Shown piece after piece: positions 1 to 64,000 of a stretch of 64,000 nt of DNA; the stretch's first letter is position 1; every line of letters begins with the position of its first letter. Below the pieces are notes generated by a model, which had not been told where the DNA came from, made no database searches, and was given only the letters and a program-made list of their open reading frames with translations. Origin of the DNA: Alphaproteobacteria bacterium SO-S41 (lineage in GTDB: Bacteria > Pseudomonadota > Alphaproteobacteria > Micropepsales > Micropepsaceae). The stretch lies in NCBI GenBank assembly GCA_019670725.1, contig AP024629.1:1426001-1490000 (forward strand), in the 5' to 3' direction. A program made the translations under genes and the position numbers.

Positions 1-2
1 TG

Positions 3-1535
3 GCCGCGCGACGAGTGCGCGGGCAAGGCAGCGAGCACAACAGCATGCTGGTCCATGTCACGAGATACCAGGCCGTGCAGAAGAGGGTTGTACTTCAGAT
101 ACAGGAGGCCCTGGATACGATTGCTAATTCCGTTCGCTACGGCGGAAAAGAGGGTATGCGCCCATTGTACGAGCAATGGAAAAGCGATTTTGAGCCCGTC
201 ACAAGCACGCTTGCGTTGCCAGATTGCGCGCCTGTTGCGTGGTCTGAGGTTCGCGAAGCGCTTCGAGCGACCATCAATTCGATCACGATCCGCGAGATAA
301 ATGGCAGCTCCGCAGATGTTCTCGACTATGACGCGAACAAGGGTCGCGGGCTCAATGTAATCGCGGTTGGTGGTGATAAGCTCGCGCGGGGACTAACTCT
401 TGAAGGACTGTCGATCACCTATTTTCTGCGCGGCTCCTCTATGTACGACACCCTTCTTCAGATGGGGCGATGGTTTGGATATCGGCACGGATATCTCGAC
501 CTTTGTAGGCTCTACACAAGTCAGGATCACATCGACTGGTATGGCCACATAGCGCAAGCCAATGACGAGCTTCGACGCGAGTTCGATCGTATGGAAGCTG
601 TTGGCGCTGATCCTATACAATTTGGATTGCGTGTCCGGAGCCATCCCAGCCTCACCGTCACATCGCGCGCAAAGATGAGGCACGGTACCGAGCTGAAAGT
701 CTCGTTCGCCGGTGATGTGTCGGAGACATCGGTGTTTTCAACTTCACCCCGAACACTCTCTCAGAACTTCTCGGCGGCAGGAAATTTCATTGACCGTCTC
801 CGCGGTTCCTCAAAGTACGCGCGAGATCCTGAGCAAGTGCGCTCACAAAGTCGAATTAGCAGGTGGGCCGGATCCCACCTTTGGCAAGACGTTGGCGCGT
901 CCGATGTTATCGACTTTCTCGACTCGTTCTCTACTCATGAGGATGCCGCGAGGGCGAATTCATCTGTCCTGGCAAAATATATCCGGCAGCAGCTGCTAAG
1001 GGGCGAGTTGACGAATTGGAACGTCCTGCTTGTCGGAGGCGACGGCGAAGAAGCGATTTCCGTAGGCGGAGTGTCTGTGAACGCTGTTATTAGGCAACCG
1101 AAGGGTGGTTGGCTGAGCGGATCCGACTATCCGAGAGTCATTAAACCTGCCGAGAAATTTGTCATTCGGCGTTTGCTAAGTCCACGTGATGAAGCCGTTG
1201 ACTTGGACGCAGCCGCATTTGACGCAGCGATGGCTGAGACCGTTGCCACGCCGCCCAAGCGCCAGCGAAAGACAGATGACCCTCCTGCCTTTCCCTCTGG
1301 AGTGTTTCTAAGAAAGCGGAGGAGCCCCACCCACGGCCTGCTGCTACTGTATCCACTTGCGCGACTGGCCCCGTTGAAGCGGCCAGACGGGAGCGAATTC
1401 AATCACTTGTTTCTGCCGGAAGAACCCAATCCGATCGGTCTTGGAATAAGCTTTCCAGCCTCGGAGAACGCCGCGTCGGTCACATACGTTGTAAACAGCA
1501 TCTACGACACGACCGATGATGATGGCGACGCATGA
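3..1535 (+). CDS. Z1-domain helicase-like protein, 3' part (truncated by window edge)
   Basis: The reading frame is open back to the window edge, so this is the C-terminal part of a larger protein; Z1 proteins are usually much longer. It contains the two most diagnostic stretches of the Z1 domain: VGGDKLARGLTLEGL (like superfamily II helicase motif V) and QMGRWFGYR (like motif VI). Z1 proteins are ATP-dependent helicase-like subunits found with a DNA methyltransferase, a MutL/MORC-type ATPase, a PD-(D/E)XK nuclease and an AIPR protein in restriction-type defence systems. The stop codon overlaps the next start as ATGA, and the next two genes are the expected nuclease and AIPR partners. I expect the methyltransferase and ATPase genes just left of the window. 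Confidence 0.85.
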   Translation, partial: AARRVRGQGSEHNSMLVHVTRYQAVQKRVVLQIQEALDTIANSVRYGGKEGMRPLYEQWKSDFEPVTSTLALPDCAPVAWSEVREALRATINSITIREINGSSADVLDYDANKGRGLNVIAVGGDKLARGLTLEGLSITYFLRGSSMYDTLLQMGRWFGYRHGYLDLCRLYTSQDHIDWYGHIAQANDELRREFDRMEAVGADPIQFGLRVRSHPSLTVTSRAKMRHGTELKVSFAGDVSETSVFSTSPRTLSQNFSAAGNFIDRLRGSSKYARDPEQVRSQSRISRWAGSHLWQDVGASDVIDFLDSFSTHEDAARANSSVLAKYIRQQLLRGELTNWNVLLVGGDGEEAISVGGVSVNAVIRQPKGGWLSGSDYPRVIKPAEKFVIRRLLSPRDEAVDLDAAAFDAAMAETVATPPKRQRKTDDPPAFPSGVFLRKRRSPTHGLLLLYPLARLAPLKRPDGSEFNHLFLPEEPNPIGLGISFPASENAASVTYVVNSIYDTTDDDGDA

Positions 1536-2527
1536 CTTTGCTAGCCCATACATGGGAACTACTTCAACTTGAGGCGCGCACCGAGGCGGGCTGGCATCTA
1601 CGCAGAATTCTACCGACATCTCCCTGTGAGATCTTCGCCGCTCTGCATCAGCCTGACGGTACGCCTGGCTTGGTGCTGGAGGTCAGTCCACTTTCGTTTG
1701 GATCATATCCAGAGATACCAGTCGCAGTTGGGTTCCGGCTCGTGTCCCAACTGATTGGCCACAGCCGGAACGGCCGTGTCCGTGTAATCTTGTCTTTAGC
1801 GGACCCCGCTTATTCGGCTGTGTTCTCGGTGCTCTGCATGGATTGCGCCGAATGCTTGGCGAACGAAATCGACGAGCGCAGCGCGTTAGCGCGCTTTGTA
1901 GGTCGGTTGCTAGTCTGGCAGGAATTTATGGAGCGTCGGGGCACCGGCGGCCTCCCAGAAAAGGCAGCTTTAGGTCTAATGGGCGAGCTCGTCGTCTTAG
2001 CCGATCTCATTGCACCAAAAGTAGGATGGTCACGTGCGGTACGCTCATGGTCTGGCCCTGATGGCGAGGTGAACGATTTTTGCCTCGATCGGCTTTTTCT
2101 TGAGGTCAAGGCGACAACACGGCAGGTAACAAAAGCCATCGAAATCTCGAACGCAGATCAGTTGGATCCATCTAGGGGAAATATCCTTCTGGCACACGCG
2201 TCCTTCCAGCCCACGGATCAAGGCGAGACTCTTCCGTCACTTGTCGACCGAATAAGGCAGCGTTTGGCCATAGAGGCATTGACCGAACTGCCAGTCTTCA
2301 CAGAGCGGTTACTGAAGGTCGGATACCTAGATGCTGACCGTGACTTATATTCGGATTGCTTCAGGCTTCGAAAGCTAGATCTTTATAATGTGTCTGGCAG
2401 CTTCCCGCACTTATCACGCAACGACCTTCGAGACGGAGTGCTTGAGTGCTCCTATAGCCTCTCACTTGATGCCTGTGAGTGTTGGCGCACGTCACCGGAC
2501 GACATTGTGGGACTGCGGGAATCTTAG
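1532..2527 (+). CDS. PD-(D/E)XK nuclease-like protein (DUF4420 family)
   Basis: 331 residues. The central part carries GLMGELVVLADLI, then an aspartate in GEVNDFCLD and LFLEVKATT, which fit the D...ExK metal-binding core of a PD-(D/E)XK nuclease; this family (DUF4420) is the usual nuclease partner of Z1 proteins. Inferred role: the DNA-cutting subunit of the Z1 system. The start at 1532 overlaps the Z1 stop by four bases (ATGA), and the AIPR gene begins one base after its stop, so the three genes are translated from one message. Codon use is A+T-richer than the core genes right of 23.5 kb, in line with horizontal transfer. Confidence 0.85.
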   Translation: MTLLAHTWELLQLEARTEAGWHLRRILPTSPCEIFAALHQPDGTPGLVLEVSPLSFGSYPEIPVAVGFRLVSQLIGHSRNGRVRVILSLADPAYSAVFSVLCMDCAECLANEIDERSALARFVGRLLVWQEFMERRGTGGLPEKAALGLMGELVVLADLIAPKVGWSRAVRSWSGPDGEVNDFCLDRLFLEVKATTRQVTKAIEISNADQLDPSRGNILLAHASFQPTDQGETLPSLVDRIRQRLAIEALTELPVFTERLLKVGYLDADRDLYSDCFRLRKLDLYNVSGSFPHLSRNDLRDGVLECSYSLSLDACECWRTSPDDIVGLRES

Positions 2528-2528
2528 A

Positions 2529-4586
2529 ATGGCGTCTGAGGATCAGGATCTCGCCAGCTTTGCGAAAGATCTTCAATCGGAGACGAGTGATCGAGCTCTC
2601 GGCGATCTCGACGGTGGCGAGTTTTCTGAGAACGCATTCGTCGAATTGGTTTCAGAGCATCTCGCAGAAATCGGGATGCTAGAAAATCCTGTTACATGCT
2701 TCTTCCAGAGACGGATGGGCGCGGCCTTCGTCAAGTTGAATGGCTACGCCATTCCTGACGATGGCGAGCGGATCGATTTGTTCGTTGCGATATACGGAGC
2801 CACTGGAGAGCCTTCTAGTATCTCAGCAACCGAGTTGAACCGTGCGGCGTCGCAGGCGAGCCGCGTACTGGTTGCGGCGAAGCGAGAGCTTCACCTAGAG
2901 ATGGAGCGCGCGAGCAGCCAGTTCGATATGATCGAGCGGATTTCGGATCTGCTGCAAGCGGGTGCAAAGCAAGCGAGAGTTTTTCTGTTTTCAAACGGGT
3001 TATGTAGCTTACGCAGCATAGAGGATATGCTGATAGGCGATGTCAGTGTCTCTTTCGAAATCTATGATCTCCAACGCTTGATGCGTACAATGAGTGCTGG
3101 GCAAACCCGCGAGATCATCGACTTTGATTTCGCTCAGATGGGCCTGCCGACCATCCCATGTGTAGCAATGCCCCCGGGATTAGAGCCGTACGAAACGTAT
3201 CTCGCGATTTTTTCGGGTACGACACTATATCAAATGTACGAGGAGTTTGGGTCACGCATCTTGGAGTACAATGTAAGGGCATTCCTGCAGGCAGCGGGGA
3301 AGGTCAATCGGGGAATAAGGGATACCATTCGCGATCAGCCCGGCCATTTCATGGCCTACAACAACGGCATCTCGATTACCGCTGACGAGGTCCGAACAAA
3401 GGCCGAAAGCTCTGGCCTGGTTATCACCGGTTTCAAAGGATTGCAGATCGTCAACGGCGGCCAGACAACGGCGTCCATTCACCGTGCCCGCAAGCGTGAT
3501 CGTCTGGATCTCTCCCAAATTCACGTTCCCGCTAAGGTCACTCGCCTTCGTCCGGAAATTGTCGAAGAGATGGTGCCGCGCATATCGCGGTTCGCAAATA
3601 CTCAGAACGTGGTCCAGGAGGCGGATTTTTCGTCTAATGAGCCATTCCATATCGCGATAGAGCGACTTTCTCGGGAGGTGTGGGCTCCGGGTGAACGGAC
3701 GAGGTGGTTCTACGAGCGGTCAAGAGGCCAGTATCAAACGGCGATGAGTAGGGAGGGTTCAACACCTGCTCGTCTCCGCGCCTTTCGAGAAAGGACGCCG
3801 CCTTTACAACGGTTTAGCAAGACAGATTTGGCGCGTTTCATAAACACGTGGAATCGCCTTCCGCACGTCGTCAGCGGAGGCATTCAAAGAAATTTCGTGG
3901 CGTACATGCGACGGCTTAGAGAAGCCAGAGGTGCGCGCTGGGAGCCAGATGCTACGTTCTTTCGAGAGACTATTTCGCTGGCAATCCTTTTCACAGCTGC
4001 ACAGCGTGTCGTGAGGCGAGAGAAGTTTCCAGCTTATCAGATAAACATCGCGATCTATTTGATGTCCTACCTTGCGCATCGGACTGGCGGACGCATGGCA
4101 TTGCCCATGCTGTGGGAGAAGCAAGCTGTCAGTCCCAGCCTCGAGGGATTGCTCGCCAGTTGGTCGCATGAAATCAACCAAGCCATTCTCGATAGTGCAC
4201 AGGGCCGTAACGTTACGGAGTGGTGTAAGAAGGAGGCATGTTGGCATGCGGTCCGGGAACTCGATCTGCCAATAGGTTCCCAAGCTCCGGACGAATGGGC
4301 TGCCGCCAGTGAAGCAGAAGAGCCGGTATCGTTCGAGGGCAGTGCAGTTGCCGACGACCACGCATCAGCGGCGTCGTGCATGAAGGTCTCTTCCGAGAGA
4401 TGGTTTGGCATCCACCTGTGGGGTATTCGTTCAGGGCATTTGGCTAGATGGCAGAGTGGGATCGCGCTCACGCTAAGCAGTTATGCCGCAGGGGGCTGGG
4501 AGAAGGCCCCGTCGATCAAGCAGGCGAAACACGGGGTGCGGATTTTGCAGATTGCGGATGAGCACGGATTTGACGGAGCGACCTAG
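2529..4586 (+). CDS. AIPR family abortive-infection protein
   Basis: 685 residues from ATG 2529, placed one base after the upstream stop; the frame is open further up but that would run through the nuclease gene. Residues around 300-330 hold YNNGISITAD and GLQIVNGGQTTASIH, the hallmark of the AIPR family, named for lactococcal abortive phage resistance proteins. Its biochemical activity is unknown to me. It is the third gene of the Z1 / nuclease / AIPR operon, an arrangement seen repeatedly in restriction-type defence loci with MutL/MORC ATPases. It ends only 13 bases from the end of the minus-strand gene at 4600, so the two defence-like operons converge with no visible terminator between them. 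Confidence 0.85.
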   Translation: MASEDQDLASFAKDLQSETSDRALGDLDGGEFSENAFVELVSEHLAEIGMLENPVTCFFQRRMGAAFVKLNGYAIPDDGERIDLFVAIYGATGEPSSISATELNRAASQASRVLVAAKRELHLEMERASSQFDMIERISDLLQAGAKQARVFLFSNGLCSLRSIEDMLIGDVSVSFEIYDLQRLMRTMSAGQTREIIDFDFAQMGLPTIPCVAMPPGLEPYETYLAIFSGTTLYQMYEEFGSRILEYNVRAFLQAAGKVNRGIRDTIRDQPGHFMAYNNGISITADEVRTKAESSGLVITGFKGLQIVNGGQTTASIHRARKRDRLDLSQIHVPAKVTRLRPEIVEEMVPRISRFANTQNVVQEADFSSNEPFHIAIERLSREVWAPGERTRWFYERSRGQYQTAMSREGSTPARLRAFRERTPPLQRFSKTDLARFINTWNRLPHVVSGGIQRNFVAYMRRLREARGARWEPDATFFRETISLAILFTAAQRVVRREKFPAYQINIAIYLMSYLAHRTGGRMALPMLWEKQAVSPSLEGLLASWSHEINQAILDSAQGRNVTEWCKKEACWHAVRELDLPIGSQAPDEWAAASEAEEPVSFEGSAVADDHASAASCMKVSSERWFGIHLWGIRSGHLARWQSGIALTLSSYAAGGWEKAPSIKQAKHGVRILQIADEHGFDGAT

Positions 4587-4599
4587 CCAGCCGTACTGC

Positions 4600-7317
4600 T
4601 CACGATAGTCGGCGATTGAGATCGAGCAGGCGGGTTAGGATTTCGATTTCGTCGGCATTCGTTTGTAGCCCGTAGTAGCCCATTATCATCTCGTGAAGCC
4701 GACTCAGGCCGGGTGCTTCCGTATCCAGCTCCGATCGATATGGCCGCCCTCGATGCGGCCTGATGGAGCTGCGCTCTAGGTATCGCTCGAGGCCTTTGGC
4801 AAGCTGCTCGAACTCGCGTCTGCCCGGTGCGTCTCGATCGAAGTACAATCCCGTGCCAATGTCATCTCGACCGATGACAAAGGGTGCGACGAATGGAAAT
4901 CCAGCAAAAGTATTACCCACTGAGAAGCGAGCCATCCAACTGCTAGCTGACGGGAGCGTAGCCTTCGCCCAGACTTCAAATACCCGTGAGCTAAAAAGCG
5001 CGACGACTGCCTCTGTTCCATCAATCGCAAAAAGGTCCTCAACGGGGACCTCACCCCGGCCCATGCGCGCTATCACGATAGGAATTGAGCCATCGATTAT
5101 CGCGTATCTGTTCCAAGTTGGAGAGGGCGTCCAGCATCGCTCCAAGTCGGACGCGCGCCGCAAGGCGCGTTCTCCTTCAGCCGGGGTGGATACATTCAGT
5201 ACGCGGCGAAGCGTCGTAGCTGCGACGCTGTCAGTCGCCAAAAAGTTCCTTGGGACAAGCAGATCGCCTCGCTCCTCAGCATACAACTTTGAAGCCGATC
5301 GCATTGGACGTGCAAGCAATTCGGCTTCATCCCTGATTTTCCTCGGAAGCTCATCGAGCCACTGCCACGACTGTTCGGCCGAAATTCGGACTACATCGCG
5401 AGGATCGACGCCACGAGTTGCCAGTCTACGATCTGGCGATGCCAAGTACACTTGTCCCAAATCCACTTCGCGCGGAAGCATCCCGATTTTTCCAGGTTCG
5501 TCCAACACCTCCTGGATCGCAGCGGTATCGGTGTAACGAGCGATCCTCCATCCACCTTCGTTTGCTGCCCGCACAGCTTCAATAGTCGGCGTTTCTCCCG
5601 TTACAACCATTCCCCGACTCAATGTCGACCTCTCTTGGAACCTGTATGCGGTCGTGTATTTCCCGTACTTGAGGTGTGCATCTAGCTCTCTTGGAACGAA
5701 GCCAGCCTCCGTGCGCAGCAACGGTAGCAAATCTGAACGTGACTTTGTTGCGCTGGCGAGCTGCGGGATGAATGCATCGACTAGTCTCCTAAAAGGGAAC
5801 GGGTCCCTATCGAGGCTGTCGATATGCACTCCTCCGCCATGACCGAAGGCATCCCCGGTGCGAATGTTTGCGCGATCCGTTGAAGCTACGAGAAGCTCCT
5901 GGCTGGCTCCGAGAACGTCTCCGCTCGGCCAGGACTCCTCCGAGCCGAACTCGAAAATCTCTGGAGGCAACTTGAGTATTTTTCGGTCTCTTATCCCCGC
6001 GGACAATACGGGCTTGGTGCCTCTGCCGTATGGGCCTCGCAGCGAGGCGCTAAACTCTGTCGAAGCGAGGGATACAGCCGTGAAATAAATTACATCGGCG
6101 ATCCGCCGATCCAGAGACCTTTTGCGATTCCCCCACCAAAGTGGCGACCTCGCGATTGAGGTGTCGAGTACAGCATCGACGAGCTCCACGAATATGGGCA
6201 ATGACGAAGCTTGATCGATAAGCCGAGATGGATACTTGGCCGGCAATGCCGGAGCTAACACGACTGCAATACCCGAATTGCCTAAGTCGAGTATCGCTTC
6301 CCGCGCGTCTTGAAGGGAAATTTCGAGATCAGGGTCGTCCTCATCCAGCACTAGAAAAACCGCGCGAACGCGCGGGGCGTCGCGCGGATCCAGCAAGCGT
6401 CGGTCCGACCGCTTTCGCACGATGTCAAAATCAACGGACGCTGAGTCCTCAGCGTCTACCTTTCCGCCGCTAACGTTCCTCTTAAGATGTGCTGACACAT
6501 CGCGTGCCCGCTTTCCAATCGCGAAGACAATTACGCGTGACGATGATCCTCGATGGGTATCAGGTGCGTCCGCTGCGGGTACGCGTTCATTCTCTGGTGG
6601 AGGCGCGGGGTTTTCTGAAGGGCGAGACGATAGCGCTTTGACCGAGCACCGCATTGCGGCCGCGAAGGTAAAAAGTTTCGACAAGACCCTACCAAGTTCG
6701 TCCGAAGCCAGAAGTTCTGCTAGAACCTCAGGCTCGACAATTGGCGTAAGTACCCCGTCGGTTTCCTCGACAATGGAAACAGATCTGAGCGCGCGAGCTG
6801 TAATCTTACTGTTGGCCAGTGCTTGGCGTATGTGAGTTTCGAGATAGAGTCGAACGGTCTGGCGTCTCCATTTCGCGGCTTGGGCTTGTCCGAAACGGTT
6901 CGCAACAAACTCAATGCCGTTCTTAGCACATTCCACGACGTCAGGGTGGTCGGCGGAGATGGCCATCTCGAGCATGCTAATAGGTGCTCTTAGCTTCAGG
7001 TCCGCTCGGACATCCGCGACAGCATCCCAAAGCGTATCGGAAGCACTGATGTAGGCAGTGTCATCCCAGATAAAAACGTCGTGCCAGGGATCACCGATCT
7101 TGAGTGGTATCGATTCACCAGTGAGCAGGCGTCTACCGTCAGTGACGTCTACCGCCTCGAACCTCGAGATGACGCTTCTCGCATCTGCCGAAATTGCGGA
7201 GACAGCGCAGTAGAGGGTATTGGCACCCTCGAACTGCCCAAAGAGAGGAATGGCGAATCCCTCGTCGTAGTCGCCATACCACCCAACCAATCGAAGTTCT
7301 TGAATGTCGTCCGTCAT
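4600..7317 (-). CDS. Unknown 905-aa protein with restriction-enzyme-like target recognition C-terminus
   Basis: I chose ATG 7317 because it overlaps the upstream stop as ATGA; the frame is open to 7416 but that would overlap the neighbour by 100 bases. The N-terminal 640 residues match nothing I recognise; residues 235-260 form a Pro/Ala/Glu linker, followed by an alpha/beta-looking stretch at 261-440. The C-terminal 260 residues resemble the specificity end of MmeI/YeeA-type enzymes: WQWLDELPRKI (651-661), RPMRSA (670-675), FSSRVFEVWAKATL (775-788), RFSVGNTFAGFPF (797-809) and the tail DEIEILTRLLDLN (889-901). No methyltransferase motif (NPPY-like) is present. I infer sequence-specific DNA recognition without methylation. 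It is co-translated with the ART-like gene. Confidence 0.6.
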   Translation of the reverse strand: MTDDIQELRLVGWYGDYDEGFAIPLFGQFEGANTLYCAVSAISADARSVISRFEAVDVTDGRRLLTGESIPLKIGDPWHDVFIWDDTAYISASDTLWDAVADVRADLKLRAPISMLEMAISADHPDVVECAKNGIEFVANRFGQAQAAKWRRQTVRLYLETHIRQALANSKITARALRSVSIVEETDGVLTPIVEPEVLAELLASDELGRVLSKLFTFAAAMRCSVKALSSRPSENPAPPPENERVPAADAPDTHRGSSSRVIVFAIGKRARDVSAHLKRNVSGGKVDAEDSASVDFDIVRKRSDRRLLDPRDAPRVRAVFLVLDEDDPDLEISLQDAREAILDLGNSGIAVVLAPALPAKYPSRLIDQASSLPIFVELVDAVLDTSIARSPLWWGNRKRSLDRRIADVIYFTAVSLASTEFSASLRGPYGRGTKPVLSAGIRDRKILKLPPEIFEFGSEESWPSGDVLGASQELLVASTDRANIRTGDAFGHGGGVHIDSLDRDPFPFRRLVDAFIPQLASATKSRSDLLPLLRTEAGFVPRELDAHLKYGKYTTAYRFQERSTLSRGMVVTGETPTIEAVRAANEGGWRIARYTDTAAIQEVLDEPGKIGMLPREVDLGQVYLASPDRRLATRGVDPRDVVRISAEQSWQWLDELPRKIRDEAELLARPMRSASKLYAEERGDLLVPRNFLATDSVAATTLRRVLNVSTPAEGERALRRASDLERCWTPSPTWNRYAIIDGSIPIVIARMGRGEVPVEDLFAIDGTEAVVALFSSRVFEVWAKATLPSASSWMARFSVGNTFAGFPFVAPFVIGRDDIGTGLYFDRDAPGRREFEQLAKGLERYLERSSIRPHRGRPYRSELDTEAPGLSRLHEMIMGYYGLQTNADEIEILTRLLDLNRRLS

Positions 7318-8129
7318 ATTCGGGCGGTCTTCGCAAGATACTCTTTGACCATCTGGGCGATCTCGGCATGAAAATCTTCTGGCGCTCGGTTTGGGCGCCA
7401 TGCGTATGTCGCCCACTCCACGCCAGCATCCTTCAGCCGGGTGATCATCTCAGTGTTTTTTCGCCCCTTCAGATCCTCGAGGAATTGATAGGGAAGGATC
7501 GCGTACTCGATTTGAGACAGCGGCACGTTTCTCTCGAATGCAACTTCGATAGCTGATGCGCGCTTGTCCGGCTGGTTGTGACCTTCCGATGCGAGATTTG
7601 CTATTTTTGCGAATGTTATGGCGCCGGAATCCCAATCAGGGAGATCGGCAGCAAACCCTTCGACCAATGCGCCATCGTAGTAGCCTCGGGGCGTTCCGAA
7701 GGCCCAAGCGATATGGTCTGATATCGCTTGTCTGGTTTCCTCAAGGGCGTAGTCCTCTAGGAAGACGGTAGGACTAGCGCCGGCATCAAATTCGCCTTCC
7801 AATGCTCCGCCAGTGTCGAACGGATAGACATGGAACGGTGCGCCGAGATCTGCTGCTTTCGTGAGAAAAACGACCGGGAAAAAATCGAGGATATCTCGCT
7901 TATCTCGTGATCCTTTGAGCTTGTAGGCGGGGCGCAGCGCAAAAAAGTACACGAGATTTCGTTTGAAAACCCGACAATCCCTAGTCTCGATTTGGCCTGC
8001 GCGTATGATTTCGCGTGCCCACCCGACCGAGGTGACATGGACGAAACATAGTTCGCCAAGCGGCGCAGACGCTCGCCCGCGCAGCGTTTGGTTGGGTGTG
8101 CCGCTGGTCCTTCTTTTCAATGTAGCCAC
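7314..8129 (-). CDS. Putative ADP-ribosyltransferase-fold protein (possible effector)
   Basis: 271 residues from GTG 8129; no better start is visible upstream. The layout suggests an ADP-ribosyltransferase fold of the H-Y-E type: FVHVTS with H31 followed by a helix and RAGQI, then LVYFFALRPAY with Y61, and RASAIEVAF with E195. This is pattern reading, not a family match; I do not know a named family for it. It might modify DNA, RNA or a protein, or simply bind a nucleotide. It is the first gene of a two-gene minus-strand operon; its stop overlaps the 905-aa partner's start (ATGA), which argues that the two work together. Its position in a defence-rich island suggests an anti-phage or toxin role, which is inference. 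Confidence 0.5.
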   Translation of the reverse strand: MATLKRRTSGTPNQTLRGRASAPLGELCFVHVTSVGWAREIIRAGQIETRDCRVFKRNLVYFFALRPAYKLKGSRDKRDILDFFPVVFLTKAADLGAPFHVYPFDTGGALEGEFDAGASPTVFLEDYALEETRQAISDHIAWAFGTPRGYYDGALVEGFAADLPDWDSGAITFAKIANLASEGHNQPDKRASAIEVAFERNVPLSQIEYAILPYQFLEDLKGRKNTEMITRLKDAGVEWATYAWRPNRAPEDFHAEIAQMVKEYLAKTARI

Positions 8130-9488
8130 AGCCCACTTCGAATCTTTCGCAAGTCACTCGTCACGATACTTTGACGATGGTGCGAGCGCCAGCATCGATC
8201 GGTGAAAACTCACGGCGATATTGTGATTGATCAGTGCGAGTCCGCCACGAATAAGGTGGATACGCGCGGAAGTTCATAGTTCTATTGGGTTTCCTGCGCA
8301 GGGACTGTGGCTGAATTTCGAACAATTTCGAGATTACGGGATGCGGCTTGGCCTCTTCAGTTGCATGCATCTTGACCACTAATCGCGGGAGTAGGGAGCT
8401 TGCGCCATATGTTGACCCGAGTCGCGCGGCAGCGAGGTGTGGTCGAAAGCGGTTTGGGAAATTCTCATGGTATCGATGGTGATTCTAAGTCGGACGATAG
8501 TCAGCGGTACCCGGCTTTCGTAGCCTGACACTGACGCATCTGGTTTCTGACCGAGCGGCGCTTTGGCGCAGCAAGTGCCAGTTTACCCGTTTGAGGCCCG
8601 GAGATTTGGCGCAACTTTATGCCGAATTCACCGCGTATCGCTTGCTGCTTGCGACATTCGCTTTGGCGCGAAGACGTCATCCGCGACCCTTAGTTTTGAG
8701 CAGATACCAAGCAAAGCGGCTTTGGCTGCCGGCTTGGAGGGGTGTCGGGATGATAGGGCGCCAGATCGCGCTCGTTGTTCCACGAGCCGCCTTTTCTTGA
8801 AAGCCTGCCTACCCTAGGTCTCGCCAACAGTCGGCGCTCTAGCGGCCAACTACGCGCATCTGGGAAGGTACCGTGAGTAAGATGTACGCAAACTGCGGTG
8901 ATTTGCCGGCGTTTTGACGCTATCAATTTACCCCGCGTTGCGGGGGCGGCGGGATTTTCTGCCAGCGGGCGCTGGGCTTGCTTGGGTGGCATTGGTAGCC
9001 AATCTCAGCTGTCCGGCACTGATCCGGCCTGTCTTTGGACCCAGGCAAGCGTTCGAACTTGCCGCCCACCGACCTTCAGCATGAACGTCCGCTAGCTTGG
9101 TTCGATTGAGGTACTTTCACTAGCTTGGCTTCTCTTGCGCCCGCCCCGATCGTTCACACCGGGAGGCTCCTGATTTTGCAGCTGGGGTCATTCTGCGATG
9201 AGCCCTCTCGGTTCAGAAGTGGTGCGGCTTATTTTGGCGTTCGAGCAGAGCTCCTCAAGTGAGGAACCTTGTCAAGCGAAGCAACTTTTCCCCGACTCAG
9301 TTGGGTACGGCGGTCGCTAATCCTACAAGCTCGACTTCCTCAAAGTTGCGCGAGGTCCTTATTTTTGTTGGACTTCGTGGCCTTCCCGAGGATGCGCTAG
9401 TAATGAACTAGCGTTGTGATCTTGCCAGCTTTTCGCGCGATTGCGGGTATGCGCATTTGAGACATGAGCAGCGTCCATCGCCGATTGC
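8130..9488. other. 1.36-kb stretch with no credible gene
   Basis: Short open frames exist on both strands but none has a plausible ribosome site, family resemblance or biased codon use. The left end presumably holds the promoter of the ART-like operon. A perfect inverted repeat, CGCTAGT-aatga-ACTAGCG, lies at 9395-9413, 75 bases downstream of the SRAP stop, without a T-run; it could help end the imu operon transcript. Several short words recur loosely (for example 'acgtccgctag' near 9085 and 'agcgtccatcg' near 9472), as in decayed sequence. It may mark the joint between two blocks of the island. Confidence 0.5.
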
Positions 9489-10217
9489 CTAGAACAACTC
9501 CTCCTGGCCGGGAGTAGGCTTCTTCGGCTTTGGCGTGGGTTTAGGCTTAGGCCTCGGCGGAGGAGGCGGTCGCTTCGACGGCGGCTTCACCTGCGGCTCC
9601 ATCGTCCAATTCCCACCATCCTCATAAGTCTGCAGAACGGCTTTGACCTCCTCGAGGGGCGCACGATCTTCGCCAAGCCAGATGCCATGGTGCTCGATCG
9701 GCAGGATGGCGGGCATGCGATCCGTGATCGTGGCGATCAAGGCATTCGGTTTCGTCGTGACCATCGCGAAGGTGAGAAGGCGCTCGTCGCCATGCTCCCA
9801 TTCCTCATAGATCACTGCAATCGCAAGCGGCTTGCCGTCTTTTGGCGTGATCACCCACTGCTTCGTCTTCGAACCGATCTCCTCGCCTTCGTTGAAGGTG
9901 CGTACAGGCATGATGCCGCGACGAAGCGCGAAGGATTCGCTCCACGTATCTTTCGTGTCGATCGTTTCTGCGCGGGCGTGCCAGAGGCGCTTGCCGGACA
10001 AATCGAGCGAGCGGCGTTCTGGAACGCCCCATTGCATGGGAACCATTTCACGATCGCCGGCCGCGTTGAGACGCATGATGTTCGACATACGCATAGGCGT
10101 CGACACAACTTCTTCGTCTCCGCCTTCACCACCGCCGCCGTTCTCCTCAGCATCGAACGCCTTGGAGAAGTCGACGACCTCTGACCACGAGCCCATCTGG
10201 GTGAACTTGCCGCACAT
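9489..10217 (-). CDS. SOS response-associated peptidase (SRAP/YedK/HMCES-like), divergent active site
   Basis: 242 residues starting MCGK, so Cys2 becomes the N-terminal nucleophile that cross-links to abasic sites in single-stranded DNA. E110 (FNEGEEIG) fits the conserved glutamate. Two other active-site positions differ: the usual NARSET reads HARAET (H80), and the usual HDRxP reads TDRMP (T165). Residues 212-237 form a Pro/Lys-rich tail, and the protein ends in QEELF, which fits the QxxLF sliding-clamp binding pattern; human HMCES also ends with a clamp (PCNA) motif. Last gene of the imuA-led operon, starting directly after the thpR stop. Likely SOS-induced. Confidence 0.85.
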   Translation of the reverse strand: MCGKFTQMGSWSEVVDFSKAFDAEENGGGGEGGDEEVVSTPMRMSNIMRLNAAGDREMVPMQWGVPERRSLDLSGKRLWHARAETIDTKDTWSESFALRRGIMPVRTFNEGEEIGSKTKQWVITPKDGKPLAIAVIYEEWEHGDERLLTFAMVTTKPNALIATITDRMPAILPIEHHGIWLGEDRAPLEEVKAVLQTYEDGGNWTMEPQVKPPSKRPPPPPRPKPKPTPKPKKPTPGQEELF

Positions 10218-10808
10218 TCAGGCAGAGCCCATTAGCGGCCACGTCTTCAGCGGAATATGCTTTGTGTCGCCGAGCATACTATGGACCAAAACCAGCTCAG
10301 TGACGCGCCAGCTTATCGGGTCCACGTCCCGCGGAGTCACCAAATGCCCGTCGTAGAGCATCGTCACGTGAGGCACGAACATCTTGTCCACGAGCTTGCC
10401 GAGGCCGGCCGATTTCATGGCGATGCCAAGCTTCTGCTGAAACGCCTTGAGGTCGTTGAGCGCCTGCCCACCCCTGAGAACGAAGGGGCGTCTTGACTGG
10501 CGGCCGGAGAAGCTGGCTGCACGATTGAATGTTACGTCGAACGGAGCGGCTGAAACGGCATCACCTGCCGCGATTGCCTTGGTGAGTATGTCCGGGGGCA
10601 CACCGATATAGTCGTCGATGTGATTGATCGTAGCGTGGAAGCGATCGTTCCTCTGCGGTCGGCCCTTCAGGCCGATCTGAGCTCTTAGCTGCTGGGCGAT
10701 CTCGCCGATCTGGGCGGCAACATCTTTCGGCGGGAAGACTGCATAGAAGAGCCGATCCGTCGGCTTTGCCGCGCCCTCATAGCCCGCGAATGTGAAGCGT
10801 CTCGGCAT
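10218..10808 (-). CDS. thpR: 2H phosphoesterase / 2'-5' RNA ligase-like protein
   Basis: 196 residues with the two HxT motifs of the 2H superfamily: H58-A-T60 (FHATINHI) and H147-V-T149 (PHVTMLYD). Family members include ThpR/LigT, which open 2',3'-cyclic phosphates or join 2'-5' RNA ends; the substrate here is unknown. The gene starts one base after the purN stop and its own stop abuts the SRAP start, so translation is coupled through all three. Placement in a LexA-controlled repair operon suggests a role in processing damaged nucleic acid ends or nucleotides. The symbol reflects the family and not a proven orthologue. Confidence 0.8.
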   Translation of the reverse strand: MPRRFTFAGYEGAAKPTDRLFYAVFPPKDVAAQIGEIAQQLRAQIGLKGRPQRNDRFHATINHIDDYIGVPPDILTKAIAAGDAVSAAPFDVTFNRAASFSGRQSRRPFVLRGGQALNDLKAFQQKLGIAMKSAGLGKLVDKMFVPHVTMLYDGHLVTPRDVDPISWRVTELVLVHSMLGDTKHIPLKTWPLMGSA

Positions 10809-10809
10809 G

Positions 10810-11415
10810 CTAGCCCGGCGAAGTCGCTTGGAAGACGGCCTCGCCGCGGGCGACTATCTTCAGCGCCTTGTGATAGAGCTTGTGCTCTTTCTCCAGAATG
10901 CGCGCGGACAGCGTTTCGGCGGTGTCGCCGGCGAGGACGGGCACGCGCATCTGGGCGATGATCGGACCCTCATCGACGCCGGGCGTCACCCAATGCACCG
11001 TGCAGCCGGCCTCCGAGACCCCCGCGTCCAGGGCCTGCTGTTGCGGCTTCAGGCCCTTGAAGGCGGGGAGGAGCGAGGGGTGGATGTTGGTCATCTTGCC
11101 CTGCCACTCGTGGATGAAGCGCTCGGTGAGGATGCGCATGAAGCCGGCGAGGGCGACGATGTCGGGGCTGATGGATTTCAGGAAGCCGTCGAGCACGCCG
11201 TCGAATTCTTCGCGGGACGCGAAATCCTTGTGATTGATGACGGTGCGGGCGAGGCCGGCGCCTTCGGCATAGATGAGGCCCGGCGCGTCCGGCCGATTGG
11301 TGATGACGTGGTCGATCACATAGGGGCAGTCGCTGTCGGCGGACGCGTCGATCAGCGCCTTGAGATTGGAGCCGGTGCCGGAGATCAGCACCGCCACCTT
11401 CTTGCGCTCGCTCAT
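10810..11415 (-). CDS. purN: Phosphoribosylglycinamide formyltransferase (GAR transformylase)
   Basis: 201 residues, the normal length. Transfers a formyl group from 10-formyl-tetrahydrofolate to GAR in purine synthesis. Visible landmarks are the phosphate loop SGTGSNL near residue 11, NIHPSLLPAFKG (catalytic Asn and His) and HWVTPGVDEGPII (catalytic Asp). purN usually lies beside purM; here it sits 16 bases after dnaE2 and one base before thpR in the SOS mutasome operon. It could be a second copy dedicated to nucleotide supply during translesion synthesis, or the chromosome's only copy trapped in this operon. The call is firm; the role in this place is inference. Confidence 0.92.
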   Translation of the reverse strand: MSERKKVAVLISGTGSNLKALIDASADSDCPYVIDHVITNRPDAPGLIYAEGAGLARTVINHKDFASREEFDGVLDGFLKSISPDIVALAGFMRILTERFIHEWQGKMTNIHPSLLPAFKGLKPQQQALDAGVSEAGCTVHWVTPGVDEGPIIAQMRVPVLAGDTAETLSARILEKEHKLYHKALKIVARGEAVFQATSPG

Positions 11416-11431
11416 GTACTCCAGCCCAACG

Positions 11432-14400
11432 TCATCGGAAGTCCCGCGTCTTCGGCTTTATCGTATCGATATGCAGATCGGGAATATAGATGTCGCGCTG
11501 CCTGAGACCCCGAGGTGGCAACGTACGGGGATCGTGCCCCGGCGTCCCGTTATGGAATTCATCGCCGCGTCCGTGAGGCAGCGGGAAGCTGCCCTCCCGG
11601 TCGCCAACGCTGGCCAAGGCGTCCGAGAGATTAGTCAGTTCGTGAGCGACGAGGTGGACCACTTCTCCCTCGCGCTGGATGCGGCCCCGCACGCCCAGCA
11701 TGCCGGCCGATAGAATGACTCGCCGCTGCTTCTCGAATAGCGAGGGCCAGATCACGAGATTGGCGATGCCGGACTCATCCTCGATGGTGATGAACATGAC
11801 GCCCTTCGCCGAGCCGGGGCGCTGTCGCACCAGGACCAAACCGGCGATTTTCACCCAGCGGCCGTCTTTGGTGCGCATCGTCTCGGCACAAGGGATCATG
11901 CCCTGCTTTTTAAGGTCGTCGCGCAGGAAGGTTACGGGATGCTCCCGCAGCGTAAGGCCGATATGGCCGTAGTCTTCGACGACTTCACCACCTCTCGTGC
12001 GGCGCTTGAGCGATACGGCGGGCTCGATGAGTTCCGGTACAAGGTCATCCTCGCGCGCCGCGGCTGCGGCAAACAGCGGTAGCGGCTCGTCGCGCAGACC
12101 CTTCAGTTGCCAGAGGGCATTTCGTCGGCTGAGGCGGAACGTCTCTTTGAAGGCATCAGCCTGCGCAATCTTGACGAGAGCTGCGGCAGGAACGCCGGCC
12201 CGGCGCCAGAGGTCATCGACCGAGGCGAATGGCCGTCCGCGCACGGCAAGGATCTTGGCCGCTTCGACGTTGGCGAGACCGCGGACCATTCTAAGGCCGA
12301 GCCGAACTGCCAATCGCTCCTCATCGCCGGTCTCTTCGAGAGTGCAGTCCCACCGCGACGCGTTGATGCAGATCGGACGCACCTCGACGCCATGTGCGCG
12401 CGCGTCGCCGACAATCTGGGCGGGTGCATAGAAGCCCATCGGCTGGGCGTTCAGCAGCGCGGCACAGAACGCGTCGGGGTGGTGGCATTTCAGCCAGGAG
12501 GAGGCATAGGCGATCAGCGCGAAGGACGCCGCATGACTTTCCGGGAAACCGTAGCTGCCGAACCCCTCGAGCTGGCTGAAGGTGCGCTCAGCAAATTCCC
12601 GCTGATAACCGCGCTCGACCATGCCGCCCACGAGCTTGTCCTTGAAGTGGCTGACGCCGCCCGTGAACTTGAAGGTCGCCATGGAGCGGCGGAGCTGGTC
12701 GGCCTCGCCCGGGGTAAAGCCGGCACATTCGATCGCCACGCGCATCGCTTGTTCCTGGAATAGCGGCACGCCAAGCGTCTTGCCGAGAACCTTCTCCAAC
12801 TCAGGACGCGGATAGACGACGGGCTCCAGGCCCTCACGGCGGCGCAGATAGGGGTGCACCATATCGCCCTGAATGGGGCCGGGCCGGACGATCGCGACCT
12901 CAATGACGAGGTCGTAGAATGTTCGAGGTTTTAACCGCGGCAACATCGACATTTGCGCCCGGCTTTCGATCTGGAAAACGCCGAGCGTGTCGGCCTTGCG
13001 GATCATCCGGTAGGTCCGGGGATCTTCGGCGGGAATAGTCGCGAGATCGTAAGTGAGGCCCTTATGGGCCGTGAGGAGATCCAGCCCCCGCTTCATGCAG
13101 GAGAGCATGCCGAGGGCGAGGACATCGACCTTCATGAAGTTGAGGTCCGAGATGTCATCCTTGTCCCATTCGATCACCTGACGATCCTTCATCGCCGCGG
13201 GTTCAATGGGAACGAGTTCGTCCAAGCGGTCACGGGTCAGAACAAAGCCGCCCGGATGCTGGCCGAGATGCCGTGGTGTCCCGATCAGCTGACGGGCGAG
13301 GATCAGCGCAAGCCTCAGACGGCGGTCGCCGAGGTTGAGGTTCAGATCCTCGGCATGCTTAGGCACGACGCCTTCCTCAGACCAGCCCCAGATCTGGGAT
13401 GACAACATCTTCGTCAGGTCTTCGGTAAGCCCCAGAGCCTTGCCGACATCGCGGAGCGCACCCTTCGCCCGATAGCGGGTCACCGTCGAGCAGAGAGCCG
13501 CGTGGTCGCGGCCGTAGGTGTCGTAAACCCACTGCATCACGGTCTCACGCCGCTCGTGTTCAAAGTCGACATCGATGTCCGGCGGCTCGCGGCGCTCCTC
13601 GCTCACGAAACGCTCGAAGAGGAGGTCGTTTCTGCCCGGATCAATGGACGTGATCCCGAGGACGAAGCAGACCGCGCTGTTGGCCGCAGAGCCGCGCCCC
13701 TGACAGAGAATGTTCTGGCTGCGCGCGAACCGAACGATCGCGTTCACAGTCAGGAAGTAGGGGGCGTATTCCAGCTTCTCGATCAGCGCGAGTTCGTGCT
13801 TCAGGGATTTGACGACGCTGTCAGGCACGCCTTCCTGATAGCGCTCCGCCGCACCCTCCCAGGTCAGCTTCTCCAGCGTCTGCTGTGATGTTCGACCCGG
13901 CTCCGTCACCTCGTCGGGGTACTGATAGGCGAGCTCCATCAGCGAGAACCGGCAGCGTTCGGCGATCACCAGCGTGTTCGCGATAGCCTGCGGGTAACGG
14001 GCGAAGAGACGCGCCATCTCCGCCGGCGGCTTCAGGTAGCGGTCGGCATGGCGCTCGCGGCGGAACCCAGCATCGTCGATTGTGCACTTGTTGCGGATGC
14101 AGGTCACGACATCCTGCAGAATGCGGCGCTCCGGGATATGGAAGAGGATGTCATTGGTCGCGACGACCGCGACCTTGGACTTGGCAGCGAGGTTGGAGAG
14201 CTTGTGCAGCCGAAGTGCGTCATTCGGCCGGCGGCGCAGCGTCAGAGCGAGATAGGCGCGGTCGCCAAACACTTTGGCGAGACGTTGGAGGCGGACGCCG
14301 CACATGTCGTCAGCCGCGTCCGGCACCAAGATCGCAATCAGACCTTCGCTCGCCGCCGCGAGATCATTCCAATCCAGTTTGCATTGCGCCTTGCCGCCGC

Positions 14401-14698
14401 GCTTCTTGCCGAGCGAGAGGAGACGGCAAAGCCGCGCATAGGCTGGGCGATCGGTAGGATAGACCAGAACGGACATGCCATCGGTCAGGTCCAACCGGCA
14501 GCCGACGATCAGCCGGATCCCCGTAACCTTCGAGGCGTCGAGAGCGCGAACGATGCCGGCGAGACTGTTGCGATCGACGATGCCGAGCGCCTCGATGCCG
14601 AGCTTGTGCGCGGTCTCGAAGAGCTCTGGACTTGAGCTCGCACCGCGCAGGAAGCTGAAGTGCGAGGTGCATTGCAGTTCGACATAGCGCTCGGTCAT
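11432..14698 (-). CDS. dnaE2: Error-prone DNA polymerase III alpha subunit DnaE2 (ImuC)
   Basis: 1088 residues, typical of DnaE2. An N-terminal PHP domain (begins with the conserved [16 protein letters not shown]) is followed by the C-family polymerase core; [14 protein letters not shown] and [11 protein letters not shown] hold the three catalytic aspartates. A helix-hairpin-helix region, an OB fold and the family tail [19 protein letters not shown] complete it. DnaE2 does the actual lesion bypass in the ImuA-ImuB-DnaE2 mutasome and causes damage-induced mutation. The start overlaps the imuB stop as ATGA. Expression should follow the LexA box upstream of imuA. Confidence 0.97.
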
Positions 14699-16218
14699 CC
14701 GAAGATCCCATGGATGAACCAGTCATGCGATCCCGTGGTAGCATCGACGCCATCGCCTTGACGGAAGACCCAGAAGCGCTCGCCAGCTTCGTCCTCGACC
14801 TGAAAATAGTCGCGCACGGCAATGAGCTCGGCGTCGCGCTTCCACCATTCGCCAAAGACCCGCTCGGGGCCGTCGGCGCGCTTCACACGGCGACGAATGC
14901 CACGCCAGGTGAAGCTGACCGGTGGATTATCGGGGAGCAGTGCGACCGTCTCGATGCGCTCAGGGTGCGGGAAAAGCCGCGATGGGCGTGGCCAATGATC
15001 CGGCCAGCCTTCCCCTGTCTGCGGTGCAGTCGGGGCAACTTTGCCAACTGAGCGTTCGGGAACGTCACTTTGCAGCGGCGCGAACCGATAGAGGCGATGC
15101 TCTCCCACGCGGTTGGAGAGTGTATCGATAAGCGCGGTGATATCGGCTTCCGGGGCGTCGATAAGGGAGGAAATCGACTGCTTGGCACCGAGCGGCTCAA
15201 CAACTGGCGCCGACAAGGTCATGATCTCGACGCCGAAGCCCGGATCGATCTTCTCGATCTTGTCGCAGAGCAGCCGCGTCAGGCGTTTGACGTCGCGCAC
15301 GGGCAGGGCGGTGCCGACGCGAATTGCCTCAATCCGGTTGTCCACGCGGTGGAACAGAAGGTCGAGGCGTTTGGCACCGAGCCCTTGCTCTTCGAGCTTG
15401 GCGCAAAGCGCGATCACCAGCTTGTTCGTATAGCGGGCCAGGGTCTCCGGCGCCCCGATCGGTTCGGCGAAGCCTTGACGGACCGTGATGAGATCAGGCG
15501 GTGCCACTGGATCGATCGGCTCGTCGAGTGCCCCCATGGCCCGGTCAAGCAGGCGGCCGAGCTCGGGCCCGAAGCGAAGGGTCAAAGGTGCGCGCGGCTT
15601 AGAGGCGAGATCGGCAATGGTTTCGAAGCCGAGGCGGCGCAGGCCATCAAGCGTTTCCGGGCCTAGGCGCAGCGCCACCATCGGGAGAGGCATGATGCGG
15701 TCCGCACTGGTGCCTGGCGGCACAATCATAAGCGGTTGATTGCTGTAACGCGCCAAAGCATGCGCCGCGCCCCAACTATCGGCGATCGCCGCACGCGCTA
15801 CGATGCCTGAACCCACCAGGCGATCGATCATGCCGGCAAGCATGGCGCTTTCACCGCCCTTGAGGTGCGCGGCGCCGGTCGCGTCGATCACGATCCCATC
15901 GGGCGGATCGGCAGCAACAATGGGCGCATAGCGCTGCAGCGCCCAAACGGCCAGGCGCTCCAAGGCATCGGCGTCGCCTGCTGGATCAGCCTCCTTGATG
16001 ACGAGACCGGGGACGAGGGCCTGCGCTTTCGTGGCGGGCATCCCGGGATGGAGTCCGAGTCCTGCTGCGGCTGTATCTGCAGCCAACACCACCCGCCGCC
16101 TGCCATCACGCCCGACTAGGACGATTGGGGTTTCAGGCGGTGGCGCGGTAGCTCCCATCGCCCGCCTGAGCCTGTCCGTAGGCCAGGTGGGGAGGTACAG
16201 CGAGACGACCCTGCGCAT
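14695..16218 (-). CDS. imuB: ImuB, catalytically inactive Y-family polymerase subunit of the mutasome
   Basis: 507 residues from ATG 16218, which has a GGAAG six bases upstream; the longer frame would need a TTG at 16236. The start [17 protein letters not shown] and the following fingers/little-finger order match ImuB, which lacks the catalytic acids of Pol IV/V and works as an adaptor joining ImuA, DnaE2 and the sliding clamp. KQSISSL (about residues 346-352) is in the place where ImuB proteins carry a clamp-binding motif, but it is a weak match. The gene overlaps the imuA 3' end by 86 bases, so the two are translationally linked. Confidence 0.93.
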
Positions 16219-16885
16219 CACACGCTTCCAACTCAAACTCCGCGCTTTCTCCGGCGCGGCATCGGATCAATTCAACAAACCAGCGCGCTCGTCCGACGCC
16301 AGGTACTGGCAAGGGCGCTGAGGGGAGGGCGCTGACGCGCCATCTGGTGACCGCGGCCGTCGGCTGGCCGAAGTCCGACGCTTCGCTCTGACGCCGCCAA
16401 CGGCGAATACAGAGCCCCATGGCACCGGAGCTTTCTGCGGCGAGCTGCAGTCGGCGCGATGCGGTCATGGAGAGGCGCGCGACCTCGGCGATGACCGCGC
16501 CCATGCCGTTATGGCGCAGCCCATCCTCGAAACAGGCAAGGACTGACTTCTCGTCGCCGGCTTCCACATAGGTGACGCGATCAGGACCTAACCCGGCTTG
16601 CTCCAGCGCTGGGGCGAAGAGATCGGGCCGAACCAGGCACCAGAGCACCGGCCCGCGCGTGCGGGCGGCAATGCCGGCCGTAAAGAGCGCGGCGGCAGCG
16701 CCATCGACCGCGCCGTTTCCGCCCCCGGCGATCTCATGCAAGGCACCGAGGGATAGGCCGTGGGTGGGGAGCTTCGCATCGATTGCACCGACGCCGAACG
16801 GCAGCACATCGATGGTCCGGCGTTCCGCCGTTTCCAGCTTACGCACCTTCTCGCGCAGAGCATCGATGGCGGGTGGTGACCGCAT
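16133..16885 (-). CDS. imuA: ImuA, RecA-like mutasome accessory protein
   Basis: 250 residues. The protein begins with a short helix and the FGVGAIDAKLPTHGLSLGAL stretch typical of ImuA, then a RecA-like alpha/beta core (VLWCLVRPDLFAPALEQAGL) and WRVSALPSAPLPVPGVGRAR near the end. ImuA binds RecA and ImuB and helps recruit the mutasome. It is the first gene of six: imuA-imuB-dnaE2-purN-thpR-SRAP, with overlaps or gaps of at most 16 bases. A perfect LexA box lies 38-52 bases upstream of the start codon. The 3' end overlaps imuB by 86 bases, which is more than usual. Confidence 0.93.
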   Translation of the reverse strand: MRSPPAIDALREKVRKLETAERRTIDVLPFGVGAIDAKLPTHGLSLGALHEIAGGGNGAVDGAAAALFTAGIAARTRGPVLWCLVRPDLFAPALEQAGLGPDRVTYVEAGDEKSVLACFEDGLRHNGMGAVIAEVARLSMTASRRLQLAAESSGAMGLCIRRWRRQSEASDFGQPTAAVTRWRVSALPSAPLPVPGVGRARWFVELIRCRAGESAEFELEACDAQGRLAVPPHLAYGQAQAGDGSYRATA

Positions 16886-16922
16886 TCGGACTATTGACCT
16901 TTGGCTGGGGCTGCGGTTCTAT

Positions 16923-16937
16923 GTTCCTACTTTGTTC
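16923..16937. promoter_or_regulatory. LexA (SOS) box, GTTC-N7-GTTC
   Basis: GTTCCTACTTTGTTC: two GTTC half-sites exactly seven bases apart, the alphaproteobacterial LexA site. A further GTTC stands at 16916-16919. The box is 38 bases from the imuA start on one side and 33 bases from the ATG of the plus-strand gene at 16970 on the other, so LexA could repress both directions. Confidence 0.9.
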
Positions 16938-16969
16938 TTTAGCGCAGCCGAGAGTCAAGGGTTCCGACG

Positions 16970-17194
16970 ATGGTCACGATCCTCAACCTGAAAACCCCGC
17001 CAATTCTGCGGGATGAGCTGCGCGCGATCGGCGATCTCACCGACAACTACATTGCGGAAGTGCGACGCGAGATTGGCAATGTCTCGTGGGAGCGCATGGC
17101 GTGTGAGCTCGAAGAGAAACCAGATTCAGGCGAGGAGGGGCCAGAGGTGTCACTCGCCATCGCCCGCGAAATCCGCCGCCGACTAGCGGCTTAG
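16970..17194 (+). CDS. Small hypothetical protein, 74 aa
   Basis: 74 residues, charged and helical by eye (RDELRAIGDLTDNYIAEVRR), no membrane segment, no family I recognise. ATG 16970 is preceded by AAGGG eight bases upstream. It is divergent from imuA and shares with it a short intergenic region containing the LexA box, so it may be SOS-controlled. It leads a plus-strand series with the broken frame at 17220 and the methyltransferase-like gene at 17402. Confidence 0.6.
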   Translation: MVTILNLKTPPILRDELRAIGDLTDNYIAEVRREIGNVSWERMACELEEKPDSGEEGPEVSLAIAREIRRRLAA

Positions 17195-17219
17195 ATCATC
17201 ATTTCCAACGGAGGCGACT

Positions 17220-17391
17220 ATGGAGTTCGAGCAAGAGAGCCCGATCGACTACCCTGCGTATGAGCCCATTCCTGACGGCCTAGGATTCGACATCGCTGCT
17301 GGCTTCAACGAGGCTGACGAGCGGTCACCTCGCAGTCCTCGCAACTGTCTCCGAAATCGCCAATGCCGTGCGTGCGCATCTGAACGCCTGA
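17220..17391 (+). pseudogene. Small gene split by an apparent one-base frameshift
   Basis: ATG 17220 has a strong GGAGG five bases upstream. The frame reads well for 34 residues (ending FNEADE), then loses sense; skipping one base near 17322 gives GHLAVLATVSEIANAVRAHL and two more residues before a stop at 17389-17391, a natural helical end ten bases before the next gene's start. Unskipped, the frame runs on to 17711 as a shadow of the next gene. It may be a real mutation, a sequencing error, or less likely a programmed shift. The intact product would be 56 residues, of unknown function. Confidence 0.5.
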
Positions 17392-17401
17392 CTGGACCAA
17401 A

Positions 17402-17968
17402 ATGCCAATTCCCGATTGGGATCTTCCCGACACCATCGAGCCGTTGTCGCTGTCGAAACTTGCTCCGGCAGTCTCCCGAAATGCGAAGTTCGTTGCGGAA
17501 TTGCTCGCTGAGATTGGTGCGACGTCTGTGCTCGATCTCAACTGTTGGTACAAATCGGTGGCACTGTTTCTGCCGGCAGCGACGACTTACATCGCTGCGG
17601 AGCTCCCTCAGTTTGGGCCGACGGCCGATGCTATTATGTGGAATCCGGATGATGGCCCACCACGCATCTCGGCGGACGCCGTCATCGTCGATGACGTTCT
17701 TCCGTATGTGAAGGATAATCGAGCCCTGCTAGCTGCGCTATCAACACGCCATCGCCATGCGATCGTAGCCTACACAGGATGGCTGGGGCGCCTGGAGCCT
17801 GAGCCGATCGAGTTCGCCAACGAACGATTTGATTGTCAGCATCTCCATGACTACTCGCACCGCCAGCTTAAAGACCTCTTCGAGGCGAGCGGATGGTCCG
17901 TCCTAAAATTCCACGACATTCCTTATGAGGGCCGCAGTACGTGGCTGCTTTCATCAAGAAATGGCTAG
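17402..17968 (+). CDS. Class I SAM methyltransferase-like protein, possibly inactive
   Basis: 188 residues. GATSVLDLNCWYKSVALFLP (about 39-58) resembles motif I of Rossmann methyltransferases, followed by YIAAELPQF, ADAVIVDDVLPYV (motif IV position) and a C-terminal ASGWSVLKFHDIPYEGRSTW strand-helix pair. Motif I lacks the usual GxGxG glycines, so SAM binding is doubtful. The gene follows the frameshifted small gene by 10 bases. Target unknown; the fold call is by eye. Confidence 0.5.
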   Translation: MPIPDWDLPDTIEPLSLSKLAPAVSRNAKFVAELLAEIGATSVLDLNCWYKSVALFLPAATTYIAAELPQFGPTADAIMWNPDDGPPRISADAVIVDDVLPYVKDNRALLAALSTRHRHAIVAYTGWLGRLEPEPIEFANERFDCQHLHDYSHRQLKDLFEASGWSVLKFHDIPYEGRSTWLLSSRNG

Positions 17969-18013
17969 GCCTTAGGGTACCTGCAGCGAGAGAGTTGACT
18001 CTAAGATCGAGGT

Positions 18014-18127
18014 CTAGCGTCGGCTTTCGGTGAACGAACTCACCAGTTCGCGCAAGAGCAACCATACAAACGTCGTGAGTGCGACGAATGACGGGATTCC
18101 GACAAGGAGCGCGGACCAATTATCCAT
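18014..18127 (-). CDS. Tiny single-span membrane protein, 37 aa
   Basis: ATG 18127 to TAG 18014 encodes 37 residues: MDNWSALLVGIPSFVALT then a hydrophobic stretch TFVWLLLRELV and a charged tail SSFTESRR. It has one predicted membrane span and a short basic end, as in many small membrane-active peptides. It starts 24 bases after the stop of the XRE regulator and could be its co-transcribed partner. The ribosome site is weak. Function unknown; a toxin-like role is possible but unsupported beyond size and place. Confidence 0.4.
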   Translation of the reverse strand: MDNWSALLVGIPSFVALTTFVWLLLRELVSSFTESRR

Positions 18128-18151
18128 GCGCTTACAGCTAGCCGCGTTCTG

Positions 18152-18439
18152 CTATGAATCAAGCTCGCCAGTCCGGCGCATCAACGCGATCAACTCACGC
18201 ATTAGGCTCACCACATCAAATCCAACTACCGCGGCAAGCCTCGCAAGCTCAACCACATCAATGCGACGCTGAGCGGTCTCGATTTTGGCGACAATCGACT
18301 GGTTCCACCCGAGAGCCTCAGCGACGGCGTGTTGGCTCATACCCGCCTTCTTTCGCCGCTCCACAAGCAACCCCACGAACTCGGCATAGGTGCCGTCGTG
18401 CAGTGACGCGGTGCGAGATTTTTGAGGTGTACCCGCCAT
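18152..18439 (-). CDS. XRE-family helix-turn-helix regulator
   Basis: 95 residues with a lambda-repressor-type HTH at about 20-75: LLVERRKKAGMSQHAVAEAL, then GWNQSIVAKIETAQRRIDVV, the typical layout of XRE proteins. No effector domain follows. The start codon lies 27 bases from a perfect short palindrome (18466-18478), probably its operator, which lies between it and the divergent lipoprotein gene. Likely autoregulated and controlling the lipoprotein; the 37-aa gene downstream may share its transcript. Confidence 0.85.
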   Translation of the reverse strand: MAGTPQKSRTASLHDGTYAEFVGLLVERRKKAGMSQHAVAEALGWNQSIVAKIETAQRRIDVVELARLAAVVGFDVVSLMRELIALMRRTGELDS

Positions 18440-18465
18440 TGAATGCCGGGTAATGCGATAATAGA

Positions 18466-18478
18466 ATTATGCCATAAT
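18466..18478. promoter_or_regulatory. Palindromic operator candidate ATTATG-c-CATAAT
   Basis: A perfect 6-bp inverted repeat around one base in the A+T-rich gap between the divergent XRE regulator and the lipoprotein gene. Most likely the XRE binding site. Confidence 0.55.
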
Positions 18479-18511
18479 CGGCTAATAGACAGGTCGGCAT
18501 CAGGAGGGGTG

Positions 18512-18838
18512 ATGAAGGCAAAAATGGCACTGATCGGAGCGCTTGCGTGCACATTCGTGACAGCCGGATGCTCCAAAGTGGATAAGTCAGCTATCGAGGC
18601 GTGTGCACTTCAAATCTTCCGCGAGCACGAGGATTCCTACGATACGTCCAAGGCGGACATGATCCCTTGGACTGACGCAACTGGGCAAAACATTCTGCGC
18701 GAAGGATCGCAGGTCTATCATGTTGCGATTCCGCGCGTTGGCTATTCAGTGGTATGGCGCCCCGACGGAATGGTGGAGCACGCGTTCACGTGCCTGCTCT
18801 ACAAGAGTCCTGAATCGGGCAGGTGGACCCGGATCTAG
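18512..18838 (+). CDS. Small lipoprotein, 108 aa
   Basis: ATG 18512 has AGGAGGGG just upstream. The N-terminus MKAKMALIGALACTFVTAGC is a lipoprotein signal with a VTAG-C lipobox, so Cys20 should be lipidated and the protein placed in an envelope membrane. The mature part (SKVDKSAIEAC...YHVAIPRVGYSVVWRPDG) has three more cysteines and no family I recognise. Divergent from the XRE regulator across a palindrome, which may control it. Confidence 0.7.
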   Translation: MKAKMALIGALACTFVTAGCSKVDKSAIEACALQIFREHEDSYDTSKADMIPWTDATGQNILREGSQVYHVAIPRVGYSVVWRPDGMVEHAFTCLLYKSPESGRWTRI

Positions 18839-18850
18839 CGTAACGAACGG

Positions 18851-18879
18851 AAAAGGGGCGGCATCCTGTACGCCGCCCC
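18851..18879 (-). terminator. Rho-independent terminator for the 84-aa gene
   Basis: GGGGCGGC (18855-18862) pairs with GCCGCCCC (18872-18879); read on the minus strand the hairpin is followed by TTTT. It sits between two convergent genes. Confidence 0.7.
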
Positions 18880-18889
18880 AATCCAAACC

Positions 18890-19144
18890 CTAGTCCTCCA
18901 GCCCGTCAGCCAAGCCCTGGATGAAATCGGCCGCCAGCGAAATCGCGGTCTTCGTGTCGCCTGACGCGCTCAGCCGGCTGAAACAGCCTTTGGCCAGCTT
19001 TGCGGCGATATCACGAGCCAGGATCGGGTTGATCGAGGCGATCGTCTTGATTTCGGCAACGGCGTTTCGGACGTAGGTGTCCGCCGCGTCGCGCTTCGGG
19101 GTCTCCGAGAGGTTATCGGCCTCCCACTGGGAATCATCTGTCAT
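18890..19144 (-). CDS. Hypothetical protein, 84 aa
   Basis: From ATG 19144 (MTDDSQWEADNL). The frame is open further upstream but has no sensible start there and the extra sequence looks non-coding. Mostly helical by eye, with AKGCFSRLSAS mid-way. No known family. It lies 3' of the putative HUH replication gene on the same strand, 125 bases downstream, and ends at a clear terminator. Confidence 0.55.
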   Translation of the reverse strand: MTDDSQWEADNLSETPKRDAADTYVRNAVAEIKTIASINPILARDIAAKLAKGCFSRLSASGDTKTAISLAADFIQGLADGLED

Positions 19145-19268
19145 ATTGAACGCCTTTCGATTGTTCTCACGCGCCAAGTGCGCGCATCGTTTGCGGCGGG
19201 GGGCGGTCATGAATTGGCGTTCTGTTTGGCCTGGTGGCCCGAAGAATTCCTGTGATCGCGGACCAGCG

Positions 19269-20537
19269 TTACACATGATGCAGCCTCGAAACCTGTCGCC
19301 CCCAAGACGCGCGCCGTCTGGCGTCCAAATTCTTCTCAGCCGATGTCCTGCGTCGGCCCTCGACCCGTCCGGCCGTCCGCGGCGAGAGGTGGCGCGAAAT
19401 TCGAGTGGCCTTCTTCTTGCGCCGGCCCGGAGGCAGAGCAGTGCCACGGGAAGCGCGCTCGGGCAGGATATCCCCAAACCTCCAACGCACGATTTTCACG
19501 TCCCGGCCCACAGTCGCGTCTTCTGCGACTAGCTGGCGAACTTCATCGTTCGCAAACGAGGTCTTAAACTTGGCGCCATACCTCAAGTAACGAACCAAGT
19601 TCATATCAAAGTCGCCCGCCGACATCTGCTTCACCAAGGCTTGGGCAGGCGCAGGAAACACCTCCTGCAGCGCGGTCGCGATCTCTTCACGGCTTAAGAA
19701 GCCGTCGGCGCGTCGGGCTGAAATCCAAACGTGAAGGTGTGGCACCGCCACTGACGCCAATCGATCCAGTCGCAGACCTCGCCTCTGGGCAAGATCGCGA
19801 ATGGTCAGGGCACGGTTACCGGCGCGTCGCCCAGACTTGGTCAGAATTGGCGCCGTCGGTACGAACTCGTACTCTAGATGCCCGGCAATTCGATAAGCTA
19901 CCACGCCGCAAGATCGGAGTGCGGTGTCGATGGCACGGCGCCCCTCCAATTTGAGACGCGTGACGCGAGCGGTCCTGTTTGCCGCGACCCTAACCAAATC
20001 GTCCCAGCGCTCTGGCACGGGCAGCGGCGCAGATTCGTCGGTTGGCGGCAGCGTGTCCTCGAAGAGGTCGTCCAGGACGTCAAGGACGATCGTCGCGGCC
20101 GAGAGGTGTCCGCGGTCCAAGCCCCGAAACGGTCGCGCAAGCGAATCGGCAGTCTTGCCAAGGAACGCCTGCCGGCAGTTCAAACAGGCGCTGAGCCTGC
20201 AGGGCCGTTCGGGGACGCAGGCACCGACCATTCGATTCAGCTCCTTGAACAGGGGCGAGCGGCCGTTTCGCATCACGAGACGTACCTGCTCTGCCCAGCC
20301 GCGTAGCGTCTCTTGCACGGGGCGGGTGAAGCGTCGGCGACGCAGCCAGGGTAAGCGCTCGCGTGTCCTGAGACCGTCAGCATCAATCACAGATCTAAAA
20401 CTACGGTCCGGGTCTGTCGTCAGCGCCGGAAGCACTCCCGAATCCCTGTATCTTGCTGGCTCTCGGCGCCGTTCGGAATCTGAGAAATGCGCGAACTTTG
20501 CTGCCTTGCCGCGGCGGCTGCGGGCGGTTGACCTCAT
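19269..20537 (-). CDS. Putative HUH-type replication/relaxase protein of the island
   Basis: 422 residues. A cysteine cluster (C107, C113, C118, C121) suggests a zinc site. PHLHVWISARR gives H267-L-H269, an HUH-type metal motif, and NLVRYLRYGAKFK places two tyrosines (Y317, Y320) about 50 residues later, as in rolling-circle Rep proteins that nick DNA by a tyrosine. The C-terminal 70 residues are very basic. The start overlaps the zinc-ribbon gene's stop as ATGA, and the AlpA-like gene precedes that. I infer an excision or replication function for the island; the match is by motif only. Confidence 0.5.
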   Translation of the reverse strand: MRSTARSRRGKAAKFAHFSDSERRREPARYRDSGVLPALTTDPDRSFRSVIDADGLRTRERLPWLRRRRFTRPVQETLRGWAEQVRLVMRNGRSPLFKELNRMVGACVPERPCRLSACLNCRQAFLGKTADSLARPFRGLDRGHLSAATIVLDVLDDLFEDTLPPTDESAPLPVPERWDDLVRVAANRTARVTRLKLEGRRAIDTALRSCGVVAYRIAGHLEYEFVPTAPILTKSGRRAGNRALTIRDLAQRRGLRLDRLASVAVPHLHVWISARRADGFLSREEIATALQEVFPAPAQALVKQMSAGDFDMNLVRYLRYGAKFKTSFANDEVRQLVAEDATVGRDVKIVRWRFGDILPERASRGTALPPGRRKKKATRISRHLSPRTAGRVEGRRRTSAEKNLDARRRASWGRQVSRLHHV

Positions 20538-20782
20538 GTCTCGTCACCCTGCTCGCAACGCCAAACGCTCCCATCTGCGAGCAATTCCTTCAGGCACGTC
20601 CTGCAGATCTGAGCATCGAAGCTAACCCAGTACTCGCCGGATTTCGCGCAACGAGGCGCGCGACGATCCGCCCGACCCATCTGGCGTGCCACGCCTGCGT
20701 CGCGACGATCGTCTCGCGAGCCGCGCGGCTGCGAACGCCGCCTGCGCGCCAAGCGGCTGGCGTACATGCTGATGTTGGGCAT
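20534..20782 (-). CDS. Small basic zinc-ribbon-like protein, 82 aa
   Basis: From ATG 20782 (MPNISMYASRLARRRR), one base after the AlpA-like gene's stop, and ending in an ATGA overlap with the HUH gene. The first half is very basic; the second has CAKSGEYWVSFDAQICRTCL with a last cysteine in WRCEQG, a four-cysteine arrangement that could bind zinc. Coupling on both sides supports that it is real. Function unknown; likely an accessory DNA-binding factor for the HUH protein. Confidence 0.5.
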   Translation of the reverse strand: MPNISMYASRLARRRRSQPRGSRDDRRDAGVARQMGRADRRAPRCAKSGEYWVSFDAQICRTCLKELLADGSVWRCEQGDET

Positions 20783-20783
20783 G

Positions 20784-20993
20784 TCAGACCTGCTCGCTGG
20801 TAGACTTGCGTTTGCGAGCCGCGACCCAGGCATCCAAATCCCGGATGTCGTAAGTTCGGCGCCTCGACAGGGAAATGAAAATGGGGCCATCGCCGCGGCA
20901 GCGGAGCTGCTCCAAATAACGCTTCGACACGCCTAAATAGCGGGCGGCCCCAGTCGTGTCTCGGTATCTTCCGTCGCCGTCGCATCCATGCAT
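20784..20993 (-). CDS. AlpA-like / excisionase-type DNA-binding protein
   Basis: 69 residues: TTGAARYLGVSKRYLEQLR, then GDGPIFISLSRRRTYDIRDL and WVAARK, the winged-HTH layout of the AlpA/HTH_17 family (also used by Xis proteins). Such proteins activate or direct excision of integrated elements. It is the first gene of a coupled three-gene operon with the zinc-ribbon and putative HUH genes, and stands about 1 kb from the integrase on the same strand. Confidence 0.8.
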   Translation of the reverse strand: MHGCDGDGRYRDTTGAARYLGVSKRYLEQLRCRGDGPIFISLSRRRTYDIRDLDAWVAARKRKSTSEQV

Positions 20994-21009
20994 CGCGCCA
21001 ACTCGCCTT

Positions 21010-21028
21010 GTTCAGTTGCATGCGGAAC
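21010..21028. promoter_or_regulatory. Imperfect palindrome upstream of the AlpA-like gene
   Basis: GTTCagttGCATgcgGAAC, with GTTC and GAAC arms around a GCATGC-like centre, 17 bases before the AlpA-like start. It could be an operator. It is not the direct-repeat LexA box. Confidence 0.3.
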
Positions 21029-21066
21029 TTGACGTCGGGCGCTGGGAAAAAAAACGGGGGTTTGGC

Positions 21067-21813
21067 TCACAGCGGTCGCGCCGCTACCATGGCGTTCAGC
21101 TCGCAGATTGCTTTTGCAGCCTTGATATCGCGGGGCCATCCTCCCTGAGCGGCATACTGCGCGGTCGCTGCGTTCACCCGCTGACGCACGATCGAAATGC
21201 CGCCAATGCCTGAGCCCTCTGACTTCCACTTTTTAACAGTGTCGCGCTTGATTTCGTTGCCCCCCTCGGCTCGGCATCCGGCCTTGGTAAAGGCGCGGGC
21301 CGTGAAATCGCAGGCAGCCGAAACTGATTCCCCTGCGCGAACGAGTGCCTTGACCGAAAGCAGTGCAAGCGCGCGCACATACAGCGTGGCCTCGGACGAG
21401 GGCGGTCTGCCTCGCCGCGGTACCGGCGCGAATAGGGGCGCGTTGATGCCTTTCGCGACGTCCAACAGGTTATCTTGGAGCTCAATGAGAGGCGACCGCA
21501 CGCCGCAGAGTTTGGAGTCGCTATTCAAGAACTCGATCACTCCGGCCAGCGACGCTGTGACAGCCGCGAGCCTGCCTTCTTGATCGTTCGTCGCGCGAAA
21601 TGATGACATGGCCTCGACGAGACGCAGGCGGAGTGTTTCGAGCGGAACCGTCCACGCGCCCGTGCGGTCGAGGTTGTCAGTCGGCGCCTTGACCCGGTCA
21701 TCGTTGTCGAGGACGAGATCGGGCACAGACAGCCTGATAATCGCCGGGTTGAACTCCGGCCGTTCATCTGGATATCCGCATCCGGATTTCGAAGTCGCTT
21801 TTCCGTTCGGCAT
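21067..21813 (-). CDS. Hypothetical island protein, 248 aa
   Basis: 248 residues from ATG 21813 with AAAGGA upstream. No family recognised. Residues 20-130 are mixed; 135-140 RRGRPPS looks like an AT-hook-like basic patch; KRDTVKKWKSEG near 205 could be a recognition helix. It lies between the integrase and the AlpA-like gene in the same direction, in the integration/excision module of the island, so a DNA-binding role is reasonable but unproven. Confidence 0.6.
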   Translation of the reverse strand: MPNGKATSKSGCGYPDERPEFNPAIIRLSVPDLVLDNDDRVKAPTDNLDRTGAWTVPLETLRLRLVEAMSSFRATNDQEGRLAAVTASLAGVIEFLNSDSKLCGVRSPLIELQDNLLDVAKGINAPLFAPVPRRGRPPSSEATLYVRALALLSVKALVRAGESVSAACDFTARAFTKAGCRAEGGNEIKRDTVKKWKSEGSGIGGISIVRQRVNAATAQYAAQGGWPRDIKAAKAICELNAMVAARPL

Positions 21814-22043
21814 GGGTTTGTCCTTTCCCGACTACGGGCGGACAGCCAGATAGTAGAATCACCGGCCGTTTGGAACAGCGTGTTTCAACAACACGTTCGA
21901 ACCCTGGGGGATTTACCTGCTTACGCCGGTTGTGATAGCGCGTCACGATTTTGCTGGTGGCGGCCCGCGTGGTGTGGACGAGTTCTTGCGTTGCCCCTGG
22001 AAGTGGCGCGCCTTCTCGGCTCCCTAAACGGGCATGAGCCGCG

Positions 22044-23297
22044 TTATGCCTTTTTGTCGGCCGCGATTCTTTGGCCATCGATGCGGATGATTTCCGCGGT
22101 TTTTCCGGCCATAGCTGCGGATATCCGGCCGGCAGTGGTGTCGGCCGTCGCTCTGAGGGGATCAACCGCGCGTTCAACGTAGCGTCCGGTCATCGCCATC
22201 GTCCTGTGACCCAGCAGATCTCGGACGACGAAGGCGTTCGCGCCAGTTTGGGCAGTGTAGGTGCCGAGCGTATGCCTCAGGTCATGCGGCCGAGCATTCT
22301 GGATTCCTGTGATTTCTCGAACCCGCGCCCAGAGCTTTCGGAATGCCGCCTCACTTTCCGGCGCATTGCTGCCTGCCCTGCGGAAAACAAAGTCGCTGTC
22401 CTTCGGCAGGGAGGACAGCAACACGGCGGCTGGGGCACCAAGCGGAATGGAGCGGGAGCCTGCCTTAGCCTCGGAAAGGTGCAATGTCGGGCCGCTGAGA
22501 TCGACCTCTTTCCACCTCAAGGTCCTTGCTTCGGTCAATCGCATGCCGGTGAGCGCCAAGAAACGAAGCAGAGCGATGGCGCTCTCCGAAACGGGATGTT
22601 CCTCACTGAGCCTCGCCTCCTCGATCCCGGAAATCGCGTTGCCGATCGAGGCGAGTTCTGGCTCGCCGAAGAAGCGCTCACGCTTCTTTTCGGGAAAGCG
22701 CTTAATGCCGACGCATGGATTGTCAGGCCTCAGTTCCCAATCGCCGGATGCCAATGACATCATCTTTTGCAAATACGCGAGACAGCGGTTCGCGCCATAA
22801 GGCGTCGCGCTCATCGAGGAATGCCACTCCTTGATCCGGGCCCGCGAAAGCTCGCCAATTCGACAGGAACCGAACTCTGGTTTGATGCGGTTCTCGATGA
22901 CCACTTTGATCTCGCGAGCCGTGGATGCCCGATTGTGCGTCTTCACGTGCTCGGCCAAATATCGGTCGCAGACGGCAGAGATTGTGGGCGCCGCCCTTTT
23001 TCCGTCCCGATCGGCCGCCTTGTCCGCCTGCGGGTCTTTTCCGGCAGCGATCTGGCCTCGCAGAGACTGGGCCTTGCTGCGGGCATTCTCTGGCGTAAGC
23101 GACTCTCCATCTGGCGTCCGTTCGCCGTGCTCTCCAATCGTGAATATCCGTTGTTTTCCGAGCGAGATGTATTTGAGGCCGTAGACTTTTCGGTTTGCGT
23201 ACGCGCGGACCATGAAACCGCGGATGCTGCTGTCGAACAGCTGATCGCCTGGCTGGAGCGCGTCTACTGCGCGCTTGGTTATGCGTCCGACGGCCAT
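22044..23297 (-). CDS. Tyrosine site-specific recombinase (integrase)
   Basis: 417 residues from ATG 23297 (MAVGRITKRAVDALQPGDQL); the frame extends 10 codons more but this start matches the family. It has an N-terminal arm-binding domain (DUF4102 type), a core-binding SAM-like domain near 100-190, and the catalytic domain with the Arg in LTGMRLTEARTL, HDLRHTLGTYTA, LLGHRTMAMTGRYVE, giving R...HxxR...H...Y. It catalyses integration and excision of the island. Its 5' end is about 155 bases from the tRNA-Leu fragment, the likely attachment site. Confidence 0.95.
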   Translation of the reverse strand: MAVGRITKRAVDALQPGDQLFDSSIRGFMVRAYANRKVYGLKYISLGKQRIFTIGEHGERTPDGESLTPENARSKAQSLRGQIAAGKDPQADKAADRDGKRAAPTISAVCDRYLAEHVKTHNRASTAREIKVVIENRIKPEFGSCRIGELSRARIKEWHSSMSATPYGANRCLAYLQKMMSLASGDWELRPDNPCVGIKRFPEKKRERFFGEPELASIGNAISGIEEARLSEEHPVSESAIALLRFLALTGMRLTEARTLRWKEVDLSGPTLHLSEAKAGSRSIPLGAPAAVLLSSLPKDSDFVFRRAGSNAPESEAAFRKLWARVREITGIQNARPHDLRHTLGTYTAQTGANAFVVRDLLGHRTMAMTGRYVERAVDPLRATADTTAGRISAAMAGKTAEIIRIDGQRIAADKKA

Positions 23298-23453
23298 GGG
23301 CGGTGCTCCTATCGCCGCTAGATACACTGTGGATACGCCGCGGAGAAGGGTTTCGAGCGGCGAGGTGCATCACAATTCGTGAAATTATCTTTACAAAACA
23401 ATGCCTTAGAGATCTCGGCGCGGTTCTGTGCGGTTCTGTTCGCTTCAGCGAAA

Positions 23454-23512
23454 CAGACTTAAAATCTGCTGTCCGTAAGGGCGTGCCGGTTCGAGTCCGG
23501 CAGGGGTCACCA
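23454..23512 (+). other. Attachment site: 3' fragment of a tRNA-Leu(UAA) gene
   Basis: The sequence folds as a tRNA 3' half: anticodon arm CAGA-CTTAAAA-TCTG (anticodon TAA), a long variable arm as in tRNA-Leu, T-arm GCCGG-TTCGAGT-CCGGC, acceptor strand and CCA. The region upstream does not supply an acceptor or D arm. This is what is left at one end when an element integrates into a tRNA 3' end. The neighbouring integrase supports this. Confidence 0.8.
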
Positions 23513-23707
23513 TTCTGCAAGGATTCCTGCGGAAAACTGCCGCAGGGTTTGAAAGTGCCTTGACGGGGACGCCGAGTTTCCATGGGAATACCCCGGAGCC
23601 GCCGCATTGTCGCCCGATGTGGCGGGCATCTTCCTAGGCCTAGACGGAACGCGGATCCGAGCCACCCAACCCCCGCGCCGACCGTGTTCAAACAAGGGAT
23701 TTCAAAG

Positions 23708-24073
23708 ATGTCGCGCAAAACTGTTGTTCTCGCCGCCCTGATCGCCTCGGGCTTTGCGTTCGCCACCGCCTCGGCCGCCGACATGGCGCTGTTCTCCAAT
23801 GCCGGCCAGCTGAATGCGGGCAAGGCGATGCTCTCGGAAGGCGGCATTGCCGGCGTTTCGGGCAAGACGGCGGCCGATGCCAGCTTCTCGGGCGTGAAGA
23901 CGATGAAGTTCTCGGGCGGGGACCTGTTCTCCTCGTCGCTGACCGCCGGCTCGAAGCTGGCGACCCCGGACGTCGCCTCGAAGTTCGCGAAGTTCTCCAC
24001 CGATGCCGGCACCAGCGGCCTGCTCTCCAAGGGCCTCGCCGCCCGCACCTCGCTGCTCTCGGTCACGAAGTAA
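23708..24073 (+). CDS. Small exported protein, 121 aa
   Basis: ATG 23708 begins a clear signal peptide, MSRKTVVLAALIASGFAFAT followed by ASAAD, cut after ASA. The mature part is Ser/Gly/Ala/Lys rich with loose repeats (SKFAKFST, SKGLAARTS) and no cysteine. No family recognised. First complete chromosomal gene after the island boundary; it stands alone and is followed by a strong terminator. Confidence 0.75.
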   Translation: MSRKTVVLAALIASGFAFATASAADMALFSNAGQLNAGKAMLSEGGIAGVSGKTAADASFSGVKTMKFSGGDLFSSSLTAGSKLATPDVASKFAKFSTDAGTSGLLSKGLAARTSLLSVTK

Positions 24074-24101
24074 GCTTCGTCACCTGAGCCAAGCCTAACA
24101 G

Positions 24102-24129
24102 ACGGCGCGTCCCCGGCGGGACGCGCCGT
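24102..24129 (+). terminator. Strong hairpin after the exported protein gene
   Basis: ACGGCGCGTCCC (24102-24113), loop CGGC, GGGACGCGCCGT (24118-24129): a perfect 12-bp stem. Only a weak T-run follows. Confidence 0.7.
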
Positions 24130-24217
24130 TCTGCTGTCGGCGCACCTCGACGCGGACGGCGCGCGGGTCTTATGGTTGCCGCACTCAAGAACACAACAGT
24201 CCAGAGGCGACGCTCCC

Positions 24218-25225
24218 ATGAAGGCCATCCAGACCGCGCACCCGACTTCGCTCGACACGCTGCGCTATACCGACCTCGCCGATCCCGGCGCGCCCGGCGC
24301 CGGCGAGATCAAGGTGCGGCTGCGCGCCAGCTCGCTCAACTATCACGACTATCTGGTCGTCGTCGGCGCGATCCCGACGCCGGAGGGACGCATCCCGATG
24401 TCGGACGGCGCGGGCGAGGTGCTCGCGGTCGGCGAGGGCGTGAAGGAATTCGCGGTCGGCGATCTCGTCGTCTCGACCTTCTTCCCGGCCTGGCTGGACG
24501 GCGATGCGCCGGATGGCGGGTTTGCCGGCGTGCCCGGCGACGGCGCGGACGGTTATGCGCGCGAGCAGGTGATCGCGGCGGCGACGTCTTTCACCAGGGC
24601 GCCGAAGGGCTGGAGCGCAGCGGAAGCGGCGACCATCACCTGCGCCGGCGTCACGGCGTGGCGCGGCCTCGTCGGCGACGGCGCGCTGAAGGGCGGCGAG
24701 ACCGTGCTGGTGCAGGGCACCGGCGGCGTTTCGATCTACGGGCTGCAGATCGCCAAGGCGTTCGGTTGCACGGTGATCGCGACCTCGTCGTCGGACGAGA
24801 AGCTGGAGCGGCTAAAGGCTCTCGGCGCCGATCATCTCATCAATTACAAATCCGAACCAGAATGGGGCAAGGCGGCGCTGAAGCTGACCGGTGGGCGCGG
24901 CGTCGACCATATCCTGGAGATCGGCGGCTCCGGCACCATGCCCGAATCGATCACGGCGGCGCGCAATGGCGGCCATATCGCGCTGATCGGCGTGCTCGCC
25001 GGCTATGCCGGGCCGGTCTCGACCGTCGCCATCATGGGCAAGCAGCTGAAGGTCATCGGCCTCACCGTCGGCAGCCGGCGTCACCAGCAGGACATGATCC
25101 GCGCCATCGATGTCGCCGGTTACAAGCCCGTGCTCGACAAGCACTTCCCTCTGCAGGATCTCGCAGGCGCGTTCAAGCACCAGGCCTCGAACACGCATTT
25201 CGGCAAGATCGTCGTCGATATCTGA
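24218..25225 (+). CDS. MDR-superfamily NAD(P)-dependent oxidoreductase (zinc-free type)
   Basis: 335 residues from ATG 24218 (MKAIQTAHPTSLDTLRY). Medium-chain dehydrogenase fold: N-terminal GroES-like domain with SSLNYHDYLVV, then GETVLVQGTGGVSIYGLQIA (dinucleotide-binding) and GGSGTMPESITAARNGGHIA. The zinc-ligand cysteine cluster of alcohol dehydrogenases is absent, so it is closer to quinone oxidoreductase/crotonyl-CoA reductase-like members. Substrate unknown. It is 18 bases upstream of the Rrf2 regulator and may share its transcript. Confidence 0.88.
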   Translation: MKAIQTAHPTSLDTLRYTDLADPGAPGAGEIKVRLRASSLNYHDYLVVVGAIPTPEGRIPMSDGAGEVLAVGEGVKEFAVGDLVVSTFFPAWLDGDAPDGGFAGVPGDGADGYAREQVIAAATSFTRAPKGWSAAEAATITCAGVTAWRGLVGDGALKGGETVLVQGTGGVSIYGLQIAKAFGCTVIATSSSDEKLERLKALGADHLINYKSEPEWGKAALKLTGGRGVDHILEIGGSGTMPESITAARNGGHIALIGVLAGYAGPVSTVAIMGKQLKVIGLTVGSRRHQQDMIRAIDVAGYKPVLDKHFPLQDLAGAFKHQASNTHFGKIVVDI

Positions 25226-25243
25226 GGCGGTTCGCCTGGCGTC

Positions 25244-25654
25244 ATGATTTCGCAAAAAGCCCGTTACGCCCTGCGCGCGATGCTGAAGCTCGCAGAGGCG
25301 GGCGCGACAGAGCAGATCCTCACCGGCGACCTCGCGGCGAGCGCCGATGTGCCGCGCAAGTTTCTGGAGCAGATCCTGCTGCAGTTGAAGCGTGACGGGC
25401 TGGTCGCCTCGGCGCGGGGGCGGGCAGGCGGCTATCGCCTGGCCCGGCCCGCCCGGACGATCAGTTTTGCAGAGATTCTGCGGGCCATTGACGGGCCGCT
25501 GGCGCTCGCGCCGTGCGCCAGCCGCACGGCGTTCCAGCGCTGCAAGGATTGCCGGGACGTCGAGACCTGCGCCATCCGTCACGCCCTGCTCGACGTGCGC
25601 GATGCGACCGCGACCATCCTCGAGGGGCGGATGCTCGGCGACTCCGCCGCTTAA
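25244..25654 (+). CDS. Rrf2-family transcriptional regulator, likely for sulfur uptake
   Basis: 136 residues. The N-terminal winged helix (MISQKARYALRAMLKLAEAG) and SARGRAGGYRLARPA are typical Rrf2. Cysteines in PCASRTAFQRCKDCRDVETC could bind an iron-sulfur cluster, as in IscR-type members. Directly upstream lie no other targets than the porin and sulfate ABC importer on the same strand, so I infer it senses sulfur or Fe-S status and controls them, like CymR/CysR-type Rrf2 proteins. The target site is not known. Confidence 0.85.
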   Translation: MISQKARYALRAMLKLAEAGATEQILTGDLAASADVPRKFLEQILLQLKRDGLVASARGRAGGYRLARPARTISFAEILRAIDGPLALAPCASRTAFQRCKDCRDVETCAIRHALLDVRDATATILEGRMLGDSAA

Positions 25655-25732
25655 GGGTCGCTTAATCCCGACTGAATTGATCGGAATACATAACGCCCTG
25701 ATGGTCACCCCAAGATGATGGGGGAGACAAGG

Positions 25733-27280
25733 ATGACTCTGAGACATTCCGCGATCCGGCGCGCGCTTGTCGCTGGTGTTTCGCTGGCGGCGCTGAGCGG
25801 CGCGGCCGCCGCCCAGAGCGCATCGGAGTTGCGCGAGGAAGTGCGCCAGCTGCGCGAGGAGCTCAAGGAGCTGCGCGAGCAGGTGCAGGCGGTGAAGACC
25901 CAGGGCGCGGCCCAGTTCACCGAAACGCTGCGCCGCCAGGACGAGCAGCCGAAGGTGAAGCTCGACAACGGGCGCCCCAGTTTTGAATCCGCCGACGGCA
26001 ATTTCACCGCGCAGATCCGCGGGCGCGCGCAATACGATATCGGCTTCTACGACCAGGATCAGGAAGGCCCGCTCGCGACCGACTTCCGCCGCGGCTCGGT
26101 CGGCGATGCCACCGAGAACGGCAAAGCGCGCGATCTTTCCAGCGGCGCCAATTTCCGCCGGGCGCAGATCGGCATCGAGGGCACGTTCTTCAAGGATTTC
26201 GGCTACAGCCTGGGCTTCCAGTTCGGTGGCAGCGGCACCGAGGAAGGCGGCCGCGTGCAGGACGTCTATGTCGAATATCGCGGCGTCAAGAACTGGCGCT
26301 TCCGCGCCGGCGCGTTCTCGCCGCCGGCCAATCTCGACGACGCCGTGGGTTCGGCAGACACGCTGTTCCTTGAGCGCGCCTCGTCCGCGGAAGTCTCGCG
26401 CGCGCTGGCCGGCAGCGAAGGCCGCGCCGGCATCGGCGCGCTCGGCAATGGCGAGCGCTGGACGGCCTCGCTGGTGCTGACGGGCGGCACGATCGGCACG
26501 ACGGCCTTTGACGAACAGCTGGCGCTGGTCGGGCGCGCCACCGGCCTCGTCTATTCCGATCCGCTGTTCCAGGTACATCTCGGCGCCAATGTCAGCTACA
26601 TCTTCCAGGCTCCCGATAGCGGCATCGACACCAGCCCGCGTTCGCCGATCCGCCTGCGCGACCGTCCCGAGATCCGCGTCGACGGCACGCGCCTGGTCGA
26701 TACCGGCAACATCGATGCGGTCTCGGTCTTCGCGCCGGGCCTTGAGATCGCGGCGCGCTACAAGAGCCTGCTGCTGCAGGGCGAATATTTCTGGTACGAG
26801 ATCGAGCGCCGCCGCCCGGCCTCCGGTCCCGTGCTGCCCGATCCCGATTTCTTCGGTTACTATGTGCAGGCGAGCTACACGCTCACCGGCGAGCCGCGGA
26901 AATACAATATCCAGAACGGCGCGTTCGCCGCGCCGAAGCCCGCCAAATATGTCGGCGGCAAGGACGACGCGGCCGGTGGCGGCGCCTGGGAGGTCGCGGC
27001 GCGATACAGCGTGCTCGATCTCGACTACAATGCCGGCAACCCGGGCACGGCGACGCCGACGGGCGGCATTCGCGGCGGCCGACAGGAAATCTGGACGGCC
27101 GGGCTCAATTGGTACCTGAATGCGGCAACACGCTTGTCCGCCGACTACCAGCACGTCGATGTCGACCGTCTGAGCCCCGGCGGAACCGCCTTCGGCGCCG
27201 GCACGTTGACCCCGCCGGCAGGGGCCCAGATCGGGCAGACCTTCAACATCTTCAGCTTGCGCGCACAGATTTCGTTCTGA
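25733..27280 (+). CDS. Outer-membrane anion porin (phosphate-selective porin O/P-like)
   Basis: 515 residues from ATG 25733 (GGAGACAAGG upstream). Signal peptide [20 protein letters not shown]...AAAQ, then a coiled coil of [19 protein letters not shown], then a long beta-barrel part ending [11 protein letters not shown] with the terminal Phe needed for BAM assembly. This plan (short trimerising coiled coil plus barrel) fits OprO/OprP-type porins. It is followed by sbp after 25 bases, so here it probably passes sulfate rather than phosphate. Confidence 0.82.
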
Positions 27281-27305
27281 CCGTCACAACAAGGGAGGAC
27301 AGACC

Positions 27306-28310
27306 ATGAAGAGCTTTTGGAAGAACCTGACGACGGCGCTCGCGGCGGTCGGCTTGTTCAGCGCGGCGAGCGCCGCCGAATTGCTGAATGTCAGCTACGA
27401 TCCGACCCGCGAACTCTACAAGCAGGTGAACGAGGTGTTCGCCGCGAAATGGAAGGCCGAGACCGGCGAGGATCTGACGATCAACCAGAGCCATGGCGGC
27501 TCCGGCAAGCAGGCGCGGTCGGTGATCGACGGGCTTGAAGCCGACGTGCTGACACTGGCGCTCGCCTACGACATCGACGAGGTCGGGCAGAAGACGGGTT
27601 ACTTCCCGGCCGATTGGCAGGCGCGTCTGCCGGACAATTCGGCGCCCTATACCTCGACGATCGTCTTCGTCGTGCGCAAGGGCAATCCGTTCGGGATCAA
27701 GGATTGGGGCGACCTCACCAAGTCCGGCATCCAGGTGATCACACCGAACCCCAAGACCTCGGGCGGTGCGCGATGGAACTTCCTCGCGGCATGGGCCTGG
27801 GCGCTGAAGCAGCCCGGCGGCTCGGAAGACACCGCGAAGGCCTATATCGCCGAGCTCTATAAGCACGTGCCGGTGCTCGACACAGGCGCGCGCGGTTCGA
27901 CCACCACGTTTGCACAGCGCGGCATCGGCGACGTCTTCCTGTCTTGGGAGAACGAGGCGCATCTCATCCAGGCCGAGTTCGGCGCGGGCGAGTTCGAGAT
28001 CATCGTGCCGTCGGTTTCGATCCTCGCCGAGCCGCCGGTCACCTTGGTCGACAGCATCGTCGATCGTCACGGGACGCGCGCGGTTGCGGAAGCCTATCTG
28101 AAATTCCTCTACACGCCCGAAGCACAGGAAATCGTCGCGAAGAACTTCTATCGGCCGCGCGACCAGGCCGTGGCGGCGAAATACGCCGCGCAGTTCCCCG
28201 CGATCCCGCTCGTCACCATCGCCGATTTCGGCGGCTGGTCGAGCGCCCAGCAGAAATTCTTCGCCGACGGCGGCGTGTTCGACCAGATCTACCAACCGGG
28301 CCAGCAGTAA
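27306..28310 (+). CDS. sbp: Sulfate ABC transporter periplasmic binding protein
   Basis: 334 residues with a signal peptide ending ASAAE. The mature start [40 protein letters not shown] and [16 protein letters not shown] are highly typical of Sbp/CysP. It captures sulfate or thiosulfate in the periplasm and hands it to CysT/CysW. A G+C-rich hairpin follows, probably reducing transcription into the permease genes. Whether sulfate or thiosulfate is preferred cannot be told. Confidence 0.95.
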
Positions 28311-28338
28311 CGTCTCTCCTCCCAATTGGCCTCAAACT

Positions 28339-28364
28339 GCGGGTCCCCTTGCCGGGGGGCCCGC
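28339..28364 (+). terminator. Intercistronic hairpin between sbp and cysT
   Basis: GCGGGTCCCC and GGGGGGCCCGC form a nearly perfect stem followed by CTCCTTTT. Probably a partial terminator that keeps binding protein output above that of the membrane subunits. Confidence 0.6.
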
Positions 28365-28389
28365 CTCCTTTTGAAGTAATGCCTGTTCG

Positions 28390-29253
28390 ATGACCTCTGC
28401 CGTCCTGTCCCAGCGACCGCCGATCCAGCGCCGTAGACGCCAGCGCAGCGTGCTGCCCGGCTTCGGGCTGACGATGGGCTATACGATCTTCTATCTGTCG
28501 CTGATCGTGCTGCTGCCGCTCGCAGCGCTGATCGTGCGGCCCTGGGAGCTGGGCCTCTCGGGCTTCATCGCCAAGGTGACGGAGCCCTCCGTCCTCGCTT
28601 CGCTGAAGCTGTCGTTCGGCGCGGCGCTGATCGCGGCGGTGATCAATGCCGTGTTCGGCCTGCTCGTCGCGTGGATCCTGGTGCGTTATCCGTTTCCGGG
28701 ACGGCGGCTGGTGGACGCGCTGGTCGATCTGCCTTTTGCGCTGCCGACGGCGGTCGCCGGCATTGCGCTCGCCGCGCTCTATTCGCCGAAGAACGGCTGG
28801 CTGGGAAAACCGCTGAAGGATGTCTTCGACATCGAGATCGCCTACACGCCGCTCGGCGTCATATTGGCGATGACCTTTATCGGCCTGCCGTTCGTGGTGC
28901 GGACGCTGCAGCCCGTGCTGCAGGAGATCGACCGCGATACCGAGGAAGCGGCGGCGACGCTGGGCGCGCGCAACTGGCAGACCTTCTTCTTCGTCATCAT
29001 GCCCGCGCTGCTGCCCGCCTGGTTCACCGGCTTCGCGCTCGCCTTCGCGCGGGCGGTCGGCGAATACGGCTCGATCATCTTCATCGCCGGCAACAAGCCG
29101 ATGGTGTCCGAAATCGCGCCGGTGAAGATTCTCCAGAAGCTGGAGCAATACGACTATGCCGGCGCGGCGGCGATCGGCGTCGTGATGCTCGGCGCTTCGT
29201 TCCTCATCATCCTCGCGATCAACCTCGCGCAGCGCCTGATGGCCAAGCCATGA
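28390..29253 (+). CDS. cysT: Sulfate ABC transporter permease CysT
   Basis: 287 residues with about six membrane spans. The cytoplasmic coupling loop reads [20 protein letters not shown], the EAA motif that contacts the ATPase Cys[21 protein letters not shown] is characteristic of CysT/CysU. The stop overlaps the cysW start as ATGA. Confidence 0.95.
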
Positions 29254-30113
29254 GCGCCGTCATCCGCCGCCGGCCGTTCCAGACGGGGATCGGGACCATC
29301 CTGTTCCGCATCGTGCTGGTGCTGCTGGCGCTCGCCTTCATCGGCGTCGTCATCGCGTTGCCGCTGGCGTCGGTCTTCGTGGAGGCCTTCCGCAAGGGGA
29401 CGGACGCGTTCCTGGATGCGGTGACCGAGCACGATGCCTGGGCGGCGATCAAGCTGACGCTGATCGTCGCGGCGATCGCGGTGCCGCTCAATCTTGTCTT
29501 CGGCCTCGCGGCGGCGTGGTCGATCGCCAAGTTCGAATTCCGCGGCAAGAGCCTGCTGATCACGCTGATCGATCTGCCGTTCTCGGTGTCGCCCGTCGTC
29601 TCGGGTCTCATCTACGTGCTGCTCTACGGCGCGCATGGCTGGTTTGGGGCGGAGCTGCAGGCGGCGGGGATCAAGGTCGTCTTCTCGGTCACCGGCATCG
29701 TGCTGGCGACGATCTTCGTAACCTTCCCTTTCATCGCGCGCGAGTTGATCCCGCTGATGCAGGAGCAGGGCACGACGGAAGAAGAGGCAGCGCTGACGCT
29801 GGGCGCCTCGGGCTGGCGGACCTTCTGGAACGTCACGCTGCCCAACGTGAAGTGGGGCCTGCTCTACGGCGTGCTGCTCTGCAATGCCCGCGCGATGGGC
29901 GAATTCGGCGCGGTTTCCGTGGTTTCCGGCCATATCCGCGGCCTCACCAACACCATGCCTCTGCATGTGGAGATTCTCTACAATGAATATGATTTCGTCG
30001 GTGCCTTTGCCGTCGCCAGCCTCCTTGCTGGACTCGCCCTCGTCACCCTCATTGCGAAATCGCTCCTTGAATGGCGATATGGCGGCGAACTGGCCGCGTC
30101 GCGGCGGCATTGA
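29250..30113 (+). CDS. cysW: Sulfate ABC transporter permease CysW
   Basis: 287 residues from ATG 29250, overlapping the cysT stop by four bases. About six membrane spans; EAA loop [21 protein letters not shown]-terminal [20 protein letters not shown] typical of CysW. Pairs with CysT to form the import channel. cysA follows after 13 bases. Confidence 0.95.
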
Positions 30114-30126
30114 GCACGCAGCGGGC

Positions 30127-31149
30127 ATGACGTTACGCATCGAGGGACTGACGCGCCGCTTCGGCGCCACCGCCGCCTTGGCCGGCGCCAGCCTGGAAGC
30201 GCCGTCGGGCGCGTTCGTGGCGCTGCTGGGCCCTTCGGGGTCGGGCAAGACGACGCTGCTGCGCATTCTCGGCGGGCTGGACGGGGCCGATACCGGGCAG
30301 GTCGATTTCGAGGGGATCGACTGGCTGTCGCTGACGACGCAGGAGCGCCGCGCGGGCTTCGTCTTCCAGAACTACGCGCTGTTCCGCCACATGACGGTCG
30401 CGGGAAATGTCGGCTTTGGCCTCAGAATGCGGCGCTGGCGCGACCGGCCGTCGCGGGCGGAGATCACGCGGCGGGTTGAGGAGCTTCTCTCCGTCGTGCA
30501 GCTCGAGGGCCTCGGCGGGCGCTATCCGAGCCAGCTCTCCGGCGGCCAGCGGCAGCGTGTAGCGCTGGCCCGGGCGCTGGCGATCGAGCCGCGCATTCTG
30601 CTGCTCGACGAGCCGTTCGGCGCGCTCGACGCCAAGGTGCGCAAGGAGCTGCGGCGCTGGCTGCGCGACCTGCACGACCGCACCGGCGTCACCACGGTGT
30701 TCGTGACGCACGACCAGGAGGAGGCGCTGGACCTCGCCGATATCGTGGCGGTCATGAACAAGGGCGTCATCGAGCAGGCCGGCGCGCCGCGCGCGGTGTT
30801 CGACAATCCCGCGACCGCCTTCGTCGCCGAGTTCATCGGCGGCGCCGCCAAGTTCGAGGGCGAGGTTGCCGCTGGGCGCTTTGCCGGCGGCGGGTTGTCG
30901 GTGGCGGCGGGTATCCCGCGCGGGCCGGCGGTCGCTTTCGTCCGGCCGCATGACTGGACGATCGCCGAAGCCAGCGGGCTTGAGGTCAAGGTGCTGAACG
31001 TCCTGGAGGCCGGACCGCTGACCCGGCTCGATTGCCGCAGCCGCGAGGGAACGCTGCTGGAGGTGGTGCTCCCGCCCGGCAGCGCCACTGTCATCCGCGG
31101 GGAAACGCTGCGGCTGACCACCACAAAGGCGCGGGTTTTCCCACGCTGA
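30127..31149 (+). CDS. cysA: Sulfate ABC transporter ATPase CysA
   Basis: 340 residues from ATG 30127. Walker [13 protein letters not shown]-loop [11 protein letters not shown], signature [15 protein letters not shown], Walker [13 protein letters not shown] and switch [15 protein letters not shown] are all intact. A C-terminal TOBE-like regulatory part (about 240-340) follows. It powers sulfate import through CysT/CysW. The stop is followed at once by a small palindrome. Confidence 0.95.
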
Positions 31150-31164
31150 GTCGCGAATCGCGAC
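31150..31164. repeat. Palindrome GTCGCGA-a-TCGCGAC after cysA
   Basis: A 15-base palindrome directly after the cysA stop, without a T-run. It could be a weak 3' hairpin ending the sulfate operon. Confidence 0.35.
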
Positions 31165-31445
31165 GCCCATTGGTGGTTAATTCGGGGCGGGCGCTGGAGC
31201 ATCACGCCCGGTCGTGACCTTGTTGCTGTGCGGTTTAGCGCGCGTTTCCGCAGTCTGCGGGATTTATGTTGCGGCGCGAAAGACACACCCAATTTCGAAT
31301 CCGGTTATCCACAGCCTCGGCGGTTCTGTTTCACGCGATTGTCACATATCCGTTAGAGACCGTTGGCAATGGGGTGGCACGCGGGGCTCGTCGGCAATGA
31401 CGTTCTGCGTCAGGCGTGTCCGGCCTAAATTCGGTGGGGGTTTTT

Positions 31446-34400
31446 ATGCGATTTTCTGGGCTTTTTGGCGGCGTAGCGCTGCCTGTTCTCGCGCTGGCGA
31501 TGGCGGTGCCCGCTATGGCGCAATCGGTTTCGGGCAGCATTCGCGGCACGGTCGTCGACTCGGAGGGCTTCTCGGTCCCGGGCGCGAGCGTCACGATCAA
31601 GAATGAAGCCACCGGCCAGACCACGTCGACGACCTCGTCGGATGGCGGCTTCTTTAACGCCTCGGGTCTGCCGGTCGGCGGCCCGTACACGGTCACCGTC
31701 ACGGCGGCCAGCTACAAGTCGACCGCCGTCAAGGACGTCTACCTGACGATCGGCGAGCCGCTGCGCATCGAGATCACCATGACCTCGACCGACGCGACCG
31801 TCGCTTCGGAAGAAGTGACCGTCATCGGCGTGCGCGAAGCCAACCCGGCGATCGACGAACGCGGCGTCGGCGCGCAGTTCGACGCGGAGAGCATCCGCAA
31901 TCTCCCGACCGTCAACCGCGACATCAAGGAAGTCGTCCAGCAGAGCCCGCTTGCCTATATCGACTTCGGCGACACCGACAGCCCGCTCTCGATCGCCGGC
32001 GCCAACCCGCGCTGCAACGCGTTCCTGGTCGACGGCCTGCCGCAGAACGACAGCTTCGGTCTCAACCGCGGCGGCTATCCGACCGCGCGCGGCCCGCTGC
32101 CCTTCGACTGGGCCAAGCAGATCCAGGTCGCCGTCTCGCCCTACGACACCGAATACAACGACTTCTGCGGCGGCGTGATCAACATCGTCACCAAGTCGGG
32201 TGAAAACGACTTCCACGGTTCGGCCTATTACTACTTCAAGGACGACAGCCTGCGCGGCAACAAGTCCAAGGAGCTGACGACCAATCCGATCTTCGAGGAA
32301 AAGACCTACGGCGCGACCTTCTCGGGCCCGATCATCGAAGACACGCTGTTCTTCTTCCTCGGCTACGACAAGATCGAGCGCGTGACGCCGATCTCGATCG
32401 GACCCGGCGAAGGCGCCGCGGCGAACACCTTCACCTTCCAGGTGCCGGGCGTCAGCCAGCAGGACATCGACGACATCGCGTCGATCGCCAAGAACAAGTA
32501 CGGCTTCGACCCGATGGGTCTGGCCAGCGGCTTCACCGAAGAGAACGAGCGCTGGTTCGCCAAGCTGAACTGGAACATCAACAACCAGCACCGCGTGGCG
32601 CTGTCCTATCAGCGCGTCCGTGGCGGCACGCTGTCGACGACGACGCAGGGCACGCCCGCCGTGTCGAGCGCGACGGCCGCCGGCAAGCTGGCGCTGGCCT
32701 CCAACTGGTATCTCGACGCCGAAGACCTCGATGCCTTCACGATCCAGATCTTCTCCGACTGGACGGATCGCTTCTCGACCGAATTCCGCGCCGGCCGCGT
32801 CAAGGTGAAGGGCAACCAGCTCCCCCTCGGCGGCAACGAGTTCCCCGAAGTGTGGGTGCGCACCAACGGCGTCGACAACATCACGAACAACGCGGACGAC
32901 AGCTATGTCGTGTTCGGCCCGGACTTCTCGCGCCAGTACAACTACATGGACTATACGTTCGACCAGTATAAGCTGACCGGCACGTACGATCTCGACGAGC
33001 ACGTGATCCGCGGCGGCCTCGAGCTGAAGAAGCTCGACGTCTACAACGCCTTCGTCCAGGGCGCGCGCGGTACCTACCGCTTCAACTCGATCGCCGACTT
33101 CAACAACGGCATCCTCGCCTCGGCGAACGACAGCCGCACAAACGTCACGCCCGGCACGTATTCGATCCAGTACAACAACGCCTTCACGAACAATCCCGAC
33201 GATGCCGCGGCGCTGTGGGGCTACGACCTCTATTCGGTCTACCTGCAGGACGATTGGGACGTGAACTCCCAGTTCTCGCTGATGGCCGGCGTGCGGTACG
33301 ACTGGTTCTCGTCGCGCGGCAATATTCCGCTGAACACCGGCTTCACCTCCACCTACGGCTTCCCGAACACGGGCGACCTCAGCGGCAAGTCGATCTTCCT
33401 GCCGCGCTTCTCATTCTCGTATGATTTCGAAATTCCCGAAGACGAGGATCTGTCGCTCACCGTGCGCGGCGGCGTCGGCCGTTACTCCGGCGGTTCGCCG
33501 AATGTGTGGATCTCGAACAACTACAACTCCACCGGCAACATCCTGACGAGCATCCAGGGTTATCCCGGACAGCCGATCGCGGCCGGCAGCGGGATCAACT
33601 TCCCCGCGGCGAACTTCATCGGCACCGCGCCGGTGAACTTCGACCTGTTCCCGGTTCCCGCCGCCCTGCAGTCCGCGCTCACCACGCGGGCCGGTGCGGG
33701 CGTCGTCAACGCGCTCGACCCCGACTTCAAGATCGCTTCGACCTGGCGCTTCAATATCGGCCTGGACGGCGACTGGGCCGGCTACAAGTTCACGGTCGAG
33801 TACCTGAAGATGGTCGGCAAGGACCAGCTGTTCTGGAAGGATCTGCGTCAGGGCGCGCCGGGCAACATCGCTCCGGTCAATGCCTATGACCTGCCGGCGC
33901 CCGATGCCGCTCTTGGCCGCGTGCGTTACGACAGCGTCCGCCTCGGCGGCACGGGCAGCGCGGCGCGTGACATCATCCTGACGAATGTCGATGCGGGCGA
34001 ATCGCAGTTCATCGTGCTGTCCGGCCAGAAGAGCTGGGACATGTTCGACGGCGCCGGCGGCATCGACCTCGCGGTCGGCTACACCTGGTCGGACGTGACG
34101 GATATCGGCGGCGGCACCTCGTCGGTGGCGAACTCGAACCTCACCAACCGCGCCTACACGAACCTGAACGATCCCGAGCTGGCGCGTTCGGACTTCGAGC
34201 GCCGTCACCGCTACACGATGAATTTGGGCCTCAAGTATTCCTTCTTCGAAGGCTACGAGACGCGCTTCAACTTCTTCAGCGTGCGCATGTCGGGCCAGCC
34301 CTTCAGCTACGTCTTCGCCAGCGGCGCGACGGGCACGGCGGGCTTTGGTCAGAACCAGCAGAACGGCGCCAACCTGTTCTACGTGCCGAAGGCCGACTCG

Positions 34401-34874
34401 TCGGGCGTCGTCACCGCGACCTCGGACCCGATCATTGCTTATACGGCGGGTACGACGCCGGCGCAGATCGCAGCCTTCGACAGCTATCTGAAGCAGACCG
34501 GCCTCAGCGAATACACGGGCAAGATCTCGCCGCGTAACGAGTTCTTCGGTCCGTGGTCGAGCCGCATCGACTTCAGCGCCGAGCAGGACATCACGGTCTT
34601 TGACGACCACAAGATCACGTTGGAGTTCGACATCTTCAACCTGACCAACCTGCTCAACAAGAACTGGGGTCGCTTCACCTCGATCACCTTCCCGCCCACG
34701 GCGAACGTCATCAACACCAACATCGTTCAGGGCGGCACCAACGGCTGTACCGCTGCGGCGACGGCGACCTGCTACCTCTACGACGTGCGAACCCTGCCGG
34801 CGGTCGGCGCCCGCGAGTCGGTGGCCGATGCGTCCTACTGGCAGATCCAGGTCGGCATCCGTTACGACTTCTAA
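31446..34874 (+). CDS. Oar-like TonB-dependent receptor with N-terminal carboxypeptidase-regulatory-like domain
   Basis: 1142 residues from ATG 31446 (GGTGGGGG upstream; an earlier in-frame ATG at 31416 is less likely). Signal peptide ends PAMAQ. Residues 20-110 form a CarboxypepD_reg-like beta-sandwich (GSIRGTVVDSEGFSVPGASV), then a plug domain with NRDIKEVVQQSPLAYIDF and FLVDGLPQNDSFGLN, then a 22-strand barrel ending WQIQVGIRYDF. Such Oar-like receptors take up large substrates such as peptides or glycans using TonB energy. The ligand is unknown. No transport operon is attached; a strong terminator follows. Confidence 0.9.
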   Translation: MRFSGLFGGVALPVLALAMAVPAMAQSVSGSIRGTVVDSEGFSVPGASVTIKNEATGQTTSTTSSDGGFFNASGLPVGGPYTVTVTAASYKSTAVKDVYLTIGEPLRIEITMTSTDATVASEEVTVIGVREANPAIDERGVGAQFDAESIRNLPTVNRDIKEVVQQSPLAYIDFGDTDSPLSIAGANPRCNAFLVDGLPQNDSFGLNRGGYPTARGPLPFDWAKQIQVAVSPYDTEYNDFCGGVINIVTKSGENDFHGSAYYYFKDDSLRGNKSKELTTNPIFEEKTYGATFSGPIIEDTLFFFLGYDKIERVTPISIGPGEGAAANTFTFQVPGVSQQDIDDIASIAKNKYGFDPMGLASGFTEENERWFAKLNWNINNQHRVALSYQRVRGGTLSTTTQGTPAVSSATAAGKLALASNWYLDAEDLDAFTIQIFSDWTDRFSTEFRAGRVKVKGNQLPLGGNEFPEVWVRTNGVDNITNNADDSYVVFGPDFSRQYNYMDYTFDQYKLTGTYDLDEHVIRGGLELKKLDVYNAFVQGARGTYRFNSIADFNNGILASANDSRTNVTPGTYSIQYNNAFTNNPDDAAALWGYDLYSVYLQDDWDVNSQFSLMAGVRYDWFSSRGNIPLNTGFTSTYGFPNTGDLSGKSIFLPRFSFSYDFEIPEDEDLSLTVRGGVGRYSGGSPNVWISNNYNSTGNILTSIQGYPGQPIAAGSGINFPAANFIGTAPVNFDLFPVPAALQSALTTRAGAGVVNALDPDFKIASTWRFNIGLDGDWAGYKFTVEYLKMVGKDQLFWKDLRQGAPGNIAPVNAYDLPAPDAALGRVRYDSVRLGGTGSAARDIILTNVDAGESQFIVLSGQKSWDMFDGAGGIDLAVGYTWSDVTDIGGGTSSVANSNLTNRAYTNLNDPELARSDFERRHRYTMNLGLKYSFFEGYETRFNFFSVRMSGQPFSYVFASGATGTAGFGQNQQNGANLFYVPKADSSGVVTATSDPIIAYTAGTTPAQIAAFDSYLKQTGLSEYTGKISPRNEFFGPWSSRIDFSAEQDITVFDDHKITLEFDIFNLTNLLNKNWGRFTSITFPPTANVINTNIVQGGTNGCTAAATATCYLYDVRTLPAVGARESVADASYWQIQVGIRYDF

Positions 34875-34897
34875 GCGGATCGATCCTCGAAACAGCG

Positions 34898-34930
34898 AAG
34901 GGGCGGCCTTGTGGGCCGCCCCTTTTCTTT
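34898..34930 (+). terminator. Rho-independent terminator after the TonB receptor
   Basis: AAGGGGCGGCC (34898-34908), loop TTGTG, GGCCGCCCCTT (34914-34924), then TTTCTTT: an 11-bp perfect stem with a T-run. It also serves the convergent histidine kinase gene. Confidence 0.9.
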
Positions 34931-34952
34931 GGGCTCGGTGATGACGCTGCGG

Positions 34953-36155
34953 TCAGGCAGCGCGGGCCTGATCCTGATCCTCGACGGCGCGCGTCACCGG
35001 GAAGATCACGATGGCGGTCGTGCCGCGCCCGGGCACGCTCGTCATCGACAGGTGGCCGCCATGAGCCTCGACGAAGGCTTTCACCAGCGGCAGGCCGAGG
35101 CCGGTGCCTTCGTGACGGCGGTCGAGCCCGTTGTCGACCTGACGGAAGGGCTGCATTGCGACCGCGATCTCATCCGCCGTCATGCCACAGCCCGTGTCGC
35201 TGACGCGCAGGAAGGGGCGGGCGTCGTCCAGATGCCCGGCGGTGATCTCGACCCGGCCGCCCGGCGCGGTGAACTTGATCGCATTGCCCGCGAGATTGAA
35301 GAGGATCTGGCGCGTCAGCCGAAGATCGGCGCGCACCTGGCTCGGCCGCGGGGCTTCACGCACTGAGAGTTCGACATTCCGCCGGGCCGCCTGCGGCGCC
35401 AGCGTGCGGGCCGCCTTCGCCGCGGCGAGGCCGAGATCGACGGTCTCGTCACGCAGATCGATCTCGCCGCGCTCCGTCTTGGCGTAGTCGAGCACGCTGG
35501 TGACGATCGAGAGCAGGTGTTCGCCGCCCTCGCGAATGTTGCGGGCATAGTCGACATAGCCGGCATCGAGCTCGCCCAGCGTCTGTTCCGCGATCAGTTC
35601 CGAGAAGCCGATGACGGCGTTCAGCGGCGTGCGCAGTTCGTGGCTCATGGTCGCGAGGAAGGTGGACTTGGCGGCGTCGGCGCTCCGCGCGGTGTTGAGC
35701 GCAGCGGCGAGTTCGGCGGCGCGCTCTTCGGCGCGGGCGAGGGAATGGCGGATCAGCGAAAGCGCGGTGCCAAGCGCGACATAGCGGCCGCCATCGGTGA
35801 TGATAAAGCCCTTCACGAGCGCGCAGGGACGGCTGCCGGCGATCGTCGCCTGGACGGTTTCGAGCGCGAGGGTGCGGTCCACCGTCAGCGGATCGCGGTC
35901 CATCAATGAGGTGATCGCTTTCTTGCCGTAGAGCGCGCGGCCGAAATTATGGGCGAGCCGCATCATGAAATCGCTGCGATGGACGAGGCCGAGCGGCCGG
36001 CCGTTTTCAACGACCGGCACCGAGAGCAGGTCCTGGTCGGAAGAGAAACGGCGATAGAGATCCTGGCAGAGTTCGCCGGGACGGCAGGGATCGATCCAGT
36101 CGGCGAAATCATCCAGCCCTGCAGCGCGCGGGCGGGCGATGGTGTCCGGCGTCAT
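34953..36155 (-). CDS. Soluble sensor histidine kinase with N-terminal CBS-like domain
   Basis: 400 residues from ATG 36155; a GTG eleven codons earlier is possible. Residues 20-130 look like a CBS pair (VPVVENGRPLGLVHRSDFM ... ITSLMDRDPLTVD), then a helix, a HisKA dimerisation domain with the phospho-acceptor His in FLATMSHELRTPLNAVIGF, and an HATPase with NLAGNAIKF (N box), SDTGCGM (G1) and GTGLGLPLVKAF (G2). No membrane spans, so it senses a cytoplasmic signal, perhaps an adenine nucleotide via CBS. No response regulator is next to it. Confidence 0.88.
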   Translation of the reverse strand: MTPDTIARPRAAGLDDFADWIDPCRPGELCQDLYRRFSSDQDLLSVPVVENGRPLGLVHRSDFMMRLAHNFGRALYGKKAITSLMDRDPLTVDRTLALETVQATIAGSRPCALVKGFIITDGGRYVALGTALSLIRHSLARAEERAAELAAALNTARSADAAKSTFLATMSHELRTPLNAVIGFSELIAEQTLGELDAGYVDYARNIREGGEHLLSIVTSVLDYAKTERGEIDLRDETVDLGLAAAKAARTLAPQAARRNVELSVREAPRPSQVRADLRLTRQILFNLAGNAIKFTAPGGRVEITAGHLDDARPFLRVSDTGCGMTADEIAVAMQPFRQVDNGLDRRHEGTGLGLPLVKAFVEAHGGHLSMTSVPGRGTTAIVIFPVTRAVEDQDQARAA

Positions 36156-36260
36156 GGGCTCCACACGGGTGCAATTTCGTGGGCGCACGATGTCGCCGCG
36201 GAGTGAATGGCCGCTTAGCGGAAATGCGATTTCACTGAAACTTCACAATGCCCGTGCGCC

Positions 36261-36530
36261 TCACGCGTGCCTGAAGCGCACGTGAATCCAGACGGCGAGC
36301 AGGACGGGCGGCAGCGCGATTGCGAGGAAGATCGGCGCCTCCTCCAGGAAGCCATAGCCCGCCTGCATGCCGGTCCACAGATTGAAGACGGCGACTAAGA
36401 ACCAGAGCGGCATGAAGGCCAGCGCCACGAAGGCCGTCGCGGCATGCTTGCGCGGCGCGAGGTGCCAGGCGATCAGGATCGCGGCCGCCAGCAGGCCGAA
36501 GCCGGCAAGAATGAACAGGGCCGTCCGCAT
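36261..36530 (-). CDS. Small membrane protein, 89 aa
   Basis: Three probable membrane spans (LFILAGFGLLAAAILIAW, AFVALAFMPLWFLVAVFNLW, AIFL/ALPPVLLAVWIHV region) and short charged loops. No family recognised. It lies between the glycosyltransferase and the histidine kinase, on the same strand, 38 bases after the glycosyltransferase stop. Confidence 0.6.
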   Translation of the reverse strand: MRTALFILAGFGLLAAAILIAWHLAPRKHAATAFVALAFMPLWFLVAVFNLWTGMQAGYGFLEEAPIFLAIALPPVLLAVWIHVRFRHA

Positions 36531-36568
36531 CGCCGATCCTCCGCGCCGCCGCCAAGCCGCGGCGGCGA

Positions 36569-38083
36569 TCAGGCCTGGCGGGAGAGCCGGGCCGTCAGCG
36601 TCGCCGCACCGACCAGCGCGAGGCCGAAGACGGTGAGGGCGAAGAAGGGCGAGTACCAGGCGTCGTCCCAGATCGCCACGGCGACCGCACCGACCGCCAG
36701 GAACAATTCGCCGAGACCGCTATGGCCCTTGGTCGGACGCGCCTTGTCGAGCGCCGCCTCGCGGCCCTTGGGCGTACGCACGAAGGCCGAGGGCGTGCCG
36801 CGGACGGCTTCCCAGATCGAGCGGGTGTTGGAGAGCGTCAGGCCGCCATTGAGGGCGAGCATCGAGAAGAAGGTGACGAGCGTGCGCGGCCCGATCCGCC
36901 GTTTCAGGGCGAACTGGCCGGCCATCACCATGCCGAACACCGCGCAGCCGCCGAACGCGGTCGCGAAGACGCCGAGCATGAAGATGCCGGTGGGCTGGGT
37001 CGAGGTCAGCACCATCGCGGCGAGGGCCGAGAACAGCGCCACGGCCGAGGCCGGATAGGCCCAGCCCTGGAAGAGCTGGAAGGTCATCGCGAACTTCTGG
37101 ATGAAGGTCAGCTTGGTCGAGCGATAGACCTGCGGCAGCAGCTTCATCGCAACCTGGGTAAAGCCCTTGGTCCAGCGGAACTGCTGCTGGCGCCAGGCCG
37201 GCACGGTCTCGGGCAGTTCGCCGGGGATCGCGACGCCGGGCAGGAAGGCGGTCGTCCAGCCCTTCATGGCGGCGCGGATCGCCAGATCGATGTCCTCGGT
37301 CAGCGTATCGCCTTCCCAGCCGCCGGCATCGTCGATCGCCGCGCGGCGCCAGACGCCGCCCGTGCCGTTGAACGGCATGAAGAGGCCCGACCAATTGCGC
37401 GCCGCCTGCTCGACCGCGAAATGCGCATCGAGCATCAGCGACTGCGCGCGGGTCAGCAGGTTGGCGCTCTCGTTGATGTGCTCCCAGCGGGTCTGCACAT
37501 AGGCGAGGCGGGTGTTGTTCGCGAGCGTCGGGATGGTGCGCTTCAGCACGTCGGCCGGCGGGATGAAGTCGGCGTCGAAGATGGCGACGTATTCGCAATC
37601 GTCCTGCTCGAGCCCGCCCTTCAGAGCGCCGGCCTTGAAGCCTTCGCGGTTGGTGCGGTGGATGACCTCGACATCGACGCCGCGGCTGCGCAGCTCGGCG
37701 GCCTTGGCACGGGCGATGTCGGTCGTGCCGTCGATGGAATCGTCGAGCAGCTGGATGCGCAGCTTCTCGCGCGGCCAGTCGATCGCGGCGGCGGATTCAA
37801 GCGCGCGCTCGACGACGCCGGGCTCGTTGAAGGTGGGGAGCTGGATCAGCACGCGGGGCAGGTCCGCGGGCAGCGGCAGCGCCGCGAGCTGGGCCTGCAG
37901 CGCCGCGCCCTTGCGCCAGTTCGCGAGGAAGAGGCCGGTCAGGATCATCAAATGCAGGCCGAGCGCGCAGACCACGACCAGCGACAGGACGAAAAAGAGC
38001 CAGGCTCCGAAAACCAGCAGGTCATTGACCTGTAACCAGAGCGCCGATGCTGCGCTCAGCTGAGTCATGACCAGCTGCGACAT
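36569..38083 (-). CDS. Family 2 glycosyltransferase (cellulose synthase/glucomannan synthase-like)
   Basis: 504 residues. One N-terminal and several C-terminal membrane spans flank a GT-A domain with IQLPTFNEPGVVERAL, the first Asp in LLDDSIDGT, DXD-type FDADFIPP, TEDIDLAIRA, and QQQFRWTKGF (the QxxRW motif of processive beta-glycan synthases). It probably makes or adds to a beta-linked polysaccharide at the inner membrane. No PilZ domain and no cellulose operon partners are present. Substrate uncertain. Confidence 0.87.
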   Translation of the reverse strand: MSQLVMTQLSAASALWLQVNDLLVFGAWLFFVLSLVVVCALGLHLMILTGLFLANWRKGAALQAQLAALPLPADLPRVLIQLPTFNEPGVVERALESAAAIDWPREKLRIQLLDDSIDGTTDIARAKAAELRSRGVDVEVIHRTNREGFKAGALKGGLEQDDCEYVAIFDADFIPPADVLKRTIPTLANNTRLAYVQTRWEHINESANLLTRAQSLMLDAHFAVEQAARNWSGLFMPFNGTGGVWRRAAIDDAGGWEGDTLTEDIDLAIRAAMKGWTTAFLPGVAIPGELPETVPAWRQQQFRWTKGFTQVAMKLLPQVYRSTKLTFIQKFAMTFQLFQGWAYPASAVALFSALAAMVLTSTQPTGIFMLGVFATAFGGCAVFGMVMAGQFALKRRIGPRTLVTFFSMLALNGGLTLSNTRSIWEAVRGTPSAFVRTPKGREAALDKARPTKGHSGLGELFLAVGAVAVAIWDDAWYSPFFALTVFGLALVGAATLTARLSRQA

Positions 38084-38237
38084 GCCGTAAAATCCCCCGG
38101 GTCCGCGCGAATGCTGCGGACCGAAACGCCTATAGCGGTTTGCGGTGCAAGATGTCTTTACGCGAACGCGAAGACAAGCCCCGATCTATGGCATTTTAGC
38201 GGCAGGCGTTAACGAATTTCCGAATCCGGCCAATCCC

Positions 38238-39497
38238 TTAACAACAGCCGCAACCCCCGGCGATGTCGCGTTTTCCCGCCGGATTGAAGGCGCCTTTCAG
38301 GGCGTCGCGGCTGTCTTCGGTGTCGGATTCGAAGGCCATTTGCGCGGAATCCCGCAGCGCAGCGTCGGTGAAGATGTCGATCGCGGTCATGGCGAGCGCC
38401 TTGGCGCCGTCGATCGCCGCCTGGTCGCCCATGGGGGAGACGGCATGGGCGGCGAAGTCCGGATGGTGGATGACGACATCCGGCGGGCCGACGGCGATCA
38501 TCGGATGGATCGAGGGGACGCGGTGGCTGACATTGCCCATGTCGGTCGAGCCGGAGACGCCTGAGGGCAGGGAATCGACCTCCAGAAAGCGGCGGCCCAG
38601 CGCTTCGGCGTTCTGGCGATAGGTGCGGGCGATCGGCCAGTTGGTGCGGAGGTCGAGATAGTCGACCGCCGCCCACTGGATATCGACCTTGGCGCCGGTC
38701 GCGAAGGCGCCGGCCTGGAAGCACCCTTCGACCCGCTTCTTGAGGCGGGCGAGATCCTTGGCGTCGGCGGCGCGGACGAACCACTGGCCGGCGGCGCGGG
38801 CGGGCACGATGTTCGCCGCGAGGCCGCCCTCGGTGATGATGCCGTGCAGCCGCTCGGTCTGCTTGATGTGCTGCCTGAGCGCGCCGATCCCCTGATAGGC
38901 GATCACCAGCGCGTCGAGCGCGTTGATGCCGCGATGAGGCATGGCGGAGGCGTGGGCGGGGACGCCCTCATAGACCACATCGACGGTCGCCACCGCGATG
39001 CAGGGCATGGTCTCGATGTCGAAGCCCGCGGAGTGGACCATCATGGCGGCGGCGAGCCCATCAAAGGCGCCGCGCTGGGCCATGTATTCCTTGCCGCCGC
39101 CCGCTTCCTCGGCGGGCGTGCCGAGATAGCGGACGCGGCCGGGCAGGCGGACGCCCAGCTTGGCGAGGCCGAGCGACGCGCCGAGGCCGATTGTCGCGAT
39201 CACGTTATGGCCGCAGGCATGGCCGATGCCGGGCAGGGCGTCGTATTCGGAGAGGATCGCGACCTCGGGCCCGCTCGCCTTGCCGAAGGTGCTGGCGAAG
39301 GCGGTGTCGACGCCGAAGGCGCCGCGTTCGACGGTGAGATCGGCATGCTCGACTTCGGCGGCGAGACGCGCGGCGGCCTTCTCCTCCTTGAAGGCGAGTT
39401 CGGGATTGGCGTGGATGAAGTGCGAGACGTCGAGCAGGCGGCCGCGCATCGCGTCGATCGCGGCGCAGGCATCGCGTTTGAGGGCTTCGACGTCCAT
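38238..39497 (-). CDS. M20-family amidohydrolase (AbgB/aminobenzoyl-glutamate hydrolase-like)
   Basis: 419 residues from ATG 39497; the frame continues to 40448 but only as a shadow of the gene opposite. Zinc-binding landmarks are GHACGHNV near residue 88, PAEEAGGG, and MMVHSAG. Such enzymes split amide bonds of N-acyl amino acids, peptides or aminobenzoyl-glutamate. The C-terminus ends GGCGCC, three cysteines in the last four residues, which is odd for this family and might bind metal. Divergent from the metallo-beta-lactamase-fold gene. Confidence 0.88.
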   Translation of the reverse strand: MDVEALKRDACAAIDAMRGRLLDVSHFIHANPELAFKEEKAAARLAAEVEHADLTVERGAFGVDTAFASTFGKASGPEVAILSEYDALPGIGHACGHNVIATIGLGASLGLAKLGVRLPGRVRYLGTPAEEAGGGKEYMAQRGAFDGLAAAMMVHSAGFDIETMPCIAVATVDVVYEGVPAHASAMPHRGINALDALVIAYQGIGALRQHIKQTERLHGIITEGGLAANIVPARAAGQWFVRAADAKDLARLKKRVEGCFQAGAFATGAKVDIQWAAVDYLDLRTNWPIARTYRQNAEALGRRFLEVDSLPSGVSGSTDMGNVSHRVPSIHPMIAVGPPDVVIHHPDFAAHAVSPMGDQAAIDGAKALAMTAIDIFTDAALRDSAQMAFESDTEDSRDALKGAFNPAGKRDIAGGCGCC

Positions 39498-39632
39498 GGC
39501 GGCCTCCGGGAAAACGGAGCTCAGAATGGGCCGGGCCGGGGCGCTTGGAAAGGCGGGATATGCGCACCGAATTGTGACGGGATGGCGCGGCGCGAATGCG
39601 CGATGGTCGAGGCCGTTTCGCTTGGGGGCTAC

Positions 39633-40508
39633 ATGACCATGCCATCGCATCCGCTTCGGGGCGGCGTCTTCGCACTGCTCGTTTCCGTACTGGCGCCGGC
39701 GGCGCTCGCCGCGCCGGATGTCGCGACCATCGCGCCCGGCGTGCGGCTGCTGTCGGGAACGAGCGGCAATGTCCTGATCGTCGACGGTCCCACGGGCGCG
39801 CTGATCGTCGACGACGAACGCGCCACGGATATCGCGGAGATCGAGGCGGCGGTGGGCGCGGGGCCGGTGCGGATCGTGATCAACACGCACTGGCATCTCG
39901 ATCATTCCGGCGGCAACGAGGCCTTTGCGAAGGCGGGCGCCACCATCATCGCGCAGCGCAATGTCCGCCTCCGCCGCCGCACGGATCAGTTCATGGCGGC
40001 CTACAACAAGACGATCCCGGCGGCGCCGGCGGACGCGCTGCCCTCGGTCGTCTTCGACGCGGCGCTGGATGTCTATCAGGGCGGCGAGACGCTGCATCTG
40101 ACGCACGCGCCGAATGCCCATACCGACGGCGACATCATCGTCCGGCTGGAAAAGGCGAATGTGCTGCATCTCGGCGACATCTTCTTCAACGGGCTGTTCC
40201 CCTTCATCGACACGGGCAGCGGCGGCGGCATTCAGGGGCTGATCGCAGCGGTCGATACGGCGCTGGCGCTGGCCGATGCGAAGACGGTGATCGTGCCGAG
40301 CCATGGCGCGATCGCGGACAGAGCGGCGCTGCAGGCCTATCGCGACATGCTCGCTGATGTCTCGGCCAAGGTCGAGGCGGGGATCGCCGCCGGCAAATCG
40401 CTGGAGGAAATCCGCGACAGCCATCCCGCCGCGCCGTATCAAGATCACCTGCAGGGCGATGCCGACCGTTTCGTCACCGCGATCTATGAAAGCCTGACCA
40501 AGACATAA
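39633..40508 (+). CDS. Exported metallo-beta-lactamase-fold hydrolase
   Basis: 291 residues from ATG 39633 (a second ATG two codons on is also possible). Signal peptide ending ALAA. Metal ligands: NTHWHLDHSGGNE (HxHxDH), NAHTDGD and HLGDIF, PSHG. This set fits the glyoxalase II/beta-lactamase superfamily. Its substrate is unknown; it need not be a resistance enzyme. It starts a plus-strand run with the alpha/beta hydrolase 8 bases on and the HAD gene 4 bases after that, so the three are an operon. Confidence 0.85.
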   Translation: MTMPSHPLRGGVFALLVSVLAPAALAAPDVATIAPGVRLLSGTSGNVLIVDGPTGALIVDDERATDIAEIEAAVGAGPVRIVINTHWHLDHSGGNEAFAKAGATIIAQRNVRLRRRTDQFMAAYNKTIPAAPADALPSVVFDAALDVYQGGETLHLTHAPNAHTDGDIIVRLEKANVLHLGDIFFNGLFPFIDTGSGGGIQGLIAAVDTALALADAKTVIVPSHGAIADRAALQAYRDMLADVSAKVEAGIAAGKSLEEIRDSHPAAPYQDHLQGDADRFVTAIYESLTKT

Positions 40509-40516
40509 GAGGGCGC

Positions 40517-41290
40517 ATGAGCTTGAAGGTCGAAGTGCGGCGCGCCGTGTCGGGCACGTTGACGCTCGCCTATGACGATGTCGCGGCGGCCGCCGATGCG
40601 CCGCCGGTGCTGCTGGTGCATGGCTTCGCGTCGAGCCGCCGGACCAACTGGGTCTCGCCCGGCTGGTATCGCGCGTTCGCGGAAGCCGGGCGGCGGGTGA
40701 TCGCCTTCGATCATCGCGGCCATGGCGAAAGCGAACGCAGCCACGACGCCGCCGACTATGACGAGGGCTTGATGGCGGCGGACTGCGCGGCGGTGCTGGA
40801 AGAATGCGGCGCGGCGTCGGCTGATGTCTTCGGCTATTCGATGGGCGCGATGGTGGCGATCCGTCTGCTGATGGATGCGCCGGGGCGGGTGCGGCGCGCG
40901 GTGCTGGGCGGGCTCGGCGAGAACTATCTGACGCCGCCCGCGTTCTCGGCGGCGGTGCCGGAGGCCTTACTCACAGAGGACCCTGCAACGATTGTTGATC
41001 TTGAAGCCAAGGGCTTTCGGACCTTTGCCGATCGGCAAAAGCAGGACCGCTTTGCGCTCGCTGCCTGCTGGCAGCGGCCGCGCACGCATTTCGATGCCGG
41101 CGCGCTTGCGCGGATCGACCGGCCGGTGCTGGTGATCTGCGGTGCGAACGACACGGTGACGGGATCGCCGGACCGGCTGGCCGCGGCGATCCCCGGTGCG
41201 GTCACGCGCATCGTCCCCAATCGCGATCACATGAGCGCGGTCGGCGATCGCGTGACCAAGGCCGAAGTGCTGGCCTTCCTGGGAGGCTGA
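40517..41290 (+). CDS. Alpha/beta-fold hydrolase
   Basis: 257 residues. LLVHGFASS (oxyanion), FDHRGHGES, nucleophile elbow GYSMGAM (Ser about 105), acid in ICGANDTVTGS and the His in PNRDHMSA complete the triad. Likely an esterase or lactonase with a small substrate. Middle gene of the three-gene operon with the metallo-hydrolase and HAD phosphatase. Confidence 0.88.
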   Translation: MSLKVEVRRAVSGTLTLAYDDVAAAADAPPVLLVHGFASSRRTNWVSPGWYRAFAEAGRRVIAFDHRGHGESERSHDAADYDEGLMAADCAAVLEECGAASADVFGYSMGAMVAIRLLMDAPGRVRRAVLGGLGENYLTPPAFSAAVPEALLTEDPATIVDLEAKGFRTFADRQKQDRFALAACWQRPRTHFDAGALARIDRPVLVICGANDTVTGSPDRLAAAIPGAVTRIVPNRDHMSAVGDRVTKAEVLAFLGG

Positions 41291-41294
41291 GCGC

Positions 41295-41894
41295 GTGACG
41301 GTGCTTGTGCTCGATTGCGACGGCGTCATTGTGCTCGGCCATCCCGAAGGCGGGCGCTGGGACAAGAATATCGCGCGCGATTTCGGCGTGGCGCCGGAGC
41401 GCGTGCAGACGTTGTTCTTCAAGCGGCACTGGCCGGAGATCGAAATCGGCGCGGCCGATCTGTTTGACCGGCTGGAGCAGGTCTGGCCGGAGCTGGGCGC
41501 ACGCGGAACGGCGCGGGACTTCGTCGACTATTGGTTCGCGCATGACAGCACGGTCGACGGCGCCGTGCTGGCCGAGGTCGATGCGTGGCGCGCGTCAGGG
41601 CGCAAGGCGTATGTCGCGACGGTGCAGGAGCGCCATCGCGCCGCCTATCTGTGGAACGATCTGAACCTCGCCGCGCATTTCGACGGGCTGCTCTATTCCG
41701 CCGCGCTCGGCGCGAAGAAGCCGGATGCGGCGTTCTATGAGCGCGCGCTGGCAAAGCTGCCGGTGGCGGCGGCGGGCGAGATCCTGTTCCTCGACGATCG
41801 CGCCGACAATGTCGCGGCGGCAGAGCGGACGGGCTGGCGCGCGTTTTCCTATGCGGGGATTGAGGATCTGAGGCGGGTGATCGCGGCACTCTAA
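41295..41894 (+). CDS. HAD-superfamily hydrolase
   Basis: 199 residues. Motif I VLDCDGVIV (DxD nucleophile), a four-helix-type cap, Lys in LGAKKPDAAFY, and motif IV ILFLDDRADNV. Acts on phosphate monoesters; substrate unknown. It starts four bases after the alpha/beta hydrolase and ends at a strong terminator. Confidence 0.88.
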   Translation: MTVLVLDCDGVIVLGHPEGGRWDKNIARDFGVAPERVQTLFFKRHWPEIEIGAADLFDRLEQVWPELGARGTARDFVDYWFAHDSTVDGAVLAEVDAWRASGRKAYVATVQERHRAAYLWNDLNLAAHFDGLLYSAALGAKKPDAAFYERALAKLPVAAAGEILFLDDRADNVAAAERTGWRAFSYAGIEDLRRVIAAL

Positions 41895-41900
41895 AGAAAA

Positions 41901-41922
41901 AGGCCCGGCTTGCGCCGGGCCT
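41901..41922. terminator. Bidirectional terminator between HAD and TorF genes
   Basis: AGGCCCGGC, loop TTGC, GCCGGGCCT: perfect 9-bp stem, with AAAGAAAAA on the left (a T-run for the minus strand) and CGTTCGTTTG on the right. Confidence 0.8.
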
Positions 41923-41946
41923 CGTTCGTTTGCCTCAAGCGGGCGA

Positions 41947-42675
41947 TTAGAAGTTCAGCGTCGCCGAACCGACGAAGCGCTCCGAGCAGAGGTCGGTGCC
42001 GCCATAGCATTCGATGTCGCTGAGATCGGTGCCGAAATAGCGCAGGTCGATCGACAGGATACCGTACGTGCCGGTGACGCCGACGTCGTAGTTGAAGTAG
42101 TCGGGAATGCCAGCCAGCGTGTTGTCGTCGATCCACTGGTAGCCGACATTGCCGCTGATCTTCACGCCGTCGATGACCTGGTAGCCGACGCCGGTGCCGA
42201 GCCACGCGGCGAAGCCGGTCTTGCCGAAGAATTCCGGCGACAGCGCCGTCTTGCCGTAGATCGAGAAGTCGCCGGAGGTGTAGGTCACGGTGCCGACGGT
42301 TTCGAAATAGTCGTACTCGGTGCCGTCGGGCGCGTTGGGATAGGCGTAGTAGGTGACGTTGAGGTCGTAGGTGGTGGAGTCGCTGATGGCGCCGCCGTAG
42401 CCCACGTAGAAATCCGTCTCGAAGTCGGTGTCGTTGCCGAAATCGACGTTCGAGCCCCAGACGCCCAGATAGAAGCCGCTGTCATGCGCGACGGTCAGGC
42501 TGCCTTGCAGGGCGGCGTCATGGTTGGTCTGCGACTGGCCGCGGAACATGTAGTCGCTGGTGACGCCGAACGTGCCGGCGAGCGACCAGGTGGAGCTGCC
42601 CTCGTCCTGGGCCAGGGCAACGCCGGTGGTCAGAGCCGCCGCGCAGGCGACCGACAGGAGAATGCGCTTCATCAT
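41947..42675 (-). CDS. TorF-family putative porin (first of a pair)
   Basis: 242 residues from ATG 42675. Signal peptide ends ALAQ. Mature part begins AGTFGVTSDYMFRGQSQTNH, the family signature (Gcw_chp/TorF), and continues as alternating beta strands to a terminal Phe (SATLNF). A second member lies at 42981; the two share TSDYMFRG, VAHDSGFY, GNVGYQW and a similar end. TorF proteins are outer-membrane proteins thought to act in siderophore or small-solute uptake. Each has its own terminator, so expression is probably separate. Confidence 0.87.
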   Translation of the reverse strand: MMKRILLSVACAAALTTGVALAQDEGSSTWSLAGTFGVTSDYMFRGQSQTNHDAALQGSLTVAHDSGFYLGVWGSNVDFGNDTDFETDFYVGYGGAISDSTTYDLNVTYYAYPNAPDGTEYDYFETVGTVTYTSGDFSIYGKTALSPEFFGKTGFAAWLGTGVGYQVIDGVKISGNVGYQWIDDNTLAGIPDYFNYDVGVTGTYGILSIDLRYFGTDLSDIECYGGTDLCSERFVGSATLNF

Positions 42676-42925
42676 AGTAACCTCTGTTTCCGTGCCGCCG
42701 CGCCGTCTGAGGCGCGCGGTCACCCCCTGTGAGAAACGCCAAGAGAGTTAATCGTGTCTTACGGACCTGGCCGAACAGACACGCTTCTCGCTGGCGCAAA
42801 ATAGCGACAGCCCAGTGATCGGGGCTTCTGCGCGGAAAATCAAATCAAGAGCCACTGCAAACTGTGTCTTTCGGGGCACATTCCGGTGTCATGCTGCAGT
42901 GCGTGATAACCGCACCCGCTTTGAC

Positions 42926-42957
42926 CAAAAAAACGGCCCGGGATCGCTCCCGGGCCG
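42926..42957 (-). terminator. Terminator of the second TorF gene
   Basis: CGGCCCGGGA, loop TCGC, TCCCGGGCCG (42934-42957), with AAAAAAA at 42926-42933 acting as a T-run on the minus strand. The rest of 42676-42925 holds no gene; it should contain the first TorF promoter. Confidence 0.85.
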
Positions 42958-42980
42958 ATGTACTGCCTGCGGGGAGGAAC

Positions 42981-43661
42981 TCAGAACGCGAAGGTGACCG
43001 TGCCGACGACTTCCTCGTCGACGGTGTCGATGTCAGTGCCGACATAGCGGATGTCGAACGAAACGTTCTCGACGGTCGCGGTCAGGCCGATGTCGTAGTG
43101 CATGTAGTCGTCGAAGCCTTCGTCGTCGAACCACTGGTAGCCGACATTGCCGCTGATGCTCAGCCAGTCCGTAAAGTTCGCGCTGGCGCTGCCGCCCAGC
43201 CAGAACGCATCGCCGATGCCGCCGAAGAAGTCCGGCGAGTAGGCGGCCTTGACGCCGAGCTTGCCGAAGCCGAGGTCCTGGGTGATGCCGCCGATCAGTT
43301 CGACATAGTCGTAATCGGTGCCGTCGGGCGCCGAGGGATAGCCGTAATAGGTGACGTTCACGTCGAACGTGGTGCTGTCGCCCAGCGCGCCGCCGTAACC
43401 GACATAGCCGTCGAGCTCGAAGTCGGAGTCGTCGCCGAAGTCGATGCTGGAGCCCCAGAAGCCGGCATAGAAGCCGCTCTCATGGGCGACGGTGACGCTC
43501 GCCTGCAGCGCCGGATCGCCGAAGGTCTGCGAGATGCCGCGGAACATGTAGTTGCTGGTCAGCGCGACCGTGCCGGTGACCGAGAAGGGCGAATCCTGCG
43601 CCGTCGCGACCCCTGCGAGGAGGGCGGCCGCACCGGCCGCTGACAAAAGGAGCTTCTTCAT
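42981..43661 (-). CDS. TorF-family putative porin (second of a pair)
   Basis: 226 residues from ATG 43661 (MKKLLLSAAGAAALLAGVAT, then AQD). Same family signature as its neighbour: TSNYMFRGISQTFGDPALQA, SGFYAGFWGSSIDFGDDS, SGNVGYQWFDDEGFDDY, ending VGTVTFAF. An apparent tandem duplication since diverged. A perfect 10-bp palindrome lies about 100 bases upstream and may be its control site. Confidence 0.87.
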   Translation of the reverse strand: MKKLLLSAAGAAALLAGVATAQDSPFSVTGTVALTSNYMFRGISQTFGDPALQASVTVAHESGFYAGFWGSSIDFGDDSDFELDGYVGYGGALGDSTTFDVNVTYYGYPSAPDGTDYDYVELIGGITQDLGFGKLGVKAAYSPDFFGGIGDAFWLGGSASANFTDWLSISGNVGYQWFDDEGFDDYMHYDIGLTATVENVSFDIRYVGTDIDTVDEEVVGTVTFAF

Positions 43662-43763
43662 CGCATGACCTCTGTTGTTCGCCGTCCCGCCGTGCCGGCC
43701 GGGCGGCCTTTTCCTGAAACGTCCCCGGGCTGTCCCCTGAAGCCTTCGCTTCCGCACCCCGAA

Positions 43764-43784
43764 CCGCGCTGCACTGCAGCGCGG
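43764..43784. promoter_or_regulatory. Perfect palindrome upstream of the second TorF gene
   Basis: CCGCGCTGCA-c-TGCAGCGCGG, 10-bp arms around one base, about 100 bases before the TorF start. Either an operator or a leader hairpin. Confidence 0.45.
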
Positions 43785-43913
43785 TGAGGTCAGTTTTGGG
43801 TGTTTTTTGGAAAAGACAATTGCTGCGATGCGAAAACCCGTGTCCTTTCGGACACATAATTGCCTAAAATAGAAGCGCTGCGAATTATTGCCTAAATTGT
43901 AGGCGATCTCCGC

Positions 43914-44717
43914 TCAGCGGCGGGCAAGCGGTGTCAACGAAAGATGCAGACCGGCATCGGCGATCAGGAACTCGCCGGTGATGTGCTGGGCGCCCTCCGC
44001 ACAGAAGAAGACCACCGAGTCGGCGACGTCGTCGGGCATGCCGGAGCGCCGCAGCGGGGTGTTCTTTATCTGGTTGGCGACCATCTTGTCGTGGAAGTCC
44101 TGACCCTTGGCGTCCTTGAACCAGCGCGTGCCGACAAAGCCGGGGCAGACCGCATTGACCCGGATTTCCGGGGCGAGGACGCGGGCGAGGTCGATGGTCA
44201 TCGTGTTGAGCGCGCCCTTGGACGCCGCATAGGCGACGGACGATCCGATGCCCGCGATCCCCGCGATCGAGGAGACGTTGACGATGGCGCCATAGCCGAG
44301 CGCCTTCATGCTGGGCGCGACGGCGCGGATCATCTGGAACGCGCCGACGACGTTGACGCCGTAGATCCAGTGCCAGTCCTCGGCGGTGAGGCCCTCGAGA
44401 TCGGCGTGATCGACGATCTTCGTCGTGCCGGCATTGTTGACGAGAATGTCGATGCGGCCGAACGCGTCGAGCGTTTCCTGCGCCAGGCGGCGGCAGTCTT
44501 CGTCCTTCGAGACGTCCGCCTTGATCAGCCGCGTCTGCGCGCCGATCGCCTGGATGGCGGCCTGCGTCGCTTCCGCTTCCGCGAGGCTCTTGGTGTAGTT
44601 GACGACGACGCTGGCGCCGCGCGCCGCCAGCTTCTCGGCGACCGCCGCGCCGATGCCGGTCGCCGATCCCGTGACGATCGCGACCTTGCCGTCCAGACGC
44701 ATGCCCGTTGTGCTCAT
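43914..44717 (-). CDS. Short-chain dehydrogenase/reductase (FabG-like)
   Basis: 267 residues. Cofactor loop VTGSATGIGAAVAEKL, NNAG motif ILVNNAGTTK, catalytic Ser in NVSSIAGI and YxxxK in VAYAASKGAL. The C-terminal GEFLIADAGLHLS is typical. Reduces or oxidises a small carbonyl or alcohol with NAD(P)H; substrate unknown. It stands alone, divergent from the MscS gene. Confidence 0.9.
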   Translation of the reverse strand: MSTTGMRLDGKVAIVTGSATGIGAAVAEKLAARGASVVVNYTKSLAEAEATQAAIQAIGAQTRLIKADVSKDEDCRRLAQETLDAFGRIDILVNNAGTTKIVDHADLEGLTAEDWHWIYGVNVVGAFQMIRAVAPSMKALGYGAIVNVSSIAGIAGIGSSVAYAASKGALNTMTIDLARVLAPEIRVNAVCPGFVGTRWFKDAKGQDFHDKMVANQIKNTPLRRSGMPDDVADSVVFFCAEGAQHITGEFLIADAGLHLSLTPLARR

Positions 44718-44818
44718 TTTGGTTCCCTCCGTCAGGCGACAAAGACCGGCTTTCGCGATGCGTCAAGCGGCGCGCTCGCGCGTTATGGACGTAACGCCGT
44801 TCCATGCGAGGTCCACGA

Positions 44819-45610
44819 ATGAACCGCGACGAGATCCAGGCCTTCCTCCTGCAGGTCACCGACTGGACCGTGAAAGCGGTGCCGAACTTCATCGCGGCGA
44901 TCCTGATCATGGCGTTCGGCTGGTTCGCGGCGCGGACGGTGTCGCGGCTGATCACGCAGGTCTTGGTCGGGCGCACCCATATCGACCAGACGCTGACGCC
45001 GGTCATCGCGACCTTCGCGCGCTACGCGATCCTCATCATCACCATCGTCGCCGTGCTGGGCCAGATGGGCGTGCAGATCGCCTCCGTCCTCGCGGTGCTT
45101 GGCGCCGCGGGTCTCGCCATCGGTCTCGCCCTGCAGGGCACGCTGTCGAACATCGCGGCGGGCATGATGCTGCTGTGGCTGCGGCCGTTCCGCGTCGGCG
45201 ACTCCATCGATGCGGACGGCATGGCAGGCAAGGTCGAGGAGATCGGCCTCTTCGCGACGACGATGCGCACCGGCGAGGGCATCTATCGCTTCGTGCCGAA
45301 CTCGGCGCTGTGGAACAAGCCGATCCTTAACTATGCGCGCAATGCCTCGCGCCGTATCGAAGTATTGGTGCGGATCGATCGCAAGATCGACGAAGCCGCG
45401 GCGCGCAAGGTTCTGCTTGAAACGGCGGGCGCAGATGAACGCGTGATGAAGACGCCAGCACCTGAAGTTGTTGTCGCCGCGTTCAACGATGTCAGCGTCG
45501 ATCTCGCGCTGCGGGCGTGGGTTTCAACGGCGGATTTCGGCGCGACGAACATCGATCTCGCCGCGCGGGCGCGCGCCGCGATCCGCGCCGCCAATCTTTC
45601 GGCGACGTGA
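44819..45610 (+). CDS. Small mechanosensitive channel (MscS family)
   Basis: 263 residues from ATG 44819. Three membrane spans; the pore helix is AAGLAIGLALQGTLSNIAAG, followed by the beta domain start LWLRPFRVGDSI and GKVEEIGLFATTM, then the alpha/beta C-terminal domain. Opens on membrane tension to release solutes after osmotic downshock. Single gene, normal length for the short MscS type. Confidence 0.92.
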   Translation: MNRDEIQAFLLQVTDWTVKAVPNFIAAILIMAFGWFAARTVSRLITQVLVGRTHIDQTLTPVIATFARYAILIITIVAVLGQMGVQIASVLAVLGAAGLAIGLALQGTLSNIAAGMMLLWLRPFRVGDSIDADGMAGKVEEIGLFATTMRTGEGIYRFVPNSALWNKPILNYARNASRRIEVLVRIDRKIDEAAARKVLLETAGADERVMKTPAPEVVVAAFNDVSVDLALRAWVSTADFGATNIDLAARARAAIRAANLSAT

Positions 45611-45690
45611 GGCGCGCGACGGAAACGGAGCAGCCTCGCGTTCGATGGATACAAGCGTCGCGGGAAGCACGCACCAGAAGGAAGACCACC

Positions 45691-46137
45691 ATGAAGATCC
45701 GCTATTATGTCCTGGCCGCCATCGTGGCCGCAGTGCCGGTCGCGGCGATCGCCCATGACAGTGACGGCGATCGCGGCGGCCATCATCGCCACCACCGCGG
45801 CGACCACGGCCGCGGCGACGGCCCCGGCCGCGCGCTGCTCGACAAGGACGGCAACCTGACGCTCGACGCCGTGAAGACCGCGCAGGCCGCGCGCTTCAAG
45901 GCGCTCGACACCAACGGCGACGGCGCGATCTCGCCGGACGAAATGTCGGCCAAGGCGCTGGAGCGCTTCGCCGCGGCGGACGCGAACAAGGACGGCACCG
46001 TCACCAAGGACGAGCGCAAGACGGCCCGCAAGGAAGCGCGCGCCAAGTGGAAGGAAGCGCATCCGGACCACAACGGCGACGACGCCAAGCCGGCCGAAGT
46101 CCCCGCCGCGCCCGCGCCGACCACGCCGCCGAACTAG
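45691..46137 (+). CDS. Exported EF-hand calcium-binding protein
   Basis: 148 residues from ATG 45691. Signal peptide MKIRYYVLAAIVAAVPVAAI, then a His/Gly-rich stretch (GGHHRHHRGDHGRGDG) that could bind metal, then three EF-hand-like loops: DKDGNLTLDAVK (45-60 region), DTNGDGAISPDE and DANKDGTVTKDE. The C-terminus is Pro/Ala-rich. Likely periplasmic calcium buffer or sensor. Ends in a hairpin terminator. Confidence 0.85.
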   Translation: MKIRYYVLAAIVAAVPVAAIAHDSDGDRGGHHRHHRGDHGRGDGPGRALLDKDGNLTLDAVKTAQAARFKALDTNGDGAISPDEMSAKALERFAAADANKDGTVTKDERKTARKEARAKWKEAHPDHNGDDAKPAEVPAAPAPTTPPN

Positions 46138-46161
46138 GCGCTGTTCGACATCTGACCTGAG

Positions 46162-46186
46162 CGGGGCCGGTCCTGTGCCGGCCCCG
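46162..46186 (+). terminator. Hairpin after the EF-hand gene
   Basis: CGGGGCCGG (46162-46170) pairs with CCGGCCCCG (46178-46186); short TTG follows. Confidence 0.55.
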
Positions 46187-46227
46187 TTGCACTGGCATCG
46201 GCGGCTCGCATGGGTATGGTGCGAGCG

Positions 46228-46890
46228 ATGAGAATCGTCCTTGTTCGCCATGGCCGTCCGGCAATGGGCCGCAGCCGCTGGATCGGCCATGCGGACTTCG
46301 CCACCTATATCGACGACTATCAGGCGGCCGGATTGGATCAGGGCAGCGCGCCGCCCGAGGAATTGCTGGCCGAGGTCAAGGGCATCAAGCGGGTGTTCGC
46401 CAGCGAGCTGCAGCGGTCGATCGACAGCGCGCGTCTACTGCTGCCGAAAGCCGAACTCGTCTCGACGCCGCTCTTTACGGAATCACCGCTCGCATCCCCC
46501 CGCGTTCCCGCGCTGCGTCTGAAAGCGCCGGCCTGGGCGGTGATGTCGCGCATCGCCTGGCATGGCGGATTTCGGCCGGGCATCGAAAGCTACGGCCAGT
46601 CGAAGGTGAGGGCGCGCAAAGCGCTGGAGCTGCTCGTCGCCGAGGCTGAAAAGGAAAACAAGGCGGTGCTGGTGGCGCACGGCTATTTCAACGCGATCCT
46701 CGGACGGGCGCTCGCCCAGCGGGGTTGGCGCAAGGTCCAGGGCGCGCACCGCGTGCGGTACTGGAATGCCGTCATCTACGAACGCGATACGGCGACGCAT
46801 GCGGTGCGCGCGGGCGTCCCGCCGGCGGCCAAGCCCGCCACCCGGATCGGCCGCCTGCGCGAACGCATCCGCCGCAAGAAGGCCGCCTAG
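46228..46890 (+). CDS. Histidine phosphatase family protein (phosphoglycerate mutase-like)
   Basis: 220 residues from ATG 46228 (MRIVLVRHGRPAMG). The RHG catalytic triplet is at 8-10; the second His is in VLVAHGYFNAILG; VFASELQRSIDSARLL fits the usual third motif. Acts on a phosphorylated small molecule or protein, not identified. Its stop overlaps the convergent nitroreductase stop by four bases. Confidence 0.88.
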   Translation: MRIVLVRHGRPAMGRSRWIGHADFATYIDDYQAAGLDQGSAPPEELLAEVKGIKRVFASELQRSIDSARLLLPKAELVSTPLFTESPLASPRVPALRLKAPAWAVMSRIAWHGGFRPGIESYGQSKVRARKALELLVAEAEKENKAVLVAHGYFNAILGRALAQRGWRKVQGAHRVRYWNAVIYERDTATHAVRAGVPPAAKPATRIGRLRERIRRKKAA

Positions 46891-47495
46891 GGCGTCCAGC
46901 GCGTGACAATCGTCTCCAGCGGCGGACGCGGGCGGTCCTCCAGCGGCGCGGCGGGCGTGCCGAGATAGACAAAGCCCGCGACCCTCTCATGCGCGGCGAG
47001 GCCCAGCAGCGGGCGGACCCGCTCGTCATAGGATGGCCACTCCGTCAGCCACGATCCCGTCAGGCCCTGCGCATGGGTCGCCAGCAGCAGGTTCATGCAG
47101 ACCGCGCCGGCGGAGAGGACCTGCTCCCATTCGGGCACCTTGGCGTTGCCTAGGGCGCGGCTGATGACGGCGACGATCGTGGGGGCGCGGAGGAAACGGC
47201 GGCGCTCCAGCTCGACGATCTCAGGGATGGCGGTGGGGTTCGCGGCGGCGAAGAGGGCCGCCAGCTTCTCGCCGAAGGCGGCACGGGCCTCGCCCTCGAA
47301 TACGACGAAGCGCCACGGCGTCAGCTTGCCGTGGTCGGGCACGCGGGTCGCGGCGGTCAGGATGAGTTCAAGCTGGGCCGCATCGGGACCGGGCGCGGTC
47401 ATCGCCTTGGCGGAACCGGAACGGCGCGACAGCAGCAGGCCGAGCGTGCCGGCATCGGTGACATTGAGACGGTCAGGCGGTTGTGGGGTGCTCAT
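46887..47495 (-). CDS. Nitroreductase-family FMN oxidoreductase
   Basis: 202 residues from ATG 47495. RRSGSAKAM (FMN phosphate contact), ATRVPDHGKLTPWRFVVFEG, GAVCMNLLLATHAQGLTGSW and GFVYLGTP are typical of the YdjA-like small nitroreductases. Reduces nitro or other electron-poor compounds with NAD(P)H. Stand-alone gene. Confidence 0.88.
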   Translation of the reverse strand: MSTPQPPDRLNVTDAGTLGLLLSRRSGSAKAMTAPGPDAAQLELILTAATRVPDHGKLTPWRFVVFEGEARAAFGEKLAALFAAANPTAIPEIVELERRRFLRAPTIVAVISRALGNAKVPEWEQVLSAGAVCMNLLLATHAQGLTGSWLTEWPSYDERVRPLLGLAAHERVAGFVYLGTPAAPLEDRPRPPLETIVTRWTP

Positions 47496-47624
47496 GCGCA
47501 CGCCTTGGCATGCAGTGTCAGAAAAGTCCAAATTTCTTGAAATTGTCATGTCATTGCTTGTGGATTTATCAGGAATTGCGGTTATCGTTTGCATTGCAGC
47601 GAAGCATTTGGGCGGGGGCGCTCT

Positions 47625-47792
47625 ATGGGCTGGATTGCGTTGAGTATCCTTCTGGTTGCCGTCTTCGTGATGGCCTCCTTGTCCTCGTACCGGACGCATA
47701 TGTCGCGCCGTAGCAGCAGGCTGGAGACGGCCTTCTTCCGCGCCCGTGGCCAGCGCATGACGACCAACGGCATCCGGTCGGATCGCTTCTAG
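47625..47792 (+). CDS. Small membrane protein, 55 aa
   Basis: ATG 47625 with GGGCGGGGG upstream. One N-terminal membrane span (MGWIALSILLVAVFVMASLS) and a basic tail (HMSRRSSRLETAFFRARGQR). No family recognised. It ends 20 bases before the NUDIX gene on the same strand. Confidence 0.5.
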   Translation: MGWIALSILLVAVFVMASLSSYRTHMSRRSSRLETAFFRARGQRMTTNGIRSDRF

Positions 47793-47812
47793 AGACAACC
47801 GGTTCAAGTCTC

Positions 47813-48409
47813 ATGGTGACCAGACGCGGCCCCATCGCCATCCATGGCGCGCGTGAGGTCTATGACAATCCCTGGATTTCGCTGACCCAGCACGACGTAT
47901 CGGCGGTTTCGACCGGCCGGGCGTTTTCCTACACCGTCGTCCACTTCAAGAAGACCGCGACCGGCGTCGTGCCGCTGCATGACGACGGCACGGTGACGCT
48001 GGTCGGGCAGCACCGCTTTCCCTTCGACGCCTATTCCTGGGAACTGCCGGAAGGCGGGGCGGAGCCTGAGGAAGCGCCGCTCGATGCCATCAAGCGGGAA
48101 CTGGCCGAGGAAGCGGGCCTCGCGGGCGCGGATTGGCGCCAGATCCTGCACATGCACCTCTCCAACTCGGTCACCGACGAAAACTGCTTCGTCTATCTCG
48201 CGACCGGCCTCAGCCCGGCGAGCGCGGAGGCCGACGATACCGAGGATCTGACGATCCGCCGGATGCCCTTCGCGGAGGCGCTGGCCATGTGCGCGGACGG
48301 GCGGATCACCGACGCCATCACCATTTCGGGCCTGATGCGGGTGCATCACATGGCCGTCAGGGGCGAATTGCCCGACGGCCTTAACGACATGATCGCCGAA
48401 AAGCGCTAG
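47813..48409 (+). CDS. NUDIX hydrolase, ADP-ribose pyrophosphatase-like
   Basis: 198 residues. The Nudix box is intact: GGAEPEEAPLDAIKRELAEE plus AGL (Gx5Ex7REUxEExGU). WELPEGG precedes it, as in ADP-ribose and sugar-nucleotide pyrophosphatases. Hydrolyses a nucleoside diphosphate linked to another group. The substrate is a guess from the family. Confidence 0.88.
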   Translation: MVTRRGPIAIHGAREVYDNPWISLTQHDVSAVSTGRAFSYTVVHFKKTATGVVPLHDDGTVTLVGQHRFPFDAYSWELPEGGAEPEEAPLDAIKRELAEEAGLAGADWRQILHMHLSNSVTDENCFVYLATGLSPASAEADDTEDLTIRRMPFAEALAMCADGRITDAITISGLMRVHHMAVRGELPDGLNDMIAEKR

Positions 48410-48458
48410 AATGACGCAGTTTCGGGCCCCTTTCACGGGGGAACCGGACACCCTACAT

Positions 48459-48479
48459 CCCGTTCCATAAGAATACGGG
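48459..48479. promoter_or_regulatory. Inverted repeat upstream of cysE
   Basis: CCCGT-N11-ACGGG, 14 bases before the cysE start and overlapping the ribosome-site region. A possible control site for cysE; weak. Confidence 0.3.
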
Positions 48480-48492
48480 GGAGAGCGCCATC

Positions 48493-49320
48493 ATGTCCGT
48501 CGCCGTCGAACGCATTGCCAATCTCGACCCCGTCTGGTCGAGCCTGCGCGCCGAAGCCGAAAGCATCGCCGTCAGCGAGCCGGCGCTCGCGAGCTTTGTC
48601 CACGGCTCGATCCTCGCCCATGCGCGGCTTGAGGATGCGCTGTCGTTCCATCTGGCGAACAAGCTCGCCAATGCCGACACGTCGGCGATGAAGATCCGCG
48701 ACACGTTCCAGGCCGCCTTCGCCGCCGCGCCGGAGATCGGCCAGGCCGTGCGCGCCGATCTCTCCGCCATTCGCGATCGCGACCCCGCCTCGCGCGGCTT
48801 CGTGCAGCCCTTCCTGTTCTTCAAGGGCTTCCAGGCGCTGCAGTCCTACCGGATCGCGCATTGGCTGTGGAAATCGAACCGCACCTGGATGGCGATGTAT
48901 TTCCAGAACCGCATCTCCGAAGTCTTCGGCGCCGATATCCACCCGGCCGCCCGAATCGGCCGCGGTGTCTTCATCGACCACGCGACGGGCGTGGTGATCG
49001 GCGAGACCGCGGTCGTCGAGGATGACGTCTCGATGCTGCATGGCGTCACACTGGGCGGTTCGGGCAAGGAACGCGGCGATCGTCATCCCAAGGTCCGCAA
49101 GGGCGTGATGATCGGCGCCAGCGCGACCATCCTCGGCAATATCGAGGTCGGCGAATACAGCCGCGTCGGCGCGGGCAGCGTCGTGCTGCAGCCGGTCCCC
49201 GCGAACTGCACGGTCGCCGGCGTCCCCGCCAAGGTCGTGGGCTGCGCCGGCTGCGACAATCCCAGCCACGCGATGAACCAGAACTTCCTGGATCAGATCG
49301 TCTCGGATTTCGATATTTAG
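48493..49320 (+). CDS. cysE: Serine O-acetyltransferase
   Basis: 275 residues. An N-terminal helical domain (LASFVHGSILAHARLEDALS) is followed by a left-handed beta-helix: DIHPAARIGRGVFIDHATGV, VIGETAVVEDDVSMLHGVTL, GGSGKERGDRHPKV, and VGAGSVVL. Makes O-acetylserine from serine and acetyl-CoA, the first step of cysteine synthesis. The C-terminal Ile (SDFDI) fits insertion into CysK to form the cysteine synthase complex. It uses the sulfide derived from the sulfate importer at 27-31 kb. Confidence 0.96.
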   Translation: MSVAVERIANLDPVWSSLRAEAESIAVSEPALASFVHGSILAHARLEDALSFHLANKLANADTSAMKIRDTFQAAFAAAPEIGQAVRADLSAIRDRDPASRGFVQPFLFFKGFQALQSYRIAHWLWKSNRTWMAMYFQNRISEVFGADIHPAARIGRGVFIDHATGVVIGETAVVEDDVSMLHGVTLGGSGKERGDRHPKVRKGVMIGASATILGNIEVGEYSRVGAGSVVLQPVPANCTVAGVPAKVVGCAGCDNPSHAMNQNFLDQIVSDFDI

Positions 49321-49360
49321 GGTTGGCGGTGCGGGGCATAGCGCCCGCCGCTCCAGTGCC

Positions 49361-49467
49361 CGTCATGGTGAGGTGCGGGGCGCGGAACGCGCGCAGCCTC
49401 GAACCACGCACACTGATGCAGCGTGCGTCCTTCGAGACGCGGTCTTCGACCGCTCCTCAGGATGACG
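49361..49467. repeat. Palindromic intergenic repeat (REP-like)
   Basis: The left end CGTCATGGTGAG and right end CTCAGGATGACG are inverted copies with two mismatches, and the inner part (GTCCTTCGAGACGCGGTCTT) is a sequence I know as widely repeated between genes in several alphaproteobacteria. It lies in the gap between cysE and the flavoprotein gene. Probably one of many copies in this genome. Confidence 0.7.
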
Positions 49468-49478
49468 AATAGTGTGCC

Positions 49479-50738
49479 TTACAGCCGATCCTTCAGCGCG
49501 TACCAGGCCATCCCCAGCACCTGTAGCGGCGTGCGCAGCATGCGGCCGCCGGGGAAGGCGTTGTGCTTGAGGCCGGCATAGACGTCGAGCCGGCCTAGCG
49601 TGCCCTGGACGGCTTCCGCCATCAGCTCGCCGGCCTGCGTCGCGAGCGCGACGCCCTGGCCCGAGAAGCCGTGGGCATAGACGATATTGGGCGCGCTCCA
49701 GCCGAAATGCGGCAGACGTGACCGTGTGACGCCGACCGCGCCCCCCCACGCATAGTCCAGCGCGACATCGCGGAGCTGCGGGAAGACGCGGAGCATGGGT
49801 TTGGCAACGAACGCCTTGAGGTCGGCGGGGTAGCGCCGCGTATAGGTTTCGCCGCCGCCGAACAGCAGGCGGTGGTCGGGCGTCACGCGGTAGTAGTCGA
49901 CGACGAACTTGGTGTCGGCGACGGCAGCGCCGGAGGGGATCAGCGCGCGCGCGCGGTCTTCGCCGAGCGGCGCGGTCACGGCGACGAAGCTGTTGATCGG
50001 CAGCGCATAGGCGCCGGCCTTACGGTCGAGATCGGCAAGCCAGGTGTCGCAGGCGAGCACGACGTGCTTCGCGGCGATCGTCCCGGCGGCGGTGCGCACG
50101 CGAACGCCGTCGCTGGTGGAGGTCACGCCGAGGGCGCGCGTGTTCTCATGCAGCGTCGCACCGGCGCTCTCCGCGGCGAGGCCAAGGCCGCGCGCGTAGT
50201 TGAGCGCGTGGAGATGTCCGGCGCCGGAATCGAAGACGCCGCCATAGTAACGCGTGGTCTGGATGCGGCGGGCGATCTCGTCCTTGTCGAGCCAGGTTTC
50301 GATGAAGCCGTAGCGCGCCTGCATGTGCGCGGCATGCGCCTTCAGCGCCTCGGCGTCGCGGCGCTTCCACGCGGCGTGGATGAGCCCGGCGCGCAGATCG
50401 CAGGCGATGGCGTGATCGTAGATCAGGCGGTGGACCAGCGCCTTCGACTGTTCCGCGAGATCCCACAGCTGCCGGGCCGCGGCATCGCCGAGATGGCGTT
50501 CCAGCCAGTCCTGATCCTGGCGCTGGCCGGTATGAAGCTGGCCGCCATTGCGGCCCGAGGCGCCGGAGCCGACGGACGCGGCCTCGATCAGCACGGTCGA
50601 GAGCCCGGCCTTCGCCAGATGCAGGGCGGCTGAAAGGCCGGCATAGCCGCCGCCGACGACGCAGACATCGGCGCGGGTGTCGCCTTTCAAAGGTGGACGT
50701 GCGGGCGCGGGCAGGGCGGTTGCTTCATACCAAGTCAT
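49479..50738 (-). CDS. FAD-dependent oxidoreductase, PuuB/DAO family
   Basis: 419 residues. The N-terminus has the FAD loop VCVVGGGYAGLSAALHLAKA and SVGSGASGRNGGQ (DAO signature); a second strand VKVDYYRVTPDHRLLFGG-like region and PHFGWSAPNIVYAHGFSGQG lie near the C-terminus. Similar to gamma-glutamylputrescine oxidase and other amine/amino-acid oxidases. It may feed amine breakdown together with the class III aminotransferase at 52784, but they are not in one operon. Confidence 0.88.
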   Translation of the reverse strand: MTWYEATALPAPARPPLKGDTRADVCVVGGGYAGLSAALHLAKAGLSTVLIEAASVGSGASGRNGGQLHTGQRQDQDWLERHLGDAAARQLWDLAEQSKALVHRLIYDHAIACDLRAGLIHAAWKRRDAEALKAHAAHMQARYGFIETWLDKDEIARRIQTTRYYGGVFDSGAGHLHALNYARGLGLAAESAGATLHENTRALGVTSTSDGVRVRTAAGTIAAKHVVLACDTWLADLDRKAGAYALPINSFVAVTAPLGEDRARALIPSGAAVADTKFVVDYYRVTPDHRLLFGGGETYTRRYPADLKAFVAKPMLRVFPQLRDVALDYAWGGAVGVTRSRLPHFGWSAPNIVYAHGFSGQGVALATQAGELMAEAVQGTLGRLDVYAGLKHNAFPGGRMLRTPLQVLGMAWYALKDRL

Positions 50739-50834
50739 GTCGGCTACTCTTGACCCGAACCGTCGCGCACGCCAAATGCACCCGCTCTAAAAGGGTCCCC
50801 ACGGCCCGCTTCCAAGAAAGCCAAGGACATCACC

Positions 50835-51050
50835 ATGGACCGCAAGGACATCAGCCGGGTGGAGACCTATCTCCGCACCACGTTCGGCAATGACAAACTC
50901 AACCTGCGTCCGCGCCCCAATCTGAAGGATTCGGTCGAGGTCTATATCGGCTCGGACTTCCTGGGCGTCGTGTCGGAAGACATCGAGGACGGCGAGACCT
51001 CGTACCAGTTCAACATGGCGATCCTGGATATCGACCTGCCGGAAAAGTAG
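50835..51050 (+). CDS. DUF3126 family protein
   Basis: 71 residues (MDRKDISRVETYLRTTFGND; DSVEVYIGSDFLGVVSEDIE). Matches the small alphaproteobacterial DUF3126 family, often found near cysE, as here at about 1.5 kb. Function unknown. A long hairpin follows the stop. Confidence 0.8.
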   Translation: MDRKDISRVETYLRTTFGNDKLNLRPRPNLKDSVEVYIGSDFLGVVSEDIEDGETSYQFNMAILDIDLPEK

Positions 51051-51060
51051 GGGTTGGTTT

Positions 51061-51096
51061 CTTGATCCTCCCCCCGCTGCGCGGGTGAGGATCAAG
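51061..51096. terminator. Long hairpin between convergent genes
   Basis: CTTGATCCTC (51061-51070) pairs with GAGGATCAAG (51087-51096), with an inner CCCGC/GCGGG stem. It separates the DUF3126 gene from the convergent gene at 51102. Confidence 0.7.
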
Positions 51097-51101
51097 AGGC
51101 G

Positions 51102-51833
51102 CTACTTCGCGCCCGGCTCCAGGCGTTTCAGCAGGGCTTTCACGCCGTCGTCGATTTCACTCCACGTGCGCAGCCGCCCGCCGCGGAAGGTGTAGACGAC
51201 GGTGAGGCCATCGCCCCAGGCCATTTCGCGGATGCAGAGCCCGCCAATGTCGTGCTCCTTGTCGTCGGGCGAACAGCGGATGACCGCGAACTCGTTGTCG
51301 GGCAGTTCGCGGGTGAAGATCTGTTCGCCGGCATAGCCGGTATTCTCCGCCATCGGCGTCACGGTCAGGCCGAAATACTCGTAAGGCGGCCGCGCCGGAT
51401 CGGCATTGCGGGCATAGATGCGGTCGAAGCGCTCGCGCTCGCTGAGTTCGGGCGCGCCCGCCTTGAGGATCAGCGCCACCACTGTCGACTGGCGGGTCAC
51501 GTCCTGCAGCGCCTCGGCATCGTCATCCGTGAACCCGTGCATGTCGGGCAGGAAGGCGTCGAGCTCGATCTCGTCCTTGGCGCCGCCGCTGCGCTGGGCG
51601 GGCAGGCGGATATAGTTGGAGGGGATCGCGAAGCGCCGCGCGCCCAGCGTCACCTCGACGGGCGCGGCTTCCGAGGTCGGGCGCACCGAGACGCCGGTGA
51701 GGTCGTCGAGTCCCGGCCCCAGATAGAGAAAGAGGATCACCGCGCCGATCGCCGCGGTGATGCCGAAGAGAATGAGCGGATAGAGCCAGCTCGGACGTTC
51801 TTCGGGCTCGTCGGGACCTTGGGTCTGGCTCAT
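51102..51833 (-). CDS. Membrane-anchored hypothetical protein, 243 aa
   Basis: From ATG 51833 (MSQTQGPDEPEERPSWLYPL); five codons more are open upstream. A single membrane span (LILFGITAAIGAVILFLYLG) is followed by a periplasmic-side globular part: SNYIRLPAQR, VTPMAENTGYAGEQIF, VIRCSPDDKEHDIGGLC with two cysteines. No family recognised. Divergent from the small exported protein at 51939. Confidence 0.7.
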   Translation of the reverse strand: MSQTQGPDEPEERPSWLYPLILFGITAAIGAVILFLYLGPGLDDLTGVSVRPTSEAAPVEVTLGARRFAIPSNYIRLPAQRSGGAKDEIELDAFLPDMHGFTDDDAEALQDVTRQSTVVALILKAGAPELSERERFDRIYARNADPARPPYEYFGLTVTPMAENTGYAGEQIFTRELPDNEFAVIRCSPDDKEHDIGGLCIREMAWGDGLTVVYTFRGGRLRTWSEIDDGVKALLKRLEPGAK

Positions 51834-51938
51834 CGCCGGACCCGGCAAGCGCGCTCGGACGTTTCAAAGCGAGACGCCGTCGCTGGTCCCCGCCTTGCAC
51901 CGGGAAGGGCAAGACGCACCCTGGCTTTGGTTCCGGTC

Positions 51939-52226
51939 ATGAAGACGCCCGTCACTGCACTCATTCTCGCCGCCCTCCTGGGCGGGTCCGCTTTTGCGGC
52001 CGTGAACAAAGACGGCGGCCAGCCCTCCGTCAATCCGTGTGATGCCCGCGACAAGGCCTGTGCTGGTGATGCGCCGCAGGCCGCCGCCGAGCCGCAGGGC
52101 GCGTCGGAGCCCATGGTCATCTTCCTGGACGCCCAGGGCGAGACGCTGGTCCGCATGCCGCTCTCCAAATTCCGCAAGGCGCAGCCCGAGGCAAAGCTTC
52201 CTCCGGGCATCGAAAACCTGCGCTGA
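51939..52226 (+). CDS. Small exported protein, 95 aa
   Basis: ATG 51939. Signal peptide MKTPVTALILAALLGGSAFA. The mature part has two cysteines (NPCDARDKACAG), likely a disulfide, then PMVIFLDAQGETLVRMPLSK. No family recognised. Exported single gene. Confidence 0.65.
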   Translation: MKTPVTALILAALLGGSAFAAVNKDGGQPSVNPCDARDKACAGDAPQAAAEPQGASEPMVIFLDAQGETLVRMPLSKFRKAQPEAKLPPGIENLR

Positions 52227-52307
52227 ATCGTCCCAAAACGGCACAGCCGCAGCGGCGTAATGCGTGCATGCCCTTGAAGCAAAACGACAAAGTCGTGGGG
52301 GCTGAGC

Positions 52308-52628
52308 GTGCGCGAAATCATCTTGCTGGCGTTGATCGTCGCGGCTGGATTCACGGCATCTGGCGTGATCGCCAGTTTCTACATGCTGGTGAGCGGCCAG
52401 CGCGAATACTCACCCAAGGCTGAAACCGAAGCGGGGCGTCTGGCGGCGGTCGGCCTCACCATTTTTACCGGGCCTTCGATCCTCGCCTTCAATGCGCTGC
52501 GGCCCGCGGCCGAGGAGGCGCCGCCCGGCAGCTATCGCGTTCTGGTGCTGATGCTGGTGGCGCTGTGGAGCTATGTGCTCGGCCTGCTCGTGGTCGGCCT
52601 GGCGATTACGATTCCATCGCCTTTTTGA
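52308..52628 (+). CDS. Small membrane protein, 106 aa
   Basis: GTG start 52308 with GTGGGGG upstream. Three probable spans: LLALIVAAGFTASGVIASFY, VGLTIFTGPSILAFNAL and VLMLVALWSYVLGLLVVGLA. No family recognised with confidence. Followed by a regulatory palindrome belonging to the next gene. Confidence 0.65.
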   Translation: MREIILLALIVAAGFTASGVIASFYMLVSGQREYSPKAETEAGRLAAVGLTIFTGPSILAFNALRPAAEEAPPGSYRVLVLMLVALWSYVLGLLVVGLAITIPSPF

Positions 52629-52659
52629 GCCGCGCGTCCTTGATCGGTGCGTTCCTCTA

Positions 52660-52678
52660 ATATAAACACTGTTCATAT
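52660..52678. promoter_or_regulatory. TetR-type operator candidate
   Basis: ATATAAACActgTTCATAT, a near-perfect A+T-rich palindrome 106 bases upstream of the aminotransferase start. Layout fits TetR/AcrR-family sites. No such regulator is in the window. Confidence 0.45.
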
Positions 52679-52783
52679 AAGATGTCCGCTGTTGGGGCGG
52701 GCGGCGCGGCGGTCTAGACTGCCGCGTATCGATGTATTGGCGCGCGGTCCGGGCCGCGACGCAGCCGGAGGCAGATAGCAGAC

Positions 52784-54103
52784 ATGAGCGCGCTTTCCAC
52801 CAACCAGATCGAAGCCTTCTGGCTGCCCTTCACGCCGAACACCGAATTCAAGCGCCGCCCGCGCATCGTCGCGCGCGCCGAGGGCATGTATTACTTCGAC
52901 CAGGATGGCCGCCGGGTGCTCGATGCCGCCGCCGGCCTGTGGTGCGCCAATGCGGGTCACTGCCGCCCCGCCATCGTCAAGGCAATCCAGGAAGCGGCGG
53001 CGACGCTGGACTTCGCACCGAGCTTCCAGTTCGGCCATCCCAAGGCGTTCGAGGCGGCGGCGAAGATCGCGGCGCTGGCGCCGGGCGATCTCAACCATGT
53101 CTTCTTCACGAACTCGGGTTCGGAATCGACCGACACCGCTGTGAAGCTTGCCGTCGCCTATCACCGCGCGCGTGGCGAGGGCACGCGCACGCGGATCATC
53201 GGCCGCGAGCGCGCCTATCACGGCGTCGGCATGGTGGGCATCTCGGCCGGCGGTCTCGTCAACAACAAGAAGTGGTTCAACGCGCTCGCCTTCCCGGCGG
53301 ACCACCTGACCACGACCTATAACCGCAAGGAGCAGGCGTTCACCAACGGTCTGCCCACCTGGGGCGCGCATCTCGCCGACGAGCTGGAGAAGCTCGTCGC
53401 GCTGCACGATGCCTCGACCATCGCGGCGGTCATCGTCGAGCCGATGGCGGGCTCGACCGGCGTGCTGCCGCCGCCCGAAGGCTATCTCAAGCGCCTGCGC
53501 GAGATCGCGACCAAGCACGGCATCCTGCTGATCTTCGACGAGGTCATCACGGGCTTCGGCCGTCTCGGTGCGGCCTTCGCGGCGGAGCGGTTCGGCGTGA
53601 CGCCGGATCTCCTGACCTTCGCGAAGGGCGTAACCTCCGGCGCCGCGCCGATGGGCGGCGTGCTGGTCGACAAGAAGATCTACGACCAGTTCATGACCGG
53701 CCCGGACCATGCGATCGACATGTTCCACGGCTATACCTATTCGGGCCATCCGCTCGCGGCTGCCGCGGCCTGCGCGACGCTGGACCTTTATCGCGACGAA
53801 GGCCTGTTCGAGCGCGCGAAGGAACTGGAAGGCTATTTCGGCGACGCGATCCACAGCCTGAAGGGCAAGCCCTATGTCGCAGACATCCGCAATATCGGCC
53901 TCGCGGCGGCGATCGATCTCGATCCGATCGACGGCGCGGCGGGCAAGCGCGGCTTCGACCTGATGAAGACGATGTTCTTCGACAAGGATGTGATGTTCCG
54001 GGTTGCCGGCGACACGCTCGCCTTCTCGCCGCCGCTGATCGTCGAGAAGACGCATATCGACGAGATGTTCGGCAAGCTGGGCGAGGCGCTGGACGCGCTC
54101 TAA
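52784..54103 (+). CDS. Class III aminotransferase (omega-amino acid:pyruvate type)
   Basis: 439 residues. AAGLWCANAGHCRPAIV, FFTNSGSESTDTAVKLA, ERAYHGVGMVGISAGG, IFDEVITGFGRLG, and the PLP lysine in LTFAKGVTSGAAPMG are those of beta-alanine/omega-amino acid:pyruvate transaminases. Moves an amino group from a terminal amine to pyruvate, giving alanine. With alanine dehydrogenase two genes on, this could release the nitrogen as ammonia. The histidine phosphatase-like gene starts three bases after the stop. Confidence 0.92.
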   Translation: MSALSTNQIEAFWLPFTPNTEFKRRPRIVARAEGMYYFDQDGRRVLDAAAGLWCANAGHCRPAIVKAIQEAAATLDFAPSFQFGHPKAFEAAAKIAALAPGDLNHVFFTNSGSESTDTAVKLAVAYHRARGEGTRTRIIGRERAYHGVGMVGISAGGLVNNKKWFNALAFPADHLTTTYNRKEQAFTNGLPTWGAHLADELEKLVALHDASTIAAVIVEPMAGSTGVLPPPEGYLKRLREIATKHGILLIFDEVITGFGRLGAAFAAERFGVTPDLLTFAKGVTSGAAPMGGVLVDKKIYDQFMTGPDHAIDMFHGYTYSGHPLAAAAACATLDLYRDEGLFERAKELEGYFGDAIHSLKGKPYVADIRNIGLAAAIDLDPIDGAAGKRGFDLMKTMFFDKDVMFRVAGDTLAFSPPLIVEKTHIDEMFGKLGEALDAL

Positions 54104-54106
54104 GGC

Positions 54107-54691
54107 ATGGGCCGGGTCTTCTATCTGACGCACTCGCAGGTTCAGATCGACCCGGCCGTTCCCGTGCCCGACTGGGGTTTGAGTGAACTAGGACGCACGC
54201 GGGCGCGCCTTGCGGCGGAAGCAGCGTGGACCCAGGGTGTCACGACCATCGTGTCGTCGCAGGAACGCAAGGCTGTGGAGACAGCGGCGATCATCGCCGA
54301 AGCGCGCGGCCTCACGGCGGCGGCCGACGCGGCGATGCACGAGAACGACCGCTCGGCCACCGGCTATCTGAAACCTGACGTTTTCGAGCTTATGGCGGAT
54401 GCCTTCTTCGCGCAGCCGGCGACAAGCGTTTCCGGCTGGGAGCGGGCCGTCGATGCGCAGACACGGATCGTAGGCGCGGTCGCCTCGGTGCTCGCCGGCC
54501 CGTTGCCCGCGGGTGATGTGCTGTTCGTCGGCCACGGTGCGGTCGGGACATTGCTCATGTGCCATCTGATGGGCGCCGCGATTTCGCGGGCCCATGACCA
54601 GCCGGCGGGCGGCGGCAATGTCTTTGCCTTCGACGCCGGCACCCGGGCTGTGCTGCATGGCTGGCGGCCTCTCGAGGCGATGACGGCATGA
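54107..54691 (+). CDS. Histidine phosphatase-fold protein with altered catalytic motif
   Basis: 194 residues. The fold is that of the phosphoglycerate mutase family (VSSQERKAVETAAIIAEARG; VLFVGHGAVGTLLMCHLMG), but the RHG motif reads LTHSQ: His9 is kept while the preceding Arg and following Gly are Thr and Ser. The second His (GHG) is present. Lost Arg should weaken phosphate binding, so it may be inactive or bind another ligand. It starts three bases after the aminotransferase, so the two are co-expressed. Confidence 0.82.
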   Translation: MGRVFYLTHSQVQIDPAVPVPDWGLSELGRTRARLAAEAAWTQGVTTIVSSQERKAVETAAIIAEARGLTAAADAAMHENDRSATGYLKPDVFELMADAFFAQPATSVSGWERAVDAQTRIVGAVASVLAGPLPAGDVLFVGHGAVGTLLMCHLMGAAISRAHDQPAGGGNVFAFDAGTRAVLHGWRPLEAMTA

Positions 54692-54791
54692 GCCGCGGCG
54701 TTGCGCCTCTCGCGGAATCGCCGCGCCTCGGGCTAGGATGGCGCCAGCGGCAAAGAGCCGCCGCCCGGAACGGCTGGCGCTCAATGTTAAC

Positions 54792-54808
54792 AGCGCTTAT
54801 ATAGCGCT
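54792..54808. promoter_or_regulatory. Palindromic operator candidate upstream of ald
   Basis: AGCGCT-tatat-AGCGCT, perfect 6-bp arms, 22 bases before the alanine dehydrogenase start codon. Likely a regulator site overlapping the promoter. Confidence 0.55.
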
Positions 54809-54829
54809 ACCCCCTGTCAGGAGAGAGCA

Positions 54830-55945
54830 ATGCTCATCGGCGTTCCCAAGGAGATCAAGGTCCACGAATACCGCATCGGCATGACGCCGTCGGCGGTGCG
54901 CGAGTTGATCGTGCACGGCCACAAGGTGATGGTGCAGAAAGGCGGCGGGGCGGCGATCGGCCTGACTGACGAGATGTACAAGGCGGTCGGCGCCGAGCTG
55001 GTCGACGGCCCCGCCGAGATCTTCGCGCGCGCCGACATGATCGTGAAGGTGAAGGAGCCGCAGCCGAGCGAGACAGCGATGCTGCGCGAGGGGCAGGTGC
55101 TGTTCACCTATCTCCATCTCGCGCCCGACGAGGAGCAGACCGAGGCGCTGATCAAATCGAAATGCATCGCCATCGCCTATGAGACGGTGACGGACGTGCG
55201 CGGCGGCCTGCCGCTGCTCGCGCCGATGTCGGAAGTCGCGGGCCGCATGTCGATCCAGGCTGGCGCGCATTGCCTCGAGGTGACGCAGGGCGGGCGCGGC
55301 ATGCTGCTGGGCGGCGTGCCCGGCGTGCCGGCGGCCAAAGTGCTGATCATCGGCGGCGGCGTCGTCGGCGCGAATGCGGCGCGCATGGCGATGGGTCTGG
55401 AAGCGCATGTCACCGTGATCGACAAGTCGCTGCCGCGCCTCGCCGAACTCGACCAGCAGTTCGGCGCGAAGCTGAACACGATCTATTCGACCTACGACGC
55501 GATCGAGGAACACGTGCTGGCGTCGGACCTTGTCGTCGGCGCGGTGCTGGTGCCCGGCGCGGAAGCGCCGAAGCTGATCACCAAGGACATGGTGCGCCAG
55601 ATGAAGCCCGGCTCGGTGATCGTCGACGTCGCGATCGACCAGGGCGGCTGCGCCGAGACGGCGCATGCGACGACCCATGCCGACCCGACCTATGTGGTGG
55701 ACGGCGTCGTGCACTATTGCGTCGCCAACATGCCGGGCGGCGTTGCGCGCACCTCGACCTTCGCGCTCAATAACGCGACGCTGCCCTTCACGGTGCAGCT
55801 CGCCGACAAGGGCTATGCCAAGGCGCTGAAGGACAACCCGCATCTGAAGGCGGGCCTCAACGTCCATCGCGGCGCGCTGACCTATGCCGCCGTCGGCGAG
55901 GCGCAGAACCGTCCGACGGTCACGGCCGACTCCGTTCTCGGCTAG
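54830..55945 (+). CDS. ald: Alanine dehydrogenase
   Basis: 371 residues, the usual length. [20 protein letters not shown], the catalytic Lys/His region VKVKEPQ and TYLHLAPDE, the NAD loop [17 protein letters not shown], and [20 protein letters not shown] are all typical. Interconverts alanine and pyruvate with NAD. GGAGAG is 8 bases upstream. May act with the aminotransferase at 52784: amine to alanine, then alanine to pyruvate and ammonia. Confidence 0.97.
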
Positions 55946-55949
55946 ACCG

Positions 55950-56420
55950 ATGGCCGTGCGCGCGGCGACGGCGGACGATGTGGCCGCCATGGTCACCCTC
56001 GTCGAAGCGTCGCGCGAACGGCTACAGGAATGGCAGCCCGTCTTCTGGCGGCGGGCGCCGGGCGCGGCCGAGATGAGCCGGATGTTCTTCGGCTTTCTCG
56101 TCGGCGCGGCGGAGCATCTGACCCTGGTTCACGAGAACGACGGCGCGGTGGACGGTTTTCTCATCGCCAGCGAGACCAAGGCGCCGCCGGTCGTGGCGCC
56201 GGGCGGGCCGACTTGGACGATCGACGACTTCTGTGTCGCTTCGGACGCGCAGTGGGAAACGGCCGGGCGCGAGCTGCTGGATGCCGCACGCGAGGACCTG
56301 AAGCAGCGCGGCGCGGTGCAGGTGGTCGTCGTATGTCCGGCTGCGCTACAGGCCAAGCAGTATCTGCTTGAAGATGCCGGGCTCGCGATGGCGTCGCAGT
56401 GGTGGACGGCGCCGCTTTAG
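55950..56420 (+). CDS. GNAT-like acetyltransferase family protein
   Basis: 156 residues from ATG 55950, four bases after the ald stop. MAVRAATADDVAAMVTLVEA is a typical GNAT start; WTIDDFCVASDAQWETAGRE and VVVVCPAALQAKQYLLEDAG follow the fold. The acetyl-CoA loop (Q/RxxGxG/A) is poorly kept. Substrate unknown; likely co-expressed with ald. Confidence 0.65.
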   Translation: MAVRAATADDVAAMVTLVEASRERLQEWQPVFWRRAPGAAEMSRMFFGFLVGAAEHLTLVHENDGAVDGFLIASETKAPPVVAPGGPTWTIDDFCVASDAQWETAGRELLDAAREDLKQRGAVQVVVVCPAALQAKQYLLEDAGLAMASQWWTAPL

Positions 56421-56514
56421 GCTGAGCGTCGTCTCGATCTCGTGCTGGCGATTTAGCAAAAATGCGCGTTCGGATTTTACCGTTCCTTGAATCGTCGTGT
56501 GCCAGCTTACGCCC

Positions 56515-57141
56515 ATGTCGCGCGCGCTAAACTTCGCCACCGGCTTTGCCGGGCTCTTCGTCCACAGCCTCGTGGGCAAGGTGAAGCATTGGTGGCTGAT
56601 TATCGGCCTCGCGGGCGTGGCGATCGGCGGCTACAATATGGGTAGCCAAATCCACTCCAGCTTCATCTACGAGCCGGCAGTGGCGACCATCATGCAAGCC
56701 GGATGGCTGTGCGCGGAGCGGCCGGGCGGGCCGCTGAAGGCGTGCAGCGAGGCGCGGGCAGCGCAGTTGCGGAACGCGAAGTCCGGGCTCGACAGCGAAT
56801 ACCGCGTGACGTTCAGGTTCGACGACAAGCAGCACGTCACGCATATCGTGACCAGCTATATCACGCGCACCGGTCTTCCGAAGGAAGAAGCGCTGCCGGG
56901 CGTCACCTTCGATCTGCTCTACGATCCCGCGAATCCCAAGAAGACCGATCTGCCGTTCGGCACGGACTATCATTCGGGCCTTATCGGCCTAGTCGGGCTG
57001 GCGGCGCTTGGTTCCTATGTCGCGATGTTCTGGCCCTGGGGCAGGTCGCGCCGGCGTCCGGGCGCGGTGGCTGCCGAAATCGCCAGCCGGACGTTGCCGT
57101 CGAGCGGTTCGTTCGGTCGCCGACAGAAAAGCGCTCAGTAG
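56515..57141 (+). CDS. DUF3592-like membrane protein (first of a pair)
   Basis: 208 residues from ATG 56515. A span near residue 25 (WWLIIGLAGVAIGGYNMG), an extracytoplasmic domain with two cysteines (GWLCAERPG, KACSEARA), PGVTFDLLYDPANPKK as in DUF3592, and a second span (GLIGLVGLAALGSYVAMFW). The following gene is a paralogue with the same order. Function unknown. Confidence 0.65.
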   Translation: MSRALNFATGFAGLFVHSLVGKVKHWWLIIGLAGVAIGGYNMGSQIHSSFIYEPAVATIMQAGWLCAERPGGPLKACSEARAAQLRNAKSGLDSEYRVTFRFDDKQHVTHIVTSYITRTGLPKEEALPGVTFDLLYDPANPKKTDLPFGTDYHSGLIGLVGLAALGSYVAMFWPWGRSRRRPGAVAAEIASRTLPSSGSFGRRQKSAQ

Positions 57142-57737
57142 TGCTGCGCGCTTTTTTCCGAGGCCTTGCGTCGATCGCGACCGACAGGCTGAAGACCTTC
57201 ATCTTCATTGTCGGTGCGGGCGCCGTGGTGGGGTTTGGCGCGAAGGCCGGCGAGCAGCTTTATGCCGAGGCGGTCTATCTGCCGGCCTGGGCGACGATCA
57301 CCGGGACAGGATGGAACTGTGCGCTGGACGGCGAGCCGGCGCGCCGCTGCAGCCGGGCGGAACTTGAGGCGGACAAGATCGAAGGGTCGGAGCGCGCGCC
57401 GCGCCTGGTCGTCGCGGTCCGCTACCACGACTCCCACGGCACCGAATATACCCGGACCATGTCGACGGCGTGGACGGGGCTGACCGCCGACACGGCGAAG
57501 CCCGGCGTGACCTTCGGGCTGCTTTACGATCCCGCCAATCCCAAGACCGTCTCGACGCGGTTCGGCGCCGAATGGCGTTCGAACCTGATCCCGGTGATCG
57601 GCATCGTTCTGCTGGTCGTCAGCTTCCTGTGGTGGCGACACGACCGGCGAAAGGCGAAGGCCGCCAAGGCCCCCGCGCCTATCAAGGGGCCAGTCTTCGC
57701 CGCCGACGGACGGCGCATCGCACCGCCCAAATCCTAG
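57141..57737 (+). CDS. DUF3592-like membrane protein (second of a pair)
   Basis: 198 residues from GTG 57141, which overlaps the stop of the first copy by one base (taGTG). Same layout: N-terminal span, GWNCALDG and RRCSRAEL cysteines, PGVTFGLLYDPANPKT, C-terminal span (VIGIVLLVVSFLWWR) and a basic tail. A tandem duplication, co-translated. Function unknown. Confidence 0.65.
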   Translation: MLRAFFRGLASIATDRLKTFIFIVGAGAVVGFGAKAGEQLYAEAVYLPAWATITGTGWNCALDGEPARRCSRAELEADKIEGSERAPRLVVAVRYHDSHGTEYTRTMSTAWTGLTADTAKPGVTFGLLYDPANPKTVSTRFGAEWRSNLIPVIGIVLLVVSFLWWRHDRRKAKAAKAPAPIKGPVFAADGRRIAPPKS

Positions 57738-57826
57738 GGGCGCCGGTGCGAGCGGCTCGACCAGCAATCCCAGCGCCGCTCGGGTTCGACGATTTCAGCG
57801 TAAGTTATTGAAAAACAAAAATATCC

Positions 57827-58327
57827 CTATTTTGGATTTGTTTCCAAAACCGTCACCAGCAACCCCAACGCCGCTTCGGCGAAGAGCCACATATTCTCGG
57901 TACGGTCGCTGAGGCCGGTGCGCAGCGTGCGCACCGCGCTGACCGGTCCGGCGACGGCGAAGCAGGTGTGGCCGGCGGGATCGCCATAGGGATTGCCGTC
58001 CGGACCGGCGGCGCCGGTTTCGGACAGGCCCCAGGTGACGCCGCCATGCTTCTGGCGGATCGTCTCCGCGAGGATCTCGGCATAGGGCTCGGAGCTGGAG
58101 CGGATGCCGCGGGCGCGGAGTTCGTCGAAGGAGAGCTCAAGCAGGCCCTTCACGGCGCGCGCCGAATAGGTAACCGCGCCGCCCGCGTAATAGACGGAGG
58201 CACCTGGGACGGCGAGCAAGGCGGCGGAGATGAGGCCACCGGCGGAGGTTTCGCCGACCGCGATCTTTTCCCGGCGCGCCTTCAGCAGCGCGCCGGCCTT
58301 TTCGCCCATGGCGAGGAGATCGCGCAT
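57827..58327 (-). CDS. pncC: CinA C-terminal domain protein (nicotinamide mononucleotide deamidase-like)
   Basis: 166 residues from ATG 58327. KIAVGETSAGGLISAALLAV (catalytic Ser/Thr region), YYAGGAVTYSARAVKGLL, ETGAAGPDGNPYGDPAG are the CinA/PncC hallmarks; the N-terminal MoCF domain of full CinA is absent. Deamidates NMN to recycle NAD. It starts two bases after the stop of the exported gene at 58330. Confidence 0.85.
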   Translation of the reverse strand: MRDLLAMGEKAGALLKARREKIAVGETSAGGLISAALLAVPGASVYYAGGAVTYSARAVKGLLELSFDELRARGIRSSSEPYAEILAETIRQKHGGVTWGLSETGAAGPDGNPYGDPAGHTCFAVAGPVSAVRTLRTGLSDRTENMWLFAEAALGLLVTVLETNPK

Positions 58328-58329
58328 GA

Positions 58330-58881
58330 TCAACCCGGGAAGCTCTGCGCGCCGACCTTGAAGATCAGGCCGCCGCTGTCGGAGTCCTTGTAGAGGCAGG
58401 ACATGCTTTCCATGCCCGACACGTAGCAGAAGATCGGCGCGGCCAGTTTGCGGATGCGCGTGTAGTTTTCGCGGTCGATGCCTTCCTCGACATAGAACGG
58501 GAACTCGCCAGAGACCGGCGCGTCGGCGCCCTCTTTCCACTCGGGCAGATCGGCGGTCGTCTTGAAGATCGAGGTGCTCTGATCGATCCACGCTTTCAGC
58601 GCGGCTTCCGTCTCGGCGGCCGTCGTCTTGCCGGCCAGCGCAGCGTTCTGCTCGGTCGGATAGGCCTCCCAGATCTGCGGCGTGCCTTCCGCATCGCGGA
58701 TCACGAAGACGGCGACGGTCTTGTCGCAGGTCGCGCCGCTGGCGAAGGCTTCGACGGTGACGCCCTTGCCGGCCGATGCCCAATCATAGCTGGCGGCGGC
58801 GTTGCAGCGATCGGCGGCAAGTGCGGCGGGCGCCGCGAGCAGCGCCGCGACGGCGGTGGCTGCATACACAAAGGTTTTCAT
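58330..58881 (-). CDS. Exported protein with conserved cysteines, FPG end (copy 1)
   Basis: 183 residues from ATG 58881. Signal peptide MKTFVYAATAVAALLAAPAA. Shared with the copy at 58920: EAFASG.TC, DLPEWK, GEFPFY, GIDR, CYV.GME/IE and the final QSFPG. Four cysteines could form two disulfides. No family recognised. In one series with the second copy and the CinA-like gene. Confidence 0.65.
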   Translation of the reverse strand: MKTFVYAATAVAALLAAPAALAADRCNAAASYDWASAGKGVTVEAFASGATCDKTVAVFVIRDAEGTPQIWEAYPTEQNAALAGKTTAAETEAALKAWIDQSTSIFKTTADLPEWKEGADAPVSGEFPFYVEEGIDRENYTRIRKLAAPIFCYVSGMESMSCLYKDSDSGGLIFKVGAQSFPG

Positions 58882-58919
58882 CGCTACTCCTGAATGGGCG
58901 GTGGCCCGGAAAGAGGGCA

Positions 58920-59459
58920 TCAGCCCGGGAAGGATTGACCGCCGAGCAGATAGATCGCCTCGGACTGCGGGTCCCTGATCAGGCAGGCCGAGGTCTCGAT
59001 GCCCGGCACGTAGCAGTACATCGGCGTCTTCGCGGCGCGGGCTGCCTCGTAGGTGTCGCGGTCGATGCCGTCGGCCGGATAGAACGGGAACTCGCCCCGC
59101 ATCGGCATCTCGGTGCCCTGCTTCCATTCGGGAAGGTCGGCGGTGGTGCCGGCATTGGTCTTGACGTCGATCCAGGCGGCGAGCGCGGCGGCGAGTTCCT
59201 TGGATGTCTTCTTCTCGCCGAGCATCATCATGCCGTCGGCGCCGCCGACATTGGAATAGATGACCTGACCGGTGCCGTCATGTACCGCGAGGACGGCGGT
59301 CGCCTTCTCGCAGGTATCGCCGCTGGCGAAGGCTTCGATTTTCACCTTCTCGCCGCCGGCGTCCCAGACGGCATCCGCGCTGGCGGTGCATTTTTCCGCG
59401 GCCAGAACAGGCGCGGCGAGAAAGCCGGCGCAAGCGAGCGCCGCAAAGAAGCTTTTCAT
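58920..59459 (-). CDS. Exported protein with conserved cysteines, FPG end (copy 2)
   Basis: 179 residues, signal peptide MKSFFAALACAGFLAAPVLA. Paralogue of the gene 38 bases downstream: IEAFASGDTCEKATAVLAVH, DLPEWKQG, GEFPFYPADGIDRDTYEAAR, PMYCYVPGIETSACL, ending QSFPG. Tandem duplication. Function unknown; the first gene of this minus-strand run. Confidence 0.65.
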   Translation of the reverse strand: MKSFFAALACAGFLAAPVLAAEKCTASADAVWDAGGEKVKIEAFASGDTCEKATAVLAVHDGTGQVIYSNVGGADGMMMLGEKKTSKELAAALAAWIDVKTNAGTTADLPEWKQGTEMPMRGEFPFYPADGIDRDTYEAARAAKTPMYCYVPGIETSACLIRDPQSEAIYLLGGQSFPG

Positions 59460-59588
59460 AGACGCAAATTCCCTCGTGCCCGGATCGGGCGCCGGTCAGA
59501 CTAACGTGCCCCGTGGCGCGCCTTCAACAACCCAGAGTCGTGTGACCGGCATGGCTTTTCTAAGGCGGTCCGGGCGGTAGGATGTGGG

Positions 59589-60704
59589 ATGATCCAGGAT
59601 CGTCCGAGATTTCGCCGCCGCAGCGTCGTGGCCGGGCTGACGGCCGCGCCGTTGCTGGCTGGGATGGGGCTGTCGGCACGTGCGAGTGAAGACGCTGATC
59701 CCGTCGCGGCGGCGCTTGCGGCAAGCGGAGCGCCCGCGCTGGCCGCGGCGGTGTTCGATGCGGAGAAGACGCTCTTCATCGGTGCGGCCGGTCTGCGCAA
59801 GGCGCTGGGGGATGATCCGGTCACGACGGCGGATCTCTGGCATCTCGGCTCGAACACCAAGGCGATGACGGCGGTACTCTATGCACGGCTGGTGGAGCAG
59901 GGGCGGGCGCCTGCTGGTGCGACCCTGAAGGAGCTGTTTCCGGAGATCGCGATCGACCCGGCCTTCGCGGCGCGGACGGCCGAAGAGCTGATGGCCCATG
60001 CGGCGGGGGTCGGCGACGAGCCGGTGCTGGGGCGCGGTTGGCTGATGACGGCGCGCGGCGACAAGCATTCGTTGCCCGAACAGCGCGCGGCCCTCGCGGC
60101 GGCGGCGCTGGGCGCACCGCCGGCCTTCCCGGAGGGCGGGTTTCATTATGCCAATCTCAATTACATCATCGTCGGCGCGGCGCTGGAGCGGGCGACCGGG
60201 ATGGCATGGGAAGACCTGATCCGCGCCGAGCTGTTCGAACCGCTGGGCATGACGACCGCGGGGTTCGGTGCGCCGGAGGGCGATCAGCCCTGGGGCCATG
60301 CGATGGGCATTCCCGTCGATCCCAAGGGGATTTCGGACAATCCGATGGCGCTGGGTCCGGCGGGTACGGTGCACGTCGCGCTGGAAGACTATGCGAAGTT
60401 CCTGCAGCTCTTCATGACCGAGGGCGGCGGCATCATTTCGCCGGAGGCGATGGCGTGGATCACGACGGCGCCGGTCGCCGGCGACGGCGTCTATCGCATG
60501 GGTTGGATGGTCTATGGCGCGCGGCCCTGGGCGCACGGTCCGGCGCTGGCGCATGAGGGCTCGAACACGATGTGGCACGCCATCGCACTCGTCGCGCCGC
60601 TGCGCAAGATCGCCATCGTCGCGGTCAGCAATGACGAAACCAAAGGCGGGCCGGCGACGAGCCAGCTGGCGCTGACGCTGCTGCGCCAATACGCGCCGGC
60701 TTGA
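59589..60704 (+). CDS. Exported serine hydrolase, class C beta-lactamase fold
   Basis: 371 residues. The start RPRFRRRSVVAGLTAAPLLA looks like a twin-arginine signal. SxxK motif is in HLGSNTKAMT, YxN in FHYANLNYI, and a late HEGSNTMWHAIA may take the place of KTG. Likely a D-aminopeptidase, esterase or penicillin-binding-type hydrolase; a beta-lactam role is not implied. Convergent with the S41 peptidase three bases on. Confidence 0.85.
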   Translation: MIQDRPRFRRRSVVAGLTAAPLLAGMGLSARASEDADPVAAALAASGAPALAAAVFDAEKTLFIGAAGLRKALGDDPVTTADLWHLGSNTKAMTAVLYARLVEQGRAPAGATLKELFPEIAIDPAFAARTAEELMAHAAGVGDEPVLGRGWLMTARGDKHSLPEQRAALAAAALGAPPAFPEGGFHYANLNYIIVGAALERATGMAWEDLIRAELFEPLGMTTAGFGAPEGDQPWGHAMGIPVDPKGISDNPMALGPAGTVHVALEDYAKFLQLFMTEGGGIISPEAMAWITTAPVAGDGVYRMGWMVYGARPWAHGPALAHEGSNTMWHAIALVAPLRKIAIVAVSNDETKGGPATSQLALTLLRQYAPA

Positions 60705-60707
60705 GCG

Positions 60708-61982
60708 TCAGGACTGCCGGTGAAGGCGCAGTGCGTCGCCGCTTGAGGTCTGCAGTTCCATCAGCACGACGTTGCCGGCGGCGTCGCGTTCGAAATGGAC
60801 GCGGCGTTCGGGGTGATCGGCGACGAAGAAGAGATCGGCGGCCAGCGGCTTCAGCGTTGTCGGTGGGCGCTTGCCGCGCGTCGAGATCAGCGTGCCGTCG
60901 CCGGCGGTGATCGTCACGTCGTCATAGGTGCCGGCGTAGTCGGCCGCGGTGAAGTCGAGCTTGGGCGCGCGGATCGCTTCCAGCGTCCAGCGCACATCCA
61001 TCGTCTCGGTTTCCGGTAGGCCGCGCGCGAGGGCGGCTTCGAGGGCAAGCTCGTAGCCTTTGTCGAGCGCCGATGCGGCGGGGACCGCGACATCGGGAAT
61101 GACGCCGGTGCCTTCCCAGTTGCCGCCCGTCACCGGATTGATCGGCGAGCCGTCGGAGACGAAGACCGCGAAACCCGACGGCGTCACGACCGTGCCGCCG
61201 GGATTGGCCGCGCCGGCGCTTGCCTCGCCGACGATGGTCGCGCGCTTGGCGGCCTGGAATGTGTAGGGGAAGGCTTCGCCAGCCGAGCCGGTGCGGCCGC
61301 TGATCAGGATGAAGACCGGCACGTCGGTGCGCGGCGCGGCATAGGGCTCGGACGGCGCTTCGCTGCGCGTGCCCTCGCGGCCGTGGAAGACGTTGTAGAT
61401 GTCAGCGCCGGGCGCAACGAAGGCGCTGGCGAGATAGCCGACCATCGCGGGCGAGCCGCCGCCGTTCTGGCGGAGGTCGATGATGATCGCGTCGGCATGG
61501 GCGACGGACTGGAGCGCGGCATCGACAGCGAGGCGGGCGGGATCGCCCTTGGCGTTGAAGCCGGCAAAGCCGCTCATTTCGATCAGGCCGATATTGCCGG
61601 TGAGGATTTCGGTTTTGCGGAAGCCGTAATTGGTGCGGCGGAGCTCATCGTCATAGCTGCGGCGCGGCCCGGGCGGCGAGCCGGGGACGCTTTCCGGCGC
61701 GGGCGTGTCGCCTTGCCACTCCACGTTGAAGTGCGCGTCGAGCGGTTTCAGCTTGGTGGTCAGGGTCTGCGCGAGATCGCGGGGATCGGTCAGCGCGTCG
61801 AAGGCGCCATTTGCCGCTGCGCTGCGCAGATCGTCGGCGATCGACTTGGCTTTCGCGGGATCGAAATAATGCGCCTCGATCGCCGCCGCGACATCGCCGA
61901 CGCCACCGCGTGGCGCTGGTGCGGCCAGCGCGGTCGATGCTCCCAAAAGGCCATAGACGAGGGCGGCGGCAAAACGGTTCAT
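60708..61982 (-). CDS. S41-family peptidase (C-terminal processing peptidase-like)
   Basis: 424 residues from ATG 61982. Signal peptide ending ALAAP. An N-terminal helical domain, IIIDLRQNGGGSPAMVGYLA, the Ser in FILISGRTGSAGEAFPYTF, then AAKRATIVGEASAGAANPGG. No clear PDZ domain, so it belongs to the tricorn/IRBP-type side of the family (S41B). Degrades peptides in the periplasm. The late part (about 340-424) forms a lipocalin-like extension. Confidence 0.86.
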   Translation of the reverse strand: MNRFAAALVYGLLGASTALAAPAPRGGVGDVAAAIEAHYFDPAKAKSIADDLRSAAANGAFDALTDPRDLAQTLTTKLKPLDAHFNVEWQGDTPAPESVPGSPPGPRRSYDDELRRTNYGFRKTEILTGNIGLIEMSGFAGFNAKGDPARLAVDAALQSVAHADAIIIDLRQNGGGSPAMVGYLASAFVAPGADIYNVFHGREGTRSEAPSEPYAAPRTDVPVFILISGRTGSAGEAFPYTFQAAKRATIVGEASAGAANPGGTVVTPSGFAVFVSDGSPINPVTGGNWEGTGVIPDVAVPAASALDKGYELALEAALARGLPETETMDVRWTLEAIRAPKLDFTAADYAGTYDDVTITAGDGTLISTRGKRPPTTLKPLAADLFFVADHPERRVHFERDAAGNVVLMELQTSSGDALRLHRQS

Positions 61983-62122
61983 CGAAATCCCCTGCGATCG
62001 GACTCTCACACTCGCCTCAGCCGCGCTGTACGCAAGTGACGGACGCACAGCGTCTGGAAAAAGCGAGGGGTCCCGCTTTCAAGTTTGCGCGACGAGTAAC
62101 GCCGGAGCGGGTTTCCCACAAA

Positions 62123-62137
62123 ATATACATCGTATAT
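62123..62137. promoter_or_regulatory. Palindromic operator candidate ATATAC-atc-GTATAT
   Basis: Perfect 6-bp arms, 48 bases upstream of the esterase start, in the gap between divergent genes. The word resembles PadR/TetR-type sites. No such regulator is in the window. Confidence 0.45.
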
Positions 62138-62184
62138 ATTACGGGTGCGCGATCTGCCGCGCAGTGCATATCGTATGGGTCCTG

Positions 62185-63012
62185 ATGCTTGAGGTGGTCG
62201 AACGCGAAGGCTGGACTGTCCTTCAGTCCGTCACGCTGGATTTCACCTCGGCGATCAATGGAACCCCCTATCGGCTTGCCATTGCCCTGCCGCTGAGTCC
62301 GCCGCCTGAGGGCGGCTATCCTGTGCTTGCTGTCCTGGACGGTAACGCCAATTTCGGAACGGCGAGCGAGGCGATGCGGAACCAATCGCTCGTCAATCCC
62401 GCGATCGAGGCGGCGCTGGTGGTTGCGATCGGCTACCAGGCCAAGAGCATAACCGAGGTCCTGCATAGGCGCTATCGCGACCTGACGACCGCCGCGCCGC
62501 CCGAGCGGATGGCGCCAGGCGATCCGTATATTGGCGCGGCCAATGGCGGCATGAACGACTTTCTACGAGTCCTTCTGGAGGAGGTTCGGCCGATCATCGC
62601 TGCGCGGTATCCGGTGAATGCCGCGCGCTGGGCGCTGTTCGGGCATTCGCTGGGCGGCCTCACCAGCGTCAGAATGATGCTGGCCCAGCCGGATGCGTTT
62701 GCGGCGACGATCGCGTCGAGCCCGTCGCTGCATTGGAACGCAAATGCAGTCTTCGAAGAACTGGGTGGTTTCGAAGCGACGCTCGGCCGTGCCAGGCGCG
62801 CACCGCGCTTGTTGGTGACTGTCGCGTCAGATGAGCAGGCCGTTCATCCCATGACGGACAATGCGCACGCGATGCTGGCGCGGTTGTCGCTCTTCACCGG
62901 CGCGAATGCGCCTAAGACGTCATTTCACCTCTTCGAGGGCGAAACGCATGACAGCGTCGTGCCGGCTGCGCTGAGCCGCGCGGTGCGGTTCGCGTTTGAG
63001 TGCGGTGTCTAA
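62185..63012 (+). CDS. Esterase of the Fes/IroE-like (PF00756) alpha/beta family
   Basis: 275 residues from ATG 62185; an in-frame ATG at 62164 is also possible. No signal peptide is visible. YPVLAVLDGNANF, nucleophile elbow FGHSLGGLTSV, acid in VTVASDEQAV region and His in FEGETHDSVVP form the triad. Related proteins cut ferric enterobactin-type esters or other acyl esters. Substrate unknown. Confidence 0.83.
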   Translation: MLEVVEREGWTVLQSVTLDFTSAINGTPYRLAIALPLSPPPEGGYPVLAVLDGNANFGTASEAMRNQSLVNPAIEAALVVAIGYQAKSITEVLHRRYRDLTTAAPPERMAPGDPYIGAANGGMNDFLRVLLEEVRPIIAARYPVNAARWALFGHSLGGLTSVRMMLAQPDAFAATIASSPSLHWNANAVFEELGGFEATLGRARRAPRLLVTVASDEQAVHPMTDNAHAMLARLSLFTGANAPKTSFHLFEGETHDSVVPAALSRAVRFAFECGV

Positions 63013-63015
63013 GGC

Positions 63016-64000
63016 TCAGCCGAAACAGGCCATCGCATCCTTCACCCATTGATGCGCGGCTTCCTGTCGGAGCATTGAGGAAGGCTCGTTCACGGAATTG
63101 CCGTGGCGCACGATGATGAGGTCGCGATGCGGGCAGCAGGCGACCCATTGGCCGGCATAGCCGTTCATCGAGAAGCCGTCCTTCGAGAACGAATTCAGCC
63201 ACCAATGCGCGCCATAGCCGCGGCCGTCTTCGGGCTGGGCGGGGCCGGGCGTGCGGGCATAGTCGATCCAGCTTTCGGGGAGGAGGCGCGTGCCATCCCA
63301 TATGCCGCCGCGCAAGGCGAAGAGGCCGATGCGGGCGAAATCCTCGGCGCGCATGAAGCAGTAGGACGAACCGATGAAGGTGCCGATGCCGTCAAATTTC
63401 GGGATGGGATCGTTGATGCCGAGCGGGCCGAAGAGACGGTCGGCCATGAAGTCGCGCATGCCCGCTTCGCCGCCGCCGACAAGTTGTCCGAGCGCGCGGG
63501 CGAGGATGTTGCTGGTGCCGCTCGCGTAGTTGAAGACAGTATCCGGCCAATGGGCGACCGGCTTATTGGCGGCATAGGCGCCCATGTCGTCCTTGCCCGA
63601 GGCGAACAGCATCTCGATCGTGTCGGAGACCGCGCCGTCGACATAGTCCTCGCGGAATTCGAGGCCGGAGGACATGTGCAGCAGCTGCGTCCAGGTGAGC
63701 TTCGCGCGCGGATCGTCGGCGCCATCCCATTCGGGCGCGTTCAACGGCGCGTTGACGTCGATCCTGCCCTCGGCGGCGAGAAAGCCGATGAGCAGCTGGG
63801 TAATGCTCTTGGCCATCGACCAGGAGGGGTAGGTCGCCTCCGCCGTATAGGCGCCGCCGAGATAGCGTTCCGCGACGATGCGGCCACGCTGGACGGCGAT
63901 GAAAGCATGGGTCTCGCCGATCGGGCCGATCGCTTGGGGTGCTAAGGCGGTGTCGAGCAGCGCGGTCAGCTTCGCGGCATCGGCGGTGGCGGGAAGGTCG
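63016..64000 (-). CDS. Serine hydrolase, class C beta-lactamase fold (5' end cut by window edge)
   Basis: The frame is open to the right edge of the window, so the N-terminus is missing; an internal ATG at 63816 is not the start because it lies inside the SxxK motif. Visible: VQRGRIVAERYLGGAY, then PSWSMAKSITQLLIG (catalytic SxxK), FNYASGTSNILARAL (YxS), and YGAHWWLNSF near the end. This is the 6-aminohexanoate-dimer hydrolase-like branch. Convergent with the esterase, three bases apart. Confidence 0.85.
   Translation of the reverse strand, partial: DLPATADAAKLTALLDTALAPQAIGPIGETHAFIAVQRGRIVAERYLGGAYTAEATYPSWSMAKSITQLLIGFLAAEGRIDVNAPLNAPEWDGADDPRAKLTWTQLLHMSSGLEFREDYVDGAVSDTIEMLFASGKDDMGAYAANKPVAHWPDTVFNYASGTSNILARALGQLVGGGEAGMRDFMADRLFGPLGINDPIPKFDGIGTFIGSSYCFMRAEDFARIGLFALRGGIWDGTRLLPESWIDYARTPGPAQPEDGRGYGAHWWLNSFSKDGFSMNGYAGQWVACCPHRDLIIVRHGNSVNEPSSMLRQEAAHQWVKDAMACFG

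Follow-up and report, generated by a model that had tools for sequence, protein, structure and literature searches.

A predicted LexA-controlled mutasome operon on a tRNA-Leu island, with a 3' end apparently enlarged by captured genes

Control of the ImuA-ImuB-DnaE2 mutasome cassette by LexA was reportedly described by Galhardo in 2005. The same form of control is described in the available part of PMC3765255, which also records SRAP proteins encoded beside imuA, imuB and dnaE2. Cassettes of this type can be mobile. The imuABC sets on symbiotic plasmids, as presented in the accessible portion of PMC4151985, have moved horizontally, are controlled by LexA and reside in genomes that also have a set of their own.

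The operon described here lies in a window of 64,000 nucleotides, the whole stretch of DNA that was analysed, from Alphaproteobacteria bacterium SO-S41. The source genome is a single contig (G000:C1) of 4.44 Mb with a completeness of 100, and the window covers its positions 1426001-1490000. The operon shares gene order, overlaps and a LexA-type box before imuA with the known ImuA-ImuB-DnaE2 cassette, and it differs by three added 3' genes, two of them apparently copied from a host purM-purN-2H locus. Like the symbiotic-plasmid sets, it appears to have moved horizontally, is predicted to be under LexA control and has a counterpart elsewhere in its genome. Unlike them, it is carried by a tRNA-integrated island together with a defence system and added cargo. 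Its SRAP gene differs from published mutasome-adjacent examples in its place at the 3' end, downstream of purN and a 2H phosphoesterase gene, and in coding for an active-site variant. The association of mutasome and SRAP is already known; a SRAP clade with a changed active site and a 2H protein that scores below the ThpR cut-off are new here. The reading that we consider probable on balance is a mobile, LexA-controlled ImuA-ImuB-DnaE2 operon on a tRNA-Leu island, with a 3' end enlarged by captured cargo. The features on which the discussion draws are as follows.

15-4586, plus strand: Mza defence genes MzaC (part, its ORF cut by the window edge), MzaD and MzaE, from PADLOC
9489-10217, minus strand: variant SRAP; Pfam SRAP 109.9 bits (cut-off 27.1) and alignment with YedK
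10218-10808, minus strand: 2H phosphoesterase, earlier named thpR; Pfam LigT_PEase 46.6 bits (cut-off 23.3)
10810-11415, minus strand: purN, second copy; TIGR00639 220.5 bits (cut-off 150.1) and Pfam Formyl_trans_N
11432-14698, minus strand: dnaE2, error-prone polymerase; NCBIfam PRK05672 1400.6 bits (cut-off 939) and five Pfam domains of the DNA polymerase III alpha type
14695-16218, minus strand: imuB; Pfam IMS 28.3 bits (cut-off 23.2), homologous to the imuB that follows imuA in related loci
16133-16885, minus strand: imuA; homologous to imuA of related loci, below the cut-off of NCBIfam ImuA_translesion and without a Pfam match
16923-16937, minus strand: LexA-type direct repeat GAAC-N7-GAAC, 37 nt from the imuA ATG
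16970-17194, plus strand: divergent ORF of 74 amino acids, its start 32 nt from the other side of the box
22044-23327, minus strand: tyrosine integrase; Pfam Phage_integrase 78.7 bits, with arm-binding and SAM-like domains
23454-23512, no strand assigned: attR, right copy of the 59-nt tRNA-Leu 3' end, from repeat comparison

The original prediction described six genes on one strand with overlaps or gaps of at most 16 nt. The ORF list agrees: imuA, imuB, dnaE2, purN, the 2H phosphoesterase gene and the SRAP gene form one tight run on the minus strand, with five of the products assigned to Pfam families and ImuA recognized by homology. The Pfam scan gave no family for ImuA, and its score against the NCBIfam ImuA model is under the cut-off (64 bits against 150, E = 1.6e-17). 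A match to imuA is present in 73 of 80 related loci, the best 80 of at least 590 dnaE2 loci. The adjacent, co-directional imuA, imuB and dnaE2 that define a mutasome are thus all in place, with ImuA called by homology to those loci and not by a curated cut-off. The longest imuB ORF, 14695-16236, begins with TTG at 16236, and the likelier start is the ATG at 16218, which sits 86 nt within imuA. Next along the operon, imuB and dnaE2 overlap by 4 nt, dnaE2 and purN are 16 nt apart, purN and the 2H gene are 1 nt apart, and the 2H and SRAP genes abut with a gap of 0.

The island PurN protein looks intact. It keeps the motifs GTGSN, NIHPSLLP, GCTVH and VDEGP, which we take to be where the catalytic residues sit, and every difference from the chromosomal PurN falls outside these motifs (the motif comparison left out two of twelve relatives, L105 and L106, which the motif search missed). 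The 2H protein has the two HxTx motifs of the 2H (LigT) superfamily, HATI at residue 58 and HVTM at residue 147. Against the NCBIfam model for the RNA 2',3'-cyclic phosphodiesterase ThpR (TIGR02258) it reaches 51.5 bits, below the cut-off of 65.7. The designations thpR and end-processing enzyme, under which it had been introduced, are therefore not established.

A single perfect LexA box had been proposed to lead the operon, and only one GAAC-N7-GAAC repeat exists in the window. Chance alone would give 1.87 such matches, so the evidence for the box is its position before imuA, not the match itself. The same repeat lies within 150 nt upstream of imuA in 72 of the 73 imuA-bearing loci drawn from the best 80 of at least 590 dnaE2 loci, against a background of 158 in 16,000 stretches of 150 nt taken at random from these loci. 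At the sole locus without it, L050, just 20 nt of sequence precede imuA. The host lexA gene also bears a GAAC-N7-GAAC repeat, which starts 59 nt ahead of its start codon. The repeat before imuA is predicted to be an alphaproteobacterial LexA-type (SOS-type) box. No site of the beta- and gamma-proteobacterial type, CTGT-N8-ACAG, is found within the window.

Perfect boxes are absent from the 8 kb read at the host's own imu operon, and none of the GAAC-N7-GAAC type occurs in the 10 kb read at the native purM-purN-2H locus. Capture of purN and the 2H gene would consequently have created their SOS link. A consensus promoter scan of positions 9000-17100 gave one promoter-like site, in imuB, against 1.5 expected. 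The scan, no richer than shuffled sequences, gave nothing near purN and nothing before imuA either. Minus-strand terminator-like sites were seen at 16259 and 13267, and shuffles give as many. Under the proposed mechanism, DNA damage would clear LexA off the single box and allow one transcript to run across all six genes. ImuA, ImuB and DnaE2 would then perform error-prone bypass, and the variant SRAP would act on abasic DNA by binding or cross-linking it.

Carriage by an island, also part of the original prediction, could be given definite ends. The operon sits on a mobile island of about 28.5 kb that is inserted in a tRNA-Leu gene. A 59-nt repeat equal to the 3' end of tRNA-Leu bounds it, the left copy being inside the tRNA gene (G000:C1:1420951-1421009) and the right copy being attR. 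The tyrosine integrase gene begins 126 nt from this right copy. The arrangement is that of a tRNA island, with an integrase beside an att site and the tRNA 3' end at both ends. The GC content of the island is mostly below that of its flanks. MzaB lies directly to the left of the window. The host has its own imuA-imuB-dnaE2 set, whose products are merely 43, 42 and 53% identical to those of the island, and the matches listed for the island dnaE2 include genes of Roseicella, Rhizobium and Mesorhizobium with identities of up to 78%. These two comparisons mark the island mutasome as foreign.

The purN-2H pair has a different affinity. Its counterpart is the chromosomal purM-purN-2H locus at 2814 kb (purN at G000:C1:2814419). 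The island and host purN genes are identical at 549 of 586 nt (94% in DNA, 96% in protein), and the two 2H genes agree in 433 of 576 aligned columns (75% in DNA, 76% in protein). Congeners carry purN genes that are 63-65% identical (three where found), as against 96% for the host copy. The nearest other relative of the 2H protein is 44% identical among 96 genomes of the order and 46% among 385 of the class. In the purN loci of 19 relatives (L097-L115, with 1.5-kb flanks), purM adjoins purN in all 19 and ndk lies on its far side in 15. A 2H gene of this kind is beside purN in none of the 19, so the adjacency appears to be peculiar to this lineage and common to its chromosome and its island.

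The pair duplicates part of the host locus, whose arrangement recurs in none of the 19 relatives, and the best 80 of at least 590 mutasome loci have neither purN in the operon nor this 2H gene. It therefore looks like a lineage-specific capture that brought an extra purN under an SOS promoter, and not like a conserved package. Next to its purM the host has retained an intact purN, so the island copy is probably unneeded for growth. Most likely, purN and the 2H gene are intact captured cargo, and a special role in bypass is unneeded to explain them.

The junctions suggest how the capture may have proceeded. By eye, the 10 nt upstream of the island purN agree at 9 positions with the end of host purM, after a 2-nt gap. 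A segment of the host-lineage purM-purN-2H locus would have entered behind dnaE2, apparently together with a ribosome-binding stretch at the purM end. Loss of the 159-nt spacer between purN and the 2H gene would then have left an additional gene each for PurN and the 2H protein behind the SOS promoter. The hexamer TGCCGA occurs directly past host purN and again at the start of the host 2H gene (by eye), a repeat that would explain this loss.

The two captured genes appear to have had unlike histories. Between the copies, synonymous divergence amounts to 0.23 in purN, against 1.03 in the 2H gene (Fisher p = 2.8e-10, on rounded synonymous counts). Composition separates them as well: the island purN is host-like (GC3 of 0.90, against 0.91 for host purN), and the island 2H gene is island-like (0.735, against 0.918 in the host, with the other four operon genes at 0.72-0.78). 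The 2H copy would be old, having taken on the composition of the island, and the purN copy would be either recent or lately overwritten by gene conversion from the chromosome. In the simplest order of events, the pair would have been captured first and the spacer lost; the genes would then have resided on the island for a long time before purN was recently overwritten by the chromosomal copy. Capture as a pair requires this later purN conversion. Both genes are apparently constrained, with dN/dS between the copies of about 0.11 for purN and about 0.17 for the 2H gene. If mobile mutagenesis operons grow in this manner, then host metabolic genes copied into their tails would fall at once behind an SOS promoter.

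Alternatively, purN and the 2H gene may differ in age and composition because they were captured independently, the operon at first carrying dnaE2-2H-SRAP and purN entering at a later date between the first two of these. In that case purN must have landed by chance upstream of the homologue of its host neighbour, an adjacency found in this genome only. The short matches to the purM end and the TGCCGA microhomology fit capture of the pair. We consider separate captures possible, though rather unlikely.

The original prediction went further and saw in the operon an integrated damage-tolerance package, in which PurN supplies purines to DnaE2, the 2H enzyme acts to clean up ends, SRAP provides a shield for abasic sites, and selection acts on all of them jointly. 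Comparative evidence leans against this proposal. A survey of relatives for the same six-gene order had been suggested as a check; none of the best 80 of at least 590 mutasome loci from GTDB shows that order. Neither purN in the operon nor this 2H gene was present in these 80 loci, where the sequence continues beyond dnaE2 for 1 kb or more in 76 and for 2.5 kb or more in 71. The 2H HMM was silent on all 80 and does find L142, which is among its building sequences. When sought through the 2H gene, the six-gene order was absent from 96 genomes of the order (E at most 1e-20) and 385 of the class (E at most 1e-34). It was also not found on plasmids (40 of 263, 9 of 9 and 40 of 68 records, with neighbours read for H41 only), and viral contigs gave two weak SRAP matches without other operon genes, a further viral search giving none; the dnaE2-locus, plasmid and viral searches may omit the window's own genome and those very near to it. 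At L066, a 29% match to purN lies about 5 kb off on the opposite strand. In these searches no second genome with the whole cassette was found.

Some features do speak for joint selection. The last three genes are tightly coupled, and purN and the 2H gene look constrained. Repair genes join mutasome tails at four loci, with DinB after dnaE2 at L012, SRAP at L028, a 2OG-Fe(II) oxygenase at L041 and an ATP-dependent DNA ligase at L050 (2 of the 80 loci, L038 and L071, were unreadable past dnaE2, and these four tail ORFs are the ones with a Pfam identity). A grown tail is therefore not unusual, and purN is the odd member. SRAP matches to an HMM, most of them upstream of imuA and on the opposite strand, occur somewhere in the stretch at 35 of the best 80 of at least 590 loci, in agreement with the published association (PMC3765255); the 35 is an upper figure, counted at E of at most 1e-5 and up to 10 kb to each side on both strands. 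Co-directional SRAP genes within 500 nt after dnaE2 are limited to L028, L006 and L056 of those 80. In one further genome, G050, a variant SRAP gene is followed 18 nt on by a 2H gene, the single such case among ten other variant SRAPs. The gene purN has been studied in antibiotic tolerance of S. aureus, according to the available part of PMC9774800. Among the matches listed from the open PMC literature, no title or displayed abstract reports purN in an SOS operon. The recent, host-composition purN suggests accident over long service, and with the 80 mutasome loci it makes joint selection of the package improbable. Should purN matter after all, a novel connection would emerge, in which damage induces the supply of purines to an error-prone polymerase; for now this is speculation. 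The tight run of six genes and the constraint on both captured genes also fit selection for the whole set.

The SRAP protein was the abasic-site shield of the original prediction; in the favoured reading, it most likely handles abasic DNA. The SRAP domain, Cys2 and Glu105 are present, but His160 of the canonical shield is absent. Canonical cross-linkers such as YedK and HMCES have Asn75, Glu105 and His160 beside Cys2 (PMC9436759, in the part available), and YedK and four other SRAPs of the class read C, N, E, H at these positions. The window SRAP reads C, H, E, T, so that Asn75 is replaced by His and His160 by Thr. Cys2, His75 and Glu105 recur in ten relatives, which come from nine other genomes. 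At position 160, seven of these have Thr and the remaining three Asn, Asp and Ala; the residue is uncertain in L154 and L155 owing to an insertion there. These ten and the window SRAP make up one clade and are counted as a single event. No mutasome genes are present in the 5.7-9.0 kb read around each of the ten. Among SRAPs near related mutasomes (31 of 44 HMM matches, those with E below 1e-20), 26 of 31 read C, N, E, H, five have other patterns and none has the pattern of the window.

Mutants of YedK give some indication of what these changes might do. In the accessible part of PMC9436759, H160A and H160Q slow cross-linking at internal sites by about 10-fold or more and have milder effects on 3'-PUA ends. 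With N75A, internal sites are affected very modestly, and 3'-PUA was not fully cross-linked in 20 min. Since His160 has been lost, the window SRAP is probably slower than YedK at internal abasic sites, and the altered active site of the clade leads to the prediction that such sites are cross-linked more weakly than by YedK. A bolder proposal is that the clade has traded the catalytic His160 for a His at position 75, next to Cys2, and now cross-links with a preference among abasic products that differs from that of YedK. Here it would pair with the 2H protein and error-prone synthesis, giving the island a separate SOS route for dealing with abasic damage, and purN would be raised alongside to supply purines. 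We hold this to be a long shot; the weakening of 3'-PUA cross-linking by N75A in YedK makes a shift toward such ends less likely.

About two bare box matches are expected per window, yet an assembly error or a chance run of ORFs is extremely improbable for a single contig of completeness 100 in which the purN copies are distinguished by 37 differences in 586 nt, the flanks of the island purN differ from those of the chromosomal gene and homologues exist for all six genes. One further point concerns the SRAP active site: by analogy with YedK, the changes at Asn75 and His160 would act in opposite directions on cleaved ends.

In the host chromosome (G000:C1), a 2H phosphoesterase gene adjoins purN, and in genome G050 such a gene follows another variant SRAP gene.

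G000:C1:2814419-2815750, host purN-2H region, 2H gene between purN and ndk
L187 3736-4989 (same genes, L142 1495-2820), G050 variant SRAP then 2H phosphoesterase, gap 18 nt

None of 19 relatives' purN loci, read with 1.5-kb flanks, carries this host 2H gene. Because of this absence, the host 2H gene itself probably arrived late beside purN. No mutasome lies within the 5.75 kb read around the G050 pair.

Further SRAP genes occur near three related mutasomes and elsewhere in the host chromosome.

L028 13275-14614, SRAP pair
L006 13543-14732, SRAP pair
L075 2617-3811, SRAP pair
G000:C1:1250689-1251601 (L129, L188), second, divergent host SRAP and small LexA-like DNA-binding protein, head to head

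In each pair, one member is canonical (C-N-E-H at the four YedK places) and its partner lacks key residues. By alignment, the second host SRAP has C, D, E and H at these four positions; the gene adjoining it encodes the LexA-like protein.

Two features of the island flank or accompany its mutasome operon.

Window 16970-17194, + strand, 74-aa ORF, start 32 nt from the LexA-type box, opposite side from imuA
Window 1-4586 with L191 13621-16647, left end of island, defence genes of Mza type (MzaB-MzaE)

Given this spacing, the ORF, which has no match in Pfam or PADLOC, may share SOS control with the imu operon. The Mza genes, on the island's left side, follow a cytosine-methyltransferase-like gene.
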